Source: Terriglobus roseus DSM 18391
GTDB taxonomy: Bacteria; Acidobacteriota; Terriglobia; Terriglobales; Acidobacteriaceae
Assembly: GCF_000265425.1 (NCBI RefSeq)
Contig: NC_018014.1
Coordinates: 186,001-250,000, forward strand
Length of the DNA stretch: 64,000 bases
Direction of reading: 5' to 3'
Shown here: positions 1-64,000 of the stretch, in pieces
Layout: the number at the start of each line of letters is the position of its first letter
Numbering within the stretch: position 1 is the stretch's first letter
Made by a program: the position numbers and the translations under genes
The notes under the pieces: generated by a model
Database searches by the model: none
What the model was told of the DNA's origin: nothing
Seen by the model: the letters and a program-made list of their open reading frames with translations, nothing else

Positions 1-309
1 CAGTCTCCGATTCAGGCGGCAAGCAAACGCGGGATCAACGTCGTCGCACGCGAGCCGGACATGGTGCCGGGCGAGATCAACGTGATCGGGCGCACGGCGG
101 ACGAGGCTCGCGATGAGGTCGAGCGGTTTCTCGACCAGGCATTTCTTGCGGGCCGTGGGACGATCCGCGTCGTCCATGGAACCGGCATGGGTATCCTGCG
201 CCGCAGTTTGCGCGAGTACCTGAAGAAGCATCCGCATGTCATCGGCGTCACGGAGCCGCCGTATAACGAAGGCGGCCAGGGCGCGACGCTGGTGGAGTTG
301 AGAAACTAG
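1..309 (+). CDS. mutS2: Endonuclease MutS2, C-terminal Smr domain (5' truncated)
   Basis: The frame is open from base 1, so the gene begins outside the window. The visible 102 residues form a small MutS-related (Smr) domain: an INVIGRTADEA strand-helix start, the VVHGTGMGILRR motif (the HGxGxG-type loop expected to bind or cut nucleic acid), and a final GGQGAT segment. MutS2 proteins combine a MutS-like ATPase with this terminal nuclease domain and act on recombination intermediates or collided ribosomes. Its stop codon overlaps the stop of the convergent DUF2235 gene in a CTAG tetranucleotide, so there is no intergenic space. The ATPase part cannot be checked here. Confidence 0.9.
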   Translation, partial: QSPIQAASKRGINVVAREPDMVPGEINVIGRTADEARDEVERFLDQAFLAGRGTIRVVHGTGMGILRRSLREYLKKHPHVIGVTEPPYNEGGQGATLVELRN

Positions 310-1367
310 CCCCAGGCGGGTTTTTTGTAAGGCATGACCTGCGTGATTTCATAACCGGACAGGGTATTGTTAGTCCACTTCAGGTTTTGAGGCCGGTACT
401 TTGGATCGGTGCAGCGGAGATAGACGCTGTTGGCCAGATGTGCTCCTTCGGGAACCTCGCGGTGTTTCGCGAGCCCCCAGGGTACGAGCTTCCACTCGTC
501 GTGCGCAGGACCGGCGTGGTGCGGCACATCGACCTTAAGGTATTTGTCAGCGCTCGTCAGCAGCTCGATCCCGTTTTCGATGGCCTTGTGCATCATCCAT
601 CCCAAGGTGATGTCGGCGAGTTGTGCCTCCGGGTAGCTGCCGCCGACATCGCAGTGAACGCCGGTGAACCACACCTGTTCGACACGTTCGTTGTTCTTTA
701 GAAATCCGCCGGCCGGGTCGGTCCATAGAGTCGGCTGAAACGCTGCGCGCCGTTCGTCGATGCTGATGGCATGGTAGGCCCTTGAGACGCAGTCGCTGAG
801 CTTCGTATCCAGGAAGCCATACTCGTTATCGTTGAGAAAGTGGAACATCACGCCCGGGATGCCAAGGGCGCCAACCGTATCCCACACGCCGACCATGGCG
901 ATGGTGACTGGCTGCAGGCCGTAATCCTCGGTCACCTTCGCCTTCAGGGCGGCACGCTTTTGCGGATCGCGCTCTCGGTAAGCAGCGAAGATCTCCGATG
1001 TAGTGGCGTTGGACAGGTTCTTTGTGGGAACACCAAAGCCGGCAATCATGCCGCCAACACTGCGTGCGGTGTAGGCGCCGCGACTGAAACCGAAGAGGTA
1101 GATGCTGTCGCCGGGGTCGTGGACATGGGACAGGTAGGAGTAACAGTCCTGCACCTTCTCAAACAGACCCTGCCCCATGGCGCCGCCGGTAATGTGGTCG
1201 ATGGGATTGCCCTTGGTGCCTACGCCACTGTCATAGAACTTCAACTGGTCGGGCGTGTCCGGGATGGCACAGTAGAGCTTCCAGACGTTGGTGCCGCCAC
1301 CTGTGTCATCCACTCCTGCCGGAGCGTTCCAGGTACCGTCCGCACAAAGAATGATCTTCTTCGCCAT
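306..1367 (-). CDS. DUF2235 alpha/beta-hydrolase (Tle1-type phospholipase-like)
   Basis: This 353-residue protein starts with a DGTWN motif (residues 10-14). It carries the nucleophile elbow GFSRGA with Ser95, a VGVWDTVGALG segment that probably supplies the catalytic Asp, and a GVHCDVGGSYPE segment that probably supplies the His. These are the hallmarks of the DUF2235 family, which includes the type VI secretion phospholipase effectors Tle1. No signal peptide is visible, and no VgrG, PAAR or immunity gene is adjacent, so a secreted-effector role is not supported. A housekeeping or storage-lipid hydrolase is as likely. AGGAG lies five bases before the ATG. The family call is firm but the substrate is unknown. 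Confidence 0.85.
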   Translation of the reverse strand: MAKKIILCADGTWNAPAGVDDTGGGTNVWKLYCAIPDTPDQLKFYDSGVGTKGNPIDHITGGAMGQGLFEKVQDCYSYLSHVHDPGDSIYLFGFSRGAYTARSVGGMIAGFGVPTKNLSNATTSEIFAAYRERDPQKRAALKAKVTEDYGLQPVTIAMVGVWDTVGALGIPGVMFHFLNDNEYGFLDTKLSDCVSRAYHAISIDERRAAFQPTLWTDPAGGFLKNNERVEQVWFTGVHCDVGGSYPEAQLADITLGWMMHKAIENGIELLTSADKYLKVDVPHHAGPAHDEWKLVPWGLAKHREVPEGAHLANSVYLRCTDPKYRPQNLKWTNNTLSGYEITQVMPYKKPAWG

Positions 1368-1526
1368 AAGAACTCCTGAGTCTGCAACTTAGAAACGTGG
1401 AGATGAATTTCGGCCAATTATGTTCCTGAGCCGGCGCGCAACGCCAGCAAAAACTTCCGGGTGTCTTGGGAGACCCGCTCCGGCTTCCGTTATCCCTCTT
1501 ACGCTAGAGTGAATCAGGGGCACCTT

Positions 1527-1790
1527 ATGGCACGCTGCACGCACACCGACCAGATCAACGATGTATCGCCGAAGACGAATGGCTGTGAAGAGTGCCTGAA
1601 GATTGGCGGCTCATGGGTACACCTGCGGCTTTGCCTGACGTGCGGCCATGTCGGCTGTTGCGATGCTTCGGTCGGCAAGCACGCGACGAAGCACTTCCGC
1701 GCGACGGAGCACCCGATCATGCAGTCCATTGAGCCCGGCGAAAGCTGGGGCTGGTGCTACATCGACGAGGTCGGCCTCGAGTTTGAATAG
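1527..1790 (+). CDS. UBP-type zinc finger protein
   Basis: This small 87-residue protein is made almost entirely of a UBP/ZnF zinc finger. Cys and His pairs are spaced as CTH, CEEC, CLTCGHVGCC and KHATKH, followed by HFRATEHP and the GWCYIDE end typical of bacterial stand-alone UBP fingers. In eukaryotes this finger binds the free C-terminal tail of ubiquitin; the bacterial ligand is not known. The chosen ATG is preceded by GGGG six bases upstream. A longer in-frame start at 1461 lacks such a site. It lies between the divergent DUF2235 gene and the MarR-linked pair, probably as its own transcript. Confidence 0.85.
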   Translation: MARCTHTDQINDVSPKTNGCEECLKIGGSWVHLRLCLTCGHVGCCDASVGKHATKHFRATEHPIMQSIEPGESWGWCYIDEVGLEFE

Positions 1791-1808
1791 ATCGCCGATC
1801 GATTTTTG

Positions 1809-1853
1809 TTGCGCTCACATCTCGCTTCCTGTAATTAGTTGCATATGCAACTA
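1809..1853 (+). promoter_or_regulatory. Promoter with MarR-type operator palindrome
   Basis: A perfect 18-bp palindrome, TAGTTGCATATGCAACTA, spans 1836-1853, eight bases before the AAGGAG ribosome site of the gene at 1875. A plausible promoter overlaps it: TTGCGC at 1809, a 17-bp spacer, then TAATTA at 1832-1837. Operators of this size and symmetry are typical of MarR dimers, and a MarR gene lies second in the same transcription unit. Autorepression of the 1875-2754 pair is inferred. The palindrome is seen directly; the regulator assignment is inference. Confidence 0.6.
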
Positions 1854-1874
1854 GTTTGTCGAAGGAGATCTCTG

Positions 1875-2279
1875 ATGCGTCTCGTTCTTGCTTTACTTGC
1901 TGGCTCACTTGCTTTGCCTGCGGCTGTCGCGCAGGCACCTGCTAAGGCTCTGCCGGGTATGGCAGCCGTGCCCACCACGAAAGTACTTGCGATCGGCAGT
2001 ATGACGACCGCCGAGGCGGGACCTGCCGCGACGAAGATGATGTCGCAGGAGGTTCCAGCTACGGTGCGGCTGTATCTCGCGGGGAAGATCGATTCCTGGT
2101 ACGTGCGTAAGGACACGCGCGGTGTTGTGTTCCTGATGAATGTCTCGACTGTGGACGAAGCGCATGAGCTGCTGGAGAAGTTGCCGCTTGGCGTTGCTGG
2201 ACTGATGAAGTTCGATCTCATCCCGATCGGTCCGTTGAGTCCGCTTAACTATTTGCTGCCGAATTCGCAGGCGAAGTAA
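1875..2279 (+). CDS. Secreted small protein, muconolactone-isomerase/YCII-like fold
   Basis: The product is 134 residues and begins with a clear signal peptide (MRLVLALLAGSLALPAAVAQA, cleavage near residue 20). The mature part contains a segment running TVRLYLAGKIDSWYVR, then GVVFLMNV, DEAHELLEKLPL and IPIGPLSPL. This resembles the small ferredoxin-like proteins related to muconolactone isomerase and YCII, which are usually cytoplasmic, so the signal peptide is unusual. AAGGAG sits seven bases before the chosen ATG; an upstream in-frame ATG at 1839 falls inside the operator palindrome and is rejected. It is probably cotranscribed with the MarR gene 67 bp downstream. The function is unknown and the fold assignment moderate. 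Confidence 0.7.
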   Translation: MRLVLALLAGSLALPAAVAQAPAKALPGMAAVPTTKVLAIGSMTTAEAGPAATKMMSQEVPATVRLYLAGKIDSWYVRKDTRGVVFLMNVSTVDEAHELLEKLPLGVAGLMKFDLIPIGPLSPLNYLLPNSQAK

Positions 2280-2346
2280 TGTCTTGACCGTTGGCAACCC
2301 GCTGTCAGGCGCGGGATGACAGGATAGAGACAGGAGATCCGCCAAC

Positions 2347-2754
2347 ATGTTCTGCTTCTGCGCACAATCGCGTCGTCTGGCGCGCGCTCTGACTGCTCGT
2401 TACGATGCGGCGCTGGCGCCGGCCGGCCTGACCGCGACGCAGTTTGAGACGCTGGCGATGCTGCAAGGCATGGGCCCGAGCGCTGGCCGCGCCTTGGCCG
2501 AGGGGCTGGCCCTGGACAAGACAACGCTCTCGCGGAATGTGCGGCCGCTGATTGATGCAGGGCTGCTGGCGGCTCGACCCAATGAGGACGATGCGCGGCA
2601 GACGATCTATGCAATCACGGCCGCGGGCGCGCGGCGGCTGGCGAAGGCCATGCCGCTTTGGCAGGTCGCGCATGACGAATCGCTGGCGATGCTTGGCGAC
2701 ACTGCCAGTTCGTCTCGGAAGGCGTTGCAACGGATGGTGCAGGCGCTGCACTGA
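2347..2754 (+). CDS. MarR family transcriptional regulator
   Basis: This 135-residue winged-helix repressor has an N-terminal dimerisation helix, LTATQFETLAMLQ (helix 1-2 of the MarR fold), the recognition region DKTTLSRNVRPLIDAGLL, and a wing with DARQTIYAITAAG. Two cysteines near the N-terminus (FCFC, residues 3 and 5) recall redox-sensing MarR members, but whether they act as sensors is not shown. It follows the small secreted protein in the same direction, and the 18-bp palindrome at 1836-1853 is its likely operator. The ligand is unknown. Confidence 0.88.
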   Translation: MFCFCAQSRRLARALTARYDAALAPAGLTATQFETLAMLQGMGPSAGRALAEGLALDKTTLSRNVRPLIDAGLLAARPNEDDARQTIYAITAAGARRLAKAMPLWQVAHDESLAMLGDTASSSRKALQRMVQALH

Positions 2755-2782
2755 GTTCGCTTACCGCAGTAAGATGGCCTGC

Positions 2783-3949
2783 ATGAGTAAGCTGCGAACC
2801 AGTGCGCTTGCGCCGGGGTCGGTGCAGAGCGAGATCCGGGCGATGAGTCTGCTGGCTGATGAGGTCGGCGGCATCAACATGGCGCAGGGCATCTGCGATA
2901 CAGAAGTTCCACTTGTCGTGCGTGAGGCTGCGAAGGCTGCGATCGATGAGGGCCACAACATCTATACGCGACAGGATGGCATCCTGCGGCTGCGTAAAGC
3001 GATCGCTGGTGACTGGCAGCGACGGAATGCGATCACGCTCGATCCGGAGCGTGAGGTGATGGTGACCAGCGGTGCGACGGGCGCGTTCTATTCTGCTGCG
3101 CTGGCGCTGCTGGATGCGGGCGATGAGGCAATCCTGTTCGAGCCTCTCTACGGCTATCACGCTGGCACGCTGCGCAGCATGAGTGTCACGCCGGTTATTG
3201 TGCCGCTTGTGTATGGCTCGTGGGCGCTGGATATCGATGTGGTGCGCGCGGCGATTACGCCGAAGACGCGGTTGATCGTCATCAACACACCGTCGAATCC
3301 TGCGGGCAAGGTCTTCACACGCACGGAGCTTGAGGCGCTGGCCGAGCTTGCCATTGAGCATGATCTGTTCGTCTTCTCGGACGAGATCTACGAGCACTTC
3401 GTCTATCCCGGCCACGAGCACATCAGTATGGCGACGCTGCCTGGCATGCGCGCTCGCACGATTACGCTGTCGGGGTTCTCGAAGACCTTCAGCGTTACCG
3501 GGTGGCGTGTTGGATCGGTGGTGGCGGATGCTAAGTGGACGCCGTCGATTGGCTACTTCCACGACCTGACGTATGTCTGCGCGCCGGCGCCGTTTCAACA
3601 CGGTTGCGCTGCGGGGCTGGAGCAGTTACCGCCGAGCTTCTACACCGATATGGCTCGCGACCATGAGGTGAAGCGTGCGAAGACACTTGCTGCGCTGACC
3701 GATGCTGGTCTCACGCCGCATACGCCAGATGGAGCGTATTACATCCTGGCTGATGCGACGCCGCTCAACGGAACGACATCGGCGGAGAAGGCACGTGATC
3801 TTCTGCGGCGCACTGGCGTTGCGTCGGTCGCCGGTTCAGCGTTCTTCCGCAAAGGCGGTGGCGAGAACCTGCTTCGCTTCTGCTTTGCGAAGCGCGATGG
3901 TGATCTGGATGAGGCGTGCGCGCGGCTGCGCCGGTTGAAGGACTCTTAA
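2783..3949 (+). CDS. PLP-dependent class I/II aminotransferase
   Basis: This is a 388-residue fold-type I aminotransferase. Visible landmarks are the substrate region GGINMAQGICDT, the IYTRQDGILRLRKAIA segment, the VTSGATGAFYSAALAL cofactor loop, NTPSNPAGKVFTR, the SDEIYEHFVYPG motif (Asp contacting the pyridine ring) and LSGFSKTFSVTGWRVG with the Schiff-base lysine. It belongs with aspartate/methionine/kynurenine aminotransferase-like enzymes; the amino donor cannot be told. Start choice is uncertain: ATG at 2774 (nine bases earlier) is equally possible and neither has a strong ribosome site. The reading frame extends upstream through the MarR gene, but only as an out-of-frame artefact. Confidence 0.9.
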   Translation: MSKLRTSALAPGSVQSEIRAMSLLADEVGGINMAQGICDTEVPLVVREAAKAAIDEGHNIYTRQDGILRLRKAIAGDWQRRNAITLDPEREVMVTSGATGAFYSAALALLDAGDEAILFEPLYGYHAGTLRSMSVTPVIVPLVYGSWALDIDVVRAAITPKTRLIVINTPSNPAGKVFTRTELEALAELAIEHDLFVFSDEIYEHFVYPGHEHISMATLPGMRARTITLSGFSKTFSVTGWRVGSVVADAKWTPSIGYFHDLTYVCAPAPFQHGCAAGLEQLPPSFYTDMARDHEVKRAKTLAALTDAGLTPHTPDGAYYILADATPLNGTTSAEKARDLLRRTGVASVAGSAFFRKGGGENLLRFCFAKRDGDLDEACARLRRLKDS

Positions 3950-3966
3950 CGCGCACTGCGGCTGGT

Positions 3967-5361
3967 CTAGAGCACGCTCATGAAGTTCACCAGGTCCTGC
4001 TTCTCCTGCTCGGTGTACCTGGCGCGGAAGCGTCGGTCGTAGAAGTCGATGACGGCGCGCAGGTCCTTGGCCGAGCCGCCGGTGAAGTAGGGCGCGCGTG
4101 CGGCGAGGCCGCGTAACTGCTGCATGACCAGCGAGCCTACGTCGGCACACTTGCCGGTGACCAGGGCGCGACCGGGGTCGTTGGTGTAGATCACGCGGCC
4201 GAGGTAGGGATGCGGTGCTGCGTTGGCGGCGCAGGTGACCTTGAAGAGCGGCAGATCCTTCTGGTCGCCTGACCATGGCAGCGACGTGGTGCCGATGTCC
4301 ATCCACGGCTGCTGGGCGTTTGCTCCGGTCATGCGTTCGCTGTGGCAGGTGGCGCAGGTGCCTTCTACCGGTGTCCGGCCGTTGCCACGATGCAGGTTCG
4401 CTGTCTCTGTGATGGCGAAGGTGCGTGTGCTGAAGAGGACGCTGCCGCGTTCGACGGAGCGGCGGAAGTCGGTCTCTGCCGAGGGCTTGTTGCCGGCCCA
4501 GTTTGCGACGGTCATCATACCGGAGGCCGATGAGTCCGGTTTGGTGCGGCCGAGACTCCATGCGCCGAGGAGCGGGGGCGCGCCGAAGGTGCTTAGATCT
4601 CCTGCGGTCTCATCGCGGCCCTGCGCGACGTAGATCTCGCGCTCGAAGTCCACGATGCGCTTGATGTCTTCCGGCGCGATGGCTGCTCCCTGCTCGTGCT
4701 TCTGGATGGCGTCGAGTACCTGCGCTTCCAGCGTGGTGGCTCGGCTGTCTGCGGTGAAGGCTGCGCCTGCGTCGAGGTACTTGAGGTTGCCGGTGATGCG
4801 TGGGCGGCGATAGACGCTGATGGTCGGCGTTGCGGCGTGCAGGCCGTACTTCGCGCTGGTGTTGCAGCCGGTTGGGTCGCGCACGACCTCGATGGTGAAG
4901 TCTGGCGTGACGCCTGCCGCGGGCCAATGCTGGTCGATGCGGAAGACACCGCGTTCCAGAAGGAGCGAGTGCGAGGCGCGTTCGCGTTGCGGCAGATCGG
5001 GGCAGTTGGCGCCGTCGATGGTGTCGAAGACGGCGTCGCGGCCGCCGGTGGTGGCCCAGCGCTCCTGCATGCGGTCGGTCGAGACGCTCATGGCGTTGGA
5101 GAGCTGGTGGCAGGTGATGCAGCCTCGGCCGTTGGAGCCGAGCGGGGTGAAGAAGGGGTGGGTGCCTGCTGTGGTCTCGCCGCCTGCGTTGTAGACGAGG
5201 AGGTCGCCTGCGTTGTTTTTGAAGACAGAGGAGAAGGGCATGCGTTCATTGCTGCCTGCTTCCCACCAGATGGGTGCCCCACCGTACTGGCCCATTAGAC
5301 CGGCGGCTGCGGCAACGACGGCAAGTGCGCCAGCGGCGCGTGTGGCGAACCGGAACGGCAT
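3967..5361 (-). CDS. Di-heme c-type cytochrome, CCP/MauG-like
   Basis: The 464-residue protein has an N-terminal export segment (AAGALAVVAAAAGLMG, residues 9-24) and two CxxCH heme sites, CITCH at residues 81-85 and CATCH near residue 335. The end of the protein carries DPGRALVTGKCADVG and LRGLAARAPYFTGGSA, the layout seen in cytochrome c peroxidase/MauG-type proteins just before the last helix. It is therefore a periplasmic di-heme oxidoreductase or peroxidase-like protein; the substrate is unknown. GGAG precedes the ATG by six bases. It converges on the aminotransferase with 17 bp between the stops and appears monocistronic. Confidence 0.82.
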   Translation of the reverse strand: MPFRFATRAAGALAVVAAAAGLMGQYGGAPIWWEAGSNERMPFSSVFKNNAGDLLVYNAGGETTAGTHPFFTPLGSNGRGCITCHQLSNAMSVSTDRMQERWATTGGRDAVFDTIDGANCPDLPQRERASHSLLLERGVFRIDQHWPAAGVTPDFTIEVVRDPTGCNTSAKYGLHAATPTISVYRRPRITGNLKYLDAGAAFTADSRATTLEAQVLDAIQKHEQGAAIAPEDIKRIVDFEREIYVAQGRDETAGDLSTFGAPPLLGAWSLGRTKPDSSASGMMTVANWAGNKPSAETDFRRSVERGSVLFSTRTFAITETANLHRGNGRTPVEGTCATCHSERMTGANAQQPWMDIGTTSLPWSGDQKDLPLFKVTCAANAAPHPYLGRVIYTNDPGRALVTGKCADVGSLVMQQLRGLAARAPYFTGGSAKDLRAVIDFYDRRFRARYTEQEKQDLVNFMSVL

Positions 5362-5835
5362 ACGTCACTCCAGAGAAGCGAAGATGCACAGCAGAAACGG
5401 GGGATGAGTTAGATATACCACTCACTCGTTCTACACGTCCGGTGGGGGGTACCCCTCCCCCCTTGGTTTCGCAAAAATTAGATAACAAAGGACTTAGGTT
5501 TTGCGGTGCCCGTAAAAATTAGATTCGATTGGGGTTACGGGCAAAAATTAGATAACAAAGGACTTACGCGACGCCGATGGTTGCGGGTTGTTTGGGCCTA
5601 CTTCTATTGTAGTGAGTCGCGGGTAATTACCCGCCAACTTTATGTCGTTTGGAATGAGTTGGTTAGGCGGTTTCGGGGCTTGACAGGGTTTGAAGTTGAG
5701 GAGTTTCAAGACCTACGGTGCGTGCCGTACGGGCTGGAACCCACGTCTCAGAGGCGAGACGTGGGGCACCCGATTTCCTGGCCGCTTCAAGATGTGGGGT
5801 TCTTCACGCGCTCTGATATGTGGGCTGTGTCTGAC
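5362..5835. repeat. Intergenic region with 26-bp direct repeat and a hairpin repeat
   Basis: No gene is seen in these 474 bases. A perfect 26-bp repeat occurs at 5471-5496 and 5541-5566; both copies begin GCAAAAATTAGATAACAAAG, and a shortened copy GTAAAAATTAGAT lies between them at 5512-5524. The block is AT-rich compared with its surroundings. At 5741-5764 a hairpin has arms CCACGTCTC and GAGACGTGG, followed by GGGCACCCGATT; this belongs to a family repeated at 54.1 and 56.9 kb. The stretch lies between two leftward genes, so it also holds the promoter of the cytochrome gene. Confidence 0.75.
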
Positions 5836-6894
5836 TTACTGGTTCGCTGCTGGTACGGGTGCCGCCGGTCTGGGTGTTGTTGGCGCGGGTGGGTTGGGGT
5901 CTGGTTTGCCGTTGGGGAGCCAGTCTGGTTTCCAGTTGGTGTCGGTGAGCCAGTGGATGCTGGACTCCATGCCTGCGATGGCGCTGGTCATGTAGGGGAA
6001 GTCGATGGTTTTCAGCTCGTCGGTGACGTGGTGGTAGTCGGTGTGCAGGCCGAAGCTTGAGACGGTCTGGGCGATGATGCCTTTGCGTGCGAGGGCGATG
6101 TTGTCGCTGCGCATGAAGAAGTTTTCTTTGGGGTGCGGGTCTGCGACGATCTTTGCGCCGTGCTTTGCGAGTTCGGGGCCGAGGTTGCTGCGTTCGTAGC
6201 CGGTGAGCCAGAGGGTGCCGTTGGGGACGAGCGGGTCGGGGCGGCCGATCATTTCGAATTCGAGGTTGGCCACGAGACTGGTGAGCGGTACGGGCGGTTT
6301 GGCGAGGAAGCCCCTTGCGCCGTAGCCGCCCATTTCTTCACTGCCGAAGAGTGCGAAGACTACGGTGCGCTTGGGCGCTTTGCCTGCGGCTAGTTCGCGG
6401 GCGAGGTTGAGGACTGCGGTGGTGCCGCTGGCGTCGTCGTCGGCACCGTTGTTGACGGCGTCGCCGTTGACCGGGGTCTTCAGCACGCCCAGGTGATCGA
6501 GATGCGCGGTGAGGAGAATGACCTCGTCCTTGAGTTTCGGATCGGTGCCAGGAAGGATGGCGATGGCGTTCCAGGTCTCGGTGCGGGGCGCGTCTTCATA
6601 GACGGCAAGACGCTGTTTGCTGCGGGGGCCCATGTTGGATAGGTCAACGGGGATCTTCTGGAGATAGGTGCCGTTGTCGCCGGCGGGCTTGAGGCCCAGG
6701 CCTTCGAAGACGGTGGCACAGTACTGCGCAGCCAGGTGTTCATCGCGGGTGAGTGAGCCGCGGCCGTGGAGTTCGTCGGAGGCGAGGAAGTCCATGTCGG
6801 CGCGGACGTGCGCGGCGAGGGCCGGGTCGGGTTTCTGTGCGTGGAGGCTTGTGACGAGAAGGGCCGCAGCGGCCAGGGACAGGATGCGTCGCAT
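5836..6894 (-). CDS. M28 family zinc metallopeptidase, secreted
   Basis: This 352-residue exported aminopeptidase has a signal peptide (MRRILSLAAAALLVTSLHAQ). M28 metal ligands are visible in order: LLTAHLDHLG (His and Asp), NNGADDDASG (bridging Asp), FGSEEMGGYG (catalytic Glu followed by the zinc Glu), a later Asp region (EFEMIGRPD) and a final histidine region (LHTDYHHVTD). The family cleaves N-terminal residues from peptides in the periplasm or outside the cell, which fits scavenging in a heterotroph. The proline-rich tail PNPPAPTTPRPAAPVPA is probably a disordered extension. It is monocistronic, with repeats on both sides. Confidence 0.9.
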   Translation of the reverse strand: MRRILSLAAAALLVTSLHAQKPDPALAAHVRADMDFLASDELHGRGSLTRDEHLAAQYCATVFEGLGLKPAGDNGTYLQKIPVDLSNMGPRSKQRLAVYEDAPRTETWNAIAILPGTDPKLKDEVILLTAHLDHLGVLKTPVNGDAVNNGADDDASGTTAVLNLARELAAGKAPKRTVVFALFGSEEMGGYGARGFLAKPPVPLTSLVANLEFEMIGRPDPLVPNGTLWLTGYERSNLGPELAKHGAKIVADPHPKENFFMRSDNIALARKGIIAQTVSSFGLHTDYHHVTDELKTIDFPYMTSAIAGMESSIHWLTDTNWKPDWLPNGKPDPNPPAPTTPRPAAPVPAANQ

Positions 6895-6982
6895 AGCCGG
6901 ACTTTACCTGTGGTGAGGTCGGATCACAAGGGTGGTGCTGGAGTGTTTCGGTGTGCAGTTGTCCGCGTGGCACCGATGGATC

Positions 6983-7010
6983 AGAAGCGGGACGTGGTGC
7001 ACCCGCTTCT
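6983..7010. repeat. Hairpin with GCACCC core, diverged dispersed repeat
   Basis: Arms AGAAGCGGG (6983-6991) and CCCGCTTCT (7002-7010) pair perfectly around ACGTGGTGCA. The internal GACGTGGTGCACCC differs by one base from the GACGTGGGGCACCC at 5758-5771, so this is probably a diverged member of the same repeat family. It lies in the 247-bp space between the divergent M28 and rsbR genes, where it could also influence the rsbR leader. Confidence 0.5.
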
Positions 7011-7141
7011 TCTGCATCTCTGGACGGGACTTTCGTGCGGGAATGGAAGGTACAGGTGTGCCGTTGGGAACGGCGCCGTCGATTCTGCGGCGCTACAATA
7101 CGGACTGCAATTCCCAAGATATTTTCAGAGGCAGGGCCTAC

Positions 7142-8008
7142 GTGAGCGCATTTCAGCAGGTGATCCAGACGAATGAAACTGCCATCCTTTCCGGTTGGCT
7201 GGATGAGATGGCCAGCGCTACGCGGCGCGGCGACCTGATGAACAACACGGATCTGAAGCAGCAGGCGGGTGAGTTGCTGCGGTTATTTGGCGAGGCGTCG
7301 GCTAAGAGTCAGGATATTCAGTCTGAGGCGTTTGCTCCGATCCGGGCCTTCCTGCAGGACATTGCGAAGTCGCGCATGGAGCGTGGGTTTACGCCGGCTG
7401 AGACGGCGATGTTTGTGCTGTCGCTGAAGCAGCCCATCTTCCATGCCCTGCGGGATGCCTTGAAGGCAAACCCTGCGGAGTTGCTGAATGAGAACTGGGC
7501 TGTGGGCAATCTGCTGGATAAGCTGTCGATGCTGACGGTGGATACGGCGATTGGCTATCGCGAACAGACGATCGCGCGGCAGCAGGAAGAGATGCTGGAG
7601 CTGTCGACGCCGGTGGTGAAGCTTTGGGATGGCGTACTGGCACTGCCGCTGATCGGAACGCTGGACTCCGCACGGACGCAGGTGGTGATGGAGTCGCTGC
7701 TGTCAGCCATTGTGGAGACGAACAGCCAGGTTGCGATCATCGACATTACGGGTGTGCCGACGGTGGATACGCTGGTCGCGCAGCACCTGATCAAGACGAT
7801 TACGGCGGCGCGGCTGATGGGTGCGGACTGTTTCCTGAGCGGTATCCGTCCGGCGATTGCGCAGACGATCGTTCACCTGGGCATCGATCTGGCGGACATC
7901 CAGACGAAGGCGAAGCTCTCGGATGCCTTTGCCGTTGCGTTGCAGCGGGTTGGTAAAGCGGTGGTTTCGCTGAAGTCTGTCGCGAAGCCAGAGAAGAAGG
8001 AAGCTTAG
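7142..8008 (+). CDS. rsbR: RsbR-type stressosome scaffold (RsbRD N-domain plus STAS)
   Basis: This 288-residue protein has a helical RsbRD-like sensor domain (about residues 1-145, including the SGWLDEM start) and a C-terminal STAS domain (about 160-275). The STAS part contains DITGVPTVDTLVAQHLIKTI and LSGIRPAIAQTIVHLGI, closely matching Bacillus RsbR around its two phosphorylatable threonines. RsbR-like proteins form the stressosome shell with RsbS and control release of the RsbT kinase. The GTG start follows GGCAGGG; longer in-frame ATGs upstream fall in non-coding sequence. It is the first gene of a six-gene overlapping cluster running to 13424. Confidence 0.9.
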   Translation: MSAFQQVIQTNETAILSGWLDEMASATRRGDLMNNTDLKQQAGELLRLFGEASAKSQDIQSEAFAPIRAFLQDIAKSRMERGFTPAETAMFVLSLKQPIFHALRDALKANPAELLNENWAVGNLLDKLSMLTVDTAIGYREQTIARQQEEMLELSTPVVKLWDGVLALPLIGTLDSARTQVVMESLLSAIVETNSQVAIIDITGVPTVDTLVAQHLIKTITAARLMGADCFLSGIRPAIAQTIVHLGIDLADIQTKAKLSDAFAVALQRVGKAVVSLKSVAKPEKKEA

Positions 8009-8012
8009 GCCT

Positions 8013-8408
8013 ATGGACCGTATCCCGATCCTGAAGGTTGGCGAGTGTCTGCTGGTGACGATCCAGGTGGACATGCACGACGAGCTGGCGATGACGCTGC
8101 AGCAGGACCTGACGTCGCAGATTTCGAAGTATGCGTCGCGCGGTGTGCTGATCGATATCTCGTCGCTGGAGATCGTGGATTCGTTCATTGGGCGGATGCT
8201 GGCGAACATTGCGGCGATGTCACGCGTGCTGGATGCGCAGACGGTGCTGACGGGCATGCAGCCGGCAGTTGCGATCACGCTGGTGGAGCTTGGCATGTCG
8301 TTGCCGGGCATCAAAACCGCGCTGAATGTGGAGCGCGGGATGCAGTTGCTGGCTGAGTACATCGGCGAAAACCGCGAGCTGGAAGAGGCCGATGGCGTTG
8401 AAGTCTGA
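8013..8408 (+). CDS. rsbS: RsbS-type stressosome core STAS protein
   Basis: This single STAS domain protein has 131 residues, slightly longer than Bacillus RsbS owing to a short acidic tail. The GVLIDISSLEIVDSFIGRML segment is nearly the RsbS consensus and contains the serine (in DSFIGR) phosphorylated by RsbT. The protein would sit in the stressosome core with RsbR and sequester RsbT in unstressed cells. It begins 4 bp after rsbR and overlaps rsbT by 17 bp, indicating translational coupling. The assignment is strong because of motif and gene order. Confidence 0.92.
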   Translation: MDRIPILKVGECLLVTIQVDMHDELAMTLQQDLTSQISKYASRGVLIDISSLEIVDSFIGRMLANIAAMSRVLDAQTVLTGMQPAVAITLVELGMSLPGIKTALNVERGMQLLAEYIGENRELEEADGVEV

Positions 8409-8793
8409 GACGTTTCCGGTGCGGACGTCCGATGATGTGGTGCGTGTCCGGCAGATCGTGCGGGCGTGGGCCGGCGAGCTGAAGTTCAGCCTGGTGGATA
8501 TGACGAAGTTTGTCACGGCCACGAGTGAACTGGCGCGGAACACGCTGGAGCATGGCGGCGGCGGCAGCATGACGGCGCACATGGTGGAGAACGGCGCGAG
8601 GAAGGGCATCAAGCTGGTCTTTCAGGATGAAGGACCAGGCATTCCGAATATGGAACTGGCGTTGCGCGACGGCTACACGACGGGCGGCGGCATGGGTTTG
8701 GGCTTGAGCGGCAGCAAGCGGCTGGTGAACGAATTCGACATTCAGAGTGAGCCCGGCCACGGAACGACTGTGACGATCATTCGCTGGAAGTAA
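8392..8793 (+). CDS. rsbT: RsbT-type serine/threonine kinase
   Basis: This 133-residue GHKL-fold kinase has an N-box in FVTATSELARNTLEHG, a G1 box in FQDEGPGIPNME and a G2 box in TGGGMGLGLSGSKRL. RsbT kinases phosphorylate RsbS and RsbR, leave the stressosome, and then activate a downstream partner. In Bacillus that partner is the RsbU phosphatase; no RsbU-like N-domain is visible here, so the next genes probably supply the partner. The ATG at 8392, inside the rsbS 3' end, is preferred because the protein then begins with the normal N-terminal strand. It is part of the coupled cluster. Confidence 0.9.
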   Translation: MALKSETFPVRTSDDVVRVRQIVRAWAGELKFSLVDMTKFVTATSELARNTLEHGGGGSMTAHMVENGARKGIKLVFQDEGPGIPNMELALRDGYTTGGGMGLGLSGSKRLVNEFDIQSEPGHGTTVTIIRWK

Positions 8794-8804
8794 GAGAGAG
8801 ACGT

Positions 8805-9827
8805 TTGCCGCAGATACATAGCTCCACGATGATCACGGATCAAAGCTCTGTGGGTGAGGCACGCCGCGTGGCTGTGCAGCATGCGCAGGCACTGGGTTTT
8901 GACGAAGAGCGGCGCAGCAATATTGGCATTGCCGTTACGGAGATGGCGACGAACGTCCTGCTCCACGGGCGTGGTGGCGAGGTTTTGCTGTGTCCGTTTG
9001 GCGAGGACGGCGGCCCGGTATGGCTGGATGTGCTGGCGCTGGATGCAGGGCCGGGCATACGCGATATGGCTCGTGCGATGGAGGATGGCTTCTCGACCGC
9101 AGGGACTGCCGGGCAGGGTCTGGGTGCGGTGCAGCGGCTGGCGGATGAGAGTTCAGTCTTCTCTCCGGTGGGGAAGGGTACGGTGAGCTGGAGCCGGTTC
9201 CGGCTGGGTCGGCCGCCGGTTGTTTCGGAGTTGGGTGTGGTCAGCATCCCGGTAAAGGGCGAGACGAAGTGCGGGGATGGATACCTGCTGCGGCCGGAGG
9301 CGACGCGATCGCTGTACATGGTGGTGGACGGCCTGGGCCATGGTGTGGGTGCGAACGAGGCTGCGCTGGAGGCGATCGAAACCGTGCGCCAGTACTCCGG
9401 TGAGACAGCGACGGAGATGGTGCAGCGCTCGCACGATGCGTTGAAGAAGACGCGTGGTGCGGCGATGTCGGTTGCGATTGTGGATCATGACCGGAAGATC
9501 TGTACGTATGCAGGCGTGGGAAATGTGACGGCGATGCTGGTCTCAGGGACGAGCAGCCGCACGATGGTTTCTCAGAACGGTACGCTGGGTGCGGTGCTGC
9601 CGCGTGTTGTGCAGGAGTACACGTATCCCATTGAGCCGAATGCGTTGCTGCTGATGTTTTCGGACGGTCTGAATACGCGCGCAGAGCTGGGGAGTTACGC
9701 CGGTGTGCAGCATCGGCATCCCATGCTAATGGCTGGTTTGTTGTACCGGGATTTCACGCGCCGTCGTGACGATGCGACGGTGTTGGTGGCGCCAGTGGGC
9801 GCTGCCCTGGAGGGGACGCCCGCATGA
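8805..9827 (+). CDS. RsbW-like ATPase fused to SpoIIE/RsbX-type phosphatase
   Basis: The 340-residue protein has two parts. Residues about 1-125 are a GHKL anti-sigma-factor-type ATPase (GIAVTEMATNVLLHGRGGEV, then ALDAGPGIRD and TAGTAGQGLGAVQRL). Residues about 145-335 are a SpoIIE/PP2C-type phosphatase with VVDGLGHGVGANEAA, MSVAIVD and LLMFSDGLNTR plus a final DDATVLVAPV. The phosphatase half resembles RsbX, which resets phosphorylated RsbR/RsbS. Kinase and phosphatase activities in one chain are known in other partner-switching proteins. A TTG start at 8805 follows GAGAGAGAC; ATG at 8829 is an alternative. It overlaps the next gene by four bases. Confidence 0.85.
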   Translation: MPQIHSSTMITDQSSVGEARRVAVQHAQALGFDEERRSNIGIAVTEMATNVLLHGRGGEVLLCPFGEDGGPVWLDVLALDAGPGIRDMARAMEDGFSTAGTAGQGLGAVQRLADESSVFSPVGKGTVSWSRFRLGRPPVVSELGVVSIPVKGETKCGDGYLLRPEATRSLYMVVDGLGHGVGANEAALEAIETVRQYSGETATEMVQRSHDALKKTRGAAMSVAIVDHDRKICTYAGVGNVTAMLVSGTSSRTMVSQNGTLGAVLPRVVQEYTYPIEPNALLLMFSDGLNTRAELGSYAGVQHRHPMLMAGLLYRDFTRRRDDATVLVAPVGAALEGTPA

Positions 9828-11962
9828 CGCAGCAACTGCATCGGTTGATGTTGGCGAGTGAGCGTGACGTTGTGAGCGCACGGCAGCGTGGGCGTTCGAT
9901 CGCGGAGGCGCTGGGCTTCGATCACCATGACCAGATCCGCATTGCGACGGCTGTCAGCGAGATTGCGCGGAATGCGTTTCGTTATGCGAAGGGCGGCGCC
10001 GTGGAGTTTGCGGTGGACCCTGATGCTGCGATGTTTCGCGTGGGTGTGACGGACACGGGCGGTGGTATTCCTCACCTGGACCAGGTGCTGGGCGGTGGTT
10101 ATAAGTCGAGCACCGGCATGGGGATGGGGCTGCTGGGTACGAAGCGGCTGATGGACGAGTTCAACGTTGCGACGACGCCTGCGGGAACGTCGGTGCAGTT
10201 TGGGAAGTCGCTGCCGGCGCATCGTCGCGGTATGGATGGCTCCGATCTGCAGAAGTTGCAGGGCGTGCTGGCTCGCCAGCATCCGGCGACAGCGGTGGAA
10301 GAGCTGCAGACGCAGAACCGCGAGTTGATGAAGACTCTGAATGAGCTTCGCGAACGCAAGGAAGAGTTGTTGCAGTTGAACTCAGAGCTACAGGACACGA
10401 ACCGCGGTGTTGTGGCGCTGTATGCGGAGCTGGATGAGCGTGCGGATTATCTGCGACGCGCTTCGGAGTTGAAGACAAGCTTTCTGTCGAATATGTCGCA
10501 CGAGTTCCGGACGCCGCTGAACTCGATTGTGGCGCTGACGCGCATGTTGCTGGACCGCATGGACGGCGAGCTGAATGGCGACCAGGAGCAGCAGGTGCGG
10601 TTCATCCAGCGCTCGGCACGTGAGCTGAGTGAGATGGTGGATGACCTGCTGGACCTGGCGAAGGTAGAGGCCGGGCGGCTTGAGGTGAAGGCTAAGAGCT
10701 TCCGCGTGGATGAGCTGTTTGGCGCGCTGCGCGGCATGCTGCGGCCACTGCTTGCGGACAGTTCGCTGAACCTGGTGTTTCAGGAGCCGGAAGAGTTGCC
10801 GGTGCTGTTCACGGACGAGCAGAAGGTTTCGCAGATCCTGCGGAACTTTATCTCGAACGCGATCAAGTTCACGCCGCGGGGTGAGGTTCGGGTTTTGGCT
10901 CGGGCTTGTGCGAATGGTGAGATTGAGTTCGATGTGGCGGATACGGGCATCGGGATCTCGCCGACGGACATGAACATCATCTTCGAGGAGTTCGGTCAGA
11001 TCGAGAGCAGTCTGCAGAAGCGGGTGAAGGGCACGGGGCTGGGGCTGCCGTTGTCGCGCAAGCTGGCGGAGCTGCTGGGCGGTTCGGTTCGGGTGACGAG
11101 TTCCGTGGGCGAGGGGTCCGTCTTTACGCTGACGCTGCCGGGCGTTTATGGCGGACTGGCGCCGGATCCGGAGATTGAGCTGCCGGATTTTGAGCCGGGT
11201 AAGAAGCTGATTTTGATTGTTGAGGACAACGCCGAGACTTCGTTTATCTATGCGCGTTATTTGGCGAATGCTGGTTACCAGGCCTATGCTGCGCCGTCGG
11301 TGGAGTATGCGAAGAACATCCTGGCGAAGGTGCAGCCGTCTGCCGTGATTCTGGATGTGATGTTGCGGGCGGAGACGACGTGGGATTTTCTGCGGGAGTT
11401 GAAGTCGGGGCCGCAGCCGTTGCCGGTGCTGGTGATCAGCATTGTGGATGACGAGCGGCGGATCTTCGGCGCGGGTGCGGATGCTTACCTGAGCAAGCCG
11501 TTTGCGCCGGATGAGATGATCGCCGTGATTTCGCGGCTGACGTCGCCGGCGGGGCGCGTGCCGATCCTGATGATCGATGACAACGAAGTCTCACGGTACG
11601 TGCTGCGCGGGCAGATTGCGGATACGGAGTATGAGGTGCATGAGGCTCGGGACGGCCGTGAGGGGATCCGCATGGCCGCGACGGTGCAGCCGGCGATGAT
11701 CTTCCTGGACTTCTACATGCCGGGGTTGAACGGCATGGAGGTGCTGAAGGATCTGCGCAGCAATGATGCGTTGAAGGACATCCCGGTGGTGCTGCATTCG
11801 ACGAAGATGCTGGAGCCGGCGGAGCAGGAGTTCTTTCGGGCGAATGGTGTGACCGTCTTTCCGAAGCAGATGTTGACGACGCCGGATGCAGCGGAGCGTG
11901 TGACCGAGCTGATCCAGACGGTGACCGCGCACTATCCCCGGCCGGGCGGCGTGCATGTCTAG
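9824..11962 (+). CDS. Hybrid histidine kinase with RsbT-like N-domain and two receivers
   Basis: This 712-residue protein has four blocks. Residues about 1-135 form an RsbT-like GHKL ATPase (IATAVSEIARNAFRYAKGG, TDTGGGIPHLDQ, TGMGMGLLGTKRLMDEF). A coiled coil follows at about 150-215. A classical kinase core spans about 215-445 with FLSNMSHEFRTPLNS (His226) and its own ATPase domain. Two receiver domains have Asp511 (VILDVML) and Asp629 (FLDFYMPG). Two different nucleotide-binding domains in one kinase are unusual. Gene order suggests it takes input from the stressosome through the N-domain and passes phosphate through receivers. It overlaps both neighbours, by 4 and 8 bases. Confidence 0.88.
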   Translation: MTQQLHRLMLASERDVVSARQRGRSIAEALGFDHHDQIRIATAVSEIARNAFRYAKGGAVEFAVDPDAAMFRVGVTDTGGGIPHLDQVLGGGYKSSTGMGMGLLGTKRLMDEFNVATTPAGTSVQFGKSLPAHRRGMDGSDLQKLQGVLARQHPATAVEELQTQNRELMKTLNELRERKEELLQLNSELQDTNRGVVALYAELDERADYLRRASELKTSFLSNMSHEFRTPLNSIVALTRMLLDRMDGELNGDQEQQVRFIQRSARELSEMVDDLLDLAKVEAGRLEVKAKSFRVDELFGALRGMLRPLLADSSLNLVFQEPEELPVLFTDEQKVSQILRNFISNAIKFTPRGEVRVLARACANGEIEFDVADTGIGISPTDMNIIFEEFGQIESSLQKRVKGTGLGLPLSRKLAELLGGSVRVTSSVGEGSVFTLTLPGVYGGLAPDPEIELPDFEPGKKLILIVEDNAETSFIYARYLANAGYQAYAAPSVEYAKNILAKVQPSAVILDVMLRAETTWDFLRELKSGPQPLPVLVISIVDDERRIFGAGADAYLSKPFAPDEMIAVISRLTSPAGRVPILMIDDNEVSRYVLRGQIADTEYEVHEARDGREGIRMAATVQPAMIFLDFYMPGLNGMEVLKDLRSNDALKDIPVVLHSTKMLEPAEQEFFRANGVTVFPKQMLTTPDAAERVTELIQTVTAHYPRPGGVHV

Positions 11963-13424
11963 CGATCGCGGTTCCGGCCGGATTCTGCTGATCGATGATC
12001 AGGAGGCGACGCGGTATGTGTTTCGGCGGATTCTGACTCGTGCGGGTTACACCGTGGAGGAGGCGGAGACGGGTCGCGAGGGTATGGCGAAGGCGATGAT
12101 GCTGCCGGACCTGGTTATCTGCGATGTGAATCTGCCGGACATGCTGGGGTACGACGTCAGCCGCAGATTGAAGTCGAATCCGCTGACGCTGAACATCCCG
12201 GTGCTGCAGATCTCTGCGGCGTTTGTGAGTGATGAGAGCCGTGTGCAGGCGCTGGATGGTGGCGCGGACAGTTACCTGACGCAGCCCGTAGAGGCGACGG
12301 TCCTGGTGGCGCAGGTGAATGCGCTGCTGCGGATGCGTCGGGCGGAGAGCCTGTCGTCGCTTTCGGCGCTGCAGTGGAAGACGACGTTCGACGCGCTGAG
12401 CGATGGCGTGGCGCTGGCAAATGCGGATGGCGTGCTGGTGCGGGTGAACAGTACGTTTCTTTCGCTGATGGAGATGGTGTCTTCCGATGCGGAAGGGACT
12501 CTGCTGGCGAAGATCTTCGAGGAGAAATTTACGCACCCGTTTGCGGAATTTTTGCAGAAGGGTGCGCTGGGTGCACCGACGGAGATCGTGTATCGCGACC
12601 GTTGGTTGCGTGTGCGCTATGACCGCATCCGTACCGACGCGAATATTGAGAGCGGTCTGATCCTGCTGGTTACCGACATCACGGACCAGAAGAAGTTGCA
12701 GGAGACGCTGAAGCTGAGCGAGCGGCTGGCGGCTACGGGGCGGCTGGCGCATGTGATCGCGCACGAGATCAACAATCCTCTGGAGGCGATGCAGAACCTC
12801 CTGTACCTGGCGCAGATGGAGTCGACACCGCCTGAGGATGTGCAGGACTATGTGCACCAGGCTTCCTCGGAGTTGACGCGTATCAGCCAGATCACCAAGC
12901 AGGTGCTGGCGTATCACCGCGGATCGTCGCAGCCTGTGATGGCGCGTTCGGACGAGATTTTGCAGAGCGTTCTGGCGATCTTCCGCTCGATGTTCCTGAA
13001 CGGGCGTGTGGATCTGGATGCGAAGACGGGATGCGCGGTTTCGCTGATGGTGCATCCGGGCGAGATCCGGCAGGTGCTGAGCAATATCATTTCGAATGCG
13101 CTGGATGCCCTGGGCGGGACACGCGGCAGCCGGCTGTGCGCTCGCTGCATTCAATCGACGGAAGTGAGTACGGGGCGCCGCGGTGTGCGCTTTCTGTTCA
13201 GCGACAACGGTCCCGGGATTCCGGAAGAGATTCTGCCGCGGATCTTCGAGGCGTTCTATACGACGAAGGAGTCGAAGGGATCTGGTGTGGGGCTGTGGCT
13301 TAGCGCTGAGGTGATCGGGAAGCATCGTGGCAGCGTTCGTGTGCGCACACGGACCGCCGGCAAGTTCCATGGCACCATCTTCGATGTCTTCCTGCCGCTG
13401 CCTATGGACGACATCCAGCCGTAA
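11955..13424 (+). CDS. REC-PAS-histidine kinase
   Basis: This 489-residue protein has a receiver domain first (LLIDDQEATR, phospho-acceptor Asp57 in ICDVNLPD; the usual KP motif is replaced by TQP), then a PAS-like domain (about 135-245, ending LLVTDITDQKK), then a kinase core with RLAHVIAHEINNPLEAMQ (His270) and a GHKL ATPase (DNGPGIPEEILPRIFEAFYT, GSGVGLWLS). The lysine-to-glutamine change in the receiver could alter how phosphorylation switches the domain. It is the last signalling gene of the stressosome-like cluster, and neither it nor its neighbours has a DNA-binding domain, so the final output lies elsewhere. Confidence 0.88.
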   Translation: MSSDRGSGRILLIDDQEATRYVFRRILTRAGYTVEEAETGREGMAKAMMLPDLVICDVNLPDMLGYDVSRRLKSNPLTLNIPVLQISAAFVSDESRVQALDGGADSYLTQPVEATVLVAQVNALLRMRRAESLSSLSALQWKTTFDALSDGVALANADGVLVRVNSTFLSLMEMVSSDAEGTLLAKIFEEKFTHPFAEFLQKGALGAPTEIVYRDRWLRVRYDRIRTDANIESGLILLVTDITDQKKLQETLKLSERLAATGRLAHVIAHEINNPLEAMQNLLYLAQMESTPPEDVQDYVHQASSELTRISQITKQVLAYHRGSSQPVMARSDEILQSVLAIFRSMFLNGRVDLDAKTGCAVSLMVHPGEIRQVLSNIISNALDALGGTRGSRLCARCIQSTEVSTGRRGVRFLFSDNGPGIPEEILPRIFEAFYTTKESKGSGVGLWLSAEVIGKHRGSVRVRTRTAGKFHGTIFDVFLPLPMDDIQP

Positions 13425-13433
13425 GCTTTCCTT

Positions 13434-13988
13434 ATGACAATCGACGATCCCACAGGCACACAGCGGCGCGGTCTGCTGCTGATCCACACTGGCGCAGGCA
13501 AGGGTAAGACTACGGCTGCACTCGGCACCGCGATGCGTGCTGCTGGGAATGGCATGCGCGTGCTTGTGCTGCAGTTCCTGAAGGGGTCGTGGCATTACGG
13601 CGAGCTGGATGCGGCGGAGCGGTTCGGCGGAGACCTGGTGATCCGGCAGATGGGCCGCGGATTTGTGAAGGTGGGCGGGGCAGAGACGGACCCTGAGGAT
13701 CTTCGCATGGTGCAGACGGCGTGGGACGATGCCGTCGCCGCCATGCACTCCGGTGAGTGGGACCTGCTGGTGCTGGACGAGATCAACTATGCGATCGGTT
13801 ACGGCATGCTGGACCCCGCGCTGGTCGCTGCGGCGCTTGAGGCCCGGCCGCCGATGCTGCACGTCATTCTGACGGGGCGCAACGCCCATGCGCTGCTGGT
13901 GGAGCTGGCGGATACTGTCACCGAGATGCGCGAGGTGAAGCATGCCTACACCAAGGGTATCCTGGCTCAGCGCGGTATCGAGTTCTAA
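13434..13988 (+). CDS. cobO: Cob(I)yrinic acid a,c-diamide adenosyltransferase
   Basis: This 184-residue P-loop enzyme has GAGKGKTTAALGTAMR near the N-terminus, WHYGELDAAER, and LLVLDEINYAIGYGML, matching CobO/BtuR. It transfers the adenosyl group of ATP to corrinoid cobalt, giving adenosylcobalamin. No other cobalamin gene lies in the window, so it may serve salvage rather than complete synthesis. It starts 9 bp after the kinase gene, in the same direction, and could be read through from the signalling cluster, though a functional link is unproven. Confidence 0.92.
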   Translation: MTIDDPTGTQRRGLLLIHTGAGKGKTTAALGTAMRAAGNGMRVLVLQFLKGSWHYGELDAAERFGGDLVIRQMGRGFVKVGGAETDPEDLRMVQTAWDDAVAAMHSGEWDLLVLDEINYAIGYGMLDPALVAAALEARPPMLHVILTGRNAHALLVELADTVTEMREVKHAYTKGILAQRGIEF

Positions 13989-13995
13989 AGCGGCG

Positions 13996-14448
13996 TCAGT
14001 GACCCAGGTGGTACGGGTGCCCCTGCAGGATGGTGCTGGCTCGATAGATCTGTTCGGCGAGGATTAACCAGGCCAGTTCATGCGGCAGTGTCATGGCTCC
14101 CAGCGACAGCCGCAGGTCTGCGGCTGCGCGTGCCTCCGCGCTCCATCCGCTGGCAGGTCCGATGGCCAGCACGACGTGGCGGACGCCGTTGTCGCGGGCG
14201 GAGCGCAGCTTGTCTGCGAACTGCAGACTATCCAGCGACGCTCCGCCCAAGTCCGCGATGAAGAAGAGTGTGGCGCCCGATTTCCGTTCGTCTGCCACGT
14301 TCTCGAGCAGACCTGCTTCGGTGCGAAAGGTGCGTGCTGCGGCGGGGAGCGTTCTGCCGCACCGCTTGAGATAGTCCTGTGCGAGTGATTCGACTGCCTT
14401 ATCGGCAGCACCGGCGCGGACGGCCAGCAGCGAAACTTTCAGGGCCAT
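13996..14448 (-). CDS. rlmH: 23S rRNA (pseudouridine1915-N3)-methyltransferase RlmH
   Basis: The protein is 150 residues, the usual RlmH length. It has the SPOUT-fold knot region VVLAIGPASGWSAEA and the signature end ILAEQIYRASTILQGHPYHLGH, whose last residues contact SAM and tRNA-like helix 69. The enzyme methylates pseudouridine 1915 of 23S rRNA after 70S assembly. GGAG lies nine bases before the ATG at 14448; a second ATG three codons upstream has GGAG directly abutting it and is less likely. It converges on cobO with seven bases between stops. Confidence 0.93.
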   Translation of the reverse strand: MALKVSLLAVRAGAADKAVESLAQDYLKRCGRTLPAAARTFRTEAGLLENVADERKSGATLFFIADLGGASLDSLQFADKLRSARDNGVRHVVLAIGPASGWSAEARAAADLRLSLGAMTLPHELAWLILAEQIYRASTILQGHPYHLGH

Positions 14449-14718
14449 CGATGACATCTCCGCGAACAGGTAATTAAAGGAAGATCAACAATTTTCAATA
14501 GAACCCTTGAGAATTCTATGAAAAATAAGAGGTATTTCTTCTGTCAGTGACGACAGGGAGCGTCCTGGGATGTCACATCGCGCCAAAATTCGGTTTCTTA
14601 GATTTTGGCAGAAGCATTGCATATGTGGGGGTTACTGAATACCACTTTTTGGTAATGCCGTCTTTTTGACGCACTTACCTTTGCTCACGACCAATTAGTT
14701 CTTTCCGAGGCCCCCTTG
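14449..14718 (+). promoter_or_regulatory. AT-richer regulatory region upstream of the TonB-dependent receptor
   Basis: This 270-bp space separates divergent rlmH and the receptor gene and is clearly richer in A and T than the coding sequence around it. Two imperfect inverted repeats are visible: TTCAATAGAA and TTCTATGAA around 14494-14522, and CCAAAA with TTTTGG around 14583-14608. A TTGACG hexamer lies at 14666-14671, but no convincing -10 box sits at the right distance. GAGG at 14707-14710 is the ribosome site for the ATG at 14719. Promoter placement is uncertain. Confidence 0.35.
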
Positions 14719-17700
14719 ATGACTAAGCATTTCGTTCGGTTGGCGCTTGCTGCTTGCCTCGTATCTGCACCCGCGGCGTTCTACTCTCCGGTCGCCTTTG
14801 CGCAGGATCAGTCTGCGGTTACTGGCGGCTTGAATGGCACCGTGACCGATCCGAGTGGCGCAGCCATTGTGGGCGCAAAGGTCACGATCACTGGACCCCA
14901 GGGTTCCGTAACAACGACTACTGATAAGAACGGTCGCTTCGGCGCTACCACCCTGCGTCCCGGTTATTACGACGTGAAGGTTGAGCAGGCTGGTTTCAGC
15001 ACTACGACCGCTGTGCATAACGAAGTAAACGTCTCGGTGTCTTCATCGCTGAGCCTGAAGATGAATGTCGGCTCTGAGAGCACCACGGTGCAGGTTACGG
15101 CCGAGGCTGTTCCCGTGGATACGGAAAACACCGCGATCACCGCGACATTGACCGACACCTTTTATAACGCGATCCCCATGCCGCGTAACGTGTCGGCAAT
15201 CTTTTATGCTGCGCCGGGCGTGCAGGCCGGTCAAGTAAACAGCGTGGCGAACCAAAATGGTCCTGGTGCGAACAACCCGTCGATCGGAGGCGCCTCCGGT
15301 CTTGAGAATTTGTACGTTGTGGACGGCGTGACCATCACAGACCAGGCGTTCGGATCTATTGGCACATTCAACCGCTATCACGGCTCGCTTGGCACTGGCA
15401 TCAATCTTGCCTTTATTAAGGAAGTCGACGTCAAGACCTACGCCTTTGAGCCGCAGTACGGCAAGGCCACCGGCGGAATCATCCAGATTGTTACCAAGTC
15501 CGGTGGCAACACCTTCCATGGTGCTGTGTCGGCATACTTCGCGCCGGGCGTCTTTTACGCGCCTCGCTACCAGTTCTACAATTTTGGCTACAAGCTTTCG
15601 GCGCCTTCGCAGACGCTTTCGAGCCCTGCGTTCGACGCGGCAATCGAAATCGGTGGCTATATTCCACACCTGAAAGACAAGCTGTTTTTCTTTGGCGCCT
15701 TTGATCCATCCCTCACTCGCAGCATGATCCAGGCAAATCCCAATGCGCCCGCGCAGTCGGTCGCTCTGGGTGCTTTCGCGACAACGGCCAGCAGCATGAA
15801 CTACGCTGGCAAACTGACCTATAGAATTAACGACCGTTCGACGTTGGAACTTACTGCGTTTGGTGATCCGTCGCGTCACAACACCGTTCCGTCGTCTCTG
15901 TCCAGCGCGAACCCGAACTCGACGAAGAGCTCCTGGAATTACGGTTCGCAGGATGAACTGGCACGTTTGGACACCGCCATCACGAACTCGTGGACGGTGG
16001 ATCTTGCTTACTCCTACAATCACAACCACTTCTCTGAGGCCCCAGCCTTCAATCAGTACGCTGTGACGAATACGGTGCCTACCTTCTTCGGCGGAGCTTC
16101 TGTGACCACGGGCCTGGGCGCATACGAGCCTTCGAAGAACAACACGTACAGCATCGCGGCTAATACGTCGAAGATCGTCCATCTGCTCGGCACCCATACC
16201 TTCGCAGTGGGTTACGGCTATGACCATACGAACTTCGTTGATCTGCCGACGCGTTCGGGCAATCTGTTTCCGGTAGTCCAGACGAATTACCTAGGAGGCG
16301 CTGTCGCTGCGAAGAGCTATGTGCCGAACGGCGTCCTGACGGACGGTCAGTTCTCGATCGCGCCAATCAACAGCGCTAATCTCGCGGACCACACCTGCAC
16401 AGCGTGCCCGATTGTGAATGGTGTCAGCGTGTACGCCATCTCCACGCGCGGCCAGTACGCCGGCCGCAATATCCTCGCACTCGGTCGTTATCACCAGGCC
16501 TTCGGCGAAGATGTCTACCAGATGAACAAGTACATGACGTTCAATCTGGGTGTTCGCTGGGAGCAGCAGCGTATGACGGCACCCGTGCAGAGCTATAACT
16601 ACGGCGCAAGCTGGTCGCCGCGCATCGGTGTCAACATCGATCCGATGGGCGATCGGAAGAGCAAGCTCTTCTTTAACTTCGGCCGGAACTTCTGGGCAGC
16701 CCCGCTGGATGCCGCCATCCGCTCGCTGGGCGGTGAAGTCGACTCTTACGGTATGGCATTTGCGCCAGTGGTCAACGCAGATGGCAGCTTCACCATTGTG
16801 CCGGATCAGGCACACGCACTAAACGGAACTCCGCGCCGCACAACTGCCGATGGCGTGGGAAACTTTGCCCCACCGACTTACCAGCTCGGTGGAGAGGGGG
16901 TTCTCTCCGGCACGAAGCAAGAGTACGAGGATGAGTACGTCATCGGTTACGAGCGCAACATCGGTAAGGACTTTGTCTTCAAGGCGCGTTACACGGATCG
17001 TCGCCTTGGTCGCATCATCGAGGACGTCGGTTCGCAGTCTCCAGAAGGCTCGACTCTTCCGCAGATTGGATTTAATGGTGGTATCACTAACCCCGGCCCA
17101 TCGACGGATATCGCGGTCAACGAGCAGGTAGTTACCTATACCGCAGCGCAGTACCAGGCGGCCCAGGCTCGGTCAATTGGTGGGGCGTACGTTGCTCCAG
17201 TCGCAGGTTGCATCGGCACGATAACGGATGCGACCACAGGCAAGACCACCCAGTACAGCAACGACACCTCGGTTGCAACTGGTGGCCTGTTTGTCGACGG
17301 CAAGAACAATACAATTGGCGGTGCCTGCGTTACGAATATGGCAAATATCGGTACCTCAGGAAACGCAGCGAACCCGTCTGACAACCCCGTGAACAACAAC
17401 GGTGGTGACGGTATTCCTGACGGCTTCGTGAAGCCTATCCGTCGCTTCAACTCGGTCGAGTTCGAGGTGGACAAGCGTTTCAGCAATCACTGGCTTGCCG
17501 TTGCGAATTTCCGCTGGGGCAATCTGTACGGTAACTACGAGGGTGCCTACCGCAACGACAACGGTCAGTCCGATCCTGGTATCAGTTCGTTGTTTGACTT
17601 CACCTCGGGCAAGCTCGGTCTGTTGGGTAGCCAGTTCGAGCCGGGACCTCTCAGCACGGATCGCCGCGCGGTTGGCAACATCTTCCTGAGCTATAACTTC

Positions 17701-18135
17701 GCTGGTGGCTCAAGAAACAGCTTCGTCAGCAACGCGTTGAAGGGGCTTACGCTTGGCCTTGGTGCCCGCGGACAGTCTGGTGTGCCGCTCAGCGTTTTGG
17801 GCGATCACCCGGTCTACTGGAATACCGGTGAAGTGCCGATCGGCGGCCGTGGTGCGGCAGGCCGTACGGCAGCCAGCAACCAGCTCGATCTGCACGCAGA
17901 GTATGCTGCACCACTTGGCCACATTGCAGGTGAAGCAAGCCGTCTCCGCGTCACCTGGGACATGTTCAACGTAGCGAACAGCCAGTTTCAGAGCTCAAGC
18001 GTCCAGACCTCGCAGCTGACCGCATCTGGCTACCTGGTAGTCGGATCTACACCACCGATTAACACGGATTACGGTCGTCCAACAGCCTTCCAGGCACCGT
18101 TCTACGCCCGCGGTTCGGTTCGGTTCGAGTTCTAA
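14719..18135 (+). CDS. TonB-dependent receptor, Oar-like, with carboxypeptidase-regulatory domain
   Basis: This 1138-residue outer-membrane protein has a signal peptide ending VAFAQDQ. A carboxypeptidase-regulatory-like beta-sandwich follows (about residues 35-115, GLNGTVTDPSGAAIVGAKVTI). Next are a plug domain (GVQAGQV, GLENLYVVDGVTITDQ) and a long beta-barrel ending in the aromatic SVRFEF. This Oar/SusC-like architecture is heavily expanded in Terriglobia, where such proteins are thought to import glycans or peptides; the substrate is not evident. Codon use is more T/C-balanced than in neighbours, as often seen in highly expressed genes. No SusD partner is adjacent. A TTG one codon earlier is possible, but the ATG has the better GAGG spacing. 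Confidence 0.92.
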   Translation: MTKHFVRLALAACLVSAPAAFYSPVAFAQDQSAVTGGLNGTVTDPSGAAIVGAKVTITGPQGSVTTTTDKNGRFGATTLRPGYYDVKVEQAGFSTTTAVHNEVNVSVSSSLSLKMNVGSESTTVQVTAEAVPVDTENTAITATLTDTFYNAIPMPRNVSAIFYAAPGVQAGQVNSVANQNGPGANNPSIGGASGLENLYVVDGVTITDQAFGSIGTFNRYHGSLGTGINLAFIKEVDVKTYAFEPQYGKATGGIIQIVTKSGGNTFHGAVSAYFAPGVFYAPRYQFYNFGYKLSAPSQTLSSPAFDAAIEIGGYIPHLKDKLFFFGAFDPSLTRSMIQANPNAPAQSVALGAFATTASSMNYAGKLTYRINDRSTLELTAFGDPSRHNTVPSSLSSANPNSTKSSWNYGSQDELARLDTAITNSWTVDLAYSYNHNHFSEAPAFNQYAVTNTVPTFFGGASVTTGLGAYEPSKNNTYSIAANTSKIVHLLGTHTFAVGYGYDHTNFVDLPTRSGNLFPVVQTNYLGGAVAAKSYVPNGVLTDGQFSIAPINSANLADHTCTACPIVNGVSVYAISTRGQYAGRNILALGRYHQAFGEDVYQMNKYMTFNLGVRWEQQRMTAPVQSYNYGASWSPRIGVNIDPMGDRKSKLFFNFGRNFWAAPLDAAIRSLGGEVDSYGMAFAPVVNADGSFTIVPDQAHALNGTPRRTTADGVGNFAPPTYQLGGEGVLSGTKQEYEDEYVIGYERNIGKDFVFKARYTDRRLGRIIEDVGSQSPEGSTLPQIGFNGGITNPGPSTDIAVNEQVVTYTAAQYQAAQARSIGGAYVAPVAGCIGTITDATTGKTTQYSNDTSVATGGLFVDGKNNTIGGACVTNMANIGTSGNAANPSDNPVNNNGGDGIPDGFVKPIRRFNSVEFEVDKRFSNHWLAVANFRWGNLYGNYEGAYRNDNGQSDPGISSLFDFTSGKLGLLGSQFEPGPLSTDRRAVGNIFLSYNFAGGSRNSFVSNALKGLTLGLGARGQSGVPLSVLGDHPVYWNTGEVPIGGRGAAGRTAASNQLDLHAEYAAPLGHIAGEASRLRVTWDMFNVANSQFQSSSVQTSQLTASGYLVVGSTPPINTDYGRPTAFQAPFYARGSVRFEF

Positions 18136-18161
18136 CTAAGGTGCACATTGAAACGTCAAAA

Positions 18162-18190
18162 CGGGAGGGCCCCTGGGCTCTCCCGCTTTG
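18162..18190 (+). terminator. Intrinsic terminator after the receptor gene
   Basis: A 10-bp stem, CGGGAGGGCC (18162-18171) with GGCTCTCCCG (18176-18185), closes around CCTG with one G-T pair and is followed by CTTTGTTT. It lies 26 bp after the receptor stop and should end that transcript before the GWxTD gene. Confidence 0.7.
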
Positions 18191-18259
18191 TTTGCCGCGT
18201 CTTTAGCGGCCTATAATTTTCTTTGAGCCCTGGGCTTTGCAGCCCGGCCAGGAGTGCCC

Positions 18260-20323
18260 TTGTTCCGTCTTCGCTCCGTTCTTCTTGTTGTTCTGGCCTT
18301 CCTTCTGGCCGGCCAGTCGATGCGTGCTGTCAGTGTGAAGCAGCTGCCGCCGGTCTATCGGCACTGGCTGACGCAGGAGGTGAATTACATCATCGAGAGC
18401 CCGGAGCGGGAGGAGTTTCTTTCGCTGAAGACGGATGCTGAGCGGGATGCTTTTATGAAGAGCTTCTGGGATTCCAGAAATCCCGATCCCGGCTCGGAGA
18501 TCAACACTTACAAGGAAGAGCATTACAAGCGGCTCGCCTATGCGAACGAGCACTTTGGAAACTATGAAGCGCGCGATGGCTGGGCTACCGATCAGGGCAT
18601 GATCTGGATCACGCTGGGTGAGCCGAAGCAGAAGATCACGTATCCCAACCGGGCGAATGTTCGGCCGATCATTATCTGGTTCTATCAGTCGCCGACGCCG
18701 GCGTTGCAGAGTTACTTCTCTGTGATGTTTTACCAGCGGAGTACGGGCGAGGAGTATGCGTTGTACTCGCCGTATCAGGATGGTCCAAACCGGCTGGTCA
18801 CGGGACTGGAGACTGGCAATGAGCAGGCGCGGAGTCTGCAGCAGTTGCGGAAGGCGCTTGGGAGTGAGGTGGCGCGGACGGCGGTTTCTCTGATTCCTAC
18901 CGAGCCGGTGAATCTTTCGGAGTTTTCGCCGAGCATGATGTCGGACGCGTTGCTGGCGAATATTCGCGGTCTTGCGGATAATCCGCTGGAGATTGCGCGG
19001 GTCAACCGCAATCGCCGGGAGAAGGTGACGACGAGCATCCTGTCCAGCGATGCTCCTCCCGAGGTGAAGTACGCCATTGTGCGGGATGAGAACGGTCATG
19101 CGACGGCGGATGTGTTTGTGCGTCTTTCGCATCTGGATGTGGGGATTGCGGGCGCGCGTAAGTCGGGCGGCAGCGGCTATGACCTGACGCTGCAGCAGCA
19201 CATTACTACGGCAGATGGCCGGGCGGTGTATGACACGGTGAGCACGATTGCTGCTCCGTTGCCGCCTGCTGCGCTGGATGTTGCGCGGCATAAGGTGTTT
19301 GCAGCAGAGGACCAGTTGCCGCTGGAGCCGGGTAAGTACCTGGTGCAGACGACGTTGACGAACAACATCAACCTGCAGGCGTATCGCGTGAACAGCACGC
19401 TCACGGTGCCGCCTCGGAGCAAGTCGCTTGCGGTGTCGGATCCGGTGGCGTTTGCGGGGCATCCTGCGCAGGTTGCCGGACAGCGTTTGCCGTTTACCTA
19501 TGCGGGTGTGCGGTTTGCGCCGGTGGGTGTGGGGACGATCTCGCTGCATGCGGGTGACCCGTTGCAGGCGGTGTTTCAACTCTGGCTGCCGCGCAATGCG
19601 GACGGCACCTGGAACAAGCAGCCGGTGGCGATGCACTTCTATTACGGATCTGCTGCGTCCGGTGCAAAGCCGATGGACGAGGCGGATGAGACGGTCGATC
19701 CGGCGAATGCGGATGCGGGTGGTAACTTTGCCAGCGGTCACACCTTTCACACGGACGGGCTGGAGCCGGGGAACTATCGCGTGATTATTCGTGCGACGCA
19801 GCCGGGCAGTCCTGCTGCGTTTGGGACGATGACGCTGCGGGTGGAACCGACTGGCGTTCCGACTGCGGGCTGGTCTGCGTACGGCCCGCCGGAGCCGCAG
19901 CAGGAAGAGATGAAGCGTGCGTTGTCAGCCGAGGCGAGTGGAGCGAATCAGGATGCGATTGCTTATCTGACGAAGGATCTGGATCTGCATCCGCAGAATA
20001 TTCGGAGCCTGGGGCGGCTTGCGACGTTGCTGGCAGAGCAGCACAAGGTCCATGAGACGGCGCAGTTGGCAGAGCGTCCTGCGTTCCGGGATGCCGTGGA
20101 TATGGCGACGCTGACGCTGGTTTCAGAGGCTCTGGTCACGACCGGGCAGCCGGGGCAGGCGATTGCTTTGCTGGATCGGCAGAGCAAGTTGCAGCCCCTG
20201 AACGTGATGCTCTATACCGAACTGGCGAAGCTGGATGACCAGGCGGGGAAGCACACGGAGGGGGATGTCGCACGCAAGCAGGCGATGGCGATCCGTCCGA
20301 AGGCTGCGACGCCGGAGAAGTAA
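18260..20323 (+). CDS. GWxTD domain-containing protein, secreted
   Basis: This 687-residue protein begins with a hydrophobic export segment (residues about 4-18). An N-terminal GWxTD domain contains MKSFWDSRNPDPG and the defining GWATDQGMIWITLGEP near residue 115. A middle beta-rich region and a C-terminal helical, TPR-like region (MKRALSAEASGANQDAIAYL, then two further repeat-like helices) follow. GWxTD proteins are common in Acidobacteria and Bacteroidota, but their biochemical role is not established. The TTG at 18260 has AGGAG five bases upstream; a GTG at 18254 overlaps that site and is less likely. Whether it works with the upstream receptor is unknown. Confidence 0.85.
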   Translation: MFRLRSVLLVVLAFLLAGQSMRAVSVKQLPPVYRHWLTQEVNYIIESPEREEFLSLKTDAERDAFMKSFWDSRNPDPGSEINTYKEEHYKRLAYANEHFGNYEARDGWATDQGMIWITLGEPKQKITYPNRANVRPIIIWFYQSPTPALQSYFSVMFYQRSTGEEYALYSPYQDGPNRLVTGLETGNEQARSLQQLRKALGSEVARTAVSLIPTEPVNLSEFSPSMMSDALLANIRGLADNPLEIARVNRNRREKVTTSILSSDAPPEVKYAIVRDENGHATADVFVRLSHLDVGIAGARKSGGSGYDLTLQQHITTADGRAVYDTVSTIAAPLPPAALDVARHKVFAAEDQLPLEPGKYLVQTTLTNNINLQAYRVNSTLTVPPRSKSLAVSDPVAFAGHPAQVAGQRLPFTYAGVRFAPVGVGTISLHAGDPLQAVFQLWLPRNADGTWNKQPVAMHFYYGSAASGAKPMDEADETVDPANADAGGNFASGHTFHTDGLEPGNYRVIIRATQPGSPAAFGTMTLRVEPTGVPTAGWSAYGPPEPQQEEMKRALSAEASGANQDAIAYLTKDLDLHPQNIRSLGRLATLLAEQHKVHETAQLAERPAFRDAVDMATLTLVSEALVTTGQPGQAIALLDRQSKLQPLNVMLYTELAKLDDQAGKHTEGDVARKQAMAIRPKAATPEK

Positions 20324-20340
20324 TGTGTAAGAGGCATGAG

Positions 20341-20368
20341 AAGGGGCCCGGCTGTTGCCGGGCCCCTT
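20341..20368. terminator. Bidirectional terminator between convergent genes
   Basis: A perfect 12-bp stem, AAGGGGCCCGGC (20341-20352) with GCCGGGCCCCTT (20357-20368), closes around TGTT. It lies 17 bp after the GWxTD stop and 22 bp after the rsfS stop on the other strand, so it can serve both. T-rich sequence follows on the plus strand (CTGTTTG). Confidence 0.85.
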
Positions 20369-20390
20369 CTGTTTGTCGCGTTTGCGGATC

Positions 20391-21158
20391 TTACTTCTTT
20401 GCAGTTTTCTTTGCGGTCTTTTTGGGGGTGGCAGCCTTCTTCGCGGCGACAGCTTTCTTCACGGCGACAGCTTTCTTTGGTGCGGCTGTCTTCGCGGGCT
20501 TTGCGGCGGCTTTCGTTACTGCCTTCTTCACGACAGCCTTGGCGGCCTTCGCAGGTGCGGCTTTCTTGGCGACTGCTTTCCTGGCGACTGCTTTCCTGGC
20601 GACCGTCTTCTTTGCCGCAGTTTTGGTTGCGACTGTCTTCGTCTCGGCTGCCTTGGTCGCGATTGGCTTTGCTGCCGGGCGTTTGCCGGAGGCGGAGCCG
20701 CTGCTGGCTTCGGCGTAGTCGTCGACGGGTTCGGGCTTTGCGGCCTTCTTCGCGGACTTGGCGCGGGTCTTGGAGAGGGCTGCCTTGATCTCGTCGTTGA
20801 GGTCGTCCATGGTCATGGTCTTTGCGGAGCGGCGCAGGCGTTCGAGGCCGTAGTAGGCACGCTTTTCCGGCATGAAGATGTGGACGACGAAGTCGACGTA
20901 GTCCATGAGGACCCACTCGCCCTGGCGTCGGCCTTCGACGGAGTTGGGATAGACGCCGAAGTCGTTCTTGAGACGGAACTCAATCTCGTCGGCGATGGCG
21001 GCGTTCTGTCTTTCGTTGGTGCCGCTGCAGATGAGGAAGTAATCCGTCAGCGAGCTTTCCGAGGGGTCCAGCGCCAGGATGGTGATGTCTTCTGCTTTTT
21101 TGCTATCGCAGGCATCGACCGCGGCGCGGAGAAGCTGGTTGGATTCCAGTGAGGGCAT
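20391..21158 (-). CDS. rsfS: Ribosomal silencing factor RsfS with long Lys/Ala-rich tail
   Basis: Residues 1-130 are a normal RsfS domain (ITILALDPSESSLTDYFLI, GTNERQNAAIADEIE, EGRRQGEWVLMDYVDFVVHIF). RsfS binds ribosomal protein uL14 and blocks subunit joining during starvation. Residues 131-255 form an extra tail of repeated AKKA, ARKAVA, VKKAV and PKKT-type units, like histone H1 or the C-terminus of some bacterial nucleoid proteins. RsfS is usually about 105-130 residues, so the tail doubles it. The DNA of the tail is internally repetitive (two direct copies of a CTGGCGACTGCTTTC unit around 20571-20600). The gene follows nadD and a CMD gene in the leftward set, the usual nadD-rsfS neighbourhood. 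Confidence 0.9.
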   Translation of the reverse strand: MPSLESNQLLRAAVDACDSKKAEDITILALDPSESSLTDYFLICSGTNERQNAAIADEIEFRLKNDFGVYPNSVEGRRQGEWVLMDYVDFVVHIFMPEKRAYYGLERLRRSAKTMTMDDLNDEIKAALSKTRAKSAKKAAKPEPVDDYAEASSGSASGKRPAAKPIATKAAETKTVATKTAAKKTVARKAVARKAVAKKAAPAKAAKAVVKKAVTKAAAKPAKTAAPKKAVAVKKAVAAKKAATPKKTAKKTAKK

Positions 21159-21280
21159 TGATCTCCTTCGAAGAGCGCGCCACGGGGTTACCGGGCGAAC
21201 GTTCTCTCCGTCAGCCTAAGGATAGGCCAATGACGGCGCTGCGCCTAGTCTGGTCTGCAGCAACCTGGCAGAGATCACCG

Positions 21281-21772
21281 TCAGGCGGTCTCTGCGACGG
21301 GCGCCTTTGAGGCGGCGGGGGCGCGGTAAGTGCCTGCGGTTGGTTTGCGGAAGGCGAGTGCGACGCGGTTCCAGGAGTTGATGACGACGATGGCAAAGGT
21401 GAGCTTTACGGCTTCCTCCGGCGAGTAGTTGGCGAGGACTTCGTTGTAGGCGTAGTCGGGGGCGTGGCCGTCGGATAGGTCGGTGAGGCTCTCAGTCCAC
21501 TGGAGTGCGGCGCGTTCGCGTGGGGTGAAGAAGGGGGTCTCGCGCCAGGCGGTGACGCCGAAGAGGCGTTCGGTGGTTTCGCCGGCCGCCAGTGCGTCTT
21601 TGGTGTGCATGTCGATGCAGAAGGCGCAGCCGTTCATCTGCGACGCGCGCAGCTTGACCAGCTCCATCAGTGAGGATTCGAGGCCGGACTGGTTGACTGC
21701 CTTGCCCATGGCTGTGAGCGCCTCGACGCCCTCAGGCCAGATTTTCCAGTAGTCGATTCGTTTTTCGCTCAT
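21281..21772 (-). CDS. Carboxymuconolactone decarboxylase/AhpD-like peroxidase
   Basis: The 163-residue all-helical protein has the core motif CAFCIDMHTKDALAAGET, the CxxCxxxH redox centre of AhpD-like alkylhydroperoxidases. Preceding residues GLESSLMELVKLRASQMNG fit the same family. The two cysteines and histidine suggest thiol-dependent peroxide reduction, but the substrate and reductant are unknown. It lies between nadD (21 bp upstream) and rsfS (122 bp downstream), splitting a normally adjacent pair, and is probably cotranscribed with nadD. Confidence 0.88.
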   Translation of the reverse strand: MSEKRIDYWKIWPEGVEALTAMGKAVNQSGLESSLMELVKLRASQMNGCAFCIDMHTKDALAAGETTERLFGVTAWRETPFFTPRERAALQWTESLTDLSDGHAPDYAYNEVLANYSPEEAVKLTFAIVVINSWNRVALAFRKPTAGTYRAPAASKAPVAETA

Positions 21773-21793
21773 GAGTGCTCTCCGTAGTGGGGG

Positions 21794-22426
21794 TTACGTG
21801 GCGTGGTAGAGGTGCATGCGTGCGATGTACAGGCCGACGGTGGGTGTCAGCGATTTACCGCAGGAGACGCCGACGCGCAGGCGTTCGCGAATGCCGCTGG
21901 CGGAGATGTCTTCGTCGAGAGTCTCGACGAGGTGGACGCGTGCGCGCTGTTCTGATGTGAGATTGAGCGCTGCGATGCCGTCGCCGCTGTGGTCGGGGTC
22001 GATGCTATTCAGATCGAAGCCGGGCCTTGAGAGAACGATCCATTCGGCCGCGGCGAGCAGCTTTTCCGGATCGCGCCAACGCGGCAGCGAGAGGAAGCTG
22101 TCGGCGCCGACGATGACGAAGAGATCCGCGGAGGGGTACTCCGCCCGCAGCCGAGCGAGGGCGTCGATGGTGTAGTTAGGCGAGCCGTCGGGATGCGGCG
22201 CGTCGATCTCGGAGACTTCCAGGCGTGGGTCATCGCTGCAGAGCAGGCGCGTCATGGCCAGGCGATCGTCAAAGCTGGCGTGCGGGCCGGCATCTTTCAA
22301 TGGCTGGACGCCGGTAGGCGCTAGGAGGACGCGGTCCAGGCGCAAAGCATCGGCCGCGGCCTGTGCGGCAAGCAGGTGCGCCCGGTGCGGTGGATCGAAG
22401 GTGCCGCCGAAATAACCAATGCGCAT
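21794..22426 (-). CDS. nadD: Nicotinate-nucleotide adenylyltransferase
   Basis: The enzyme is 210 residues with the nucleotidyltransferase signature GYFGGTFDPPHRAHL at the N-terminus, a central DLFVIVGADSFLSLPRW, and the C-terminal ISASGIRERL motif that binds the ATP phosphates. It converts nicotinate mononucleotide to deamido-NAD. The start at 22426 gives the normal family N-terminus MRIGYFGG; the same frame is open for another 159 codons upstream, but that part runs antisense through the doxX-like gene's region and is not coding. It belongs to the doxX-nadD-CMD-rsfS leftward set. Confidence 0.93.
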   Translation of the reverse strand: MRIGYFGGTFDPPHRAHLLAAQAAADALRLDRVLLAPTGVQPLKDAGPHASFDDRLAMTRLLCSDDPRLEVSEIDAPHPDGSPNYTIDALARLRAEYPSADLFVIVGADSFLSLPRWRDPEKLLAAAEWIVLSRPGFDLNSIDPDHSGDGIAALNLTSEQRARVHLVETLDEDISASGIRERLRVGVSCGKSLTPTVGLYIARMHLYHAT

Positions 22427-22449
22427 CTGTCTAAGTATCACCCGAGAGG

Positions 22450-22836
22450 TCAGACGCCCAGCATTTGCTGACGAAGCGCTGGGCGCCGGAGCCACAGACC
22501 CAGCCAGATGACGGCGGCAAAGACGATAGGGACGATCCACTGCGGTTCGCCAGCGCGCAGATGCGTGAGGACTGCCCCACCCATGTAGGCGGTGAGCAGG
22601 ATGGCACCGATCGTTGCGGTGCGCGGGATGAGGAGCAACACGGGGCAAGCCAACTCGAGGGCTGCGAAGACGGGCAGCAGGGCAGGGTTGATGCCGTACT
22701 TGCCCAGGCCTTCTTTGACCATGGGCAGTTGCAGGGCGGCGGTAACGCCACCGCTGAGCAGAAAGAGTGCAGGCAGCACTGTCAGTACCCAGCCGATCCA
22801 GAACATAGGCTTTGAGGGTTGGGCATCCGTGGCCAT
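22450..22836 (-). CDS. DoxX family integral membrane protein
   Basis: This 128-residue protein has four hydrophobic segments (about residues 12-32, 53-70, 75-90 and 100-117). The ALELACPVLLLIPRTATIGAI stretch, Glu followed by a hydrophobic helix, is typical of DoxX-like proteins. Some members are linked to quinone-dependent oxidation or thiosulfate metabolism, but most have no known role. It begins the leftward nadD set, 23 bp before nadD, so it may share its promoter. Its 5' region faces the tetR gene end. Confidence 0.75.
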   Translation of the reverse strand: MATDAQPSKPMFWIGWVLTVLPALFLLSGGVTAALQLPMVKEGLGKYGINPALLPVFAALELACPVLLLIPRTATIGAILLTAYMGGAVLTHLRAGEPQWIVPIVFAAVIWLGLWLRRPALRQQMLGV

Positions 22837-22993
22837 CTGGGAACTCTCCGTTGGGGTGGAATTGGAACCCTACGAGGATGCCTGTACGGAATGGCTCGTG
22901 CAATAGAAATTTCGTGGATGTTGAAGCTGGCGATGCTAAGCCGACGGGGGCGCCGCGCTATCGCGGGAGTTCCCTTGCTTCTGGAATTAACAC

Positions 22994-23590
22994 TCAGTGC
23001 GCCCGGCCGGCAGTGATGCTCTGCCAGAGCGGATTCACGAGCGAGTCGATGATGTCTGCCATTTGTTCTGCGGGGATGCGGTCTGGTGTCTTTGCCCAAC
23101 GGGTTGCCGCGCCGAAGATGGCCCAAGCGACTGTCGTTGCGAAGATCTCCGGATCGATGCCGGAGGCCATGTGGAACTTCCGTAAGCCGTCATGAATGAT
23201 TCCCTCGATGACGGGGATCACGGAGCGCTCGAGCGACATCTTGCTCAGGCTGCTGGGGCAGCTGGTGGCGCGGGAGAGGTATTCGCAGACGCCTAATGCG
23301 ATCGTCCGGAGACCGCCTGCGCAGTCCGGTGAGGAATCAAGACGCTTGCGCAGCGATTCGCCGAAACGAACGGCTGTCATGGCCTGGAGCAGGGCGTCCT
23401 TGTCCGGGTAGTGCAGGTAGAAGGTCGCGCGGGTCAGATTTGCTTCGTCGGCGATCTCCTGGATGGAGATGTCGTTGAAGTCCTTCTTCCTGAGCACCTT
23501 GCCGAGTGCGTCCATCAGCGACTGGCGGCTGCGGAGGGCTCGCCGATCCGTCGGTTCCGCAACTTCGGGTTGTGCGGACGGGGCTGCCAT
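22994..23590 (-). CDS. TetR/AcrR family transcriptional regulator
   Basis: This 198-residue repressor has an N-terminal helix-turn-helix (about residues 25-65: LGKVLRKKDFNDISIQEIAD, then EANLTRATFYLHYPDKDALL). The C-terminal two-thirds is the all-helical ligand and dimer domain, with two cysteines near residue 108 (ATSCPSS region). It is divergently transcribed from azoR with a 109-bp gap holding repeated AGACA-nn-TGTC sites, so it probably represses azoR and itself. The inducing ligand, perhaps a quinone, is not shown by the sequence. Confidence 0.88.
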   Translation of the reverse strand: MAAPSAQPEVAEPTDRRALRSRQSLMDALGKVLRKKDFNDISIQEIADEANLTRATFYLHYPDKDALLQAMTAVRFGESLRKRLDSSPDCAGGLRTIALGVCEYLSRATSCPSSLSKMSLERSVIPVIEGIIHDGLRKFHMASGIDPEIFATTVAWAIFGAATRWAKTPDRIPAEQMADIIDSLVNPLWQSITAGRAH

Positions 23591-23627
23591 CTTTCTAGGA
23601 TAGCTTTTCTGAACCCTCGGGACGAGG

Positions 23628-23683
23628 TAGACATCTGTCTATTATCGTTAGAAGACACTTGTCCATTAATGGTCATATGTCCA
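23628..23683. promoter_or_regulatory. Array of TetR-like operator half-palindromes between tetR and azoR
   Basis: Three related 14-mers lie in the divergent gap: TAGACATCTGTCTA (23628-23641), AAGACACTTGTCCA (23652-23665) and the weaker TGGTCATATGTCCA (23670-23683). Each has arms of the form AGACA and TGTC(T/C) separated by two bases, and centres are 24 and 18 bp apart. The last ends three bases before the AAGGAG ribosome site of azoR. These are good candidates for TetR dimer sites; binding by this regulator is inference. Confidence 0.6.
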
Positions 23684-23699
23684 CCAAGGAGAATGCCGA

Positions 23700-24335
23700 A
23701 TGTCCACACTGCTTCATGTCGATTCCAGTCCGCTGTACGGCGGTTCCATCTCTCGTGAACTTACGAGCGCGTTTGCCGCCCGATGGAAGGCCTCACGCCC
23801 AGAAGGCAAGGTGATCGTGCGCGATCTCAATGCCACCACGATTCCGCCGCTGGATGCCGCGTGGGTCGGATCTGTCTTTACCCCCGAAGAGTCCCGTAGC
23901 GCAGAGCAGAGGCAGACGCTGGCTCTCTCCGACACTCTGCTGGCTGAGTTATTCGAGGCCGACGAGTATGTGGTCGGCGTGCCGATGCATAACTTCGGCC
24001 CACCCTCGGTGCTGAAGCTCTGGGTCGATCAGATTGCGCGTGTCGGCAAGACCTTCAGCTACGCGGACGGTACGCCGAAGGGGTTGATCGTCGGGAAGAA
24101 GGCGACGTTTGTCGTGGCGACGGGCGGCATCTACGATGCGCAGACGCAGATGGCTTCCTTCAACTTTGTCGAGCCGTACCTGCGTTCGGTCTTTGGCTTT
24201 CTGGGCGTGACGGATACCACCTTCCTTACGGCCGGCGGTGTCCAGGCGGTGAACCATGGCAAGGTAGACCGTGCGACGTTCCTCGCGCCACACCTTCAGG
24301 CAGTCCAGGCGCACGCGAACCAGCAGGCGGTTTGA
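23700..24335 (+). CDS. azoR: FMN-dependent NADH azoreductase/quinone reductase
   Basis: This 211-residue flavodoxin-fold enzyme has the FMN phosphate loop SSPLYGGSISRELTSAF, the VGVPMHNFGPPSVLKLWVDQ segment and TFSYADGTPKGLIVGKKA, followed by VVATGGIYD. AzoR enzymes reduce quinones and azo compounds with NADH and protect against thiol and quinone stress. AAGGAG lies eight bases before the ATG. The divergent TetR gene and the operator-like repeats suggest inducible expression. It ends at a strong hairpin shared with the convergent serine hydrolase. Confidence 0.92.
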   Translation: MSTLLHVDSSPLYGGSISRELTSAFAARWKASRPEGKVIVRDLNATTIPPLDAAWVGSVFTPEESRSAEQRQTLALSDTLLAELFEADEYVVGVPMHNFGPPSVLKLWVDQIARVGKTFSYADGTPKGLIVGKKATFVVATGGIYDAQTQMASFNFVEPYLRSVFGFLGVTDTTFLTAGGVQAVNHGKVDRATFLAPHLQAVQAHANQQAV

Positions 24336-24339
24336 ACGC

Positions 24340-24379
24340 GTGACAGCATCATCGGTTCCGCGACCGGTGGTGCTGTCAC
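24340..24379. terminator. Bidirectional hairpin terminator, azoR / serine hydrolase
   Basis: A 16-bp stem (GTGACAGCA... with ...TGCTGTCAC as the outer nine pairs, then TCATCGG with CCGGTGG including two G-T pairs) closes around an 8-base loop. It begins four bases after the azoR stop. There is no long T run, so termination strength is uncertain, but its position between convergent stops supports the role. Confidence 0.65.
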
Positions 24380-24409
24380 CTGGTTTAGGTCCGCGCCGGT
24401 CTGAGTGGA

Positions 24410-25873
24410 TTACGGCTTCGCCGCGTCCTTCACCCGCTCGAAGGGATCCCGACGTTCTCCGAAGATCACTACGCCGTGGTCCGGCCCGTCGAAGGTTAGT
24501 TGCATGATGTCGTCGGTCACGAAGAAGGAGGCGGGCGATGAGGGGAACAGGGAATTGGGGGCACTGCCGTACATCGACAACTGCAGGGAATCTTTCGCTG
24601 GAGTGATTGCCATGGCCGGACCGTCCTTGATCTGGAAGTTGCCGGTGAACTGAAGTTGCTGGGCGAGCGGAACGGTTGCGAGTGTGCGCTCCTGAGGACG
24701 GTAGTCGGGCCAGCCGTACACGCGGGCGATGCTGCCGAGAAGCTCGCCGTAGAGCGCCCCGCCGTTTTCGCTGTTGGTCATGATGACCGCGCCGTCACCG
24801 TCCTGGTAGGCAAAGTAGATGCAACGGTAGCCTTCATTGCCACCGCCGTGGGACATGGCGGGCTTGTGGCTGGGGGATTCTGCGCCGACACCCAGCCCGT
24901 ATCCTTCTTTGATTGGCGTGAGCATGGTTCGCGCCATCTCCGCGGAGATGACGTGGTTCGCCTTGCCAGTGAGCGAGCGCTGCAGTTCGATGACCCAACG
25001 CGCGACGTCGGATGGTGTGGTCCAGAGACCGGCTGCCGCCATCTCGGGATAGGTGTGTGGGCCGCCGGGGATGGGCTTGCCCTGGCTGTCGACGGGCATT
25101 GCGACCTTGTTCCGCTTGGCCGGGTCGAGCGGCTGCTGGAAGGTACTGCTGCTCATGCCGACGGGGCCGAGGACGGACTCTTTCATGAGTTGCGGAAAGG
25201 CTTTGCCGGACTGGTCGATCATCATCTGCTGCACGATCGAGTAGCCGCCGCCGGAGTAGCTGTAGTGCGTACCGGGAACCTCTGCGACGACGACTGGATC
25301 GGAGTTGGCAGGTTTTGTACCGTTGAGGACCTGCGTCAGTGTCGGCACCGGCTCGCCTGCCGCATAGCCTCGGAAGCCGTGCACGGTTGTGCCGGCGGTG
25401 TGTGAGAGCAGCTTGCGCAGTGTGACGGGTGACTGCGCAGCGAAGCTTGTCTGCGGGAGAATCCAGCTCTTGAGTTCGGTTTCGACGGGCGCGTCGAGGG
25501 AGAGTTTGCGCTGTTCCACGAGCCTGAGCGCAGCCATCGACGTGAGGGATTTGCTGAGAGATGCGGCCTGGAAGAGGGTGCCGGTTGTGACCGGAGCGCC
25601 GCTTTCGCTCTGCGTGCCGTAGCCTTTTGCCCACTCGATCTTGCCGCCGTGGATTACGGCGATGCTGACGGCAGGGACGTGGAGGCGCTGCATCTCCGCG
25701 AGGATCTCCCGATGGTCGACGGGACGGCCGACGATGGTGACGACGGGACCCAGGCCTGACTCGACGGCGCGAATATGCGATTGCGTGCTCTGTGCCGGAA
25801 GAGCGGTGTAGACAAGGGCGAAGGCCAGGAGGGCTAGGGCTGGGCGACGAGTCGACATGCCGTAGTTACGCAT
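24410..25873 (-). CDS. Serine hydrolase, class C beta-lactamase-like
   Basis: This 487-residue exported protein has a signal peptide (RPALALLAFALVYTALPAQS). The penicillin-binding fold motifs are present: SLSKSLTSMAAL (SxxK, nucleophile Ser), YSYSGGGYSIVQ (YxN-like site with YSG) and HGGGNEG (replacing KTG). This is the esterase/D-aminopeptidase-like branch rather than a proven beta-lactamase. The last ~100 residues form a beta-rich lipocalin-like domain seen in several family members. GGGAG lies seven bases before the ATG at 25873; longer starts lack this. The substrate is unknown. Confidence 0.88.
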   Translation of the reverse strand: MRNYGMSTRRPALALLAFALVYTALPAQSTQSHIRAVESGLGPVVTIVGRPVDHREILAEMQRLHVPAVSIAVIHGGKIEWAKGYGTQSESGAPVTTGTLFQAASLSKSLTSMAALRLVEQRKLSLDAPVETELKSWILPQTSFAAQSPVTLRKLLSHTAGTTVHGFRGYAAGEPVPTLTQVLNGTKPANSDPVVVAEVPGTHYSYSGGGYSIVQQMMIDQSGKAFPQLMKESVLGPVGMSSSTFQQPLDPAKRNKVAMPVDSQGKPIPGGPHTYPEMAAAGLWTTPSDVARWVIELQRSLTGKANHVISAEMARTMLTPIKEGYGLGVGAESPSHKPAMSHGGGNEGYRCIYFAYQDGDGAVIMTNSENGGALYGELLGSIARVYGWPDYRPQERTLATVPLAQQLQFTGNFQIKDGPAMAITPAKDSLQLSMYGSAPNSLFPSSPASFFVTDDIMQLTFDGPDHGVVIFGERRDPFERVKDAAKP

Positions 25874-26008
25874 TAGACCACTCCCGGTTCGATCAATTCT
25901 TGCCACAATCTCACTCGATAAAGCTGGAAGATCCGGGCGCGAGGCCCGGATCATTCCTACCGTCTGCGCCGGGAAGACGCCGAAGGCGTCGAGTACGGTA
26001 CGAAGTGC

Positions 26009-26773
26009 CTAGCGGTCGTCGAACATGCTTCCGATGACACCGCCTACGAGGCCGCCGCCGAGGCCAACGCGGGTCTCGCGGTCGGGGCCGGGCAGGTACT
26101 CCTGCAGTTTGTGGGCGAGGTTGCTGATGGGCAGCGTCTGCAGCCAGATGCGGCCGGGGCCGGTGAGCGCGGCGAGGAAGATGCCGTCGCCACCGAAGAA
26201 CATGTTGCGAATGCCGGGGACGCGTGTGATCTGGAAGCTGACACCGGCGTGGAAGGCGCCGACGTGGCCGGGATGGACACGGAGTGTTTCGCCGGGCTGC
26301 AGATCACGGACGATGACTTCGCCGGAGAGCTCGAGCCATGCGGTGCCGTGACCGTAGATCTTCTGCAGCAGGAAGCCCTCGCCGCCGAAGATGCCGGCGC
26401 CCAGCGACTGCTGGAAGCCCAGACCGATGCCGACGTTGGGCGTGGCGCAGAGGAAGCCGTGGCGATGGACCATGTACTCGTCGCCGTTACCGTGCAGTTC
26501 AACAGGCACGATGTGGCCGGGGACCTTGGTGGCGAATGCGACTTCGCCGGGGTAGCCCTGCGCTGTGTACTCCGTCATGAAGAGGGTGCCGCCGCCAGCC
26601 ATGCGCTTGATGGCTCCGAGGAAGCCACCGCCGCCGCCCGCCTGGGTATGTGTGTGCATGCCGATTGAGGCGGACATCCAGCTGAGTTCGCCGGCTTCCG
26701 AGATGACGGTTTCGCCGGGCTGCAGAAGGAATTCAATGGCGGGCATGGTGGTGCCGTGGATGCGTGACTGCAT
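26009..26773 (-). CDS. AIM24/TIGR00266 family protein
   Basis: The 254-residue protein is glycine-rich and beta-rich, with IHGTTMPAIEFLLQPGETVI, GELSWMSASIGMHT, LQKIYGHGTAWLELSGEVI and FFGGDGIFLAALTGPGRIW. These match the AIM24 (TIGR00266) family, related to a yeast mitochondrial protein needed for inner-membrane organisation; bacterial members have no established role. The GLGGGLVGGVIGSMF tail could contact a membrane. The start at 26773 gives the usual family N-terminus; GGAGG is 13 bases upstream, rather far. The open frame upstream runs through dispersed repeats and is not coding. Confidence 0.85.
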   Translation of the reverse strand: MQSRIHGTTMPAIEFLLQPGETVISEAGELSWMSASIGMHTHTQAGGGGGFLGAIKRMAGGGTLFMTEYTAQGYPGEVAFATKVPGHIVPVELHGNGDEYMVHRHGFLCATPNVGIGLGFQQSLGAGIFGGEGFLLQKIYGHGTAWLELSGEVIVRDLQPGETLRVHPGHVGAFHAGVSFQITRVPGIRNMFFGGDGIFLAALTGPGRIWLQTLPISNLAHKLQEYLPGPDRETRVGLGGGLVGGVIGSMFDDR

Positions 26774-27288
26774 GGTGTGTTTCTTGCCTCCGTGGCGGTG
26801 TTCTGCCTCGAATCGAAGATACGACAGTGCGGTGGTTGTGGTTCCGTTTGCATTCCGTTGCGCCCCCCAAGAACTTGTCATCCTGAGCGAAGCGCATTCG
26901 AACCCTTCCCCCAGCTTTGGAATGCCTTCCTCAAAGCTTGTGGAATGGACGTGCGCTTTGTTCCAGGCTGCAGAAGTCTTCCGTTCGGAAGCGCGCAGCT
27001 TCAGCTGTGCCAATGACGCACGTGTCGAAGATGGGCTTTGCCCTGAGGTCGAGCTTCTTGCCTGTCGCGGCGCAAAGCTAAACCTCGGCGGCTAAAGCCA
27101 TTTGAGTATTGGAGGCTTTTGGCACAGCTGAAGCTGTGCCCTTCCTCTCAATTCATATTTGCAGTGGCATAAGCAGAATGCAGGTCCTTCGACTGCACTT
27201 CGACTGCACTTCGACTGCACTTCGCTGCGCTGCGTCCCGCTCAGGATGACAGGCTTCGGAGGCGGAACAGAGACGATCTGCTGAGGCT
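26774..27288. repeat. Repeat-rich intergenic region
   Basis: No gene is seen in these 515 bases. An 11-bp unit TTCGACTGCAC is repeated three times without change at 27188-27220, followed by a partial fourth copy, and the block ends GCTCAGGATGACA. The reverse of that end (TGTCATCCTGAGCGAAGCG) lies at 26877-26895, so two copies of the same dispersed element face each other. TTGGCACAGCTGAAGCTGTGCCC near 27119-27141 contains the hairpin GGCACAGCT/AGCTGTGCC, repeated at about 53.9 kb. A second CAGCTTCAGCTGTGCCAA lies near 26997-27014. It reads as repeat accumulation, possibly with gene decay, not regulation. Confidence 0.75.
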
Positions 27289-28014
27289 CTACAGCGAATC
27301 CCCGAACAACCCCGGCTGGTCGGCATCTGCGCCCTTCGTGGGAATGTCTTTTTGTGCGATTGGATTCGTCGCCATGCCCGGTTCGTTCTCGACGGGTTCG
27401 CAATGCAGGCCTTCCGGGAGGGGGCGCAGCAGGTCGAGGGGCGGCTGCGCGGATTCGTCGCGGGAGAGCCAGCGGGCGTAGTCCTTTGGCTGCAGGATGA
27501 CGGGCATGCGGGTGTGGATGGGCTGCATGGTCTCGTTGGCGTCGGTGGTGAGGACGGTGAAGCTTTGCAGCCAGTGGCCGTTGGCGGGGTCTTTCCATGC
27601 GCTCCACAGGCCGGCGAAGGCGAAGGGCGCGGTGCCGTCTAGGGTGAAGGCGAACTTGGGATTGTTGCGCGGGCGGATTTTCTGCCACTCGAAGAAGGCG
27701 TCGGCTGGGACGAGGCAGCGATGCCGCTCAAAGGCGCGCTTCCACATGCCGGCTTTTTCGACGCCCTCGCTGCGTGCGTTGAAGGTGGTGGGCGGCGGCT
27801 TTTCGCCGGGTTTCTGCCAGGGCGGGATGAAGCCCCAGCGCGCGAGCACAAGGTCGCGCTGACCGGTGTCCCGGTTCTCGCGCACGATGGGTTGCATGGT
27901 GGTGGGGCGGATGTCGTCGTCGGGTGCGAGCGGGTCTTCGAAGACGTGGCCGTCGATGCGCATGGCTTCGGCGATGCGTTGCTTGTCACTTCGTCGCTGG
28001 TAGCGTCCGCACAT
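27289..28014 (-). CDS. yedK: SOS response-associated protein, HMCES/YedK type
   Basis: This 241-residue protein has all active-site features of the SRAP family: Cys2 directly after Met (MCGRYQRR), the Asn in FNARSEGV, the Glu in LVPADAFFEWQ and the His in QPIHTRMPVIL. HMCES/YedK proteins form a thiazolidine crosslink between Cys2 and abasic sites in single-stranded DNA, shielding them from breakage. The C-terminal ~40 residues are less typical and probably disordered. No LexA box was recognised upstream. It starts 15 bp after the VWA gene stop and is probably cotranscribed with it. Confidence 0.92.
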   Translation of the reverse strand: MCGRYQRRSDKQRIAEAMRIDGHVFEDPLAPDDDIRPTTMQPIVRENRDTGQRDLVLARWGFIPPWQKPGEKPPPTTFNARSEGVEKAGMWKRAFERHRCLVPADAFFEWQKIRPRNNPKFAFTLDGTAPFAFAGLWSAWKDPANGHWLQSFTVLTTDANETMQPIHTRMPVILQPKDYARWLSRDESAQPPLDLLRPLPEGLHCEPVENEPGMATNPIAQKDIPTKGADADQPGLFGDSL

Positions 28015-28029
28015 GAATTGTGTGATGCG

Positions 28030-29007
28030 TTACGGCTCGAAGGTGAAGCCGTTGCGCGCCTGCACGATCTGCTTCCTGTCTTTTGTGCGGAGTTCCAGGC
28101 GGTGGAAGCTGCCGGGCTTGAGGTCGGGTGGTGGTGTGTAGCCGAGTTCGTACTGTGTGCGAAGGTCGCTGCCGATCTGTTCGTAGATGGAGCGCAGGCT
28201 CATCTTGCCGACGGTGTACATGCGTCCGCCGGTTTGTTCGGCGAGGGCTTTGAGGATCTTTGCGCCTTCGTCCACGTTGCTGCGTCGTATGCCGATGCCG
28301 CCGCTGGTAAATGCGCCCGGCGTGAAGACGCTGTACTCGATGCAGTAGATCTGCACGTTGTGCTGCTGCGCTTCGTGAATGGCTTCGTCGAGGGATTTGC
28401 GGCTGCCGTTGTCGCCGCCGTCGCTGAGGATGATCATGGCTTTGCGGCCGGTCTGCTTGGAGAGTTTGAGCCTGGCGACGTCATAGATGGCGTCCTGCAG
28501 GCGTGTGCCATTGGCAGTGGAGGAGCGGGAGTAGAGGCCCAGCAGGCCGAGGTGGAGACGGTTTGGAGAGCTGGTCATGGCGACGAGTTCGTCCACCTCT
28601 GCGTCGACGCGCAATAGCATGGCGCGGTCCTGCGGGCGGCCGAGCATGGTCTGGAAAAAGACGTCGCTGCCTAGGACTTCGTCGGAGAGGAGTGTGCGCT
28701 GGCTGCCGCTGGTGTCGACCAGGATGGCGAAGGTGAGCGGCAGCTCCGAGGCCTCAGAGAAGTAACGGATGGGGACGTCTTTGCCGTCCTGCTTCAGTTC
28801 GAAGTCGTCCTTGGTCAGGCCCTGGACGGGGATGTTGTCCTTGCCGCGCACCACGGCGGAGAGTGCGACGACGCGCGAGGCGACACGCAGTGTCAGCGTC
28901 TCCTCGGTGGGCGCAGGCGCAGGTGTTGGAGGGGGTGGGGTCTGGCTGAGTGCCGCATGCAGACTGCAGAGCAGTACCAGCGGCGCAAGAACATCGCGGT
29001 ACTTCAC
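28030..29007 (-). CDS. VWA domain protein, Acidobacteria type, secreted
   Basis: This 325-residue protein has a signal peptide (LAPLVLLCSLHAALSQT) and a proline-rich linker. An N-terminal strand region (SRVVALSAVVRGKDNIPVQG) precedes a von Willebrand A domain from about residue 90. The metal-ion adhesion motif is intact: LVDTSGS (DxSxS), a later Thr region and ILSDGGDNGS. The ending FHRLELRTKDRKQIVQAR matches the VWFA-related domain common in Acidobacteria genomes. The protein is likely periplasmic or surface-exposed and mediates protein contacts; its partner is unknown. It lies upstream of yedK in a leftward pair. Confidence 0.88.
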   Translation of the reverse strand: MKYRDVLAPLVLLCSLHAALSQTPPPPTPAPAPTEETLTLRVASRVVALSAVVRGKDNIPVQGLTKDDFELKQDGKDVPIRYFSEASELPLTFAILVDTSGSQRTLLSDEVLGSDVFFQTMLGRPQDRAMLLRVDAEVDELVAMTSSPNRLHLGLLGLYSRSSTANGTRLQDAIYDVARLKLSKQTGRKAMIILSDGGDNGSRKSLDEAIHEAQQHNVQIYCIEYSVFTPGAFTSGGIGIRRSNVDEGAKILKALAEQTGGRMYTVGKMSLRSIYEQIGSDLRTQYELGYTPPPDLKPGSFHRLELRTKDRKQIVQARNGFTFEP

Positions 29008-29088
29008 GGCGGCTGCCTCCCAATGCCGAAAACCTACGCTTCATGGACCGGCGCGTCAACGGTATTTCGAAGTGCGAGATCTTCTGCG

Positions 29089-31341
29089 CTATGCCAGGGC
29101 GGCTTCTACGGGATCGCTGGACGTGGGCGTGGTTGCGGTTGTGTGCAGGCGCACCTCGACGTTGGTGGCGTAGAAGGTTGCGCCGCCGCCGAGGTCGGTG
29201 AGGCGTTCGCTGGTGAGGACGTTGACGCCGTTGCCGTCGGCAGCGAGCTTGTTCCAGCCGAGCGTAGCTGCGACGGTGCCGCGTGGGACGCGGTGCGTCA
29301 GCGAGGCGGTGAGGTTGAGTGAGCCACGATCGTTGGCGACGGCGACGGTGTCGTCCTGTGCGATGTTGCGCTCTGCGGCGTCGTCGGGATGGATCTCCAG
29401 CGTGCCGAGGCCGATGCGCGCCTGCTCCATGTTGCGGTGCTGCGGGATGTTGGCGAAGGTGGAGTTCATCCAGTGGTCGGCCTTGCGCGCCAGCATGCGC
29501 AACGGCTGCGTGGCGTCGTTGCGCTCGGGTGTGGGCGCGTAGGCGGGGAGTGGGTCGAGTCCCTGTTGCTGGAGCGATGCGGAGTAGAACTCACCGCGAC
29601 CGCTTGGCGTGCGGAACCATGTGGCGTCGGCGAAGGGCAGGAACTCGCCGCGGTCGTTGCGTGGCAGGGTGAGGGCGATCATCGGCTGCTGCTTCAGGGC
29701 TTCGAGCGTGATGCCCTGATGCCAGGGATGTTGCGTGTCCAGTGCCTGTGCGAGGAGGTCTTCTTCGGTTTCGCGGAAGCAGGGTTCGGGGAAGCCCATG
29801 CGTTGAGCGAGTTGGCCGAAGAGCCGGACGTTGCTGCGGGACTCGCCCATGGGTTCCATTGCGCGCAGGGAGAGTTGGGCGAAGTAGTGGCCGTAGGCGC
29901 CCTGCACGTCGTCTTGTTCGAGGAAGCTGGGCGATGGCAGGACGATGTCCGCGTGGTCGGCGGTGTCGGTGAAGAAGCAGTCGTGGACGACGGTAAAGAG
30001 GTCGTCGCGACGCATGCCACGCAGTACGGCGGACTGGTTGGGTGCGACGGCTGCGGGGTTTGAGTTGTAGACGAAGAGCGCGTGCACCGCAGGATCGTCT
30101 ACCTGCGTGAGGGCTTCGCCGAGCTGGCTCATGTTGAGGGTGCGTGCGTCGCGGCCGAGCGGGCTGGCGCGCATGAGCTCCGGCATCTGCAGCTTTGCGC
30201 TGTTGAAGCCGAAGGCGTTGGAGGTGGAGAGCATGACGCCGCCGCCGTGATGTTTCCAGGCGCCGGTCATCAGGGGCAGCATGCCCACCGCTCGGGCGGC
30301 CGTGCCGCCGTTGTCGGTGCGCTGGATGCCGTAATTCACGCGGATCACTGCGGGCTTTGTTGTCGCGTAGGCACGGGCCAGGGCGACGATGACTTCGGCG
30401 TCGATGCCGGTAGTAATGGCGACCTGTTCCGGCGCGTAGTCGGCGGTCATGACGCGGTCGCGCAGTGCTCCGAAGCCGTGCGTGCAGTCGCGGATGTAGT
30501 CGCGGTCTTCCAGGCCATCGCGGAGGATGACGTGCATCATGCCCATGGCGAGGGCAGTGTCGGTGCCGGGGCGGATGGCGATGTGTTGATCGGCGAGACG
30601 CGCGGTCTTGGTCTGGTAGGGATCGATGACGACAAGGCGGGCACCGTTGCGGCGTGCCTGTTCTACGAAGGGCCACAGGTGGATGCTGTTGCCGTGCAGG
30701 TTTGCGCCCCAGGCGAGGATCAGCTTGGCGTGTGCGAAGCTCTGTGGCTCCGGTCCAACACGCACGCCGTAGACGGAGTTGAAGGCGGCTGTGCCGGCGC
30801 TGGCGCAGATGGTGCGGTCGAGTTGCGAGGCTCCGAGGCGGTGAAAGAAGCGGCGGTCCATGGAGCCGTAGCCGAGCTGGCCGATGGTGCCCGCGTAGCT
30901 GTAGGGCAGGATCGATTCGGGGCCGTGGGTGTCGCTGATTTGCTGGAGCCGCGCGGCGATGGTGTCGAGCGCTTCGTCCCAGGAGATGCGCTCGAAGGCG
31001 AGGTGCTCTTCGCCGGGCTTCAGCGATCCCTTTGCGACGCCGGCTCGGCGGCGCATGGGATAGAGCAGACGGTCGGGGGAGTAGACGCGATCGAGATAGC
31101 GCGTGACCTTGCCGCAGAGGAAGCCGCGCGTGACCGGGTGCGCGGGATCGCCTGCGATGCGGACGACGCGATTTGTCCCGAGGTCTATGGTGGCGAGGAC
31201 GCCGCAGCTATCGGGGCAGTCGAGGGAGCAGGTGGTGTGTACGACGCGTGTGCGTGGTGTTGTCTCTGCCAGCGATTGCTTCCCGTCTTCATCGTGTGAA
31301 AACGCGGTGGCACCTGCTCCGTTCGTGGTCATCGACGGCAT
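29089..31341 (-). CDS. Molybdopterin oxidoreductase, formate-dehydrogenase-like
   Basis: The 750-residue enzyme has an N-terminal 4Fe-4S motif, CSLDCPDSCG followed by Cys in FLCGK, the molybdopterin-binding core (LILAWGANLHGN, VIDPYQTKTARLADQHI) and a C-terminal molydop-binding domain (LEIHPDDAAERNI, DRGSLNL). A Cys in RTICASAGTA could be the molybdenum ligand. No Tat signal, iron-sulfur partner, cytochrome or FdhD gene is adjacent, so it is probably a soluble, stand-alone enzyme; the substrate is not evident. The start at 31341 is chosen because the long frame upstream overlaps the divergent DUF4440 gene; ATG at 31332 is possible. Confidence 0.85.
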   Translation of the reverse strand: MPSMTTNGAGATAFSHDEDGKQSLAETTPRTRVVHTTCSLDCPDSCGVLATIDLGTNRVVRIAGDPAHPVTRGFLCGKVTRYLDRVYSPDRLLYPMRRRAGVAKGSLKPGEEHLAFERISWDEALDTIAARLQQISDTHGPESILPYSYAGTIGQLGYGSMDRRFFHRLGASQLDRTICASAGTAAFNSVYGVRVGPEPQSFAHAKLILAWGANLHGNSIHLWPFVEQARRNGARLVVIDPYQTKTARLADQHIAIRPGTDTALAMGMMHVILRDGLEDRDYIRDCTHGFGALRDRVMTADYAPEQVAITTGIDAEVIVALARAYATTKPAVIRVNYGIQRTDNGGTAARAVGMLPLMTGAWKHHGGGVMLSTSNAFGFNSAKLQMPELMRASPLGRDARTLNMSQLGEALTQVDDPAVHALFVYNSNPAAVAPNQSAVLRGMRRDDLFTVVHDCFFTDTADHADIVLPSPSFLEQDDVQGAYGHYFAQLSLRAMEPMGESRSNVRLFGQLAQRMGFPEPCFRETEEDLLAQALDTQHPWHQGITLEALKQQPMIALTLPRNDRGEFLPFADATWFRTPSGRGEFYSASLQQQGLDPLPAYAPTPERNDATQPLRMLARKADHWMNSTFANIPQHRNMEQARIGLGTLEIHPDDAAERNIAQDDTVAVANDRGSLNLTASLTHRVPRGTVAATLGWNKLAADGNGVNVLTSERLTDLGGGATFYATNVEVRLHTTATTPTSSDPVEAALA

Positions 31342-31404
31342 GGGATGATTGTAGAAGTCCCAGTCAGTATTGCGTAGGCTCAAATCACAGGAGTAGCCCT
31401 GACG

Positions 31405-31893
31405 ATGCGCCGTTCCCTTATTCGCCTTGCACTTGTTGTGGCGCTGGTCAGCCTGCCTGCTGCCACGCTGTCTCGTTCCGCCTTTGCTCAGAAGGAAGGC
31501 GAGCAGATGCGCGTTCTGCCGCAGGCCGAACTGGACGTGGTGAAGGTGCTGATGGCGCAGGAGCGCGCCTGGAACAGCGGCAACATGGAAGACTTCACGG
31601 CGAGCTACAAGAACTCGCCGGACACGTTGTTTATCGGCAACATTGTGACGCGCGGCTTTGAAGGCATGGTCGCAACCTACAAGAAGAACTATCCGGACCG
31701 CGCAACGATGGGCCGGTTGACCTTCAGCGACCTGGAGCCGCATCTGCTGGACGAGCGCTTTGCAACACTGACGGGCCGCTTCGCACTGGAGCGCGACAAG
31801 AAGCATGGCGGCAACGTCGGCGGCGTCTTCTCGCTGGTGTTGGAGAAGACACCGCAGGGTTGGAAGATCATTCTGGACCACACGACCAGCTAG
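31405..31893 (+). CDS. Secreted SnoaL/DUF4440-like (NTF2-fold) protein
   Basis: This 162-residue protein has a signal peptide (LIRLALVVALVSLPAATLSRSAFAQ). The mature part has the NTF2-like pattern VLMAQERAWNSGNMEDFTAS, DTLFIGNIVTRGFEGMVATY and a C-terminal FSLVLEKTPQGWKIILDH, matching calcium/calmodulin-dependent kinase II-association/DUF4440 proteins. Such small cone-shaped proteins bind hydrophobic ligands or act as enzymes; the role here is unknown. AGGAG lies about 12 bases before the ATG. It is divergent from the molybdopterin oxidoreductase. Confidence 0.8.
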   Translation: MRRSLIRLALVVALVSLPAATLSRSAFAQKEGEQMRVLPQAELDVVKVLMAQERAWNSGNMEDFTASYKNSPDTLFIGNIVTRGFEGMVATYKKNYPDRATMGRLTFSDLEPHLLDERFATLTGRFALERDKKHGGNVGGVFSLVLEKTPQGWKIILDHTTS

Positions 31894-31916
31894 GTCCGTC
31901 AGACGAACAGCCAGAT

Positions 31917-34139
31917 CTAGGGCATGTCGGCGCTTACCTGCAGGGCGGTCACCGCTGCGTTCAACTCTTCGCGTACGGTTTGTTGTTCTGTTTGCAGAGC
32001 GGCTAACTGGGTCTTGAGTGTGTTGAGTGTGTCTTCCTGTGTGTTCAGTTCCTGTGTATAGCGCTTCACCAGGGAGCGTTCTTCTGCCGAGCCCTTCAGC
32101 GCTGCAAGGTTCTGGCGCAGGCGGTTCTGGTCGTTGATGAGGATGTTCGTAGCGCTGTCGTTTGCCGCGATCTTTCGATCGACCTCCGCGAGATGGCGCT
32201 TGGCCGTCAACACTGGCCGCAACGCTGCGACGACGCTGGGTGGATTGCCGTCGGTCTTCAGCAGCGCCTCAATCTGTCCTGCGTCGACGGTAGCAACACC
32301 GTAGCGCGTGTAGAGCGTATGGCGCTGACCCACACGCAGACGCACGGTCTGATTCGGCGCAGTCACGACGCGGAAGCGGTAGACCGTGGGCGTCGTCTCT
32401 TCGGGCTTTAGCTCGCTATCCAGGTCCCATCCGGGCAGGCGCGGTGCTTCCACGATGACGGCGCGGCTCTCGCTGGCGGCGTTGTGTACCTGGTACTCCA
32501 CCTCTTCCACCTCGCCCGCCTTTTCCGTCAGGATGCCGTTGGAGACGGTGATCTGCTGGACGCGGCGGGAGCGGTTGGCACGGGCGCCTGCGGGTGATTC
32601 CCGCGTGACGCGGACGGCGGTATCGGTGGCGTAGCTCAACAGACGGCGCTCGCCGGGATGGATGGGTTCCAGCAGGCCCTGACCGCTGAAGTTGCCGCTC
32701 TCGAGGATGGAAAACGATCCGCGGTCGAGCGTCAGGTTGCTGGTGTTCTTAATCCAGAGTGCCCGCAGAGCCGTGCGGTCATTGGCGGAGAAAAGCGTCA
32801 CTGGATCGACGTCGACCCTGGTCTGGAGAATCGGCACGAGGGCTGATTGGTTCTTCGCGATGGTGACCGGTTCGGTTAGTTTGTATTCGAAGAAATCGTC
32901 GAAGCCGCTGGTGGTGGTGGTGCGGGCTGCGATGGATGCTGCTGCGGAATCTTCATAGGCGATGGCGGCTGGTGCGGCGAGCGCTTGAGATCTGAGGTTT
33001 CGCCCGTTCATGGGAACGGGCGGTACGGCAGATTGTTCAGCGGCCACACCGACACCGCCCATGATGCCGCCTGCAGCGCCACCTGCGCTGCCCATACCTG
33101 CACCGACGACGCCGGCAACCCGCGATGGTGAGACCAAGGCATCTGCGGGTTCGCCTCCCTCGTGTGTCTGCGGATTCAGTTGCGCCTCCTGCGGCAGGCC
33201 GATCTCCGGACGGCGGGAGTAGTAGGGCTGCGAGATGGGTTGGATGAAGCTCTGCGGCGCGCCTGCGATGAGTGAGAGCTGTACGTTGTTCCAGTCGGCG
33301 CCGACGGTGTTGTCGACCACGGCCCAGCCCTGCAGCGTGGCCTGCTTTGGCCCGGTGCCGGCGCGATTGTCGAAGAGGATGCGGTAGGTCGACTTCCAGA
33401 CCGGCACCTCGGAGATGTAGGAGACGCGGACCTCGCGCGTGCCGCTGCCATTGTCGGAGAGGGTGAGGTGGCGCAGGCCGTCCTTGTGGTTGTCGGCGAG
33501 GATCTGCAGGTAGCGATTTACGTCGTTGTGCAGGGTTACGTCGAGCATGCGCACGCTGGTCTTCGCGTTGAGTTCGAAGGTGTGGACGGTGCCTGCGTCG
33601 GAGATGACGGTGAGGAAGTGGTGCTCGACGACGGGCGAGGCTTCGCCGTTGTCTTTCCTTGAGGGAGTGCTGCGCAACTCTACGTTCAGGATGCGTCCTG
33701 TGACGGCGGCGCCCAGGCCCGTCACCTCCACACGTGCACCGCGAATGGCGGTGTAGAAGTCCGCCGCGGTCGGGTCGGCTCCCAAGGAAAGCGGAAGGCT
33801 GCGCATCTGCTGCTCGACCGGTGTGGTGCTGTTGTAGCCCGCGCCAGCGATGCGGCCTCCGCCCAGGTCGACTGCTGTCAGCGTCTGCAGGACGTCGTTG
33901 AGCTGCGCTGTTGTGAAGTCGATGGTGACGCGTCCGTCGCCGGAGACGGAGCCGATGTGTTCGAAGAAGCCGACGCCGTTCTTGTAGAGCGCGACACGGC
34001 GGATGGGCAGCGAGGCAGGGGTCTCCGGCCTGCCCTGGGAGGTCGCGCGGGCTGCGGATGGGCGTGACGGCTGGGCTGTCAGGACGAGCGGGAAGGCCAT
34101 CAAAACCGCTGCCAGCGGCAAGGGAAGGGTGCGTGTCAT
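31917..34139 (-). CDS. DUF4139 domain protein, secreted
   Basis: This 740-residue exported protein has a signal peptide (LPLAAVLMAFPLVLTAQ). It begins with the RRVALYKNGVGFFEHIG strand, then long beta-rich domains characteristic of DUF4139/mucoidy-inhibitor-like proteins, a low-complexity Gly/Ala region near residues 345-375 (VGAGMGSAGGAAGGIMGG), and a C-terminal coiled coil (LAEVDRKIAANDS to LAALQTEQQTVREELNAAV). The role is probably in the envelope but is not established. GAGG lies seven bases before the ATG at 34139; a GTG one codon earlier is possible. It has no close neighbour on its strand. Confidence 0.78.
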   Translation of the reverse strand: MTRTLPLPLAAVLMAFPLVLTAQPSRPSAARATSQGRPETPASLPIRRVALYKNGVGFFEHIGSVSGDGRVTIDFTTAQLNDVLQTLTAVDLGGGRIAGAGYNSTTPVEQQMRSLPLSLGADPTAADFYTAIRGARVEVTGLGAAVTGRILNVELRSTPSRKDNGEASPVVEHHFLTVISDAGTVHTFELNAKTSVRMLDVTLHNDVNRYLQILADNHKDGLRHLTLSDNGSGTREVRVSYISEVPVWKSTYRILFDNRAGTGPKQATLQGWAVVDNTVGADWNNVQLSLIAGAPQSFIQPISQPYYSRRPEIGLPQEAQLNPQTHEGGEPADALVSPSRVAGVVGAGMGSAGGAAGGIMGGVGVAAEQSAVPPVPMNGRNLRSQALAAPAAIAYEDSAAASIAARTTTTSGFDDFFEYKLTEPVTIAKNQSALVPILQTRVDVDPVTLFSANDRTALRALWIKNTSNLTLDRGSFSILESGNFSGQGLLEPIHPGERRLLSYATDTAVRVTRESPAGARANRSRRVQQITVSNGILTEKAGEVEEVEYQVHNAASESRAVIVEAPRLPGWDLDSELKPEETTPTVYRFRVVTAPNQTVRLRVGQRHTLYTRYGVATVDAGQIEALLKTDGNPPSVVAALRPVLTAKRHLAEVDRKIAANDSATNILINDQNRLRQNLAALKGSAEERSLVKRYTQELNTQEDTLNTLKTQLAALQTEQQTVREELNAAVTALQVSADMP

Positions 34140-34289
34140 CACAGAACCTCATGCCCGCTACCGGCGGGTGCAGCTATAGACACCGTCCGTTCTGCATTTG
34201 GCACCACGCTGCACGAAGTTGTGATGAAAACGTATGCTTCTTCCCGTTTCGGTCAGCAGGTGGGAGCCGCCTGAGATAATCGAGAGAGC

Positions 34290-35312
34290 ATGATTCGTCC
34301 CCTTTCCAGCCATCCCCGGTCTGTACGCGCTGTTGCTTCCCTGCTGCTGGCTGCAGCGTTGTGTGTCACGGGATGCCGGGCGCAGGTGCCTGCGGCGGGT
34401 GCTGGTGGTGCGACGAATCTTTCGCCCGAGACGGCGCGGCGTGTGGCCTTGATGATCCGCACCAAGGCGGGTCTGCCGTTCAACTATGACGTGAAGGTGG
34501 GCGAGCGGAAACCGAGCCCGTACACCGGTTACGACGAGGTGACGGTTCTGCTTGGCGAATATGGCAAGCCGATGAAGCCGATGGAATTCCTCCTGAGCAA
34601 GGATGAGAAGACGCTGGCGCAGATGAACACCTTTGACATGTCGAAGGATCCTCGCGCGCTGGTGTCAGACGCGGGGCGTCCTGCGCGTGGCGCCAAGGAC
34701 AAGGCTCCCGTCACGATCGTGGTCTTCGATGACCTGGAGTGCCCGTTCTGCGCCCGTATGCACCAGGCGATCTTTCCTGCGCTGCTGGCGCGGTACGGCG
34801 ATAAGGTTCGCATCTCGTACAAGGACTTTCCGCTGGCGCAGATCCATCCCTGGGCGATCCACGCCGCGGTGAATGCGGACTGCCTGGCGGAGGAGAGTCC
34901 GACCGCGTACTGGAACATGGTGGACTACATGCATGCGCACCTGGATGAGATCGGTCTGGACCCGGCGACGCCTGCGGTGAAGGACAAGGCGCTGCCGGTG
35001 GCCCTGAAGCAGATCGACAAGGAGACGCTGGCTGAAGGCGCTCGTGCGAAGGTGAATACCAAGAAACTTTCGGCATGCATCGAGCGGCAGGATGAGACGG
35101 CTGTTCGCGCTTCGATGAAAGAGGGCGACGGCCTGACGGTGAGCGGTGTTCCCGCTTTGTTCGTCAACGGGCAGATGATCACGGGCGCGATTCCTATTGA
35201 ATTTGTCTACCGTGCCGTGGACGATGCGCTGACGGCGCAGGGCGTTACTCCTCCTCCGCCGGTCGCGCTTCCGGACCTGCAGGCACCGCCGGCGGCCTCG
35301 CAGGCACAGTAG
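34290..35312 (+). CDS. DsbA-like thioredoxin-fold lipoprotein
   Basis: This 340-residue protein has a lipoprotein signal (VTGC, lipid Cys29), an N-terminal extension (about 30-140) without clear homology, and a DSBA/thioredoxin domain with CPFC at residues 151-154 and the cis-Pro loop in TVSGVPALFVNGQMI. The helical insert NADCLAEESPTAYWNMVDYM is typical of DsbA-type proteins. It probably makes or isomerises disulfides in periplasmic proteins or acts as a membrane-tethered oxidoreductase. The Pro-rich tail PPPPVALPDLQAPPAAS is likely disordered. A parvulin lipoprotein follows 64 bp downstream, suggesting a periplasmic folding pair. Confidence 0.87.
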   Translation: MIRPLSSHPRSVRAVASLLLAAALCVTGCRAQVPAAGAGGATNLSPETARRVALMIRTKAGLPFNYDVKVGERKPSPYTGYDEVTVLLGEYGKPMKPMEFLLSKDEKTLAQMNTFDMSKDPRALVSDAGRPARGAKDKAPVTIVVFDDLECPFCARMHQAIFPALLARYGDKVRISYKDFPLAQIHPWAIHAAVNADCLAEESPTAYWNMVDYMHAHLDEIGLDPATPAVKDKALPVALKQIDKETLAEGARAKVNTKKLSACIERQDETAVRASMKEGDGLTVSGVPALFVNGQMITGAIPIEFVYRAVDDALTAQGVTPPPPVALPDLQAPPAASQAQ

Positions 35313-35376
35313 GGAAGAAGTCATTTCATCGTCCGGGAAGTGATCTTTCGGTCCGGGCGCGATACCATGACACGGC

Positions 35377-36462
35377 ATGCACTTGAACACCCCCAACTCG
35401 ACCCGCACCCGCGCACCCTGGCTGTTCGTTGCCGCTCTCACCGTCCTTTCGCTGGCTGCAACCGGCTGTAAGAAGGAGCATGGTGCTGACGTGGTGGCCA
35501 GCGTGAACGGCCACGCCATCATGCGGACGGATCTGGATAAGAACTTCGAAGACGCACAGCGCTCGAAGCAGGACCAGCAGCCGGAGACTGAGGAACAGGC
35601 GAAGAGCGACAAGCTCTCGATCCTGCGGACGCTGATCGACGGCGAGATCATTGAGCAGCGCGCTGCGAAGATGAATCTGACGGCTACCAATGAAGAGGTC
35701 GACAGCAAGCTGACCGAGATGAAGTCGCACTACACCGAAGAGCAGTTCAGCCAGATGCTCAAGGAGAGTGGCCGCTCCATCGACGAGGTGCGCCGCGATC
35801 TTCGCCGGTCGATCACGCTGGACAAGCTGCTGAACAAAGAGATCAACAGCAAGATCAATGTGACGGACGGCGAGGTGGGCAATTTTTACAACACCCACAA
35901 GGCTGACTTCAACCTGATCGAGAACAAGCTGCACCTGGCGCAGATCATCGTGACGGCGCAGGCTTCGCCTCAGGGCGCGCCCAATCTACAGGGCAGCAAG
36001 GCGACTACCGATGCCGACGCGCGGAAGAAGATTGCAACGCTGAAGGCACAGTTGGATAGCGGCGCGGACTTTGCGGCGGTTGCGGCGAACTACTCTGAGG
36101 ATCCGCAGACGGCTACGAATGGCGGCGACATGGGCTTTGTGGCGGAGTCGCAGCTACGCCAGGATGTGCCGGTGTGGGCGGAAGTCAGCAAGCTGAAGGC
36201 TGGCGAGAACACGCCGGTGATGCCGATTACGCCGCCGGGCGCGAAGGCTCCTGTCGGATACGTGATCTACCACCTGGTGAGTCGCGAAGTGGCAGGTCAG
36301 CGTGATCTGAACAATCCGGCGGTGCAACAGAGTATTCGCGACCAGTTGCGCAACACGCGCAGCCAGTTGTTGAAGAGTGCTTACCTGGAGATGTTGCGCG
36401 ATCAGGCGAAGGTTGAGAACTACTACGCGGAAGATATCTTCAAGGCTGGTTCGGCTTCGTAG
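35377..36462 (+). CDS. Parvulin-type peptidyl-prolyl isomerase lipoprotein (SurA/PrsA-like)
   Basis: This 361-residue protein has a lipobox LAATGC (Cys31). A SurA-N-like helical region follows (VVASVNGHAIMRTDLDKNF, then DEVRRDLRRSITLDKLLNKE), and then a parvulin domain at about 185-300 (LHLAQIIVTAQA, FAAVAANYSEDP, GGDMGFVAESQL). It resembles membrane-anchored foldases such as PrsA or PpiD that assist outer-membrane or secreted protein folding. It lies downstream of the DsbA-like lipoprotein, in the same direction. It ends before a hairpin shared with hpnI. Confidence 0.88.
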   Translation: MHLNTPNSTRTRAPWLFVAALTVLSLAATGCKKEHGADVVASVNGHAIMRTDLDKNFEDAQRSKQDQQPETEEQAKSDKLSILRTLIDGEIIEQRAAKMNLTATNEEVDSKLTEMKSHYTEEQFSQMLKESGRSIDEVRRDLRRSITLDKLLNKEINSKINVTDGEVGNFYNTHKADFNLIENKLHLAQIIVTAQASPQGAPNLQGSKATTDADARKKIATLKAQLDSGADFAAVAANYSEDPQTATNGGDMGFVAESQLRQDVPVWAEVSKLKAGENTPVMPITPPGAKAPVGYVIYHLVSREVAGQRDLNNPAVQQSIRDQLRNTRSQLLKSAYLEMLRDQAKVENYYAEDIFKAGSAS

Positions 36463-36485
36463 GCAAAGAAAGCATTTGAGAACAA

Positions 36486-36515
36486 GGAATCCTGCTACGG
36501 GCGTAGCAGGATTCC
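36486..36515. terminator. Hairpin terminator overlapping the hpnI stop
   Basis: A perfect 13-bp stem, GGAATCCTGCTAC (36486-36498) with GTAGCAGGATTCC (36503-36515), closes around GGGC. On the minus strand it is followed by TTGTTCTC, and the hpnI stop codon lies inside the stem. It is 23 bp after the stop of the convergent parvulin gene, so it can end both transcripts. Confidence 0.8.
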
Positions 36516-37655
36516 GCGTTTGAGGCGGAAGTGTTCGCCGCGCCAGACGACGGTGTCGTCTGCGTAGCTCCATGCCCAGATGAGCAGGCCGAAGCAGTCG
36601 CGCAATGGGATGAGCCAGAGGTCGCGCAGGACCTGTCCATCGCGCAGGATGCCCACGCCGACACCCAGCGCCAGCGCTACGCGTGCCAGCAGTACCAGGC
36701 TAAGCAGGGTGAAGCTGGGCAGAGCGAAGCCGGTGGCGATGACATTGGCCAGCGCCCACGGGATGGCGTAGGTGATGGCGAGGCCCACATACCCCGCTCG
36801 CCGCGCGTCGCGGACGCCGCGAGCCCAGCGCAACTGGTGCTGCCAGAAGCCTTCGAAGTCGTAGGCCGGGACATACGTCTCGACGATCTCGGGGGAGAGG
36901 ACGACGCGCATCCCGATGGCGTGGACGCGTGCGCCGAGTTCGTAGTCGTCGGCGAGATGTTCCAGGAGGGGAGTCATGCCGCCGATGGCTTCCAGTGTCG
37001 TGCGGCGCAGGGCCAGTGTGCTGCCCAGGCCGAAGCGGACGCCGCGGTCGAGCAGGCGGGAGGTGAGGACGCCGGGCAGGAAGTCGGTTGCGATGCCGAG
37101 GCCTTCGAGCCGGGCCCATAAGCCGGGCTTATCCGACGTGCGACCGGCATAAGGAGTTGTGACCATGCCGACGTTTGGTTGTGCGAGGTCGGCGGCGATG
37201 CGTGTCAGGTATTGCGGCCCGACGAGGATGTCCGCATCGTTGATCAGGATGACGTCGCCGAGGGCGTGCGGGACCATCTGCGAGAGCGTGCTCACCTTGC
37301 CGTTGGTGCCCAGGCGTTCGCCGCATGCGATAGCGCGGATGGCGGTTGTGGGGAACTCGGTTTTGAGGCGTTCGATCTCTGCGAGGACGTCTGCGTCGGC
37401 CGGGTCAGAGAGGCCGAGCAACAGTTCATACCGGCCGGCGTATTGCTGGGTGCAGTGGCTGGCGAAGGCCGCATAGCGCCGCGGGTCCATCCCCTTGATG
37501 GGCTTCAAGACGGATACGGTTGGCCATGCGGTCGGCTCGGGTGATCGCGGTTCGCGGCGGAAGGCACGCGCGGCCAGGAGTGCGATGAGCAGGTAAGCCA
37601 GGCCGGCGAGGGTCAGCACGGTCGTGATGAGTTCAATGATCTCTGCGGCAGTCAC
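36495..37655 (-). CDS. hpnI: Hopanoid glucosaminyl transferase HpnI
   Basis: The 386-residue GT2 enzyme has an N-terminal membrane helix (about 8-27), TVSVLKPIKGMDP, then the D1 region, DVILINDADILVGPQYL (D2), HLADDYELGARVHAIG (D3), and the HQLRWARGVR motif (QxxRW). C-terminal membrane helices follow. This pattern is typical of HpnI, which transfers N-acetylglucosamine to bacteriohopanetetrol. Its relative, ceramide glucosyltransferase, is an alternative, but HpnI fits length and ending. The start is GTG. Two permease genes lie just upstream (29 bp) in the same direction; other hpn genes are not in the window. Confidence 0.88.
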   Translation of the reverse strand: MTAAEIIELITTVLTLAGLAYLLIALLAARAFRREPRSPEPTAWPTVSVLKPIKGMDPRRYAAFASHCTQQYAGRYELLLGLSDPADADVLAEIERLKTEFPTTAIRAIACGERLGTNGKVSTLSQMVPHALGDVILINDADILVGPQYLTRIAADLAQPNVGMVTTPYAGRTSDKPGLWARLEGLGIATDFLPGVLTSRLLDRGVRFGLGSTLALRRTTLEAIGGMTPLLEHLADDYELGARVHAIGMRVVLSPEIVETYVPAYDFEGFWQHQLRWARGVRDARRAGYVGLAITYAIPWALANVIATGFALPSFTLLSLVLLARVALALGVGVGILRDGQVLRDLWLIPLRDCFGLLIWAWSYADDTVVWRGEHFRLKRGILLRP

Positions 37656-37684
37656 AACTCAAGTCTATGCGCCCTGCAGAGAAC

Positions 37685-38935
37685 CTATTCGTAACGCAGC
37701 GCCTCGATCGGGTTCAGGCTGGCGGCCTTCCACGCGGGATAGATGCCGAAGACCAGGCCGATGCCGATGGAGATGGTGAATGCCGCGATGACCCATGCGC
37801 TGGATAGGATCGATGGCAGAAAGACGTGCAGGGTCAGCGCGATCAGTGAGCCGAGTGCGATGCCCACGATGCCGCCGATGGCACACAGCACCATGGCCTC
37901 CAGCGTGAATTGCAGCAGGATAGTTCGCTTGGTGGCACCGATGGCTTTGCGCACGCCGATCTCGCGTGTGCGTTCCGTCACGGAGACGAGCATGATGTTC
38001 ATCACGCCGACGCCGCCCACCATCAGCCCGACGCTGCTCAACGCGAACATCAGCAGGAAGAGGCCGCCGGTGAGTTGCGACCACAGCCGTGTGAGTGAGT
38101 CGGAGCCGAAGATGGCGAAGTTGTCTTCCTTGTCGACGGGAACCTTGCGGCGGACGCGCAGGCGTTCGCGGACTTCTTCCTCGACGAGGGTGCGGTTCTT
38201 TGCGTCGTCGTATTTGAGGGTCACCCAGTAGTCGAGGATCTCCGGGTGGATGTAGTGGAAGGTCGTCAATGGGAAGTAGAGGAAGCTGTCGTTCGGGTTC
38301 TTGCCGGGGGTGAGGCCCTTTACGGGATCGAGGACGCCGATCACGGTGGCGGTAACGCCGGAGGTTGTGATCTCTTTGCCGATGGGATCTTCGGAGCCGA
38401 AGAGTGTTTCGGCGGTGTCATGACCCAGGATGACGATTTTCGCGTAGCGCTGCTGCTCCTGCTCGGTGAAGAAGCGACCGCGAGCGAGGTGCCAGTCATT
38501 GACGATGGCGGAGGTGAAGTTCTCACCGCCGAGGCCGACGTTCTCCTGCTTCTTGCCGCCGCCTTTGACCGTGGTCATGCCGGCGGCGCCGAAGTCGCCG
38601 AAGCTGGCGAAACGGAGTGCGGCAGAGGCGGCGACGACGTGTGGCAGGCCCTGCAGCGACATCATGTCGTCGTAGGTGAGTTGCTTGCGCGAGAGCTCTT
38701 CCAGCGTGGGGCGCGAGCCGAAGACGGGGAAGCGGAAGATGAAGAGGTTGTTCGAGCCAAGCTGGGAGATGATGCCGTTGACGCTCTCATTGAGTCCGTT
38801 GATCACGCTGGACATGATGATGACCGTGAGGACGCCGATGACGATGCCGAGCACGGTGAGGCCGCTGCGCAGCTTGTTGGCGCGCAGGGTATCGAGCGAG
38901 ATGGTGATGGTCTCTTTTACGTCTGAGAAGTTCAT
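37685..38935 (-). CDS. MacB-like ABC transporter permease
   Basis: The 416-residue protein has an N-terminal helix (LTVLGIVIGVLTVIIMSSV), a large periplasmic MacB core domain, and three C-terminal helices with the FtsX signature GVMNIMLVSVTERTREIGVR and KAIGATKRTILLQF. The ending LNPIEALRYE is typical. MacB-type systems move substrates across the periplasm by mechanotransmission and need an ATPase. No ATPase domain is fused or adjacent here. It is the second of two tandem permeases, 56 bp after the first, with a duplicated 17-bp block between (38940-38956). Confidence 0.88.
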   Translation of the reverse strand: MNFSDVKETITISLDTLRANKLRSGLTVLGIVIGVLTVIIMSSVINGLNESVNGIISQLGSNNLFIFRFPVFGSRPTLEELSRKQLTYDDMMSLQGLPHVVAASAALRFASFGDFGAAGMTTVKGGGKKQENVGLGGENFTSAIVNDWHLARGRFFTEQEQQRYAKIVILGHDTAETLFGSEDPIGKEITTSGVTATVIGVLDPVKGLTPGKNPNDSFLYFPLTTFHYIHPEILDYWVTLKYDDAKNRTLVEEEVRERLRVRRKVPVDKEDNFAIFGSDSLTRLWSQLTGGLFLLMFALSSVGLMVGGVGVMNIMLVSVTERTREIGVRKAIGATKRTILLQFTLEAMVLCAIGGIVGIALGSLIALTLHVFLPSILSSAWVIAAFTISIGIGLVFGIYPAWKAASLNPIEALRYE

Positions 38936-38939
38936 GACT

Positions 38940-38991
38940 TAGTCGCTCCTCAGCGCTTGCGCGTGCGATAGACAGCTGTGGCTGCGCATGG

Positions 38992-39009
<18 letters not shown>
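38940..39009. repeat. 17-bp direct repeat duplicating a permease C-terminus
   Basis: TAGTCGCTCCTCAGCGC occurs at 38940-38956 and 38993-39009. On the minus strand both copies read as the end of a permease: residues ALRSD, then a stop (TAA for the copy at 38940, TAG for the real gene end at 38992). The first copy sits directly before the start of the second permease gene (TAA GTC ATG). It looks like a relic of a removed or recombined permease 3' end. Confidence 0.6.
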
Positions 39010-40215
<1,206 letters not shown>

Positions 40216-40318
40216 GTATCACCCGTTTCCCAAGGGTACTCTTCGTTGCGAATGCGGAGATAGATCGTTTCGTGTGAATCTTTGCGGCCCGTGCCGCTTC
40301 CGCGCATCCAACGAATCG

Positions 40319-41392
40319 ATGTCTTTCCTGCGGCCTGCACGTTTCGAAAACGGAATCTACCTGAACCCCGTGCCCACTGAGGTGGGCGCCACGAAACACT
40401 TTCCCACGATCCTGCGCCGGTTGATCACCGGGAAGGAAGAGCGCGTGCCGCGCCGGCCGCTGGGGCCGTTCCACACCGATCCGGCGATCTTCCGCACCGC
40501 TCCCGCTTCGGGGTTGCGGATTACCTGGCTTGGGCACTCGTCGCTGTTGTTTGAGGTAGATGGCACCACTGTCCTGATCGACCCGGTCTTCTCCAAGCGT
40601 GCGTCGTTTGTGCAGTGGTTCGGGCCGGAACGCTTCTACGCGCCGCCGCTGCCGATGGCCGACCTGCCCCGGCTGGACGCCGTTTTGCTGACACACGATC
40701 ACTACGATCACCTGGACTCCGCTGCGGTGCAACAACTCATAGAACGTGCGCCAGCCTTTATTTGTTCCATGGGTGTGGGCGGACACCTGCGGCGCTGGGG
40801 CGTTCCGGCGGAGAAGATCCGTGAACTGAACTGGATGGACAGCACCGTTCTGCCCGGTATCGGGAACACGCCGCTGACCGTGACGGCGCTACCGGCGCGG
40901 CATTTCTCGGGCCGGTCTTTGAAGCGGTACGGCACGCTCTGGTCGTCGTTCGCGCTGCAGACGGCAGAGCGCAGCATCTATCACGGCGCGGATTCTGGCT
41001 ACTACGAGGGCTTTAAGGAGATCGGCGAACACTTTGGCCCGTTTGACCTGGTGACGCTTGAGATTGGCGCCTTCGATCCATTGTGGGACCAGATCCATCT
41101 GGGGCCAGACAATGCCATGCGCGCCGCGATGGATCTGCAGGCGAAGGTGCTGTTCCCGATTCACTGGGGCCTGTTCAACCTGGCCTTCCACGACTGGTTC
41201 CAGCCACCGGAGCGCATCACGGATCTGGCGGCCCAGGCGGGCCTTCCGCTTTGGCTGCCCGAGCCGGGCGCACCTTCGGAGTTTACGGGCGAGGCTGTGA
41301 ACACCAAGTGGTGGCGCCGTTACATGAGCCCCGTCCGCGATGGCAATGAGGCTACGGACGAAGGCGTGGCGAAGATCGCGATTCGCGCTTAG
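40319..41392 (+). CDS. MBL-fold metallo-hydrolase, UlaG/NAPE-PLD-like
   Basis: This 357-residue protein has the metal-binding motif LLTHDHYDHLD, preceded by ITWLGHSSLLFEVDGTTVLIDPVF, as in the UlaG/NAPE-PLD branch. Further ligands are likely in ALPARHFSGR and YHGADSGYYEGF, and the His in FPIHWGLFNLAF. Members hydrolyse phospholipid derivatives or lactones; no specific substrate can be named. Start is uncertain: ATG at 40319 begins the conserved sequence, but the frame is open to the promoter of the divergent permease, and no strong ribosome site is seen. Confidence 0.85.
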   Translation: MSFLRPARFENGIYLNPVPTEVGATKHFPTILRRLITGKEERVPRRPLGPFHTDPAIFRTAPASGLRITWLGHSSLLFEVDGTTVLIDPVFSKRASFVQWFGPERFYAPPLPMADLPRLDAVLLTHDHYDHLDSAAVQQLIERAPAFICSMGVGGHLRRWGVPAEKIRELNWMDSTVLPGIGNTPLTVTALPARHFSGRSLKRYGTLWSSFALQTAERSIYHGADSGYYEGFKEIGEHFGPFDLVTLEIGAFDPLWDQIHLGPDNAMRAAMDLQAKVLFPIHWGLFNLAFHDWFQPPERITDLAAQAGLPLWLPEPGAPSEFTGEAVNTKWWRRYMSPVRDGNEATDEGVAKIAIRA

Positions 41393-41420
41393 ATCTGCGT
41401 GATCACTGGCACTTCAACTA

Positions 41421-44039
41421 CTACTCGGGGAACTTTGTGCGTATCCGCACGGTTCGCTCCAGCGGGTCAGCGTTCTCCAGCACCTTGCGTCGCAGGTCGG
41501 CGTCGATGCCTGGCTGTGCGAGCCATTGCTTCACCACGGCCTCTGCCTGTGGTGAGGTCTGCCCGCCGAGAAATGCACCGAGCCAGGCGCCCAGGTAGAA
41601 GATCTTGCGATCCCGCTTGATCTCCGGCAACTGATCGAGGCTGCGCTGCAGATACGGCAGTGTCAGTGACGCCTGCCGCACCTGATTGAACGAGCCCAGG
41701 CTCTGCGAGAGCCAGTCTTCCTGCTGCGCGCCGGCCGCAGTCGGAGCCTGCTGGTACATGGTGAAGTAACGTTCCTTGGTAGCTGCGTCCGGTGCGCCGG
41801 CCTGCACGGCGAAGGCGAACTTGCGGCCGTCGTCGGTGTTGTCGCGCTTGATTTCTGTTGCGAGGCGTGCGGGCCCTTCCTCGTCGTTCACGGCGATCAG
41901 CCGGCCGACCATGCTCCAACGATCCAGCGGCCGCAGATCGACGCCGGGGACGATGGTCTTGCCATCCAGCATGGACTTGAGTGTGTCGCGGGCGGCAGGT
42001 GTCTCCGCGGCTGAGGTCAGGGTGCGGAAGGCAACGATGCGCAGACCGGGTTCGGGCGCGTGCAGCATGCGGTCCGTCGCAACGGTTTCAAGCTGGGCGA
42101 CCAGCGGCGTGCGCGTGTTGTCACTCATGTAGCGCTGGAGCGCGCCGCTGACGCGCGCATACTGCAGCCGAGCGAGTGTCTCGTCCTCCTGGTGCGGCAG
42201 GTTTTGCAGCGCCAGCGTGACGTAGCCACGCGGGGCGGAGCGGGCGGTGTGTACGTTCTCCCACAGTGCGCCCCATAGCATGGTCTGCAGCAGCGGATCG
42301 GACGTTGCTGCGTTGCTTTGCAGCGTGGCCTTTACCGCGGCTTCGCTCTTCGCATCGAGCAGGAAGCGGCCGTAGGCCTGGTCGCCGCCGTTCGCGAAGA
42401 CATACTTCGGGCAGGCCTTGCCTGCGACGCCCGGGACATCGACGCTGGCACCGTTCCACTCCACACGCACGCGTTCGGGTGCGTGGTCTGCGTAGGCCAG
42501 CAGCACCTCATTGGTGATGGGCCAGCGATAGCCGTCGTTCAGTACGTCGGTCTGCGAGAGTGTCACACGTCGCACCCGACGGCCACTCTTGTCGCAGCTC
42601 CAGGCTGTGGTGATCTCTGGCATGCCGCGCTGCAGCACCCATGCGTTGGCCCATGCCTGCACATCCTGTTTGCTTGCTGCCTGCAAAGCACCAACGAGGT
42701 CGCTCCACTGCGCATTGCCGTAGGCGTGTTGCTTCAGGTACGCACGGAGGCCGTTTCGAAAGGCATCTGGCCCCAGCTTGAACTCCAACTGCTTCAGGAT
42801 GCTTGGCGCCTTCTGATAGACGATGGCACCGTAGGCGCTCTTGGCATCCTTCAAATTTGGGATGTCCTGGAAGATGGGCGTCGTGCCCTCGGTCTCATCG
42901 ATACCGTAGGCAAGCGGTTTGATGCCCTCGTACATATGCTTCCAGGGCAGTGAGGACGGCTCAAGATCGGCGAGCGCACGGTAAGCCATGTACTGGGAAA
43001 AGCCTTCCTTGAGCCACAGGTCGTCGAACCACCGCATGGTCACCAGGTCGCCGAACCACTGATGCGTGAGTTCGTGCAGAACGAGTGTGTCGCGCGTGAA
43101 GCGGTCGTTGGCCGTGGGTGCCGAGCGGAAGAGCACGCCTGACTCGTTCAGGAACGTTGCGCCCGCATGCTCCATGCCGCCGAAGGGGAAGCCAGGGATC
43201 AGGACGAGGTCGTACTTGGGGAAGGGATATGGCTGCTGGAAGTAGTCTTCGAGCCACCTGGTTCCGCGTGCGGTCATCTCCTGCACATGCGGCGCTTCGC
43301 TCTGCGCGCGGGCGAGTTGCGATTTGCGCACGTAGAGATCAGGTTCACCGGATTTGCCCTTGAGCTTTGCCCACGGACCCGCTGCGAAGGCGAAGAGGTA
43401 GGTGGAGATGGGGCGCGTCTCCTCGAAGGTTCGAGAGCCGCCAGTGCTGCTGCCTGTCTGTGCCGTGTTGGCGATGGTGACCCAGTTCGCAGGGGTGGAC
43501 AGGTCGAGCGTAAAGCGTGCCTTCAGGTCCGGCTGATCGAAGCAGGGGAAGGCCATGCTCGCATCCATGGGAACGAAGAGCGAGTAGAAGTACTCGCTGC
43601 CATCTTCCTTGTCTTCGTAACGCGTGATGGCGGCGCCGGCCTTTGCAACACGCGAGGTGAACCTGGTCACCAGGGTGTTGCCGCCCTTGCGCAGATGAGA
43701 CGCCGGCAGAATCAGGTGTCCGTTCACCAGCGTCGGCGTGATGCTCTGGCCGTTGAGTTGCGCAGCCGTGATGGTGCCTTCGCGATAGTCGATGGGAAGA
43801 TCTGTGGACGCGTCGCGGAGCAGGAAGCGGACGGTCTCCGCGCCGGGCATGGTCTCTGCATGCGGCTGCAACGCCAGGTGCAAGTCATAGTGCAAGTCGG
43901 AGATGCGCGCGGCCCGCGACTGAGCGAGTGCGTGAGCGATACCCGCCTCTGGCTTTGCGGCTGCAGCGGTCTGTGCTGCACTGGCGAGTGTGACTGCGCT
44001 GACCATGAGCGTGATGCTCCACAGCATGCGGATCTTCAT
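41421..44039 (-). CDS. M1 family aminopeptidase, secreted
   Basis: The 872-residue enzyme has a signal peptide (MLWSITLMVSAVTLASA), then the N-terminal beta domain, the substrate exopeptidase motif FGGMEHAGATF (GAMEN-like), and the zinc site LVLHELTHQWFGDL with the second Glu in KEGFSQYMAY. An ERAP1-like helical C-terminal domain follows (LRTLTSAAETPAARDTL etc.). M1 enzymes remove N-terminal residues from peptides; export indicates peptide scavenging or envelope turnover. The convergent MBL gene ends 28 bp away. The long frame upstream of 44039 overlaps the NatB-like permease end and is not coding. Confidence 0.92.
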   Translation of the reverse strand: MKIRMLWSITLMVSAVTLASAAQTAAAAKPEAGIAHALAQSRAARISDLHYDLHLALQPHAETMPGAETVRFLLRDASTDLPIDYREGTITAAQLNGQSITPTLVNGHLILPASHLRKGGNTLVTRFTSRVAKAGAAITRYEDKEDGSEYFYSLFVPMDASMAFPCFDQPDLKARFTLDLSTPANWVTIANTAQTGSSTGGSRTFEETRPISTYLFAFAAGPWAKLKGKSGEPDLYVRKSQLARAQSEAPHVQEMTARGTRWLEDYFQQPYPFPKYDLVLIPGFPFGGMEHAGATFLNESGVLFRSAPTANDRFTRDTLVLHELTHQWFGDLVTMRWFDDLWLKEGFSQYMAYRALADLEPSSLPWKHMYEGIKPLAYGIDETEGTTPIFQDIPNLKDAKSAYGAIVYQKAPSILKQLEFKLGPDAFRNGLRAYLKQHAYGNAQWSDLVGALQAASKQDVQAWANAWVLQRGMPEITTAWSCDKSGRRVRRVTLSQTDVLNDGYRWPITNEVLLAYADHAPERVRVEWNGASVDVPGVAGKACPKYVFANGGDQAYGRFLLDAKSEAAVKATLQSNAATSDPLLQTMLWGALWENVHTARSAPRGYVTLALQNLPHQEDETLARLQYARVSGALQRYMSDNTRTPLVAQLETVATDRMLHAPEPGLRIVAFRTLTSAAETPAARDTLKSMLDGKTIVPGVDLRPLDRWSMVGRLIAVNDEEGPARLATEIKRDNTDDGRKFAFAVQAGAPDAATKERYFTMYQQAPTAAGAQQEDWLSQSLGSFNQVRQASLTLPYLQRSLDQLPEIKRDRKIFYLGAWLGAFLGGQTSPQAEAVVKQWLAQPGIDADLRRKVLENADPLERTVRIRTKFPE

Positions 44040-44052
44040 GAGAAAAGAATAA

Positions 44053-44074
44053 GGGCACGGATTGCTCCGTGCCC
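44053..44074 (-). terminator. Intrinsic terminator of the NatAB-like operon
   Basis: A perfect 9-bp stem, GGGCACGGA (44053-44061) with TCCGTGCCC (44066-44074), closes around TTGC. On the minus strand it is followed by TTATTCTTTTCTC, a T-rich tail. It lies 24 bases after the permease stop at 44099 and just before the M1 gene start. Confidence 0.85.
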
Positions 44075-44098
44075 CTTCTTTGTGTGGATGTGATGTGT

Positions 44099-45334
44099 CT
44101 AGCTGTACTTCATCCAGCGCACGATCTCCGGCAGGTTCGGCTTCTTGCCGTACATCAGGATGCCCACGCGGTAGATGCGGCTGGCGATCCACAGGACGAC
44201 GTAGATGGTGATGGCCATCAGCACGATCGATGCCGCAATCTCGTACCAGGGCACTGGTGACACGGAGATGCGCATGTACATCAGCAGCGGCGTGCAGAAG
44301 GGAATCAGCGACAGGATGCGCGCGTAGATGCTGTTGGGCGAGTTAAGTACTAGCGGCAGCGTCACCATGCATGCGGCGAGTGGCATGACCAGGAACATGT
44401 TCAGCTGTTGCAGCTCCTGCTCAGAGTTTGTCATGGCGCCCAGTGCTGCGGCGATCGACGAGTACAGCAAGTAGCCCAGCAGGAAGTAGACGATGAAGTA
44501 GCCGACCTGCGCGGCCGAGAGAGAGATATGCGTGCCGCCACCCAGGAAGTGCGTCAGCAGCGGCGTTGCCGTCAGGACTACCGCAGCAGCCATCCAGATG
44601 AAGACCTGCGTCAGGCCGACCGAGCCTACGCCGATGACCTTGCCCGCCATCATCTCAGCGGGTTTGACCGTGGCCAGCATGACCTCGAAGACACGCGACG
44701 TCTTCTCTTCAATGATGGATCGTGCCACGTTCATGCCGTAGAGCATGATGACCATGTACATCAGGAAGAAGAGAACGTAGGCGCCGGCAAAGTTTGCGCT
44801 GGTGCTGTCCTGCTCCTCATCCGCGGCGTTCATGGTGATGGGACTCATCATGTCGGCGACGTCGGCTTTGCTCATGCCCTGCGCTACGAGGCGATCGCGC
44901 GTCAGCACCTTGTCCAGAGCGTCCCGTACGGTGTTGCGTGTGGCGAGATCGGCGGAGGAACCCTGCCGGTACTCGATCTTCGGCTTCGCGCCCTTCTGCG
45001 CCGCGGGCGTGATCCACAGGTAGCCGTCGATGTCCTTCGACTTCAGCGATGCCTTCAGACCCGGCAGCGTATTGGCGCTGGGCGGTGCGACGATGTTCAG
45101 CAACATCTCGCCTTCGGTGTCGCGGTTGAGCTGATCCTGCACATCATTCGCCAAAGCCAGGTCGGGGGAGACGATGACGATGTGCGAGCTGGACTTGGAG
45201 TGCTTCGCGATCAGAATCGACGCGGTGATGCCGCCACCCATCAGCAGCGGGATCAGGATCGTGGCGATCATGAAGCCTTTGGTGCGGACGCGCTCCAGAT
45301 ACTCGCGGCGTGCAATCAGAAAGATGTTACGCAT
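44099..45334 (-). CDS. ABC-2 type transporter permease, NatB-like
   Basis: This 411-residue protein has one N-terminal helix (GFMIATILIPLLMGGGITAS), a ~150-residue extracytoplasmic domain, then a membrane block (FAGAYVLFFLMYMVIMLYGM, then IIEEKTSRVFEVMLATVKPAEMMAG, the ABC-2 signature region, then further helices). This is the layout of NatB/YhaP permeases that export sodium or unknown small molecules with an ATPase partner. The ATPase gene lies 41 bp upstream in the same direction. The substrate is unassigned. Confidence 0.9.
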   Translation of the reverse strand: MRNIFLIARREYLERVRTKGFMIATILIPLLMGGGITASILIAKHSKSSSHIVIVSPDLALANDVQDQLNRDTEGEMLLNIVAPPSANTLPGLKASLKSKDIDGYLWITPAAQKGAKPKIEYRQGSSADLATRNTVRDALDKVLTRDRLVAQGMSKADVADMMSPITMNAADEEQDSTSANFAGAYVLFFLMYMVIMLYGMNVARSIIEEKTSRVFEVMLATVKPAEMMAGKVIGVGSVGLTQVFIWMAAAVVLTATPLLTHFLGGGTHISLSAAQVGYFIVYFLLGYLLYSSIAAALGAMTNSEQELQQLNMFLVMPLAACMVTLPLVLNSPNSIYARILSLIPFCTPLLMYMRISVSPVPWYEIAASIVLMAITIYVVLWIASRIYRVGILMYGKKPNLPEIVRWMKYS

Positions 45335-45375
45335 CGCGCAGGCTCCTTTGTTGGGTCGATGTCAGGGCAGCGAGG

Positions 45376-46299
45376 TTATGCATCGACGGCACCTCCGACG
45401 CGTTCGATGAAGATCTCTTCCAGCGTCGGCTCCTTCACTTCAAAGCGCGAGATGCGGGTGCCGCGCGCGACGGCTTCGGCCAGCAGCGGCTGCGCATCGG
45501 GCATGGTGGTGATGCCATCGCCGCGCAGCTTCACGCTGGCCATGCCGCCACCAAACTCTTCCGCGCTCTCGACCTCTGCGTTACGCAGGAAGCTGTTGTC
45601 GCCCTCGAAAGTGACCTCGACGCGATTCTTCGGATAGCGGCTTTTGATCTCGCGCATATTGCCTTCCAACACGATGCGGCCGCGATGGATGAGCGCGATG
45701 GCGTCGCACATCTTTTCCACCTGATCCATGCGATGTGTGGAGAAGAGGATGGCCTTGCCTTCGCGGCGCAGGTCCATTAGCGTGTCCTGCAGCAGGGCGC
45801 CGTTGACGGGATCGAGGCCGCTGAAGGGCTCATCCATGATGATCAGTTCCGGCTCATGGATGAGCGCGGTGATGAACTGGATCTTCTGCTGCATGCCCTT
45901 GCTCAGCTCTTCGGTCTTTTTGGGCAGGGCTTCGGTGATCTGCAGACGCTCGGCCCAGGCCTTGCCGCGCTTGTCGGCCTCCGTGGCGGACAGGCCACGA
46001 AGCTGGCCCATGAAGGTGATCTGTTCCATCACATTCATCTTTTTGTAGAGGCCGCGCTCTTCCGGCAGATAGCCGACGCGCTTCAGAGCATCGCGCTCAA
46101 AGGGCTTGTCGAAGAGGGTGACGGTGCCGCTGTCCGGCACGGTGATGCCGATCATCATGCGGATGGACGATGTCTTGCCGCTTCCATTAGGGCCCAGCAG
46201 GCCAAACATGGTGCCTGGTTCAATGCGCAGCGACAGGCCCTCGACCGCGACCTTCGTCTCATAGACTTTGCGAATCTTGTCGAGTACAACCGTTGCCAT
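45376..46299 (-). CDS. ABC transporter ATP-binding protein, NatA-like
   Basis: The 307-residue ATPase has Walker A GPNGSGKTSS, the Q-loop region, LSKGMQQKIQFI (signature; the usual LSGGQ is replaced by LSKGM as in NatA-type proteins), Walker B ELIIMDEPFSGLDP and the switch His in FSTHRMDQ. The C-terminal ~80 residues are the extra domain typical of the ABC-2 exporter class. It pairs with the permease at 44099 and starts 4 bp after the tautomerase stop, so all three are likely cotranscribed. Confidence 0.93.
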   Translation of the reverse strand: MATVVLDKIRKVYETKVAVEGLSLRIEPGTMFGLLGPNGSGKTSSIRMMIGITVPDSGTVTLFDKPFERDALKRVGYLPEERGLYKKMNVMEQITFMGQLRGLSATEADKRGKAWAERLQITEALPKKTEELSKGMQQKIQFITALIHEPELIIMDEPFSGLDPVNGALLQDTLMDLRREGKAILFSTHRMDQVEKMCDAIALIHRGRIVLEGNMREIKSRYPKNRVEVTFEGDNSFLRNAEVESAEEFGGGMASVKLRGDGITTMPDAQPLLAEAVARGTRISRFEVKEPTLEEIFIERVGGAVDA

Positions 46300-46303
46300 G
46301 CGC

Positions 46304-46507
46304 TTATGCCTTCTGCTTCGCGCGGCGGTCGGAGATTAACTCACCCGCATTGGCCCAGTTTTCAGGATTCTGCTCGTCCAGGATGATGTGGGTCATCTGC
46401 GGATTGCTGCCCAGCACGCGTACCAGGGTGTCCGTAAATTCTTTTGCGATTTGCGCCTTCTGTTCGTGGCTGGCGCCGCCCAGCATGTGCACGTGGATGA
46501 CCGGCAT
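46304..46507 (-). CDS. 4-oxalocrotonate tautomerase family protein
   Basis: This small 67-residue protein begins MPVIHVHMLGG, exposing Pro1 as catalytic base after Met removal. The rest (HEQKAQIAKEFTDTLVRVLG, then ILDEQNPENWANAGELI) fits the tautomerase beta-alpha-beta fold. AGGG sits about six bases upstream of the ATG; a longer in-frame start lies within the promoter of recG and is rejected. It is the first gene of the NatAB-like transcription unit, an unusual partner for an exporter; the substrate is unknown. Confidence 0.88.
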   Translation of the reverse strand: MPVIHVHMLGGASHEQKAQIAKEFTDTLVRVLGSNPQMTHIILDEQNPENWANAGELISDRRAKQKA

Positions 46508-46588
46508 GAAGTCCCTCGATGATGAGAATAGCAGTGCCGATTGCGTCACTGGGTGGCGCGCAGTCTTTGCCTTATCATCGCCTTCAGC

Positions 46589-48913
46589 ATGCTTGATCTC
46601 GCCACGCCCGTGCAGTTGATCAAAGGTGTGGGGCCGCGCAATGCGGAGGCGCTGCGCAAGCGCGGTGTCGAGACCGCAGAAGACCTGCTGTACCACCTGC
46701 CCTTTCGCTATGAAGACCGCCTGGATCCCAAGCCGTTGAGCGCGCTCAAGGCCGGCGAGATGGCATCGGTCATCGGCGAGGTGCGCGGAACGGCGACGCT
46801 ACGGGCGCGGTCCATGCCCATCTTCGAGATGACGGTCGGGCAGGGGCTCGGCACGCTGAAGGCGATGTGGTTCCGCGGCACGTACCTCGAGGGAAAGTTT
46901 CGACCCGGTCAGATGGTGGCGCTGTACGGCAAGCTGGAGTCGTCGCGGTCGACCGTGGGCAGCTTCAAGATGGTGCAGCCGCAGTTTGAGATCCTGCCCG
47001 GACCGGAGGATGAGAACGAGGCGGTGCTGCTCGAGGTGGGCCGCATTGTGCCGGTCTATGAGTCGCTGGGCGGCACGACGCCGTGGGGGGCGAAGCTGGG
47101 TTCGCGATGGATGCGTCAGGTGGTGTGGCGGCTGCTGGATGACCTTGCCGCCGGGCCGCAGTTGATCGATCCCGTGCCGCACTCGCTGCGCAAGCGGCTG
47201 GGGCTGCCGGGCCGGCTGGAGGCCTTGCGTGCGGCGCATTTTCCGCCAGCCGGCACAGGCATGGGCGATCTGCAGGCCTTCACCACACCGGGACATGCGC
47301 GGCTGATCTTTGAAGAGTTGTTCTACCTGGAGCTGGGGCTTGAGCTGAAGCGCAAGCGTCTGCGCGACCGCGCCGGCATCGCTTTTACTGCCGATGACAA
47401 TGTGCGAAACGCCATCAAGCAGGTGCTGCCCTTCCGTCCCACGGCGGCGCAGAAGCGTGTGCTTGGCGAGATCGTGGAAGACATGCGCAAGCCGCAGCCG
47501 ATGCGGCGCCTGCTGCAGGGCGATGTGGGCAGCGGCAAGACCATCGTGGCTCTGGAGGCGGCGCTGGTGGCCATCGAAGGCGGCTACCAGGCGGTGTTGA
47601 TGGCGCCGACCGAGATCCTTGCGACGCAGCACTACCTCTCTGCGCGAAAACTGCTGCAGCGCTCATCGCGGCAGTACAAGGTAACGCTGTTAACCGGTTC
47701 GCTGGACGAGGCGGAGAAGCGCCGTGCGCGACGTCGCATTGCTTCGGGCGATGCAGAACTCATCATCGGTACACAAGCTCTGATTCAGGCGAAGGTAGAC
47801 TTCGCGAACCTTGGTCTTGTCATTGTGGATGAGCAGCATCGCTTCGGTGTGCGGCAGCGCTTCACGCTCATGAAGAAGGATGAAGCGACGGAGCCGGATG
47901 TACTGGTGATGACGGCGACGCCCATTCCGCGCACGCTGGCGCTGACCATCTACGGCGATCTGGAGGTCAGTGTCATTGATGAGCTGCCGCCGGGCCGCTC
48001 GCCCATCATTACCCGCCGCACCAGCGAAGAACGCGCCGATGACGTGTGGGAGTTTGTGCGCAAGCAGGTGACTGCGGGCCGGCAGGCGTATGTGGTCTAT
48101 CCAGTCATTGAAGGTGCAAATGATGATCAGCCGGAGCTGGACTTTCCGAAGGATCCAAGCGAATCAGCGGGCCAGAACACCGGTGCACCAACGATCGCAT
48201 TGAAAGCACCGGCCAAAAAAGCAGCGAAGAAAGTCGCCGCGAAAAAATCTGCCAAGAAGTCGGCGAAGACAAAGAAAGACGACGAGCTATTCGAGAAGCC
48301 TTCCCTGCGCGCTGCGACGGATATGTATGAGGAGCTGCGTCATGGTGCGTTGCATGGTCTGCGTCTTGGTCTCTTGCACGGACGTCTGCCGTCCGATGAG
48401 AAAGAGATCATCATGCAGCAGTTCAAGCGTGGCGATATCGATGTGCTGATCTCAACGACGGTAATTGAAGTTGGCGTCGACGTGCCGAACGCCTCACTGA
48501 TGGTGATTGAACATGCGGAACGTTTCGGCCTGGCGCAGATGCACCAGTTGCGCGGTCGTGTGGGCCGCGGCACTGCGAAGAGTTACTGCATCCTGATGAC
48601 GGGCGGCCGCGTCTCTCCGGAGGCAGAACAGCGACTGGATGCCATGGTGCGTACGCAGAATGGGTTTGAGCTTGCCGAGCTTGATCTGCAGCAGCGCGGT
48701 CCGGGTGAGTTCTTCGGTACGCGCCAGGCGGGGCTTCCGGACTTCCGCGTGGCAAATCTTGTGCGCGATCGTCGCCTGCTGGAGCTTGCGAAAAGCGAGG
48801 CTTCGGACTTCGCGAACCTGCGCACAAAAAACGTTACGGAAGACGAGCGAGCCATCGTTCGAACACAGTTGAAGCTGCATTGGCAGCGGCGGTATGGACT
48901 GGTGGAAGCGTAG
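46589..48913 (+). CDS. recG: ATP-dependent DNA helicase RecG with Lys/Ala-rich insertion
   Basis: This 774-residue helicase has the wedge/OB region (LIKGVGPRNAEALRKRG, then GEVRGTATLR), Walker A LLQGDVGSGKTIVALEAA, VIVDEQHRFGVRQR (DEQH box), MTATPIPRTLALTIYGD and the C-terminal motifs VIEVGVDVPNAS and HQLRGRVGRG. RecG rewinds stalled forks and Holliday junctions. Residues about 520-570 form an extra basic insert (KKAAKKVAAKKSAKK and similar) inside the second RecA-like domain, between YVVYPVIEG and SLRAATDMYEEL. E. coli RecG has 693 residues. The divergent tautomerase starts 81 bp away. Confidence 0.93.
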   Translation: MLDLATPVQLIKGVGPRNAEALRKRGVETAEDLLYHLPFRYEDRLDPKPLSALKAGEMASVIGEVRGTATLRARSMPIFEMTVGQGLGTLKAMWFRGTYLEGKFRPGQMVALYGKLESSRSTVGSFKMVQPQFEILPGPEDENEAVLLEVGRIVPVYESLGGTTPWGAKLGSRWMRQVVWRLLDDLAAGPQLIDPVPHSLRKRLGLPGRLEALRAAHFPPAGTGMGDLQAFTTPGHARLIFEELFYLELGLELKRKRLRDRAGIAFTADDNVRNAIKQVLPFRPTAAQKRVLGEIVEDMRKPQPMRRLLQGDVGSGKTIVALEAALVAIEGGYQAVLMAPTEILATQHYLSARKLLQRSSRQYKVTLLTGSLDEAEKRRARRRIASGDAELIIGTQALIQAKVDFANLGLVIVDEQHRFGVRQRFTLMKKDEATEPDVLVMTATPIPRTLALTIYGDLEVSVIDELPPGRSPIITRRTSEERADDVWEFVRKQVTAGRQAYVVYPVIEGANDDQPELDFPKDPSESAGQNTGAPTIALKAPAKKAAKKVAAKKSAKKSAKTKKDDELFEKPSLRAATDMYEELRHGALHGLRLGLLHGRLPSDEKEIIMQQFKRGDIDVLISTTVIEVGVDVPNASLMVIEHAERFGLAQMHQLRGRVGRGTAKSYCILMTGGRVSPEAEQRLDAMVRTQNGFELAELDLQQRGPGEFFGTRQAGLPDFRVANLVRDRRLLELAKSEASDFANLRTKNVTEDERAIVRTQLKLHWQRRYGLVEA

Positions 48914-48934
48914 GGTGATTCGAGTGGAAGTCAC

Positions 48935-48965
48935 CGATGCCATGCGGGGTTTCACGCAGGCATCG
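48935..48965. terminator. Probable bidirectional terminator between recG and a response regulator
   Basis: An interrupted stem pairs CGATGCC (48935-48941) with GGCATCG (48959-48965) and, inside, TGCG with CGCA, around GGGTTTCA. It lies between the convergent recG and response-regulator stops. There is no strong T run, so confidence is moderate. Confidence 0.45.
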
Positions 48966-48978
48966 GCGCTCAGAAGAT

Positions 48979-49431
48979 CTAAGCGACCTGCGCCAGCGTG
49001 GGAGCCGATGCCGCAGGTATCGCGCGAAGAGGCACCGATTGCACGTGCTTCTTTGGTCCTCGCTTGCGTGCCACCAGCACGCGGACGCGCTCCAAGAGTT
49101 CCGTCGGCGAGCATGCGCCCTTGGGCAGGAAGACGTCTGCGCCGCTGCCACGCTCAAACGATGTGACGGTGCCCGACACCATCAGGGAAGGCAGCCCAGG
49201 CTGCATCTCGCGCACGCGGCGGATCAGCTCCACGCCATCCATCTGCGGCATCAGCAGGTCGCACAGCAGCAGCGAGAGTTCGCCGGGTGCGTGGCTGTCG
49301 ATAATCTCAAGCGCCTCGTGGGAGCTGGTGGTGCTGATCACGCGATAACCGCGAGTCTCAAGCAGGAACTTGCGGACGGAAAGTGTCTGTTCGTTGTCGT
49401 CGACACACAGGATGATCTTCTTTGGGCGCAT
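48979..49431 (-). CDS. Single-domain response regulator (CheY-like)
   Basis: The 150-residue protein is one receiver domain: ILCVDDNEQTL (acidic pair), phospho-acceptor Asp in LLCDLLMPQMDG, Ser/Thr in LMVSGTV and Lys in FLPKGACSP. A short basic linker KRGPKKH and a tail of ~20 residues follow, with no DNA-binding domain. It could be the diffusible output of a kinase such as the hybrid kinases at 9.8-13.4 kb, but that is speculation from distance alone. The start at 49431 gives the family N-terminus; upstream starts extend into non-coding sequence. Confidence 0.85.
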   Translation of the reverse strand: MRPKKIILCVDDNEQTLSVRKFLLETRGYRVISTTSSHEALEIIDSHAPGELSLLLCDLLMPQMDGVELIRRVREMQPGLPSLMVSGTVTSFERGSGADVFLPKGACSPTELLERVRVLVARKRGPKKHVQSVPLRAIPAASAPTLAQVA

Positions 49432-49808
49432 GTTCCGTCGTTCTCCAGAGCCTCGCGGGTTAGCGGGGCGGCGTTCTTTGCGCGTTTCAGGGCGCAGGAA
49501 TTCTTTCGGCTCGCGTGCAGAAAAAATGCGCGCAGCCGGGATGGTTCGCATGCTGGGGAGGCATGCGGTGCAGGGTACAGAATGTCTTGTAAGGCGCGCG
49601 AAAAGCCGCGCGGCGACTGCGTGGATTCAACGGTCGTTCAGGGATCCGTTGTCCAACGCTTCCCAACAGTACGGAGCGCGACGGCCTCGTGCAACAGCGA
49701 AGATGAGGCGAAAGCTGTGCGAACATTTCGCTTGCGTTTCCACAGCAACTATCAACTCACCCAGAGTGAGTAGCTTGGCCTGTGCAACGCTCGTGGAAAG
49801 CCGTTGTA
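49432..49808. other. Non-coding region between response regulator and phzF-like gene
   Basis: No gene is supported in these 377 bases. They must hold the promoter of the response regulator, but no clear -35/-10 pair was seen. A short hairpin ACTCAC/GTGAGT at 49755-49771 lies just past the stop of the leftward PhzF-like gene and may end that transcript. Composition resembles the surroundings and no dispersed repeat was recognised. Confidence 0.5.
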
Positions 49809-50720
49809 TTACGGGTGCGTAAATGTTCCCGATGCAACAGGAATGGTGCGCCCTCCAACGAACACGTCTGTCACTGCACCGTCACGTAACGAAGCACGTA
49901 CGTCGATCCTTGAGGGACGATGCACCTCGATGCCCTGATGGATTGTGATCGCGGCTTGCGATGGCACAGCGTTGTGCCGCACGAGATAACTGATGGCGCA
50001 TCCTGCGGCAGAGCCTGTTGCTGGATCGTCGGCACCGTGGAAGGGCATGCGTGCGCGCCACGCTCCATCGTGCGGCGTGATGGCGTAGATGAACTTCGCG
50101 GCCGTGCCAGCGAGTGCTGTGGCCATGCGCGCTGAATCGACGCGCATGCGCTGCAGGGCATCCAGTGAGGCCAGTGGCACGATGCAGAAGGGCAGGCCTG
50201 TGCTGACGACCTGTGGGTAGAGCGCTGTGTGCAGATCACTTACTGCGAGGCCGCAAGCGGCTGCGAGTTCGTTGCGGTCAGGAGCGGGGCCAAACTCGGG
50301 ATCGCGCTGCCTCATCTCGCCGTAGACGCCGGCTTCGTCCTCTGCCGGTGTGCGGAAGCGTACGGCGATGGTGCCGACGTTCAGCTTCAGCCGGACCTCG
50401 TCACCGCCGCGTAAGAGGGGGTGGTTTGCCCACAACCAGCTAGCAGTGCCGAGCGTTGGATGGCCTGCGAAGGGTAATTCTTCTTCCACGGTGAAGATAC
50501 GCACGCGCACGCCGTGTTCGCGTTCTTCTTCGGGTGTTGCGGGCAGAATGAACGTGGTCTCTGACAGGTTTGTCTCGCGTGCCAGAGACTGCATTTGTTC
50601 GTCGCTCAGGCTGCGGCCGTCGGTGAAGATAGCGAGCATGTTGCCTTCGTACGCGCGTTCTGCGAAGACATCGACCTGAACCCAATCAAGAGAGCGACCT
50701 GCTGTAAACCACGTTGACAT
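49809..50720 (-). CDS. PhzF family isomerase/epimerase-like protein
   Basis: This 303-residue protein has the two-lobed diaminopimelate-epimerase-like fold of the PhzF family. The N-terminal QVDVFAERAYEGNMLAIF, the catalytic Glu in ARETNLSETTFI, the ELPFAGHPTLGTASWLW loop and the C-terminal DDPATGSAAGCAISYL are all visible. PhzF itself acts in phenazine synthesis, but no other phz gene is nearby, so another isomerisation is more likely. GAGGTGA lies a few bases before the ATG. It is divergent from the peroxiredoxin gene with 195 bp between. Confidence 0.9.
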   Translation of the reverse strand: MSTWFTAGRSLDWVQVDVFAERAYEGNMLAIFTDGRSLSDEQMQSLARETNLSETTFILPATPEEEREHGVRVRIFTVEEELPFAGHPTLGTASWLWANHPLLRGGDEVRLKLNVGTIAVRFRTPAEDEAGVYGEMRQRDPEFGPAPDRNELAAACGLAVSDLHTALYPQVVSTGLPFCIVPLASLDALQRMRVDSARMATALAGTAAKFIYAITPHDGAWRARMPFHGADDPATGSAAGCAISYLVRHNAVPSQAAITIHQGIEVHRPSRIDVRASLRDGAVTDVFVGGRTIPVASGTFTHP

Positions 50721-50851
50721 ACCATCACCTCGCGCATATTGTTGCAGGTGATGATGACGCGTTCGAATTCGACCCTCTGCCGCTGCTGTCTTTTTGCCCA
50801 GGCAGGGTTGTAGCGCGCCGCAAACTACCGCAGCGAATCGCATGAACCCCG

Positions 50852-50882
50852 CCCACCGGCCAAGCCTGGTGGGTTTGTTGTT
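50852..50882 (+). promoter_or_regulatory. Terminator-like hairpin in the peroxiredoxin leader
   Basis: CCCACC (50852-50857) pairs with GGTGGG (50868-50873), with an inner GGC/GCC and one bulge, followed by TTTGTTGTT. It stands 33 bases before the peroxiredoxin ATG, on the plus strand, with no upstream plus-strand gene to end. It may be an attenuator-like leader or may simply block antisense or read-through transcription; the sequence alone does not decide. Confidence 0.45.
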
Positions 50883-50915
50883 GGACTCATACTTACTTCT
50901 TCAGAGGAGCTTTCG

Positions 50916-51572
50916 ATGTCACTTCGCATCAATGATGTAGCCCCGGACTTTACGGCGGAAACCACGCAGGGAACCATTCGTTTCCACGAGTTTATTGGCG
51001 ATAACTGGGTTGTTCTGTTTTCTCACCCGAAGGACTTTACGCCGGTCTGCACTACGGAACTGGGTGCTGTTGCTACGCTGGAGCAGCAGTTTGCGAATCG
51101 CGGCGTTAAGGTGATCGGACTTTCCGTCGATAAGGTAAGTGACCACGGTAAGTGGGCGGAAGATATCAAGGATGTCAGCGGTGCGGATGTGAACTTTCCG
51201 ATCATCGGTGATTTCGATCTGAAGGTAGCCAAGCTGTATGACATGCTGCCGGCAGAAGAGGGCGATAGCTGTGAGGGTCGTACCCCCGCGAATAACGCGC
51301 CGGTACGTACTGTTTTCATCATTGGACCGGATAAGAAGATCAAGCTGACGATGGCGTACCCGATGACCACGGGCCGTAACTTCGATGAGATTATCCGCGT
51401 GCTGGACAGCATGCTGCTAACCTCGAAGTTCCCGGTGGCGACGCCTGCGAATTGGAAGGTGGGCGGCGATGTCATCATTACCGGAGCAGTTTCGAACGAT
51501 GATGCGGCCGTGAAGTTCCCGGGCTACAAGACGGTGAAGCCGTACCTGCGTACGACGGCGCAGCCGAAGTAA
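50916..51572 (+). CDS. 1-Cys peroxiredoxin (Prx6 type)
   Basis: The 218-residue peroxidase has the active site FSHPKDFTPVCTTELG with the peroxidatic Cys, a conserved Arg region (VRTVFIIGPDKKIKL) and the long C-terminal arm (PVATPANWKVGGDVIITGAV) of the Prx6 class. It reduces hydrogen peroxide and lipid hydroperoxides, with an external thiol regenerating the enzyme. A second Cys near residue 117 (GDSCEGRTP) is probably non-catalytic. AGAGGAG lies six bases before the ATG. It is preceded by a terminator-like leader hairpin and followed by a strong hairpin. Confidence 0.92.
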   Translation: MSLRINDVAPDFTAETTQGTIRFHEFIGDNWVVLFSHPKDFTPVCTTELGAVATLEQQFANRGVKVIGLSVDKVSDHGKWAEDIKDVSGADVNFPIIGDFDLKVAKLYDMLPAEEGDSCEGRTPANNAPVRTVFIIGPDKKIKLTMAYPMTTGRNFDEIIRVLDSMLLTSKFPVATPANWKVGGDVIITGAVSNDDAAVKFPGYKTVKPYLRTTAQPK

Positions 51573-51584
51573 ATTTCCAGGCTG

Positions 51585-51616
51585 CACTTACTCCGGTCTC
51601 CGCATCGGAGTAAGTG
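51585..51616. terminator. Strong hairpin after the peroxiredoxin gene
   Basis: CACTTACTCCG (51585-51595) pairs perfectly with CGGAGTAAGTG (51606-51616) around a 10-base loop. No T run follows. The stem begins 13 bp after the peroxiredoxin stop and may protect its mRNA 3' end or, with Rho, end transcription before the tRNA gene. Confidence 0.5.
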
Positions 51617-51660
51617 TGGCTCCCAAGTTCCTCTGCACGCGGTTGGCGCAGAGTAAGTGA

Positions 51661-51736
51661 GCACCGGTGGCGAAGTGGCTAACGCGCTGGTCTGCAAAAC
51701 CAGTATTCGTGGGTTCGATCCCCACCCGGTGCTCCA
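51661..51736 (+). tRNA. tRNA-Cys (anticodon GCA)
   Basis: All arms can be drawn. The acceptor GCACCGG (51661-51667) pairs with CCGGTGC (51726-51732), followed by U and an encoded CCA end. The anticodon stem CTGGT/ACCAG encloses the loop CTGCAAA, giving anticodon GCA, which reads UGC and UGU. The T stem GTGGG/CCCAC encloses TTCGATC. The D arm contains GTGGCTAACGC. The gene is single, followed by an intrinsic terminator. Confidence 0.97.
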
Positions 51737-51758
51737 ACAGTTTTCGCAGTTCTGAGAG

Positions 51759-51790
51759 ACCCGCCGATGTGGCGGGTTTCTTTGTTTTTT
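51759..51790 (+). terminator. Intrinsic terminator after tRNA-Cys
   Basis: Stem ACCCGCC (51759-51765) with GGCGGGT (51771-51777), loop GATGT, followed by TTCTTTGTTTTTT. This is the strongest classical terminator in the window, 22 bases after the tRNA CCA end. Confidence 0.93.
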
Positions 51791-51842
51791 GGGGCAGAAA
51801 ACGCACGAAAATGGCTCCGAAAGGGTTGGAAACCGTTCGTGT

Positions 51843-51920
51843 TGAGACGTCTCAGTCAACATTTGGTTTTTGGCGGCGGTTGCTGCGTGTAACAAACGGT
51901 GTTTCGGCGGTGTCTATAGT
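51843..51920 (+). promoter_or_regulatory. Palindrome and possible promoter upstream of the energy transducer gene
   Basis: TGAGACGTCTCA (51843-51854) is a perfect 12-bp palindrome, with outer GTTGA/TCAAC extending the symmetry loosely. TATAGT at 51915-51920 could be a -10 box; no good -35 lies 17 bases upstream. Operator function is possible, but no regulator can be named. Confidence 0.35.
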
Positions 51921-51952
51921 CCCAGCTTTTCCTCTCGCAGATGGGATTGCTT

Positions 51953-52681
51953 ATGTTTCAGGACTCGTTATTAGTTGAATCGTCGGGGCGGCTGAAGTCG
52001 AAGTCGAGCTGCTATGTCTGGGTGACTGCAACGTTCAACGCGGCGGTGGTTGCCGTCGCCGTTCTTCTTCCACTGCTCTATCCAGATGCCTTGCCGCGGA
52101 TGGCCATGACGGCCATGCTTTCGGCACCGCCTGCTCCACCTGCAGCACCTGCTCCTCCGCCGGTTGTCTCGGCGAGGGTCGCTCGTGTTACGGCCAGCGT
52201 GGATCCATTTGTGCCGCCTGCCAGGGTTCCGCGACACCTTGACATGACTCGCGATGATCCGCCGCCATCGGTTTCGGGTGTTGTGCGTATGACGGGCGGT
52301 GGTTCGGGTGACGGACCCGGGGTGATCGGTTCTCTTGGTTTAGGGCCTGCTCCGCCGGTTGTCAGCGTGGCTGTTGCCCGGCCAGTGGTTGGTCCGGCGC
52401 GGGTTTCGAGTGGTGTGATGGCTGGGCAGATTGTCACGAAGACGACGCCGGTCTATCCGGCGATTGCAAAGGCTGCGCATGTTTCGGGGGCAGTGGTGTT
52501 GCATGCCGTTATTTCGAAGACGGGTGCGATTGAGAGTCTGTCGGTGGTTTCGGGACACGAGATGTTGCGGGCTAGTGCCGTTGCTGCCGTGCAGGGGTGG
52601 CGGTATCGGCCTTACCTGTTGAATGGGGATCCTACGGAGGTGGAGACGACCATTACGGTGAACTTTTCGTTTGGTGGGTAG
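51953..52681 (+). CDS. TonB-like energy transducer
   Basis: This 242-residue protein has a short cytoplasmic start, one membrane helix (TFNAAVVAVAVLLPLLYP), a proline-rich periplasmic spacer (SAPPAPPAAPAPPP) and a C-terminal TonB domain (QIVTKTTPVYPAIAKAAHVS, VISKTGAIESLSVVSG, RASAVAAVQGWRYRPYLLNG). It would couple the inner-membrane ExbB/ExbD motor, not present here, to outer-membrane receptors such as the one at 14.7 kb. The start MFQDSL is chosen from the family pattern and weak GGGA seven bases upstream; ATG at 51941 is an alternative. Confidence 0.88.
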   Translation: MFQDSLLVESSGRLKSKSSCYVWVTATFNAAVVAVAVLLPLLYPDALPRMAMTAMLSAPPAPPAAPAPPPVVSARVARVTASVDPFVPPARVPRHLDMTRDDPPPSVSGVVRMTGGGSGDGPGVIGSLGLGPAPPVVSVAVARPVVGPARVSSGVMAGQIVTKTTPVYPAIAKAAHVSGAVVLHAVISKTGAIESLSVVSGHEMLRASAVAAVQGWRYRPYLLNGDPTEVETTITVNFSFGG

Positions 52682-53091
52682 TGGGCGAGCGGGCTGGAGG
52701 CCGGCCCTATGGGGCGGGCTTTCAGCCCTTGGTTCTCTCTTCATGGCCTAACCCAGGCCTTCGGCCTTGACTAGGATGTGGTCGCGCCTCTGGCGCTTGT
52801 GGCGTGGATGTCCTGAACCGGAGCCGGCGTCCGGGATGGTGTTGATTCGCGCTTTGCGCGAACGGGTCTAGGTTACTGGCATGCCGGCAGGGGATTGGCG
52901 GGTCGGCTTACATGCAGATCCCTCCGCTTCGCTGCGGGATGACAACGTGAAAAGGGGTGCGGGTGTGTCGGGGCAGACGTGTCCGTTCGGTCGGTGCGGC
53001 TTAACAGACGTCGAGAAGGTACCGTGCTTGCCTCTTACGCAGGTCGGCCCGGCTCATTGAGCCGGGCCGTTTCCATACGCTTGCGGCGAGG
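52682..53091. repeat. Repeat-bearing intergenic region with terminator
   Basis: No gene is seen in these 410 bases. CATGCAGATCCCTCCGCTTC starts a 35-bp block at 52911-52945 ending GCGGGATGACAA, repeated exactly at 56830-56864 and in shorter form at 60978-61002. Small palindromes such as GGGCTTTCAGCCC and AGGCCTTCGGCCT also occur. At 53045-53069 CGGCCCGGCT pairs with AGCCGGGCCG around CATTG, 23 bases past the BI-1 gene stop, and is a probable terminator for that leftward gene. Confidence 0.75.
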
Positions 53092-53754
53092 TTAGTCGCG
53101 GCGGCTGCGGCCGCTGAAGAGTTGGAGGAGGATCATGAAGATGTTGATTGCGTCCAGGTAGATGCCGAGTGCGAGGGAGACTGCTCCCATGCCGTCACCG
53201 CCTGCGCGGATGCGTGCGAAGTCTGCCACGGTAAGCGCTGTGAAGATGGCGAGCGCGATCCATGAGTAGGTATTGGGCGACATGAAGTGGAAGAACATGC
53301 TGGCGACGCCGGCGAGGATCAGCAGGAGCAGGCCGGCGAGGGCGATGCCCGAGAGCTTGCGGTAGTCGATGCTGAAGAGGTAGGCAACGCAGCCCATGGC
53401 CGTCATGCCGAGGCCGGTGGTGACGGCGGCCTGGAAGACGATGCCGGGGCCGATCATGCGCACGTACATGTGGATGATCGGGGCGATCTCCCAGCCCATG
53501 AAGAAGGCGAGGGCCATGAAGAGGGCCATGGCCAGGCCGGCGTTGGTGCGGCGCACGGCGTTGATGCCGAAGACGAGGGCCAGGACGGCGATGAAGCCGG
53601 GCAGCATGCTCCACGGGGGCGCGGTGGCTACGCCGATGGCAGTGACGAAGAAGCCGAGCGCGGTGATGCCCAGCACCTTGGCCAGAAGCGGCGCGGTGCC
53701 TTCCCGCGGCACGTCGATGACAGTGGGGAATCCGTTGGTGCGATTGACGTACAT
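53092..53754 (-). CDS. Bax inhibitor-1/YccA family membrane protein
   Basis: The 220-residue protein has six to seven membrane segments, from LLAKVLGITALGFFVTAIGV through GIYLDAINIFMILLQLF. The late helix with an Asp (ALGIYLDAINIFM) matches the pH-sensing di-aspartate region of BI-1/YccA proteins, which in bacteria include the FtsH-regulating YccA and calcium-leak channels. GGAAGG lies a few bases before the ATG. It is monocistronic and flanked on both sides by dispersed repeats. The family call is firm; the role is open. Confidence 0.88.
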   Translation of the reverse strand: MYVNRTNGFPTVIDVPREGTAPLLAKVLGITALGFFVTAIGVATAPPWSMLPGFIAVLALVFGINAVRRTNAGLAMALFMALAFFMGWEIAPIIHMYVRMIGPGIVFQAAVTTGLGMTAMGCVAYLFSIDYRKLSGIALAGLLLLILAGVASMFFHFMSPNTYSWIALAIFTALTVADFARIRAGGDGMGAVSLALGIYLDAINIFMILLQLFSGRSRRD

Positions 53755-54142
53755 GGGTTTCCTTCCTCTCTGAGATTAGACGCAGTGGCGGGTGGGTTGA
53801 TGCTTTAGGGCGGGCGGAGAGAGCTTGTGGTGCGGTGGTGTGACGCGGGCAGCGGCCGGGGAGCGGCGTACCTCAGGGGCTAAAGCCCGGTTTCCTGGGG
53901 GTTGTATCGGCACAGCTTAAGCTGTGCCCTTCCGGGCGGGGACATTTGAGGTGGTGCCATCAGAATGCAGGTCCTTCGACTGCACTTCGCTTTGCTCGTT
54001 TCGCTCAGGATGACAAAGTTTGGAGGGACGCGTGGTCGCGCTTTGCGCGATAACCCACCCTTTGCTTCGCAAAGAATGGGGCACCCAAGCCTGTCTCCGC
54101 TCTAGCTTCGCAAAGAATGGGGCACCCGATTCCGTGGCCGCC
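53755..54142. repeat. Repeat-bearing intergenic region
   Basis: No gene is seen in these 388 bases. GCTTCGCAAAGAATGGGGCA starts a 23-bp repeat present twice, at 54064-54086 and 54105-54127; the second copy continues CCGATTCCGTGGCCGC, close to CCGATTTCCTGGCCGC at 5770-5785. GGTCCTTCGACTGCACTTCG at about 53967 and CTCAGGATGACAAA nearby repeat the elements seen at 27.2 kb. GGCACAGCTTAAGCTGTGCC near 53910 is a palindromic hairpin. Confidence 0.75.
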
Positions 54143-56545
54143 TTAGGTTCGTGGGGGTGTAGTGGGTTCTTTGGGTTGGGCGTTGGGGCGTAGGGGGTTT
54201 TCGGGCCATTTTTGTTTTGGGTAGCGGCGCATGAGGCCCCGGCGGACTTCGGGGTAGAGGCGTTGCCAGAAGCCTGCGAGGTCGGAGGTGGTCTGGACGG
54301 CTCGGTTGTTGGGGCCGAGCAGGTGCATGACGACGGGCGTCTGGTCGGGGCCGATGCGGGGGCCGTCGGACATGCCGAAGAAGTCCTGCATGCGGGATTC
54401 GATCCATGGTGGTTTGCCGGTTTCGTAGTGGACCTTGAGGGCGCGGCCGGCTTTGAGTTTGAGGGTGCCGGGTGCGAGGTCGCGCAGGTGTTGCGCGTCG
54501 AGGCGGGCTTCCATGGAGGGGAGGAGTCCGACGGCGGCTTTGCGCAGTTCGTCCATGGAGAAGCGGGTGAGGCCGAGGCATAGCTGGCGGAGTTCGGCTT
54601 CTACGTCGGGAGCTTGGAGACCGGCGAAGGCGGCGCGTGCCTGCAGGTTCTCCATGGCGGTCTCGTCGACGAAGCGTGCGATGCCTGCGACGACGGCTTC
54701 GTGGGCGAGCATGGCTGCGGCGGCTTCGGCGTCGGGCTTGGCGTCGCGCCACTCCTGCAGGAGCAGGCCTTCGTAGCGGAGAGAGGTGGTGGCTTCGACG
54801 CGTTGGGCGGAGCGGTTCCAGACGAGGGTGGACTCTTCGCGGACGCGGTCGGGGAAGAGGTCGATGAGCCAGTCCGGTTCGAAGCGTGCGGCCATGCGGA
54901 CGAGCGGGAGTGGCTTGTCGCTGCGGTCTTCCGCGTCGAGGACGACCATGAATTCGTAGAGCGGCGCGGCACCGGTCATCTCTGCGGTGATGCCGGTGCC
55001 GAGCAGGATTTCCTTGCCGGTGCGGCGGCGGGCGACGCGGTCGGGGAAGCCCTGCAGCATGGCGCGGAGGAGCGGTTCGTCACTGTCGCCGGTGTGTTTG
55101 GTTTGGCCTTTGCGGACGAGTCTGCGGAGCTGCGATTCGGTCTGACGGACGCGGTGGTCGGGCACGGCGAACTGTGCGTCCATGGCTTCGAGCAGATCGT
55201 TGCGTTCGACGGATGCTCCTACTGACAGCAGCGCCGCAGCGGTTGCGCCTTCCTGCGCGACTCCCGCGTCCTCCGCCGCTACGAGCATGCGTGCGAGGCG
55301 CGGTGGCAGCGGGAAGCGGGCGAGTCGGCGGGCCATGGCGCCGGCTGCGCCGAGGCGATCGAGGAGGGCTTCTGCATGATCTACGGCGATCGTCTCAGGG
55401 GCATCGAGCCATACGACGTCGCCCATGCGGAGGTCGAGTGCGCGCAGGGTGAGGGCGAGTTGCGAGAGGTCGGTTCGGAGAATCTCCGGGCGGTCGTGTT
55501 CGGCGCGTTGTGCGAAGTCAGCCTCGGCGTAGAGGCGGAGGACGCGGCCGGGTGCGGTGCGGCCGGCGCGGCCTCCACGCTGGGTTGCGGAGGCTTTGCT
55601 GATGCGACGGATCTCGAGTGTTGGAAGGCCGGTCCACGGGGAGTGTGCGGCGACGCGTGCGATGCCGCTGTCGATGACGGCGGTGACGCCTTCGACGGTG
55701 ACAGAGCTCTCGGCGACGTTGGTAGAGAGGATGAGTTTGGGCTGCGTGCTGGGGCCGACGGCGCGGTCCTGCTCTGCGGGCGAGAGGTCGCCGTAGAGCG
55801 GCAGCATGAGCAGGCCGGCGGCGCGTGCGATGCCGTCGCACTCGCGCATGGTGCGGCGGATCTCTGCGGCGCCGGGCAGGAAGACGAGGGTGTGGCCGGT
55901 GTGATTTTCGCGATGCAGGCGTTCGACGGCCTGGCGCACCTGCACGTGCAGCGGCTCGACCGAGTAGGGTGTGTGTTCGACGGTGAGCGGGAAGACGCGG
56001 CCGGCGGCGTAGAGCATTTCGCAGTTGCCGAGGAACTCGGCGACGGGTGCGGCGTCGAGTGTGGCGGACATGACGATGATCTTGAGATCGGGCCGGGTGG
56101 TCTGCTGCAGGCGGCGAAGGAGCGCGAGTGCGAGGTCGCTGTCGATGTGGCGCTCGTGGAACTCGTCGAGGACGATGGCGTCGACGCTTGGTAGAAGCGG
56201 GTCGCTGATGAGGCGGCGGATGAGGATTCCTTCGGTGACGAAGCGCAGGCGTGTGCGTGGGCCGATGGCCTCTTCGAAGCGGACCTGGAAGCCGACGGTC
56301 TCGCCGGCCTGTTCATTCATCTCCCATGCAACGCGGCGTGCGGCCATGCGCGCGGGCAGGCGGCGGGGTTCGAGCACGATGACTTCGCCGGGAACTACTT
56401 CGAGGAGCGCTGGTGGGACGCGGGTGGTTTTACCGGCGCCGGGTTCGGCCTGGAGGACTAGGTTGTTGTTGGCGCGCAGGGCGGCGGTGATCTCGGGGAG
56501 GAGGTCGTCGATGGGGAGTGCGGGTTTGCGGGGGGTGGCGGCCAT
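54143..56545 (-). CDS. hrpB: ATP-dependent helicase HrpB
   Basis: This 800-residue DExH helicase has Walker A QAEPGAGKTTRVPPAL, the family-specific DEFHERH box (instead of DEAH), MSATLD, then LSTNVAESSVTVEGVTAVID and QRGGRAGRTAPGR in the second RecA-like domain, followed by HA2-like and the HrpB-specific C-terminal domains (ending AGFWQRLYPEVRRGLMRRYPKQKWPENP). HrpB helicases are widespread; their substrate in bacteria is poorly defined, though RNA is likely. The gene is monocistronic and lies between two repeat regions. Confidence 0.92.
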   Translation of the reverse strand: MAATPRKPALPIDDLLPEITAALRANNNLVLQAEPGAGKTTRVPPALLEVVPGEVIVLEPRRLPARMAARRVAWEMNEQAGETVGFQVRFEEAIGPRTRLRFVTEGILIRRLISDPLLPSVDAIVLDEFHERHIDSDLALALLRRLQQTTRPDLKIIVMSATLDAAPVAEFLGNCEMLYAAGRVFPLTVEHTPYSVEPLHVQVRQAVERLHRENHTGHTLVFLPGAAEIRRTMRECDGIARAAGLLMLPLYGDLSPAEQDRAVGPSTQPKLILSTNVAESSVTVEGVTAVIDSGIARVAAHSPWTGLPTLEIRRISKASATQRGGRAGRTAPGRVLRLYAEADFAQRAEHDRPEILRTDLSQLALTLRALDLRMGDVVWLDAPETIAVDHAEALLDRLGAAGAMARRLARFPLPPRLARMLVAAEDAGVAQEGATAAALLSVGASVERNDLLEAMDAQFAVPDHRVRQTESQLRRLVRKGQTKHTGDSDEPLLRAMLQGFPDRVARRRTGKEILLGTGITAEMTGAAPLYEFMVVLDAEDRSDKPLPLVRMAARFEPDWLIDLFPDRVREESTLVWNRSAQRVEATTSLRYEGLLLQEWRDAKPDAEAAAAMLAHEAVVAGIARFVDETAMENLQARAAFAGLQAPDVEAELRQLCLGLTRFSMDELRKAAVGLLPSMEARLDAQHLRDLAPGTLKLKAGRALKVHYETGKPPWIESRMQDFFGMSDGPRIGPDQTPVVMHLLGPNNRAVQTTSDLAGFWQRLYPEVRRGLMRRYPKQKWPENPLRPNAQPKEPTTPPRT

Positions 56546-56970
56546 CGGTTCTATCTTCTATGAGTTTGGGCCCGGAGTTTGATTGCGTTCCGGATCAGGC
56601 CGGTGGGATCGCCCGTCCGCAGACAGTTGGCGCGGGCCTTCAGCCCGCAGAGTCACAGGTAATCGCTAACCCAGGGCGTTGCCCTGGGCTAGGATGGCGC
56701 GGGCCTTCAGCCCGCGTCGGCGGTGCTCTTGACTGCGTGCTCCGTGGAGCTGGGGAACGCACGTTCGCGCTGTGCGCGAATCAAGTGTGCATCTTTGCCC
56801 TGGTCTGAGATTGTGGATGGGCCAGCACACATGCAGATCCCTCCGCTTCGCTGCGGGATGACAAGCATTTCGTAGGGTGCAACGAGAGTCGGTGTCGGGA
56901 TGACAATGCTCCCATGTCTCAAAGGCGAGACATGGGGCACCCGGTCTTGGGCTGATGCGAGTGCAAGCGA
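56546..56970. repeat. Repeat-bearing intergenic region
   Basis: No gene is seen in these 425 bases. The 35-bp block shared with 52.9 kb lies at 56830-56864. At 56912-56935 a hairpin pairs CCATGTCTC with GAGACATGG around AAAGGC, followed by GGCACCCGG; the copy at 5741-5764 pairs CCACGTCTC with GAGACGTGG around AGAGGC, so the base-pair change is compensated. CCAGGGCGTTGCCCTGG near 56671 and GGGCCTTCAGCCCGC-type palindromes are also present. Confidence 0.78.
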
Positions 56971-59793
56971 TCAGCGCTTCTTGCCCTTTTTCTTGCTGGC
57001 GGCGATGCGGTCTTTGTTCTTCTTTTTGCGGACTGAGGAGCCGTCTGCGCCGAACTTTGCGAAGGGGGAGCTGGAGCTAAGTGGGGCTGCCTTCGCCTTG
57101 CTGCGTTTTGCGGAGCGTGGGCTTGGTTTGCGTGTCCGGGTGGGAGCTTCCGCGACTGTCTTTTCGCGGCGTTCGGTGGATCTGCTGGCGCGTTTTGGGA
57201 AGGGGCGCACGCCCTCTGGCAGAGCGGTTTCGCCGGCGGCGTGGTCGGGGATGACGGCAAATTGCAGGCGGCGATTGCCGCGGTCGATGCGGTCTAGAAG
57301 CACGCGCACCTTCATGCCGGGGCGGTAGGTCTTGTTGCTCTTGCCGCCGCGGATCTCGCGGGTGGTTTCGCGATAGGTGTAGTGGTCGTCGGTGAGCGTG
57401 AAGATGGGGACGAGGCCTTCGACGAACATGTCGGCGAGTTCGACGAACATGCCGTACTTGGTGACGGAGAGGATCATCGCATCGAAGTCTTCGCCGACGC
57501 GGTCCGTCATGAACTTGATCTTCTTCCACTCGATGAGTTCGCGTTCGGCGTCGGCGGCGCGGCGCTCGGTCTCGCTGCACTCCTGCGCGATGGCGATGAG
57601 TTCGTCCTTGGGGTAGACGTCTTCGAACTGCTGCTCGCCGTGATGCACGTCGCGCTTCGGTGCCTCATCGATGCCGAGGTAGCCCTGTGGCGCGGCGATC
57701 TCTTCTGCGTCGCCGAAGGGGTCTGCGCCGTCGGCGAGGAGTGTCTTGAGAATGCGATGGACGACGAGATCGGGGTAGCGGCGGATGGGTGAGGTGAAGT
57801 GTGTGTAGGCGGGTGCGGCGAGGGCGAAGTGGCCCTCGTTTTTCTCAGAGTACTTGGCCTGCTTGAGGGAACGCAGCATGAGGTAGCTGAGGATGCGCTC
57901 TTCCGGGCGGCCGTGAATCTTTGCGGCGAGGCGCTGGTACATGTGCGGCGTGACTTCGATGGCGGCGGTGGAGACTTCGTGCTCGCGTGCCTTGTGTGCG
58001 ACGCGACCCTGCTGACCGCGGCGTTGCTGGTCGCGGCGGTCCGACTTCATCGTGACGGACTTGACGGGTAGCGCGCCGACGCCGAGGGTGATGCCGAAGG
58101 CTGCGGCTGCGTCTTCAAAGTCGATGATGCGCTTGGGGTCGGGCATCTCGTGGATGCGGTACATGCCGGGGACGCCGCTGGTTTCGATCCAGCGTGCGAC
58201 GCACTCGTTGGCGCAGAGCATGAACTCTTCGATGATGCGGTTGGCCCAGGCGCGCTCGGCCTTGCGGACGCCCTGCATGGCGCCGAGTTCGTTGAAGTCG
58301 ATGACGGGCTCGGGAAGGTCGAAGTCGATGGAGCCTCGGCGGACGCGTTTGCCGTTGAGCTTGAGCGCGAGTTCGTACATGCGTTCGAACTGCGGTAGAA
58401 GTGGTTCGTAAAGCTTCCTAACTTCTTCGTCGCCGTCGAGGATCTTCTGCACGTTGGTGTAGGTCATGCGGCGTGCGGAACGGATGAGGCCTTCGCAGAT
58501 CTCGTAGCCGAGGACGTTGCCCTCGTCGTCGATGCGTGCGATGCAGGAGAGGACCATGCGGTCTTCGTCGGGACGCAGTGAACATTCGCCGTTGGAGAGT
58601 TGCTGCGGCAGCATGGGGATCGCGCGGTCGGGGAAGTAGACGCTGTTGCCGCGCAGGCGTGCTTCGAGGTCGAGGTCGCTGTTGTCGCGGACGTACTCGG
58701 CGACGTCGGCGATGTGGACCTGTAGCTCCCAGGTGTTGTCGGCGTGCTTGCGGACGAGGACGGCGTCGTCGAAGTCTTTCGCGGTTTCGCCGTCGATGGT
58801 GACGATGGGTTCGTCGCGGAAGTCGCGGCGGAGATTGAGTTCCTCTTCGAGGAGCGAGGCGACGTTGCGCTCGGCTGCGTCTTCCGCTTCGGCGAGGACG
58901 CCGGCGGGGAAGACGTGCGGCAGATGGTGTTTGCGGATGATGATTTCTACGTCGACGCCGAAGGCATCGGGATCGCCGAGGACTTCAATGACGCGGCCGC
59001 GTGCGGGGGAGTTGTCGGTGGGGTATTGGGTGATTTCGACGTCGACGGCGAGGCCGTTGAGGTCTTCGAGCGTGCCGTCCCATTGGTGGTCGTTCGCTGC
59101 GGCTTCGGCACCGAGGGTGCGGTGCGGCGTGATGGCGGAGGACGGGAGGTCCTGATCGTTTTCGATGAGGACGGGCTGCGTCATGCGCTCGTCGAGCGGG
59201 ACGACGTAGCTGCCGCGGAGGCGCATGTCTTCGCTGCGGCCGCGTGCACCGGCGGCGTGGAAGATGCCGACGACGGTGGGGTTGCGACGGGTGAGGACGC
59301 GCATGATGCGGCCGGATTTGCGGCCGTCGCGCGAGGGCGGTGCGGGGAGGACGAGGACGATGTCGCCCTGCATGGCTCCGTTGAGATCGTGGGGCGGGAT
59401 GAAGTAGTCACCGTCGCTCTGGGTGGTGGCGTCGGTGGGGCGGACGAAGCCGAAGCCGTCGCGATGGAGCTGGAGCTTGCCTGCGATGAGGTCGCTGCGG
59501 GCGGCGCTGCGGTCGTGTACGAGGCGCTTGCGGTCCTGCGCGACGGCGCGGCGGCCGGTGTCGTTCTTGACGCGCTCGGTGTGGACCTGCGGCAGAGCCC
59601 ATTGCTCCGCGTCGATTTTGACGAGGGCGCCACGGGCGGTCATCTTGGCGAGCTGCTCGAGGAGCATGCGGCGTTCACGGCCGCCGCCCATGCCGAGTTC
59701 GCGGACGAGCTGTTTGTAGCCTGCGCGGCCGCCCGCACGTTCGACACGGCGGAGGAGTTCGCGATCAGTGTGGGGATAAGGGTGGCCCGGCAT
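56971..59793 (-). CDS. rnr: Ribonuclease R
   Basis: The 940-residue exoribonuclease has an N-terminal winged-helix region, two cold-shock-like domains (about 95-240, DGFGFVRPTD), the RNB catalytic domain with TAKDFDDAV (the Asp cluster binding magnesium), LSNGECSLRPDEDRM and FTSPIRRYPDLVVHR, and an S1 domain (FDAMILSVTKYGMFVEL). The C-terminal ~90 residues are basic and low in complexity, ending KKKGKKR. RNase R degrades structured RNA 3' to 5' with its own helicase activity. A CCTCAAAGGCAGC leader provides a moderate ribosome site. Confidence 0.94.
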   Translation of the reverse strand: MPGHPYPHTDRELLRRVERAGGRAGYKQLVRELGMGGGRERRMLLEQLAKMTARGALVKIDAEQWALPQVHTERVKNDTGRRAVAQDRKRLVHDRSAARSDLIAGKLQLHRDGFGFVRPTDATTQSDGDYFIPPHDLNGAMQGDIVLVLPAPPSRDGRKSGRIMRVLTRRNPTVVGIFHAAGARGRSEDMRLRGSYVVPLDERMTQPVLIENDQDLPSSAITPHRTLGAEAAANDHQWDGTLEDLNGLAVDVEITQYPTDNSPARGRVIEVLGDPDAFGVDVEIIIRKHHLPHVFPAGVLAEAEDAAERNVASLLEEELNLRRDFRDEPIVTIDGETAKDFDDAVLVRKHADNTWELQVHIADVAEYVRDNSDLDLEARLRGNSVYFPDRAIPMLPQQLSNGECSLRPDEDRMVLSCIARIDDEGNVLGYEICEGLIRSARRMTYTNVQKILDGDEEVRKLYEPLLPQFERMYELALKLNGKRVRRGSIDFDLPEPVIDFNELGAMQGVRKAERAWANRIIEEFMLCANECVARWIETSGVPGMYRIHEMPDPKRIIDFEDAAAAFGITLGVGALPVKSVTMKSDRRDQQRRGQQGRVAHKAREHEVSTAAIEVTPHMYQRLAAKIHGRPEERILSYLMLRSLKQAKYSEKNEGHFALAAPAYTHFTSPIRRYPDLVVHRILKTLLADGADPFGDAEEIAAPQGYLGIDEAPKRDVHHGEQQFEDVYPKDELIAIAQECSETERRAADAERELIEWKKIKFMTDRVGEDFDAMILSVTKYGMFVELADMFVEGLVPIFTLTDDHYTYRETTREIRGGKSNKTYRPGMKVRVLLDRIDRGNRRLQFAVIPDHAAGETALPEGVRPFPKRASRSTERREKTVAEAPTRTRKPSPRSAKRSKAKAAPLSSSSPFAKFGADGSSVRKKKNKDRIAASKKKGKKR

Positions 59794-59832
59794 GCTGCCT
59801 TTGAGGATACGCCGCCGGGCCGTTGGTGAGGG

Positions 59833-60894
59833 TTAGCCCCTGGGGAAGTGCTTCGTGTCGCCGGTGCGTTCGTTGCGGACGTCAATGGCGCCGTTGGGGG
59901 TAATGGTGATGTCGATGCGCTTGCCGTCGGTGCCTGCGGGGTTCGCGAGGAACTCGTCGGGGACGTTGTGGTCGGGGCCTTCCTGCTTTGTGCCGCCGGG
60001 GTTGGGGCTGCCGGCGGGTGGTGCGAGGTGGAGCTGATAGAGCGCTTCGATGCGGGGCGAGGAACGCAGCGTGTCGATGACGGAGGTGCTGGCGCCCTTG
60101 CGGCTGCCGTTGTCCATGATGGCGACGCGGGGTGCGAGGGACTTGATGAAGATGGGGCTGCTGCTCCAGTCGATGCCGTGGTGGGAGACGATCATGAGGT
60201 CGACGGGGCCGATCTTGTTGGCGGGGCAGACGAGCATGCGTTCGCGGTCGGAGGTGAGGTCGCCGCCGTCGACGATTTTGAGGCCGGCGAAGCGGAGGAG
60301 GATGCCGAGGGACTGGCCGTTTTCCTGGGTGTCTTCGGCGGGCGCCGGGGCGTTGGCGCAGAGTGCGTTTGGCTTGCCGGCACCGGGGAGGGCGGCGTCC
60401 ATGACCTTGCCGGCGGAGCTGATGGCGATGGCGTCGAAGCCTGCGATGGGCAGCTTGTCGCCGGCCTTGACGGTGACTCGTTTGGACTTGCCGCTGGCGA
60501 TGACCTTCAGGTAGTCGTCGTAGTCCTGGGGCGAGTTAGGGTCTTGCGGGTAGCGGTCGCCGTGGTCGAGGAAGGTGCCGACGGGGATGCGGTCGACGAG
60601 TTGCGGGACGCCGCCTGCGTGGTCCGTGTGATAGTGCGTGAGCAGGACGGTGTCGATGCGGGTGAGGCCCATCTCCTTGGCTGCGGCGACGATGCGGTCG
60701 GCGTCGCGGCCGTTGCGCCCGGGCCAGCCGGTGTCGACGAGGAGCGACTGACCAGTGGGTGCGATGAAGAGTGTTGCCTGGCCGCCTTCCACGTCGATGG
60801 CGGCGATGCGGAGTGAGCCCTTGCCCTGTGCGACGGCGGTGGCAGCGGCGAGAACGACGGTGGACAGAGCGAACGCTAGACGGCTGGGTTTCAT
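59833..60894 (-). CDS. Secreted ComEC-like MBL-fold hydrolase
   Basis: This 353-residue protein has a signal peptide (LAFALSTVVLAAATAVAQ) and the metal motif LLTHYHTDHAGGV, with VDVEGGQATLFI-type N-terminal strands, a later GDLTSDRE region and VSHHGIDWSSS. This is the free-standing version of the ComEC metallo-beta-lactamase domain, presumably hydrolysing nucleic acid or a phosphoester outside the cytoplasm. The start at 60894 begins the signal peptide; no strong ribosome site is visible. It lies 39 bp upstream of rnr in the same direction and could be cotranscribed. Confidence 0.85.
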   Translation of the reverse strand: MKPSRLAFALSTVVLAAATAVAQGKGSLRIAAIDVEGGQATLFIAPTGQSLLVDTGWPGRNGRDADRIVAAAKEMGLTRIDTVLLTHYHTDHAGGVPQLVDRIPVGTFLDHGDRYPQDPNSPQDYDDYLKVIASGKSKRVTVKAGDKLPIAGFDAIAISSAGKVMDAALPGAGKPNALCANAPAPAEDTQENGQSLGILLRFAGLKIVDGGDLTSDRERMLVCPANKIGPVDLMIVSHHGIDWSSSPIFIKSLAPRVAIMDNGSRKGASTSVIDTLRSSPRIEALYQLHLAPPAGSPNPGGTKQEGPDHNVPDEFLANPAGTDGKRIDITITPNGAIDVRNERTGDTKHFPRG

Positions 60895-60977
60895 GGCCCA
60901 CAAAGCATACCGCGCACTGGTACGCGCTGGCACGCGCCATTTGTCAGCGTGGTCGGCATTGAATTTGGCTTCAGACG

Positions 60978-61002
60978 CCTCCGCTTCGCTGCGGGATGAC
61001 AA
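60978..61002. repeat. Dispersed repeat copy, short form
   Basis: CCTCCGCTTCGCTGCGGGAT followed by GACAA matches the last 25 bases of the 35-bp blocks at 52911-52945 and 56830-56864. It can fold as a small hairpin (CCGC/GCGG). It lies between the ComEC-like gene and a terminator. Confidence 0.7.
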
Positions 61003-61034
61003 ACCTTATCGGAAGCAATCGAGATGTGGGACAA

Positions 61035-61070
61035 AAGGAGACAGGCCGCTCGAGGGCGGCCTGTCTCCTT
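61035..61070 (-). terminator. Intrinsic terminator of the 2OG oxygenase gene
   Basis: A perfect 15-bp stem, AAGGAGACAGGCCGC (61035-61049) with GCGGCCTGTCTCCTT (61056-61070), closes around six bases. On the minus strand it is followed by TTGTCCC. It lies 15 bases after the stop of the gene at 61086. Confidence 0.88.
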
Positions 61071-61085
61071 CCTGCTGGTGCTGGA

Positions 61086-61883
61086 TTACTTCTTGTCTTC
61101 GTTGGTGCGATAGACCGATCCGGACGTTGTCACCTGGCTGCGCTTCTGAATGAGTTCGAGGACTGCAGGGTCGTTTGCCTGGTCGCCGTGTGGTGCGAAG
61201 AGGGCGCGGCCACGTTCGCTGGCTTCCTTGCGGGGTTCGCAGAGGTAGTAGACGGCCATGCTGTTGCGGACCTTCTCCCTGGGCGACTCGACGGGGTCGG
61301 GCAGGCCGTGCCAGGACTTCTGCGACGTGTCGAAGATGACGGCGCGGTTGAAGAAGTTGGGGATGCGTGTGACCAGCTCGCCGGGGGTGCCGTTGTCATC
61401 TTTCCAGAGGCCGAGTGCGCCGTTCCACTCTTCCTGCCAGTCCGGAGTGATGTAGATGATCAGGTTGAGGATGCGTTCCTTCCCCAGTTTGGGGTGAATG
61501 GAGTAGTCGAGGTGTGTGTTCAGCTTGCCGCCCTGGGCGTGTGCGTGCCATCCGCCGCCGTGGAGGCCGGGATCGGACCAGAGGGGCAGGCCGGCCAGCT
61601 TGGCCATCTCGCCCACAAACTCTTCGGAGTTGAGGAAGTCGAAGACGGCGTAGGTGGTCTTTGGAAAGCGATCCCAGTGGTTGAGCGCCTTCTTGATCTC
61701 GATGGGGTTGTGATAGACGGACCATGCGGGTCCGTCGAAGGCCGGGAACTCCTCAGCTAACTGCTTTGCAACGTCCTCGCGGAAGAAGTTGTCGATCACA
61801 ACGTGGCGAAACGGAAGACCTTCATTAAAGGCGGGCACGAGGGATCCAAAATCAATGTCCGAGCGGAGAAACTTGGGAGTCAT
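61086..61883 (-). CDS. 2-oxoglutarate/Fe(II) oxygenase, prolyl-hydroxylase-like
   Basis: This 265-residue protein has the jelly-roll motifs of Fe(II)/2OG oxygenases: His and Asp in NTHLDYS, the distal His in KSWHGLPDPV and the 2OG-binding Arg in REKVRNSMAVYY, about ten residues later. The middle NLIIYITPDWQEEWNGALGL is typical of the prolyl 4-hydroxylase/PKHD-like branch. No signal peptide is visible. The substrate is unknown; neighbours (a GT2 glycosyltransferase upstream) suggest but do not prove a role in surface polysaccharide. It ends with a strong terminator. Confidence 0.87.
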   Translation of the reverse strand: MTPKFLRSDIDFGSLVPAFNEGLPFRHVVIDNFFREDVAKQLAEEFPAFDGPAWSVYHNPIEIKKALNHWDRFPKTTYAVFDFLNSEEFVGEMAKLAGLPLWSDPGLHGGGWHAHAQGGKLNTHLDYSIHPKLGKERILNLIIYITPDWQEEWNGALGLWKDDNGTPGELVTRIPNFFNRAVIFDTSQKSWHGLPDPVESPREKVRNSMAVYYLCEPRKEASERGRALFAPHGDQANDPAVLELIQKRSQVTTSGSVYRTNEDKK

Positions 61884-62053
61884 GCGGATATTATCTACGA
61901 TTCGCTGCTGTTGCCGAAGGCTGATAAGCGGTCAAGAGTGTCTGGCACACGATAGACAGACGCTTTAGAAATTGCGAGATGGCCTTACTCGACTAATGAT
62001 TTCCTGCGTTAAAGATTGTCGCCTGTGCCGAGTAGTCAGCTGACTCTGGCAGA

Positions 62054-62944
62054 CTACGATCGCCTGCGAACGGGTGGCGGCACCATTGGTGTGCTTTGGA
62101 ATTCTGCAACGGCTCGCAGCACCGCACGAAAGGCGGCCCATTCACCTCGGCGTGCACGGTTCAAGAGCTTGATTGCCAGGAATAGCGGCAGCGACACGAT
62201 AAACATTGGTGAATGCATCCGCAGGAAGAGCATGCCGGAGACGGCGATGGTCTTCTCCATGAACGGATTGCGAGCCTCGCCGGTGCTTGCGCCTTCTTTA
62301 TGAAGCACCTTTGTGTCGGCGGCTACGGCGATCTTCCATGGCGTGTGTTCCATGCGCATGCACAGCTCAGAATCCTCGTAGTACATAAAGAAGCCTTCGT
62401 AGATCATGCCGATCTCGTCGAGCACCTGCATACGAACGAGTGCGCTGGCGAAGGTGGTGTAGGAGCCGGGAACCTGCGGTTGAGGCGAGGTGTAGTGGAG
62501 GCTGGTGCCAAGCCAACGGCTGATGCGGCCACCGCTCCACGCCTGCACCTGCGAGGGATCGTGGTGGTAGTACAGCACAGTACCGACGATGCCGGTGTCG
62601 GGCTTTTCATTTGCGACGCGAAGGAGCTTGGCGAGTGTGTCCGGCGGGCACTCCGTATCGTTGTTCAGCAGCCAGGCAAATTCGGCGCCGCGCTCCTTTG
62701 CAATGCGGATGCCGATATTGGTGCCGCGGCCGAAGCCGACGTTCTCCGGATGCTCCACCAGCGTGATGGGGACGGAGCCTGCAGGGGTCGCTGCGAGGAA
62801 TGCTTTGATTTGCGCTACGGAATCGTTGGTCGAACCGTTATCGACGACGATGACTTCCAGCGGAGCGGTCTGTTCTTTGAGGGTGCGCAGGCATGCGATG
62901 GTATCTCGCCAGCCATTCCAATTCACGATGACGCACGCGACCAT
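62054..62944 (-). CDS. Family 2 glycosyltransferase, rhamnosyltransferase-like
   Basis: The 296-residue GT-A enzyme begins ACVIVNWNGWRDTIACL and has EVIVVDNGSTNDSV (nucleotide-binding Asp), AWLLNNDTECPPDTL (metal-binding DxD-like) and the acceptor region MYYEDSELCMRMEH. This resembles WbbL/RfbN-type rhamnosyl or related sugar transferases that build surface polysaccharides. A hydrophobic stretch near residues 240-256 could contact the membrane. The donor sugar is not evident. It lies 170 bp before the 2OG oxygenase, in the same direction. Confidence 0.88.
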   Translation of the reverse strand: MVACVIVNWNGWRDTIACLRTLKEQTAPLEVIVVDNGSTNDSVAQIKAFLAATPAGSVPITLVEHPENVGFGRGTNIGIRIAKERGAEFAWLLNNDTECPPDTLAKLLRVANEKPDTGIVGTVLYYHHDPSQVQAWSGGRISRWLGTSLHYTSPQPQVPGSYTTFASALVRMQVLDEIGMIYEGFFMYYEDSELCMRMEHTPWKIAVAADTKVLHKEGASTGEARNPFMEKTIAVSGMLFLRMHSPMFIVSLPLFLAIKLLNRARRGEWAAFRAVLRAVAEFQSTPMVPPPVRRRS

Positions 62945-63028
62945 TGCTCCATGGTAAGCGGGACCGGGGAAGAGACCGCAAGCAAGCGAAGATCCGGCGA
63001 AGCAAAGCGCTAAAATGGGAATAACGCC

Positions 63029-64000
63029 ATGTCCTCTGCCGACCCCTTTGCGAGCGACCGACGCACCTCAGCGGCAGACGACCGCTTCAGTTTCCTGCAT
63101 GTGGATCTGAACAGCTTTTTTGCGTCGGTGGAGCAGCAGATCCATCCGGAGTATCGCAACCGGCCGCTGGCAGTGGTGCCTACGTTTGCGGATACGACGG
63201 TGGCGATTGCCGCGAGTTACGAGGCGAAGGCGCTGGGCATCAAGACCGGGACGCGCGTTGGGGATATGAAGAAGATCTGCCCGGAGATCATCATGGTCCA
63301 GGGCGATCACACGACGTATGCGGAGTACTCGCACCGGATCCACGCGGCGGTGGAGCGGGTGTGTCCGGTGGCTCATATTCCATCGATCGATGAGGTGACG
63401 TGCCAGTTGATGGGGCGCGAGCGGGAGCCACCGAATGCTCGTCGCATCTCGCTGGATATCAAGCAGGCGATCTATGACGATGTGGGCGATACGATGCGCT
63501 GCTCGATCGGGATGGCGCCGAATCGCTATCTGGCGAAGATTGCCAGTGACATGCAGAAGCCGGATGGACTGATCGGGCTGCTGCCGTCGCAATTGCCGCG
63601 TGCGCTGACGCACCTGGAGCTGCGGGATCTGCCGGGTGTTGGTGCGAAGACGGAGCAGATGCTGATCAAGAAGGGCATCACGACGATGCCGCAGTTGCTG
63701 GAGCTGGATCGCGAGGGAATGCACAAGCTGTGGAACAGTGTGTGGGGCGACCGGCTATATCACTGGCTGCGCGGGCACGACACGGGCGATGATGGCGCGC
63801 CGCTGCCGAACGAGATGCAGAAGTCTCTGGGGCACTCGCATGTACTGGGACCGGATCATCGGTCGCCGCAGGGATCGTGGGCAATTGCGCACAAGCTGCT
63901 GCACAAGGCGGCGATGCGGCTGCGGATGGAGAAGATGTGCACGGGATCGCTGGGTGTGACGATCCGATACCAGTTGAGCCGGCAGGAGGCTGAGGGCCGG
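63029..64000 (+). CDS. Y-family DNA polymerase, divergent clade (3' truncated)
   Basis: The frame is open to the window end, giving 324 residues. It has FLHVDLNSFFASVEQQ (first catalytic Asp), YEAKALGIKTG, SIDEVTCQLMG (catalytic Asp-Glu), CSIGMAPNRYLAKIASDMQK and a helix-hairpin-helix LPGVGAKTEQMLIKKG. The order fits DinB-type translesion polymerases, but the SIDEVTCQLMG motif and the N-terminal spelling are those of a separate clade often annotated ImpB/MucB/SamB-like, and even mislabelled as type VI secretion ImpB. ATG at 63029 follows AATAACGCC, with no clear ribosome site. The C-terminal little-finger domain is cut off. Confidence 0.88.
   Translation, partial: MSSADPFASDRRTSAADDRFSFLHVDLNSFFASVEQQIHPEYRNRPLAVVPTFADTTVAIAASYEAKALGIKTGTRVGDMKKICPEIIMVQGDHTTYAEYSHRIHAAVERVCPVAHIPSIDEVTCQLMGREREPPNARRISLDIKQAIYDDVGDTMRCSIGMAPNRYLAKIASDMQKPDGLIGLLPSQLPRALTHLELRDLPGVGAKTEQMLIKKGITTMPQLLELDREGMHKLWNSVWGDRLYHWLRGHDTGDDGAPLPNEMQKSLGHSHVLGPDHRSPQGSWAIAHKLLHKAAMRLRMEKMCTGSLGVTIRYQLSRQEAEGR

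Follow-up and report, generated by a model that had tools for sequence, protein, structure and literature searches.

The six-gene cluster at positions 7142 to 13424 of the window (the window being the whole stretch of 64,000 nucleotides from Terriglobus roseus DSM 18391 that was analysed) is, with a probability that we put at roughly one half, a stressosome operon whose output is of a second type, in which an RsbT-like domain is joined in cis to the coiled coil under its control. What we observed is the architecture of the operon and its conservation, the positional equivalence of its kinase gene to genes for proteins with an RsbU_N domain, a helix in the kinase that gave a single match per genome (counted among the best 18 or 37 candidates in some genomes), the fixed spacing of that helix, and the differing outputs found at this place in related clusters.

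Open reading frames and Pfam matches identified six collinear, tightly spaced genes on the + strand in the order rsbR-rsbS-rsbT-X-HK-K2, and thereby confirmed the arrangement, the domains and the close spacing that had been claimed in a preliminary description of this DNA. The features are as follows.

7142..8008, + strand: rsbR, RsbRD_N sensor and STAS domains, GTG start
8013..8408, + strand: rsbS, putative STAS scaffold protein (PF01740, 2.5e-8), gap of 4 after rsbR
8392..8793, + strand: rsbT, putative stand-alone switch kinase, ATG at 8392, overlap of 17 with rsbS
8805..9827, + strand: X, HATPase_c_2 domain (Xn, residues 13-126) and SpoIIE/RsbX-type phosphatase (Xp)
9824..11962, + strand: HK, RsbT-like N-domain, long helix, HisKA, HATPase_c, REC and REC, overlap of 4 with X
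9824..10213, + strand: HKn, the N-domain of HK, residues 1-130 (PF13581, 1.2e-15)
10292..10552, + strand: continuous helix of HK predicted by AlphaFold2, residues 157-243, from the N-domain into HisKA
10394..10432, + strand: core of the candidate receiver helix of HK, DTNRGVVALYAEL, residues 191-203, matched by the helix profile
10496..10516, + strand: H-box of HK, SHEFRTP, with the catalytic His226 (PF00512, 1.8e-18)
11955..13424, + strand: K2, REC, PAS, HisKA and HATPase_c (Pfam), overlap of 8 with HK, presumed partner of HK

The Pfam assignments for rsbR were obtained on a longer frame, 6932-8005 (PF14361, 4.8e-26; PF01740, 1.2e-14), and those for X are PF13581 (5.4e-12) and PF07228 (9.5e-14); the gap between rsbT and X is 11 bases from the TTG start of X and 35 with the ATG at 8829. 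Two threonines of RsbR, which from Bacillus we take to be the switch residue of the STAS domain and its counterpart in the linker, lie at 7769-7771 and 7607-7609 (coordinates derived from alignment numbering) and are kept in 99% and 96%, respectively, of 119 sequences. The D56-S57-F58 element of RsbS is conserved at 100, 99 and 99% (116 sequences), and Ser57, with its codon at 8181-8183, is presumably the site phosphorylated by RsbT, as judged by Bacillus. The N-box E and N and the DxGxG motif of RsbT are present in 100% of 127 sequences, and the protein scored 85-91 bits against two Firmicute RsbT. The adjacency of RsbR (sensor and STAS), RsbS and RsbT, with the switch Ser/Thr and the RsbT ATP-site residues present, is that of a stressosome RsbRST module, and HK carries the HisKA domain with H-box, the HATPase_c domain and the REC domains with aspartates (within 11345-11365 and 11699-11719) of a hybrid histidine kinase. 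By the same open reading frames and Pfam matches, the unit contains none of RsbU, RsbV, RsbW and SigB, and hence no pathway of SigB type; nor did Pfam detect RsbU_N in HK or K2, which sets both apart from outputs of RsbU_N type. The earlier statement that no sigma factor, RsbV-type antagonist or DNA-binding gene lies within the unit was likewise borne out.

A query consisting of the N-domain and linker gave matches in 45 of 150 genomes from the taxonomic order of T. roseus, and the match extended into the linker, indicating a fused N-domain, in 35 of the 150, T. roseus itself included; the other 10 gave an RsbT-like match only. An RsbT match was located ~1.4-1.5 kb upstream of the fused N-domain in all 35, and the arrangement is therefore not due to chance. 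At each of the 34 loci that were fetched from same-order genomes, R-S-T-X was followed by the N-domain gene, and a full-length K2 came next at 30 of them, being partial at locus L024 and absent at L025, L032 and L033. In all, we assembled 151 loci, counted as distinct when their output proteins differed in the final 200 residues (two GGDEF outputs are counted with HK, and L200 fell below the score limit). The order R-S-T-X-output was observed in 117 of these, 116 of them plain and one with a second R. The remaining 34 were made up of 30 with X-output or T-X-output alone, two with S-T-X-output (L129 and L162) and two in which only the output was present (L163, and L086, which abuts the end of its contig), and 29 of the 34, that is, all of the 30 except L125, were fetches of 3.1 kb.

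K2 followed the output in at least 101 of the 118 distinct loci with 1.5 kb or more of downstream sequence, the other 33 being too short; this count is a lower bound, as the start filter missed K2 in L083 and L089, and K2 of L128 (58 bits) was under the 60-bit limit. Both GGDEF variants, L032 and L033, are without K2. The preliminary description would have been contradicted by the absence of both kinase genes beside rsbRST in all relatives; what we observed is that the two-kinase arrangement, like the six-gene order, is widely kept. A conserved gene after K2 was also considered and rejected: at the 101 loci, 34 genes on the same strand lay within 250 bases of K2, and the largest family among them had 3 members, all from Janthinobacterium. 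The best 80 loci of a scan of named genomes came from Acidobacteriota, Cyanobacteriota, Pseudomonadota, Rokubacteria, Nitrospirota and one Planctomycetota MAG, and the module is also carried on plasmids of Deinococcus (D. radiodurans MP1 included), Sphingomonas, Caballeronia and Paraburkholderia.

Profile scores were used to place the ATPase domains of HK and X, which the preliminary description had called RsbT-like and RsbW-like, respectively. The N-domain profile scored 123 bits on two Firmicute RsbT vs 34 or fewer on RsbW and SpoIIAB, and the X-domain profile scored 108-113 bits vs 36 or fewer; on these scores we rejected both an ordinary anti-sigma ATPase as the N-domain and an RsbW domain in X, so that the description was right for HK and wrong for X, to which RsbT is far closer. 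All 32 representative N-domains and all 54 representative X-domains were nearer RsbT than RsbW/SpoIIAB, where trees and profile scores used rows of less than 62% identity within a class (38 of 159 for T, 54 of 130 for Xn and 32 of 125 for HKn). In a tree of 130 rows, with few columns and SH-aLRT support only, the N-domains formed one clade (99), which grouped with RsbT (92) and apart from RsbW/SpoIIAB (98). In a tree of 59 rows, support was 100/96 for the N-domain clade and 98/88 for the side that holds RsbT and the N-domains, with Xn of L151 inside that side and the bootstrap unsettled. Thus, clustering of the N-domain with anti-sigma ATPases, which would have spoken against the preliminary description, was seen in neither trees nor scores, although a tree in which HKn and RsbW share one side of a branch was not rejected by an AU test on the 59-row set (p 0.456). 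Our reading of the AU outcome is that a long outgroup branch can move, and by profile scores the N-domain of HK appears to belong with RsbT rather than with RsbW/SpoIIAB.

The ATP-site residues (N-box E/N and DxGxG) are kept in all three ATPases of the module, at 100% in T, 98-100% in Xn and 98-100% in HKn; for HKn, E46 and N50 were conserved at 99% and D77 at 100% in 136 sequences. Since Xn and HKn are both RsbT-like and are encoded beside RsbT, the RsbT fold occurs three times in the module. Xp matched Listeria RsbX (53 bits), and the RsbU gene of the same Listeria locus gave no match. Sequence searches of the PDB reached mainly SpoIIAB, RsbW and histidine kinases.

The type of X and the type of receiver were compared in Acidobacteriota, where X was detectable at 65 of 72 loci, the other 7 being left out. 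A fused X was accompanied by the N-domain and/or the helix at 43 of 44 loci, a proportion that is not unbiased because the N-domain was the query that located most of the loci with a fused X, and neither element was present at any of 21 loci with a single-domain (19) or T-fused (2) X (Fisher p 3.6e-16, on related loci). The one exception, L151, combines a fused X with a PAS kinase that has neither N-domain nor helix. RsbU_N was found on the gene after a single-domain X in all 16 loci that were tested, one of which, L152, was under the Pfam cut-off; outside this test fell L040 and L149 (contig ends), L131 (a lone ATPase, then a contig end) and the two T-fused loci. RsbU_N was absent from all 32 N-domain kinases (residues 1-445), and neither four helix-only kinases nor any of the ten proteins examined at nine fused-X loci carried it. 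As far as we have read, this partition of the Acidobacteriota clusters is apparently new. The operon position thus holds either RsbU_N or another receiver; and because this same position holds RsbU_N in the sister clusters, the kinase is very probably the stressosome output.

The linker of HK-type proteins ends in TNRGVVALYAEL, and the catalytic His usually follows at a distance of 34 residues. We searched with a profile of this helix (A2; 44 residues and 18 rows, those of L146, L150 and L159 among them; threshold E 0.001 or better) in a survey that covered Acidobacteriota, Cyanobacteria and Proteobacteria. Matches were obtained in 52 of 988 genomes, one in each (among the best 18 or 37 candidates in some genomes), and in 51 of the 52 the helix lay beside a fused X, a distribution that again appears to be new in the literature as far as we have read it. 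Broken down by group, with the same restriction to the best 18 or 37 candidates in some genomes, the helix was found in 15 of 396 Acidobacteriota (beside a fused X in 14), in 19 of 194 Cyanobacteria, the class of a Calothrix (beside a fused X in 19), and in 18 of 398 Proteobacteria, the phylum of Janthinobacterium (beside a fused X in 18). The matches in genomes G263 and G384 and in a haloarchaeal plasmid arise by construction, since A2 contains the rows of L146, L150 and L159. The exception to adjacency is the helix-bearing kinase L163 of genome G440, in which the RsbS of the window had no match; genome G472 has X and HK, likewise gave no match to that RsbS, and its HK frame looks interrupted. 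Each of 24 genomes that were picked for their loci has the helix exactly once, and of six plasmid records examined, four have it and both Paraburkholderia plasmids lack it. Five of the helix genomes gave 44, 73, 74, at least 146 and at least 149 matches to HisKA.

The catalytic His lies 34 residues after the Thr of the helix in 140 of 146 distinct proteins, and 10 of these lack the N-domain; the spacing was 41 in one protein, and the other five had no H-box of the searched pattern. The helix without the N-domain was found in 9 of the 18 Proteobacteria (eight kinases and one PAS-GGDEF-EAL protein, L200, a weak match), and those of these kinases that were read have just a short helix before HisKA; it was also found in L146, L150 and the haloarchaeal plasmid kinase L159. 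Conversely, the N-domain without the helix was present in five distinct outputs, the GGDEF proteins L032 and L033 and the kinases L124, L130 and L162 (rows told apart by the final 120 residues of X), and in the trees the two GGDEF N-domains were nested inside the kinase N-domain clade. Neither element is therefore universal, and the N-domain is not the constant part, because relatives that lack it keep the coiled-coil helix beside the His. That the helix persists without the N-domain, and the N-domain on a diguanylate cyclase, is apparently new as well, judging from what we have read. In an AlphaFold2 prediction of HK residues 1-445 (32-row alignment A4; mean pLDDT 84.5), the helix of residues 157-243 runs through the motif into the histidine helix; with a pTM of 0.48, the placement of the N-domain relative to the helix is not firm. 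A fold search gave histidine-kinase structures among its best 50.

These observations agree in part with the proposal of the preliminary description that stress controls kinase activity: the RsbT-like N-domain, the conserved two-kinase order and RsbU_N at the same position in sister clusters favour it, but relatives without the N-domain retain the helix, which that description did not mention. An unlikely alternative, though the one that survives best, accepts the kinase as output and has RsbT signal by phosphorylating it; the N-domain would then only tether the protein or be an active serine kinase, and the helix would be an ordinary signalling helix. RsbT-dependent phosphorylation has been suggested for outputs without RsbU_N (Heinz et al., PMC9237108, in the sections consulted), and the retention of ATP-site residues in T, Xn and HKn is compatible with it. 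However, the helix is far more specific than a signalling helix, and we rejected a general helix of that kind on its one match per genome (among the best 18 or 37 candidates in some genomes) and its place beside a fused X in nearly every matched genome.

Stressosomes that have two-component kinases as neighbours in place of a sigma factor have already been published (PMC9237108 and PMC10014275, in the sections consulted), and the preliminary description was correct in stating that modules with other outputs are known. From the consulted sections of PMC9237108 and PMC12143880, RsbU_N kinases have been described, and in the latter RsbU becomes active when RsbT binds to the N-domain and linker of RsbU and orders a coiled coil. 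The parts of PMC9237108 consulted also report that most downstream proteins in the survey are without RsbU_N, the coupling being left open there, and that tests of interaction between RsbT and VvD1 were not positive. Our cluster resembles the Bacillus/Listeria rsbRSTUVW-sigB-rsbX operon in its RsbR, RsbS and RsbT with conserved switch Ser/Thr and in its RsbX-type phosphatase; unlike that operon, it has no RsbU, RsbV, RsbW or SigB in the unit, its X has an RsbT-like domain, and its output is a kinase pair. With the Vibrio-type RSTX (VvD1-VvD2), as far as it is presented in the consulted sections of PMC9237108 and PMC10014275, it shares a two-component output after RSTX and the lack of a sigma factor, but there X is single-domain and RsbR globin-coupled; an RsbT-like N-domain is not described for VvD1 in those sections. 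The RsbU_N kinases and the MtG diguanylate cyclase, in the portion of PMC12143880 consulted, likewise couple a stressosome output to an effector through a coiled coil; the receiver there is RsbU_N, whereas the clusters with a fused X have a receiver other than RsbU_N, namely the RsbT-like domain and/or the TNRGVVALYAEL helix, which as far as we have read is apparently new. A description of the N-domain or the helix did not turn up in our searches of an open-access library; earlier surveys outside it may draw the architecture.

It is improbable that this is an ordinary Gram-negative stressosome-two-component cluster in which the N-domain and the helix characterize certain lineages and have no particular function. 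Gene orders with HisKA and REC proteins after RSTX have indeed been described (PMC9237108 and PMC10014275, as consulted), but those sections present the surveyed clusters with an X of one domain and with either RsbU_N or no receiver of a known kind, and here the fused X and the different receiver go together across phyla and on one archaeal plasmid. Least probable is the view that the kinases feed the stressosome, HK and K2 sensing via PAS and REC and the N-domain phosphorylating RsbS/RsbR as an extra input, for which the ATP-site residues of the N-domain and the PAS domain of K2 may be cited, but against which sister clusters hold RsbU_N proteins at the same operon position and effector domains are swapped both there and here (GGDEF, GGDEF-EAL, sigma-54 activator).

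For an output with the RsbT-like domain fused in cis, the steps of binding and phosphotransfer, all of which we infer, would be as follows. By homology, RsbR and RsbS would form the shell and RsbT would be the switch kinase; X would be the resetting phosphatase, recruited to the shell via its own RsbT-like domain. In resting cells the N-domain of HK would be docked on the RsbR/RsbS shell as RsbT is, which would be the off state. Upon stress, it would be released and engage the TNRGVVALYAEL helix as RsbT engages the RsbU linker, and, with this helix predicted to run straight into the histidine helix, its binding would set the register of the kinase dimer. HK would then pass phosphate via its own REC domains to the REC domain of K2, and the kinase part of K2 would signal to a regulator encoded elsewhere. 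In relatives without the fused domain, free RsbT, or the ATPase of X, might act on the same helix in trans.

More tentatively, and with somewhat less than even confidence, we suggest a general form of this mechanism, in which several phyla and at least one archaeal plasmid possess a second, RsbU-independent stressosome receiver: a short helix (TNxGVVALYAEL), gripped by RsbT-family ATPases in trans or in cis and movable before kinases and cyclic-di-GMP enzymes, with three RsbT-fold enzymes (switch kinase, resetting phosphatase and output) competing for the same sites on one shell. If this is true, a single complex employs one ATPase fold for its kinase, for its phosphatase adaptor and for the input to its effector, and such triple use spans Deinococcus, cyanobacteria and soil Acidobacteriota. 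The finding offers a defined candidate receiver for stressosomes without SigB and RsbU, and because this candidate includes a mutable 13-residue helix of fixed spacing, and the RsbT-like domain is present in some natural variants and missing from others, the coupling to the output is directly testable.

A scan of the operon for promoters and terminators gave nothing above shuffled sequences. In the genome of T. roseus, no SigB-type sigma factor was over the cut-off; the best sigma match is a frame of 590 aa, which looks like a housekeeping sigma factor in its length, and the second match, which sits among flagellar genes, looks like FliA. An RsbV/RsbW-like pair is present elsewhere in the same genome. 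Downstream of K2, a cobalamin adenosyltransferase gene is located at 13434.

Among the 52 genomes with a match to the conserved candidate receiver helix, which precedes the catalytic His of the output kinase, G440 was the sole exception to adjacency between the helix and the fused RsbX-type phosphatase. In this genome the gene after that of the helix-bearing kinase (L163:8273-10570) encodes another kinase, which somewhat resembles K2, the REC-PAS-HisKA-HATPase kinase, and the window's RsbS, used as query, found no match in the G440 genome. A plasmid of the haloarchaeon Halobaculum halophilum (L159:3810-8208) carries rsbR, rsbS, rsbT and the fused phosphatase together with a helix-bearing PAS kinase and a response regulator.

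In the Microcoleus/Oscillatoriales-type loci (L105, L107, L113 and L115), the gaps between rsbR, rsbS and rsbT reach some hundred bases, the hybrid kinase gave no REC match, and K2 was not found. In two loci, the hybrid kinase is split into two reading frames (L083:7968-10094 and L114:8001-9831).

Where the phosphatase is single-domain, the downstream protein in one cluster has the order RsbU_N-GAF-sigma-54 activator-HTH_8 (L132:4068-5906), and a DNA-binding sigma-54 activator may here be under the direct control of a stressosome. RsbRST-phosphatase clusters are also adjoined by further RsbT-like ATPases, which are probably separate proteins, at L131:8956-9417 and L132:3085-4080. RsbT and an RsbX-type phosphatase also occur as a single reading frame of 370 aa (L135:671-1783 and L138:1566-2678).

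In the T. roseus genome itself (G000, contig C1), an RsbW-like and RsbV-like pair lies away from the stressosome operon, at G000:C1:3335661-3336444 (L156:5278-6469); despite this pair, no SigB-type factor scored above the cut-off in the genome. Equal matches also occurred in pairs between ~2.36-2.68 Mb and 2.82-3.14 Mb of the contig, at an offset of 460,518-460,519 bases, one such pair having unequal frames. These paired matches, together with the stated contamination of 9.37%, point either to tandem duplication of a large region or to an artefact of the assembly.
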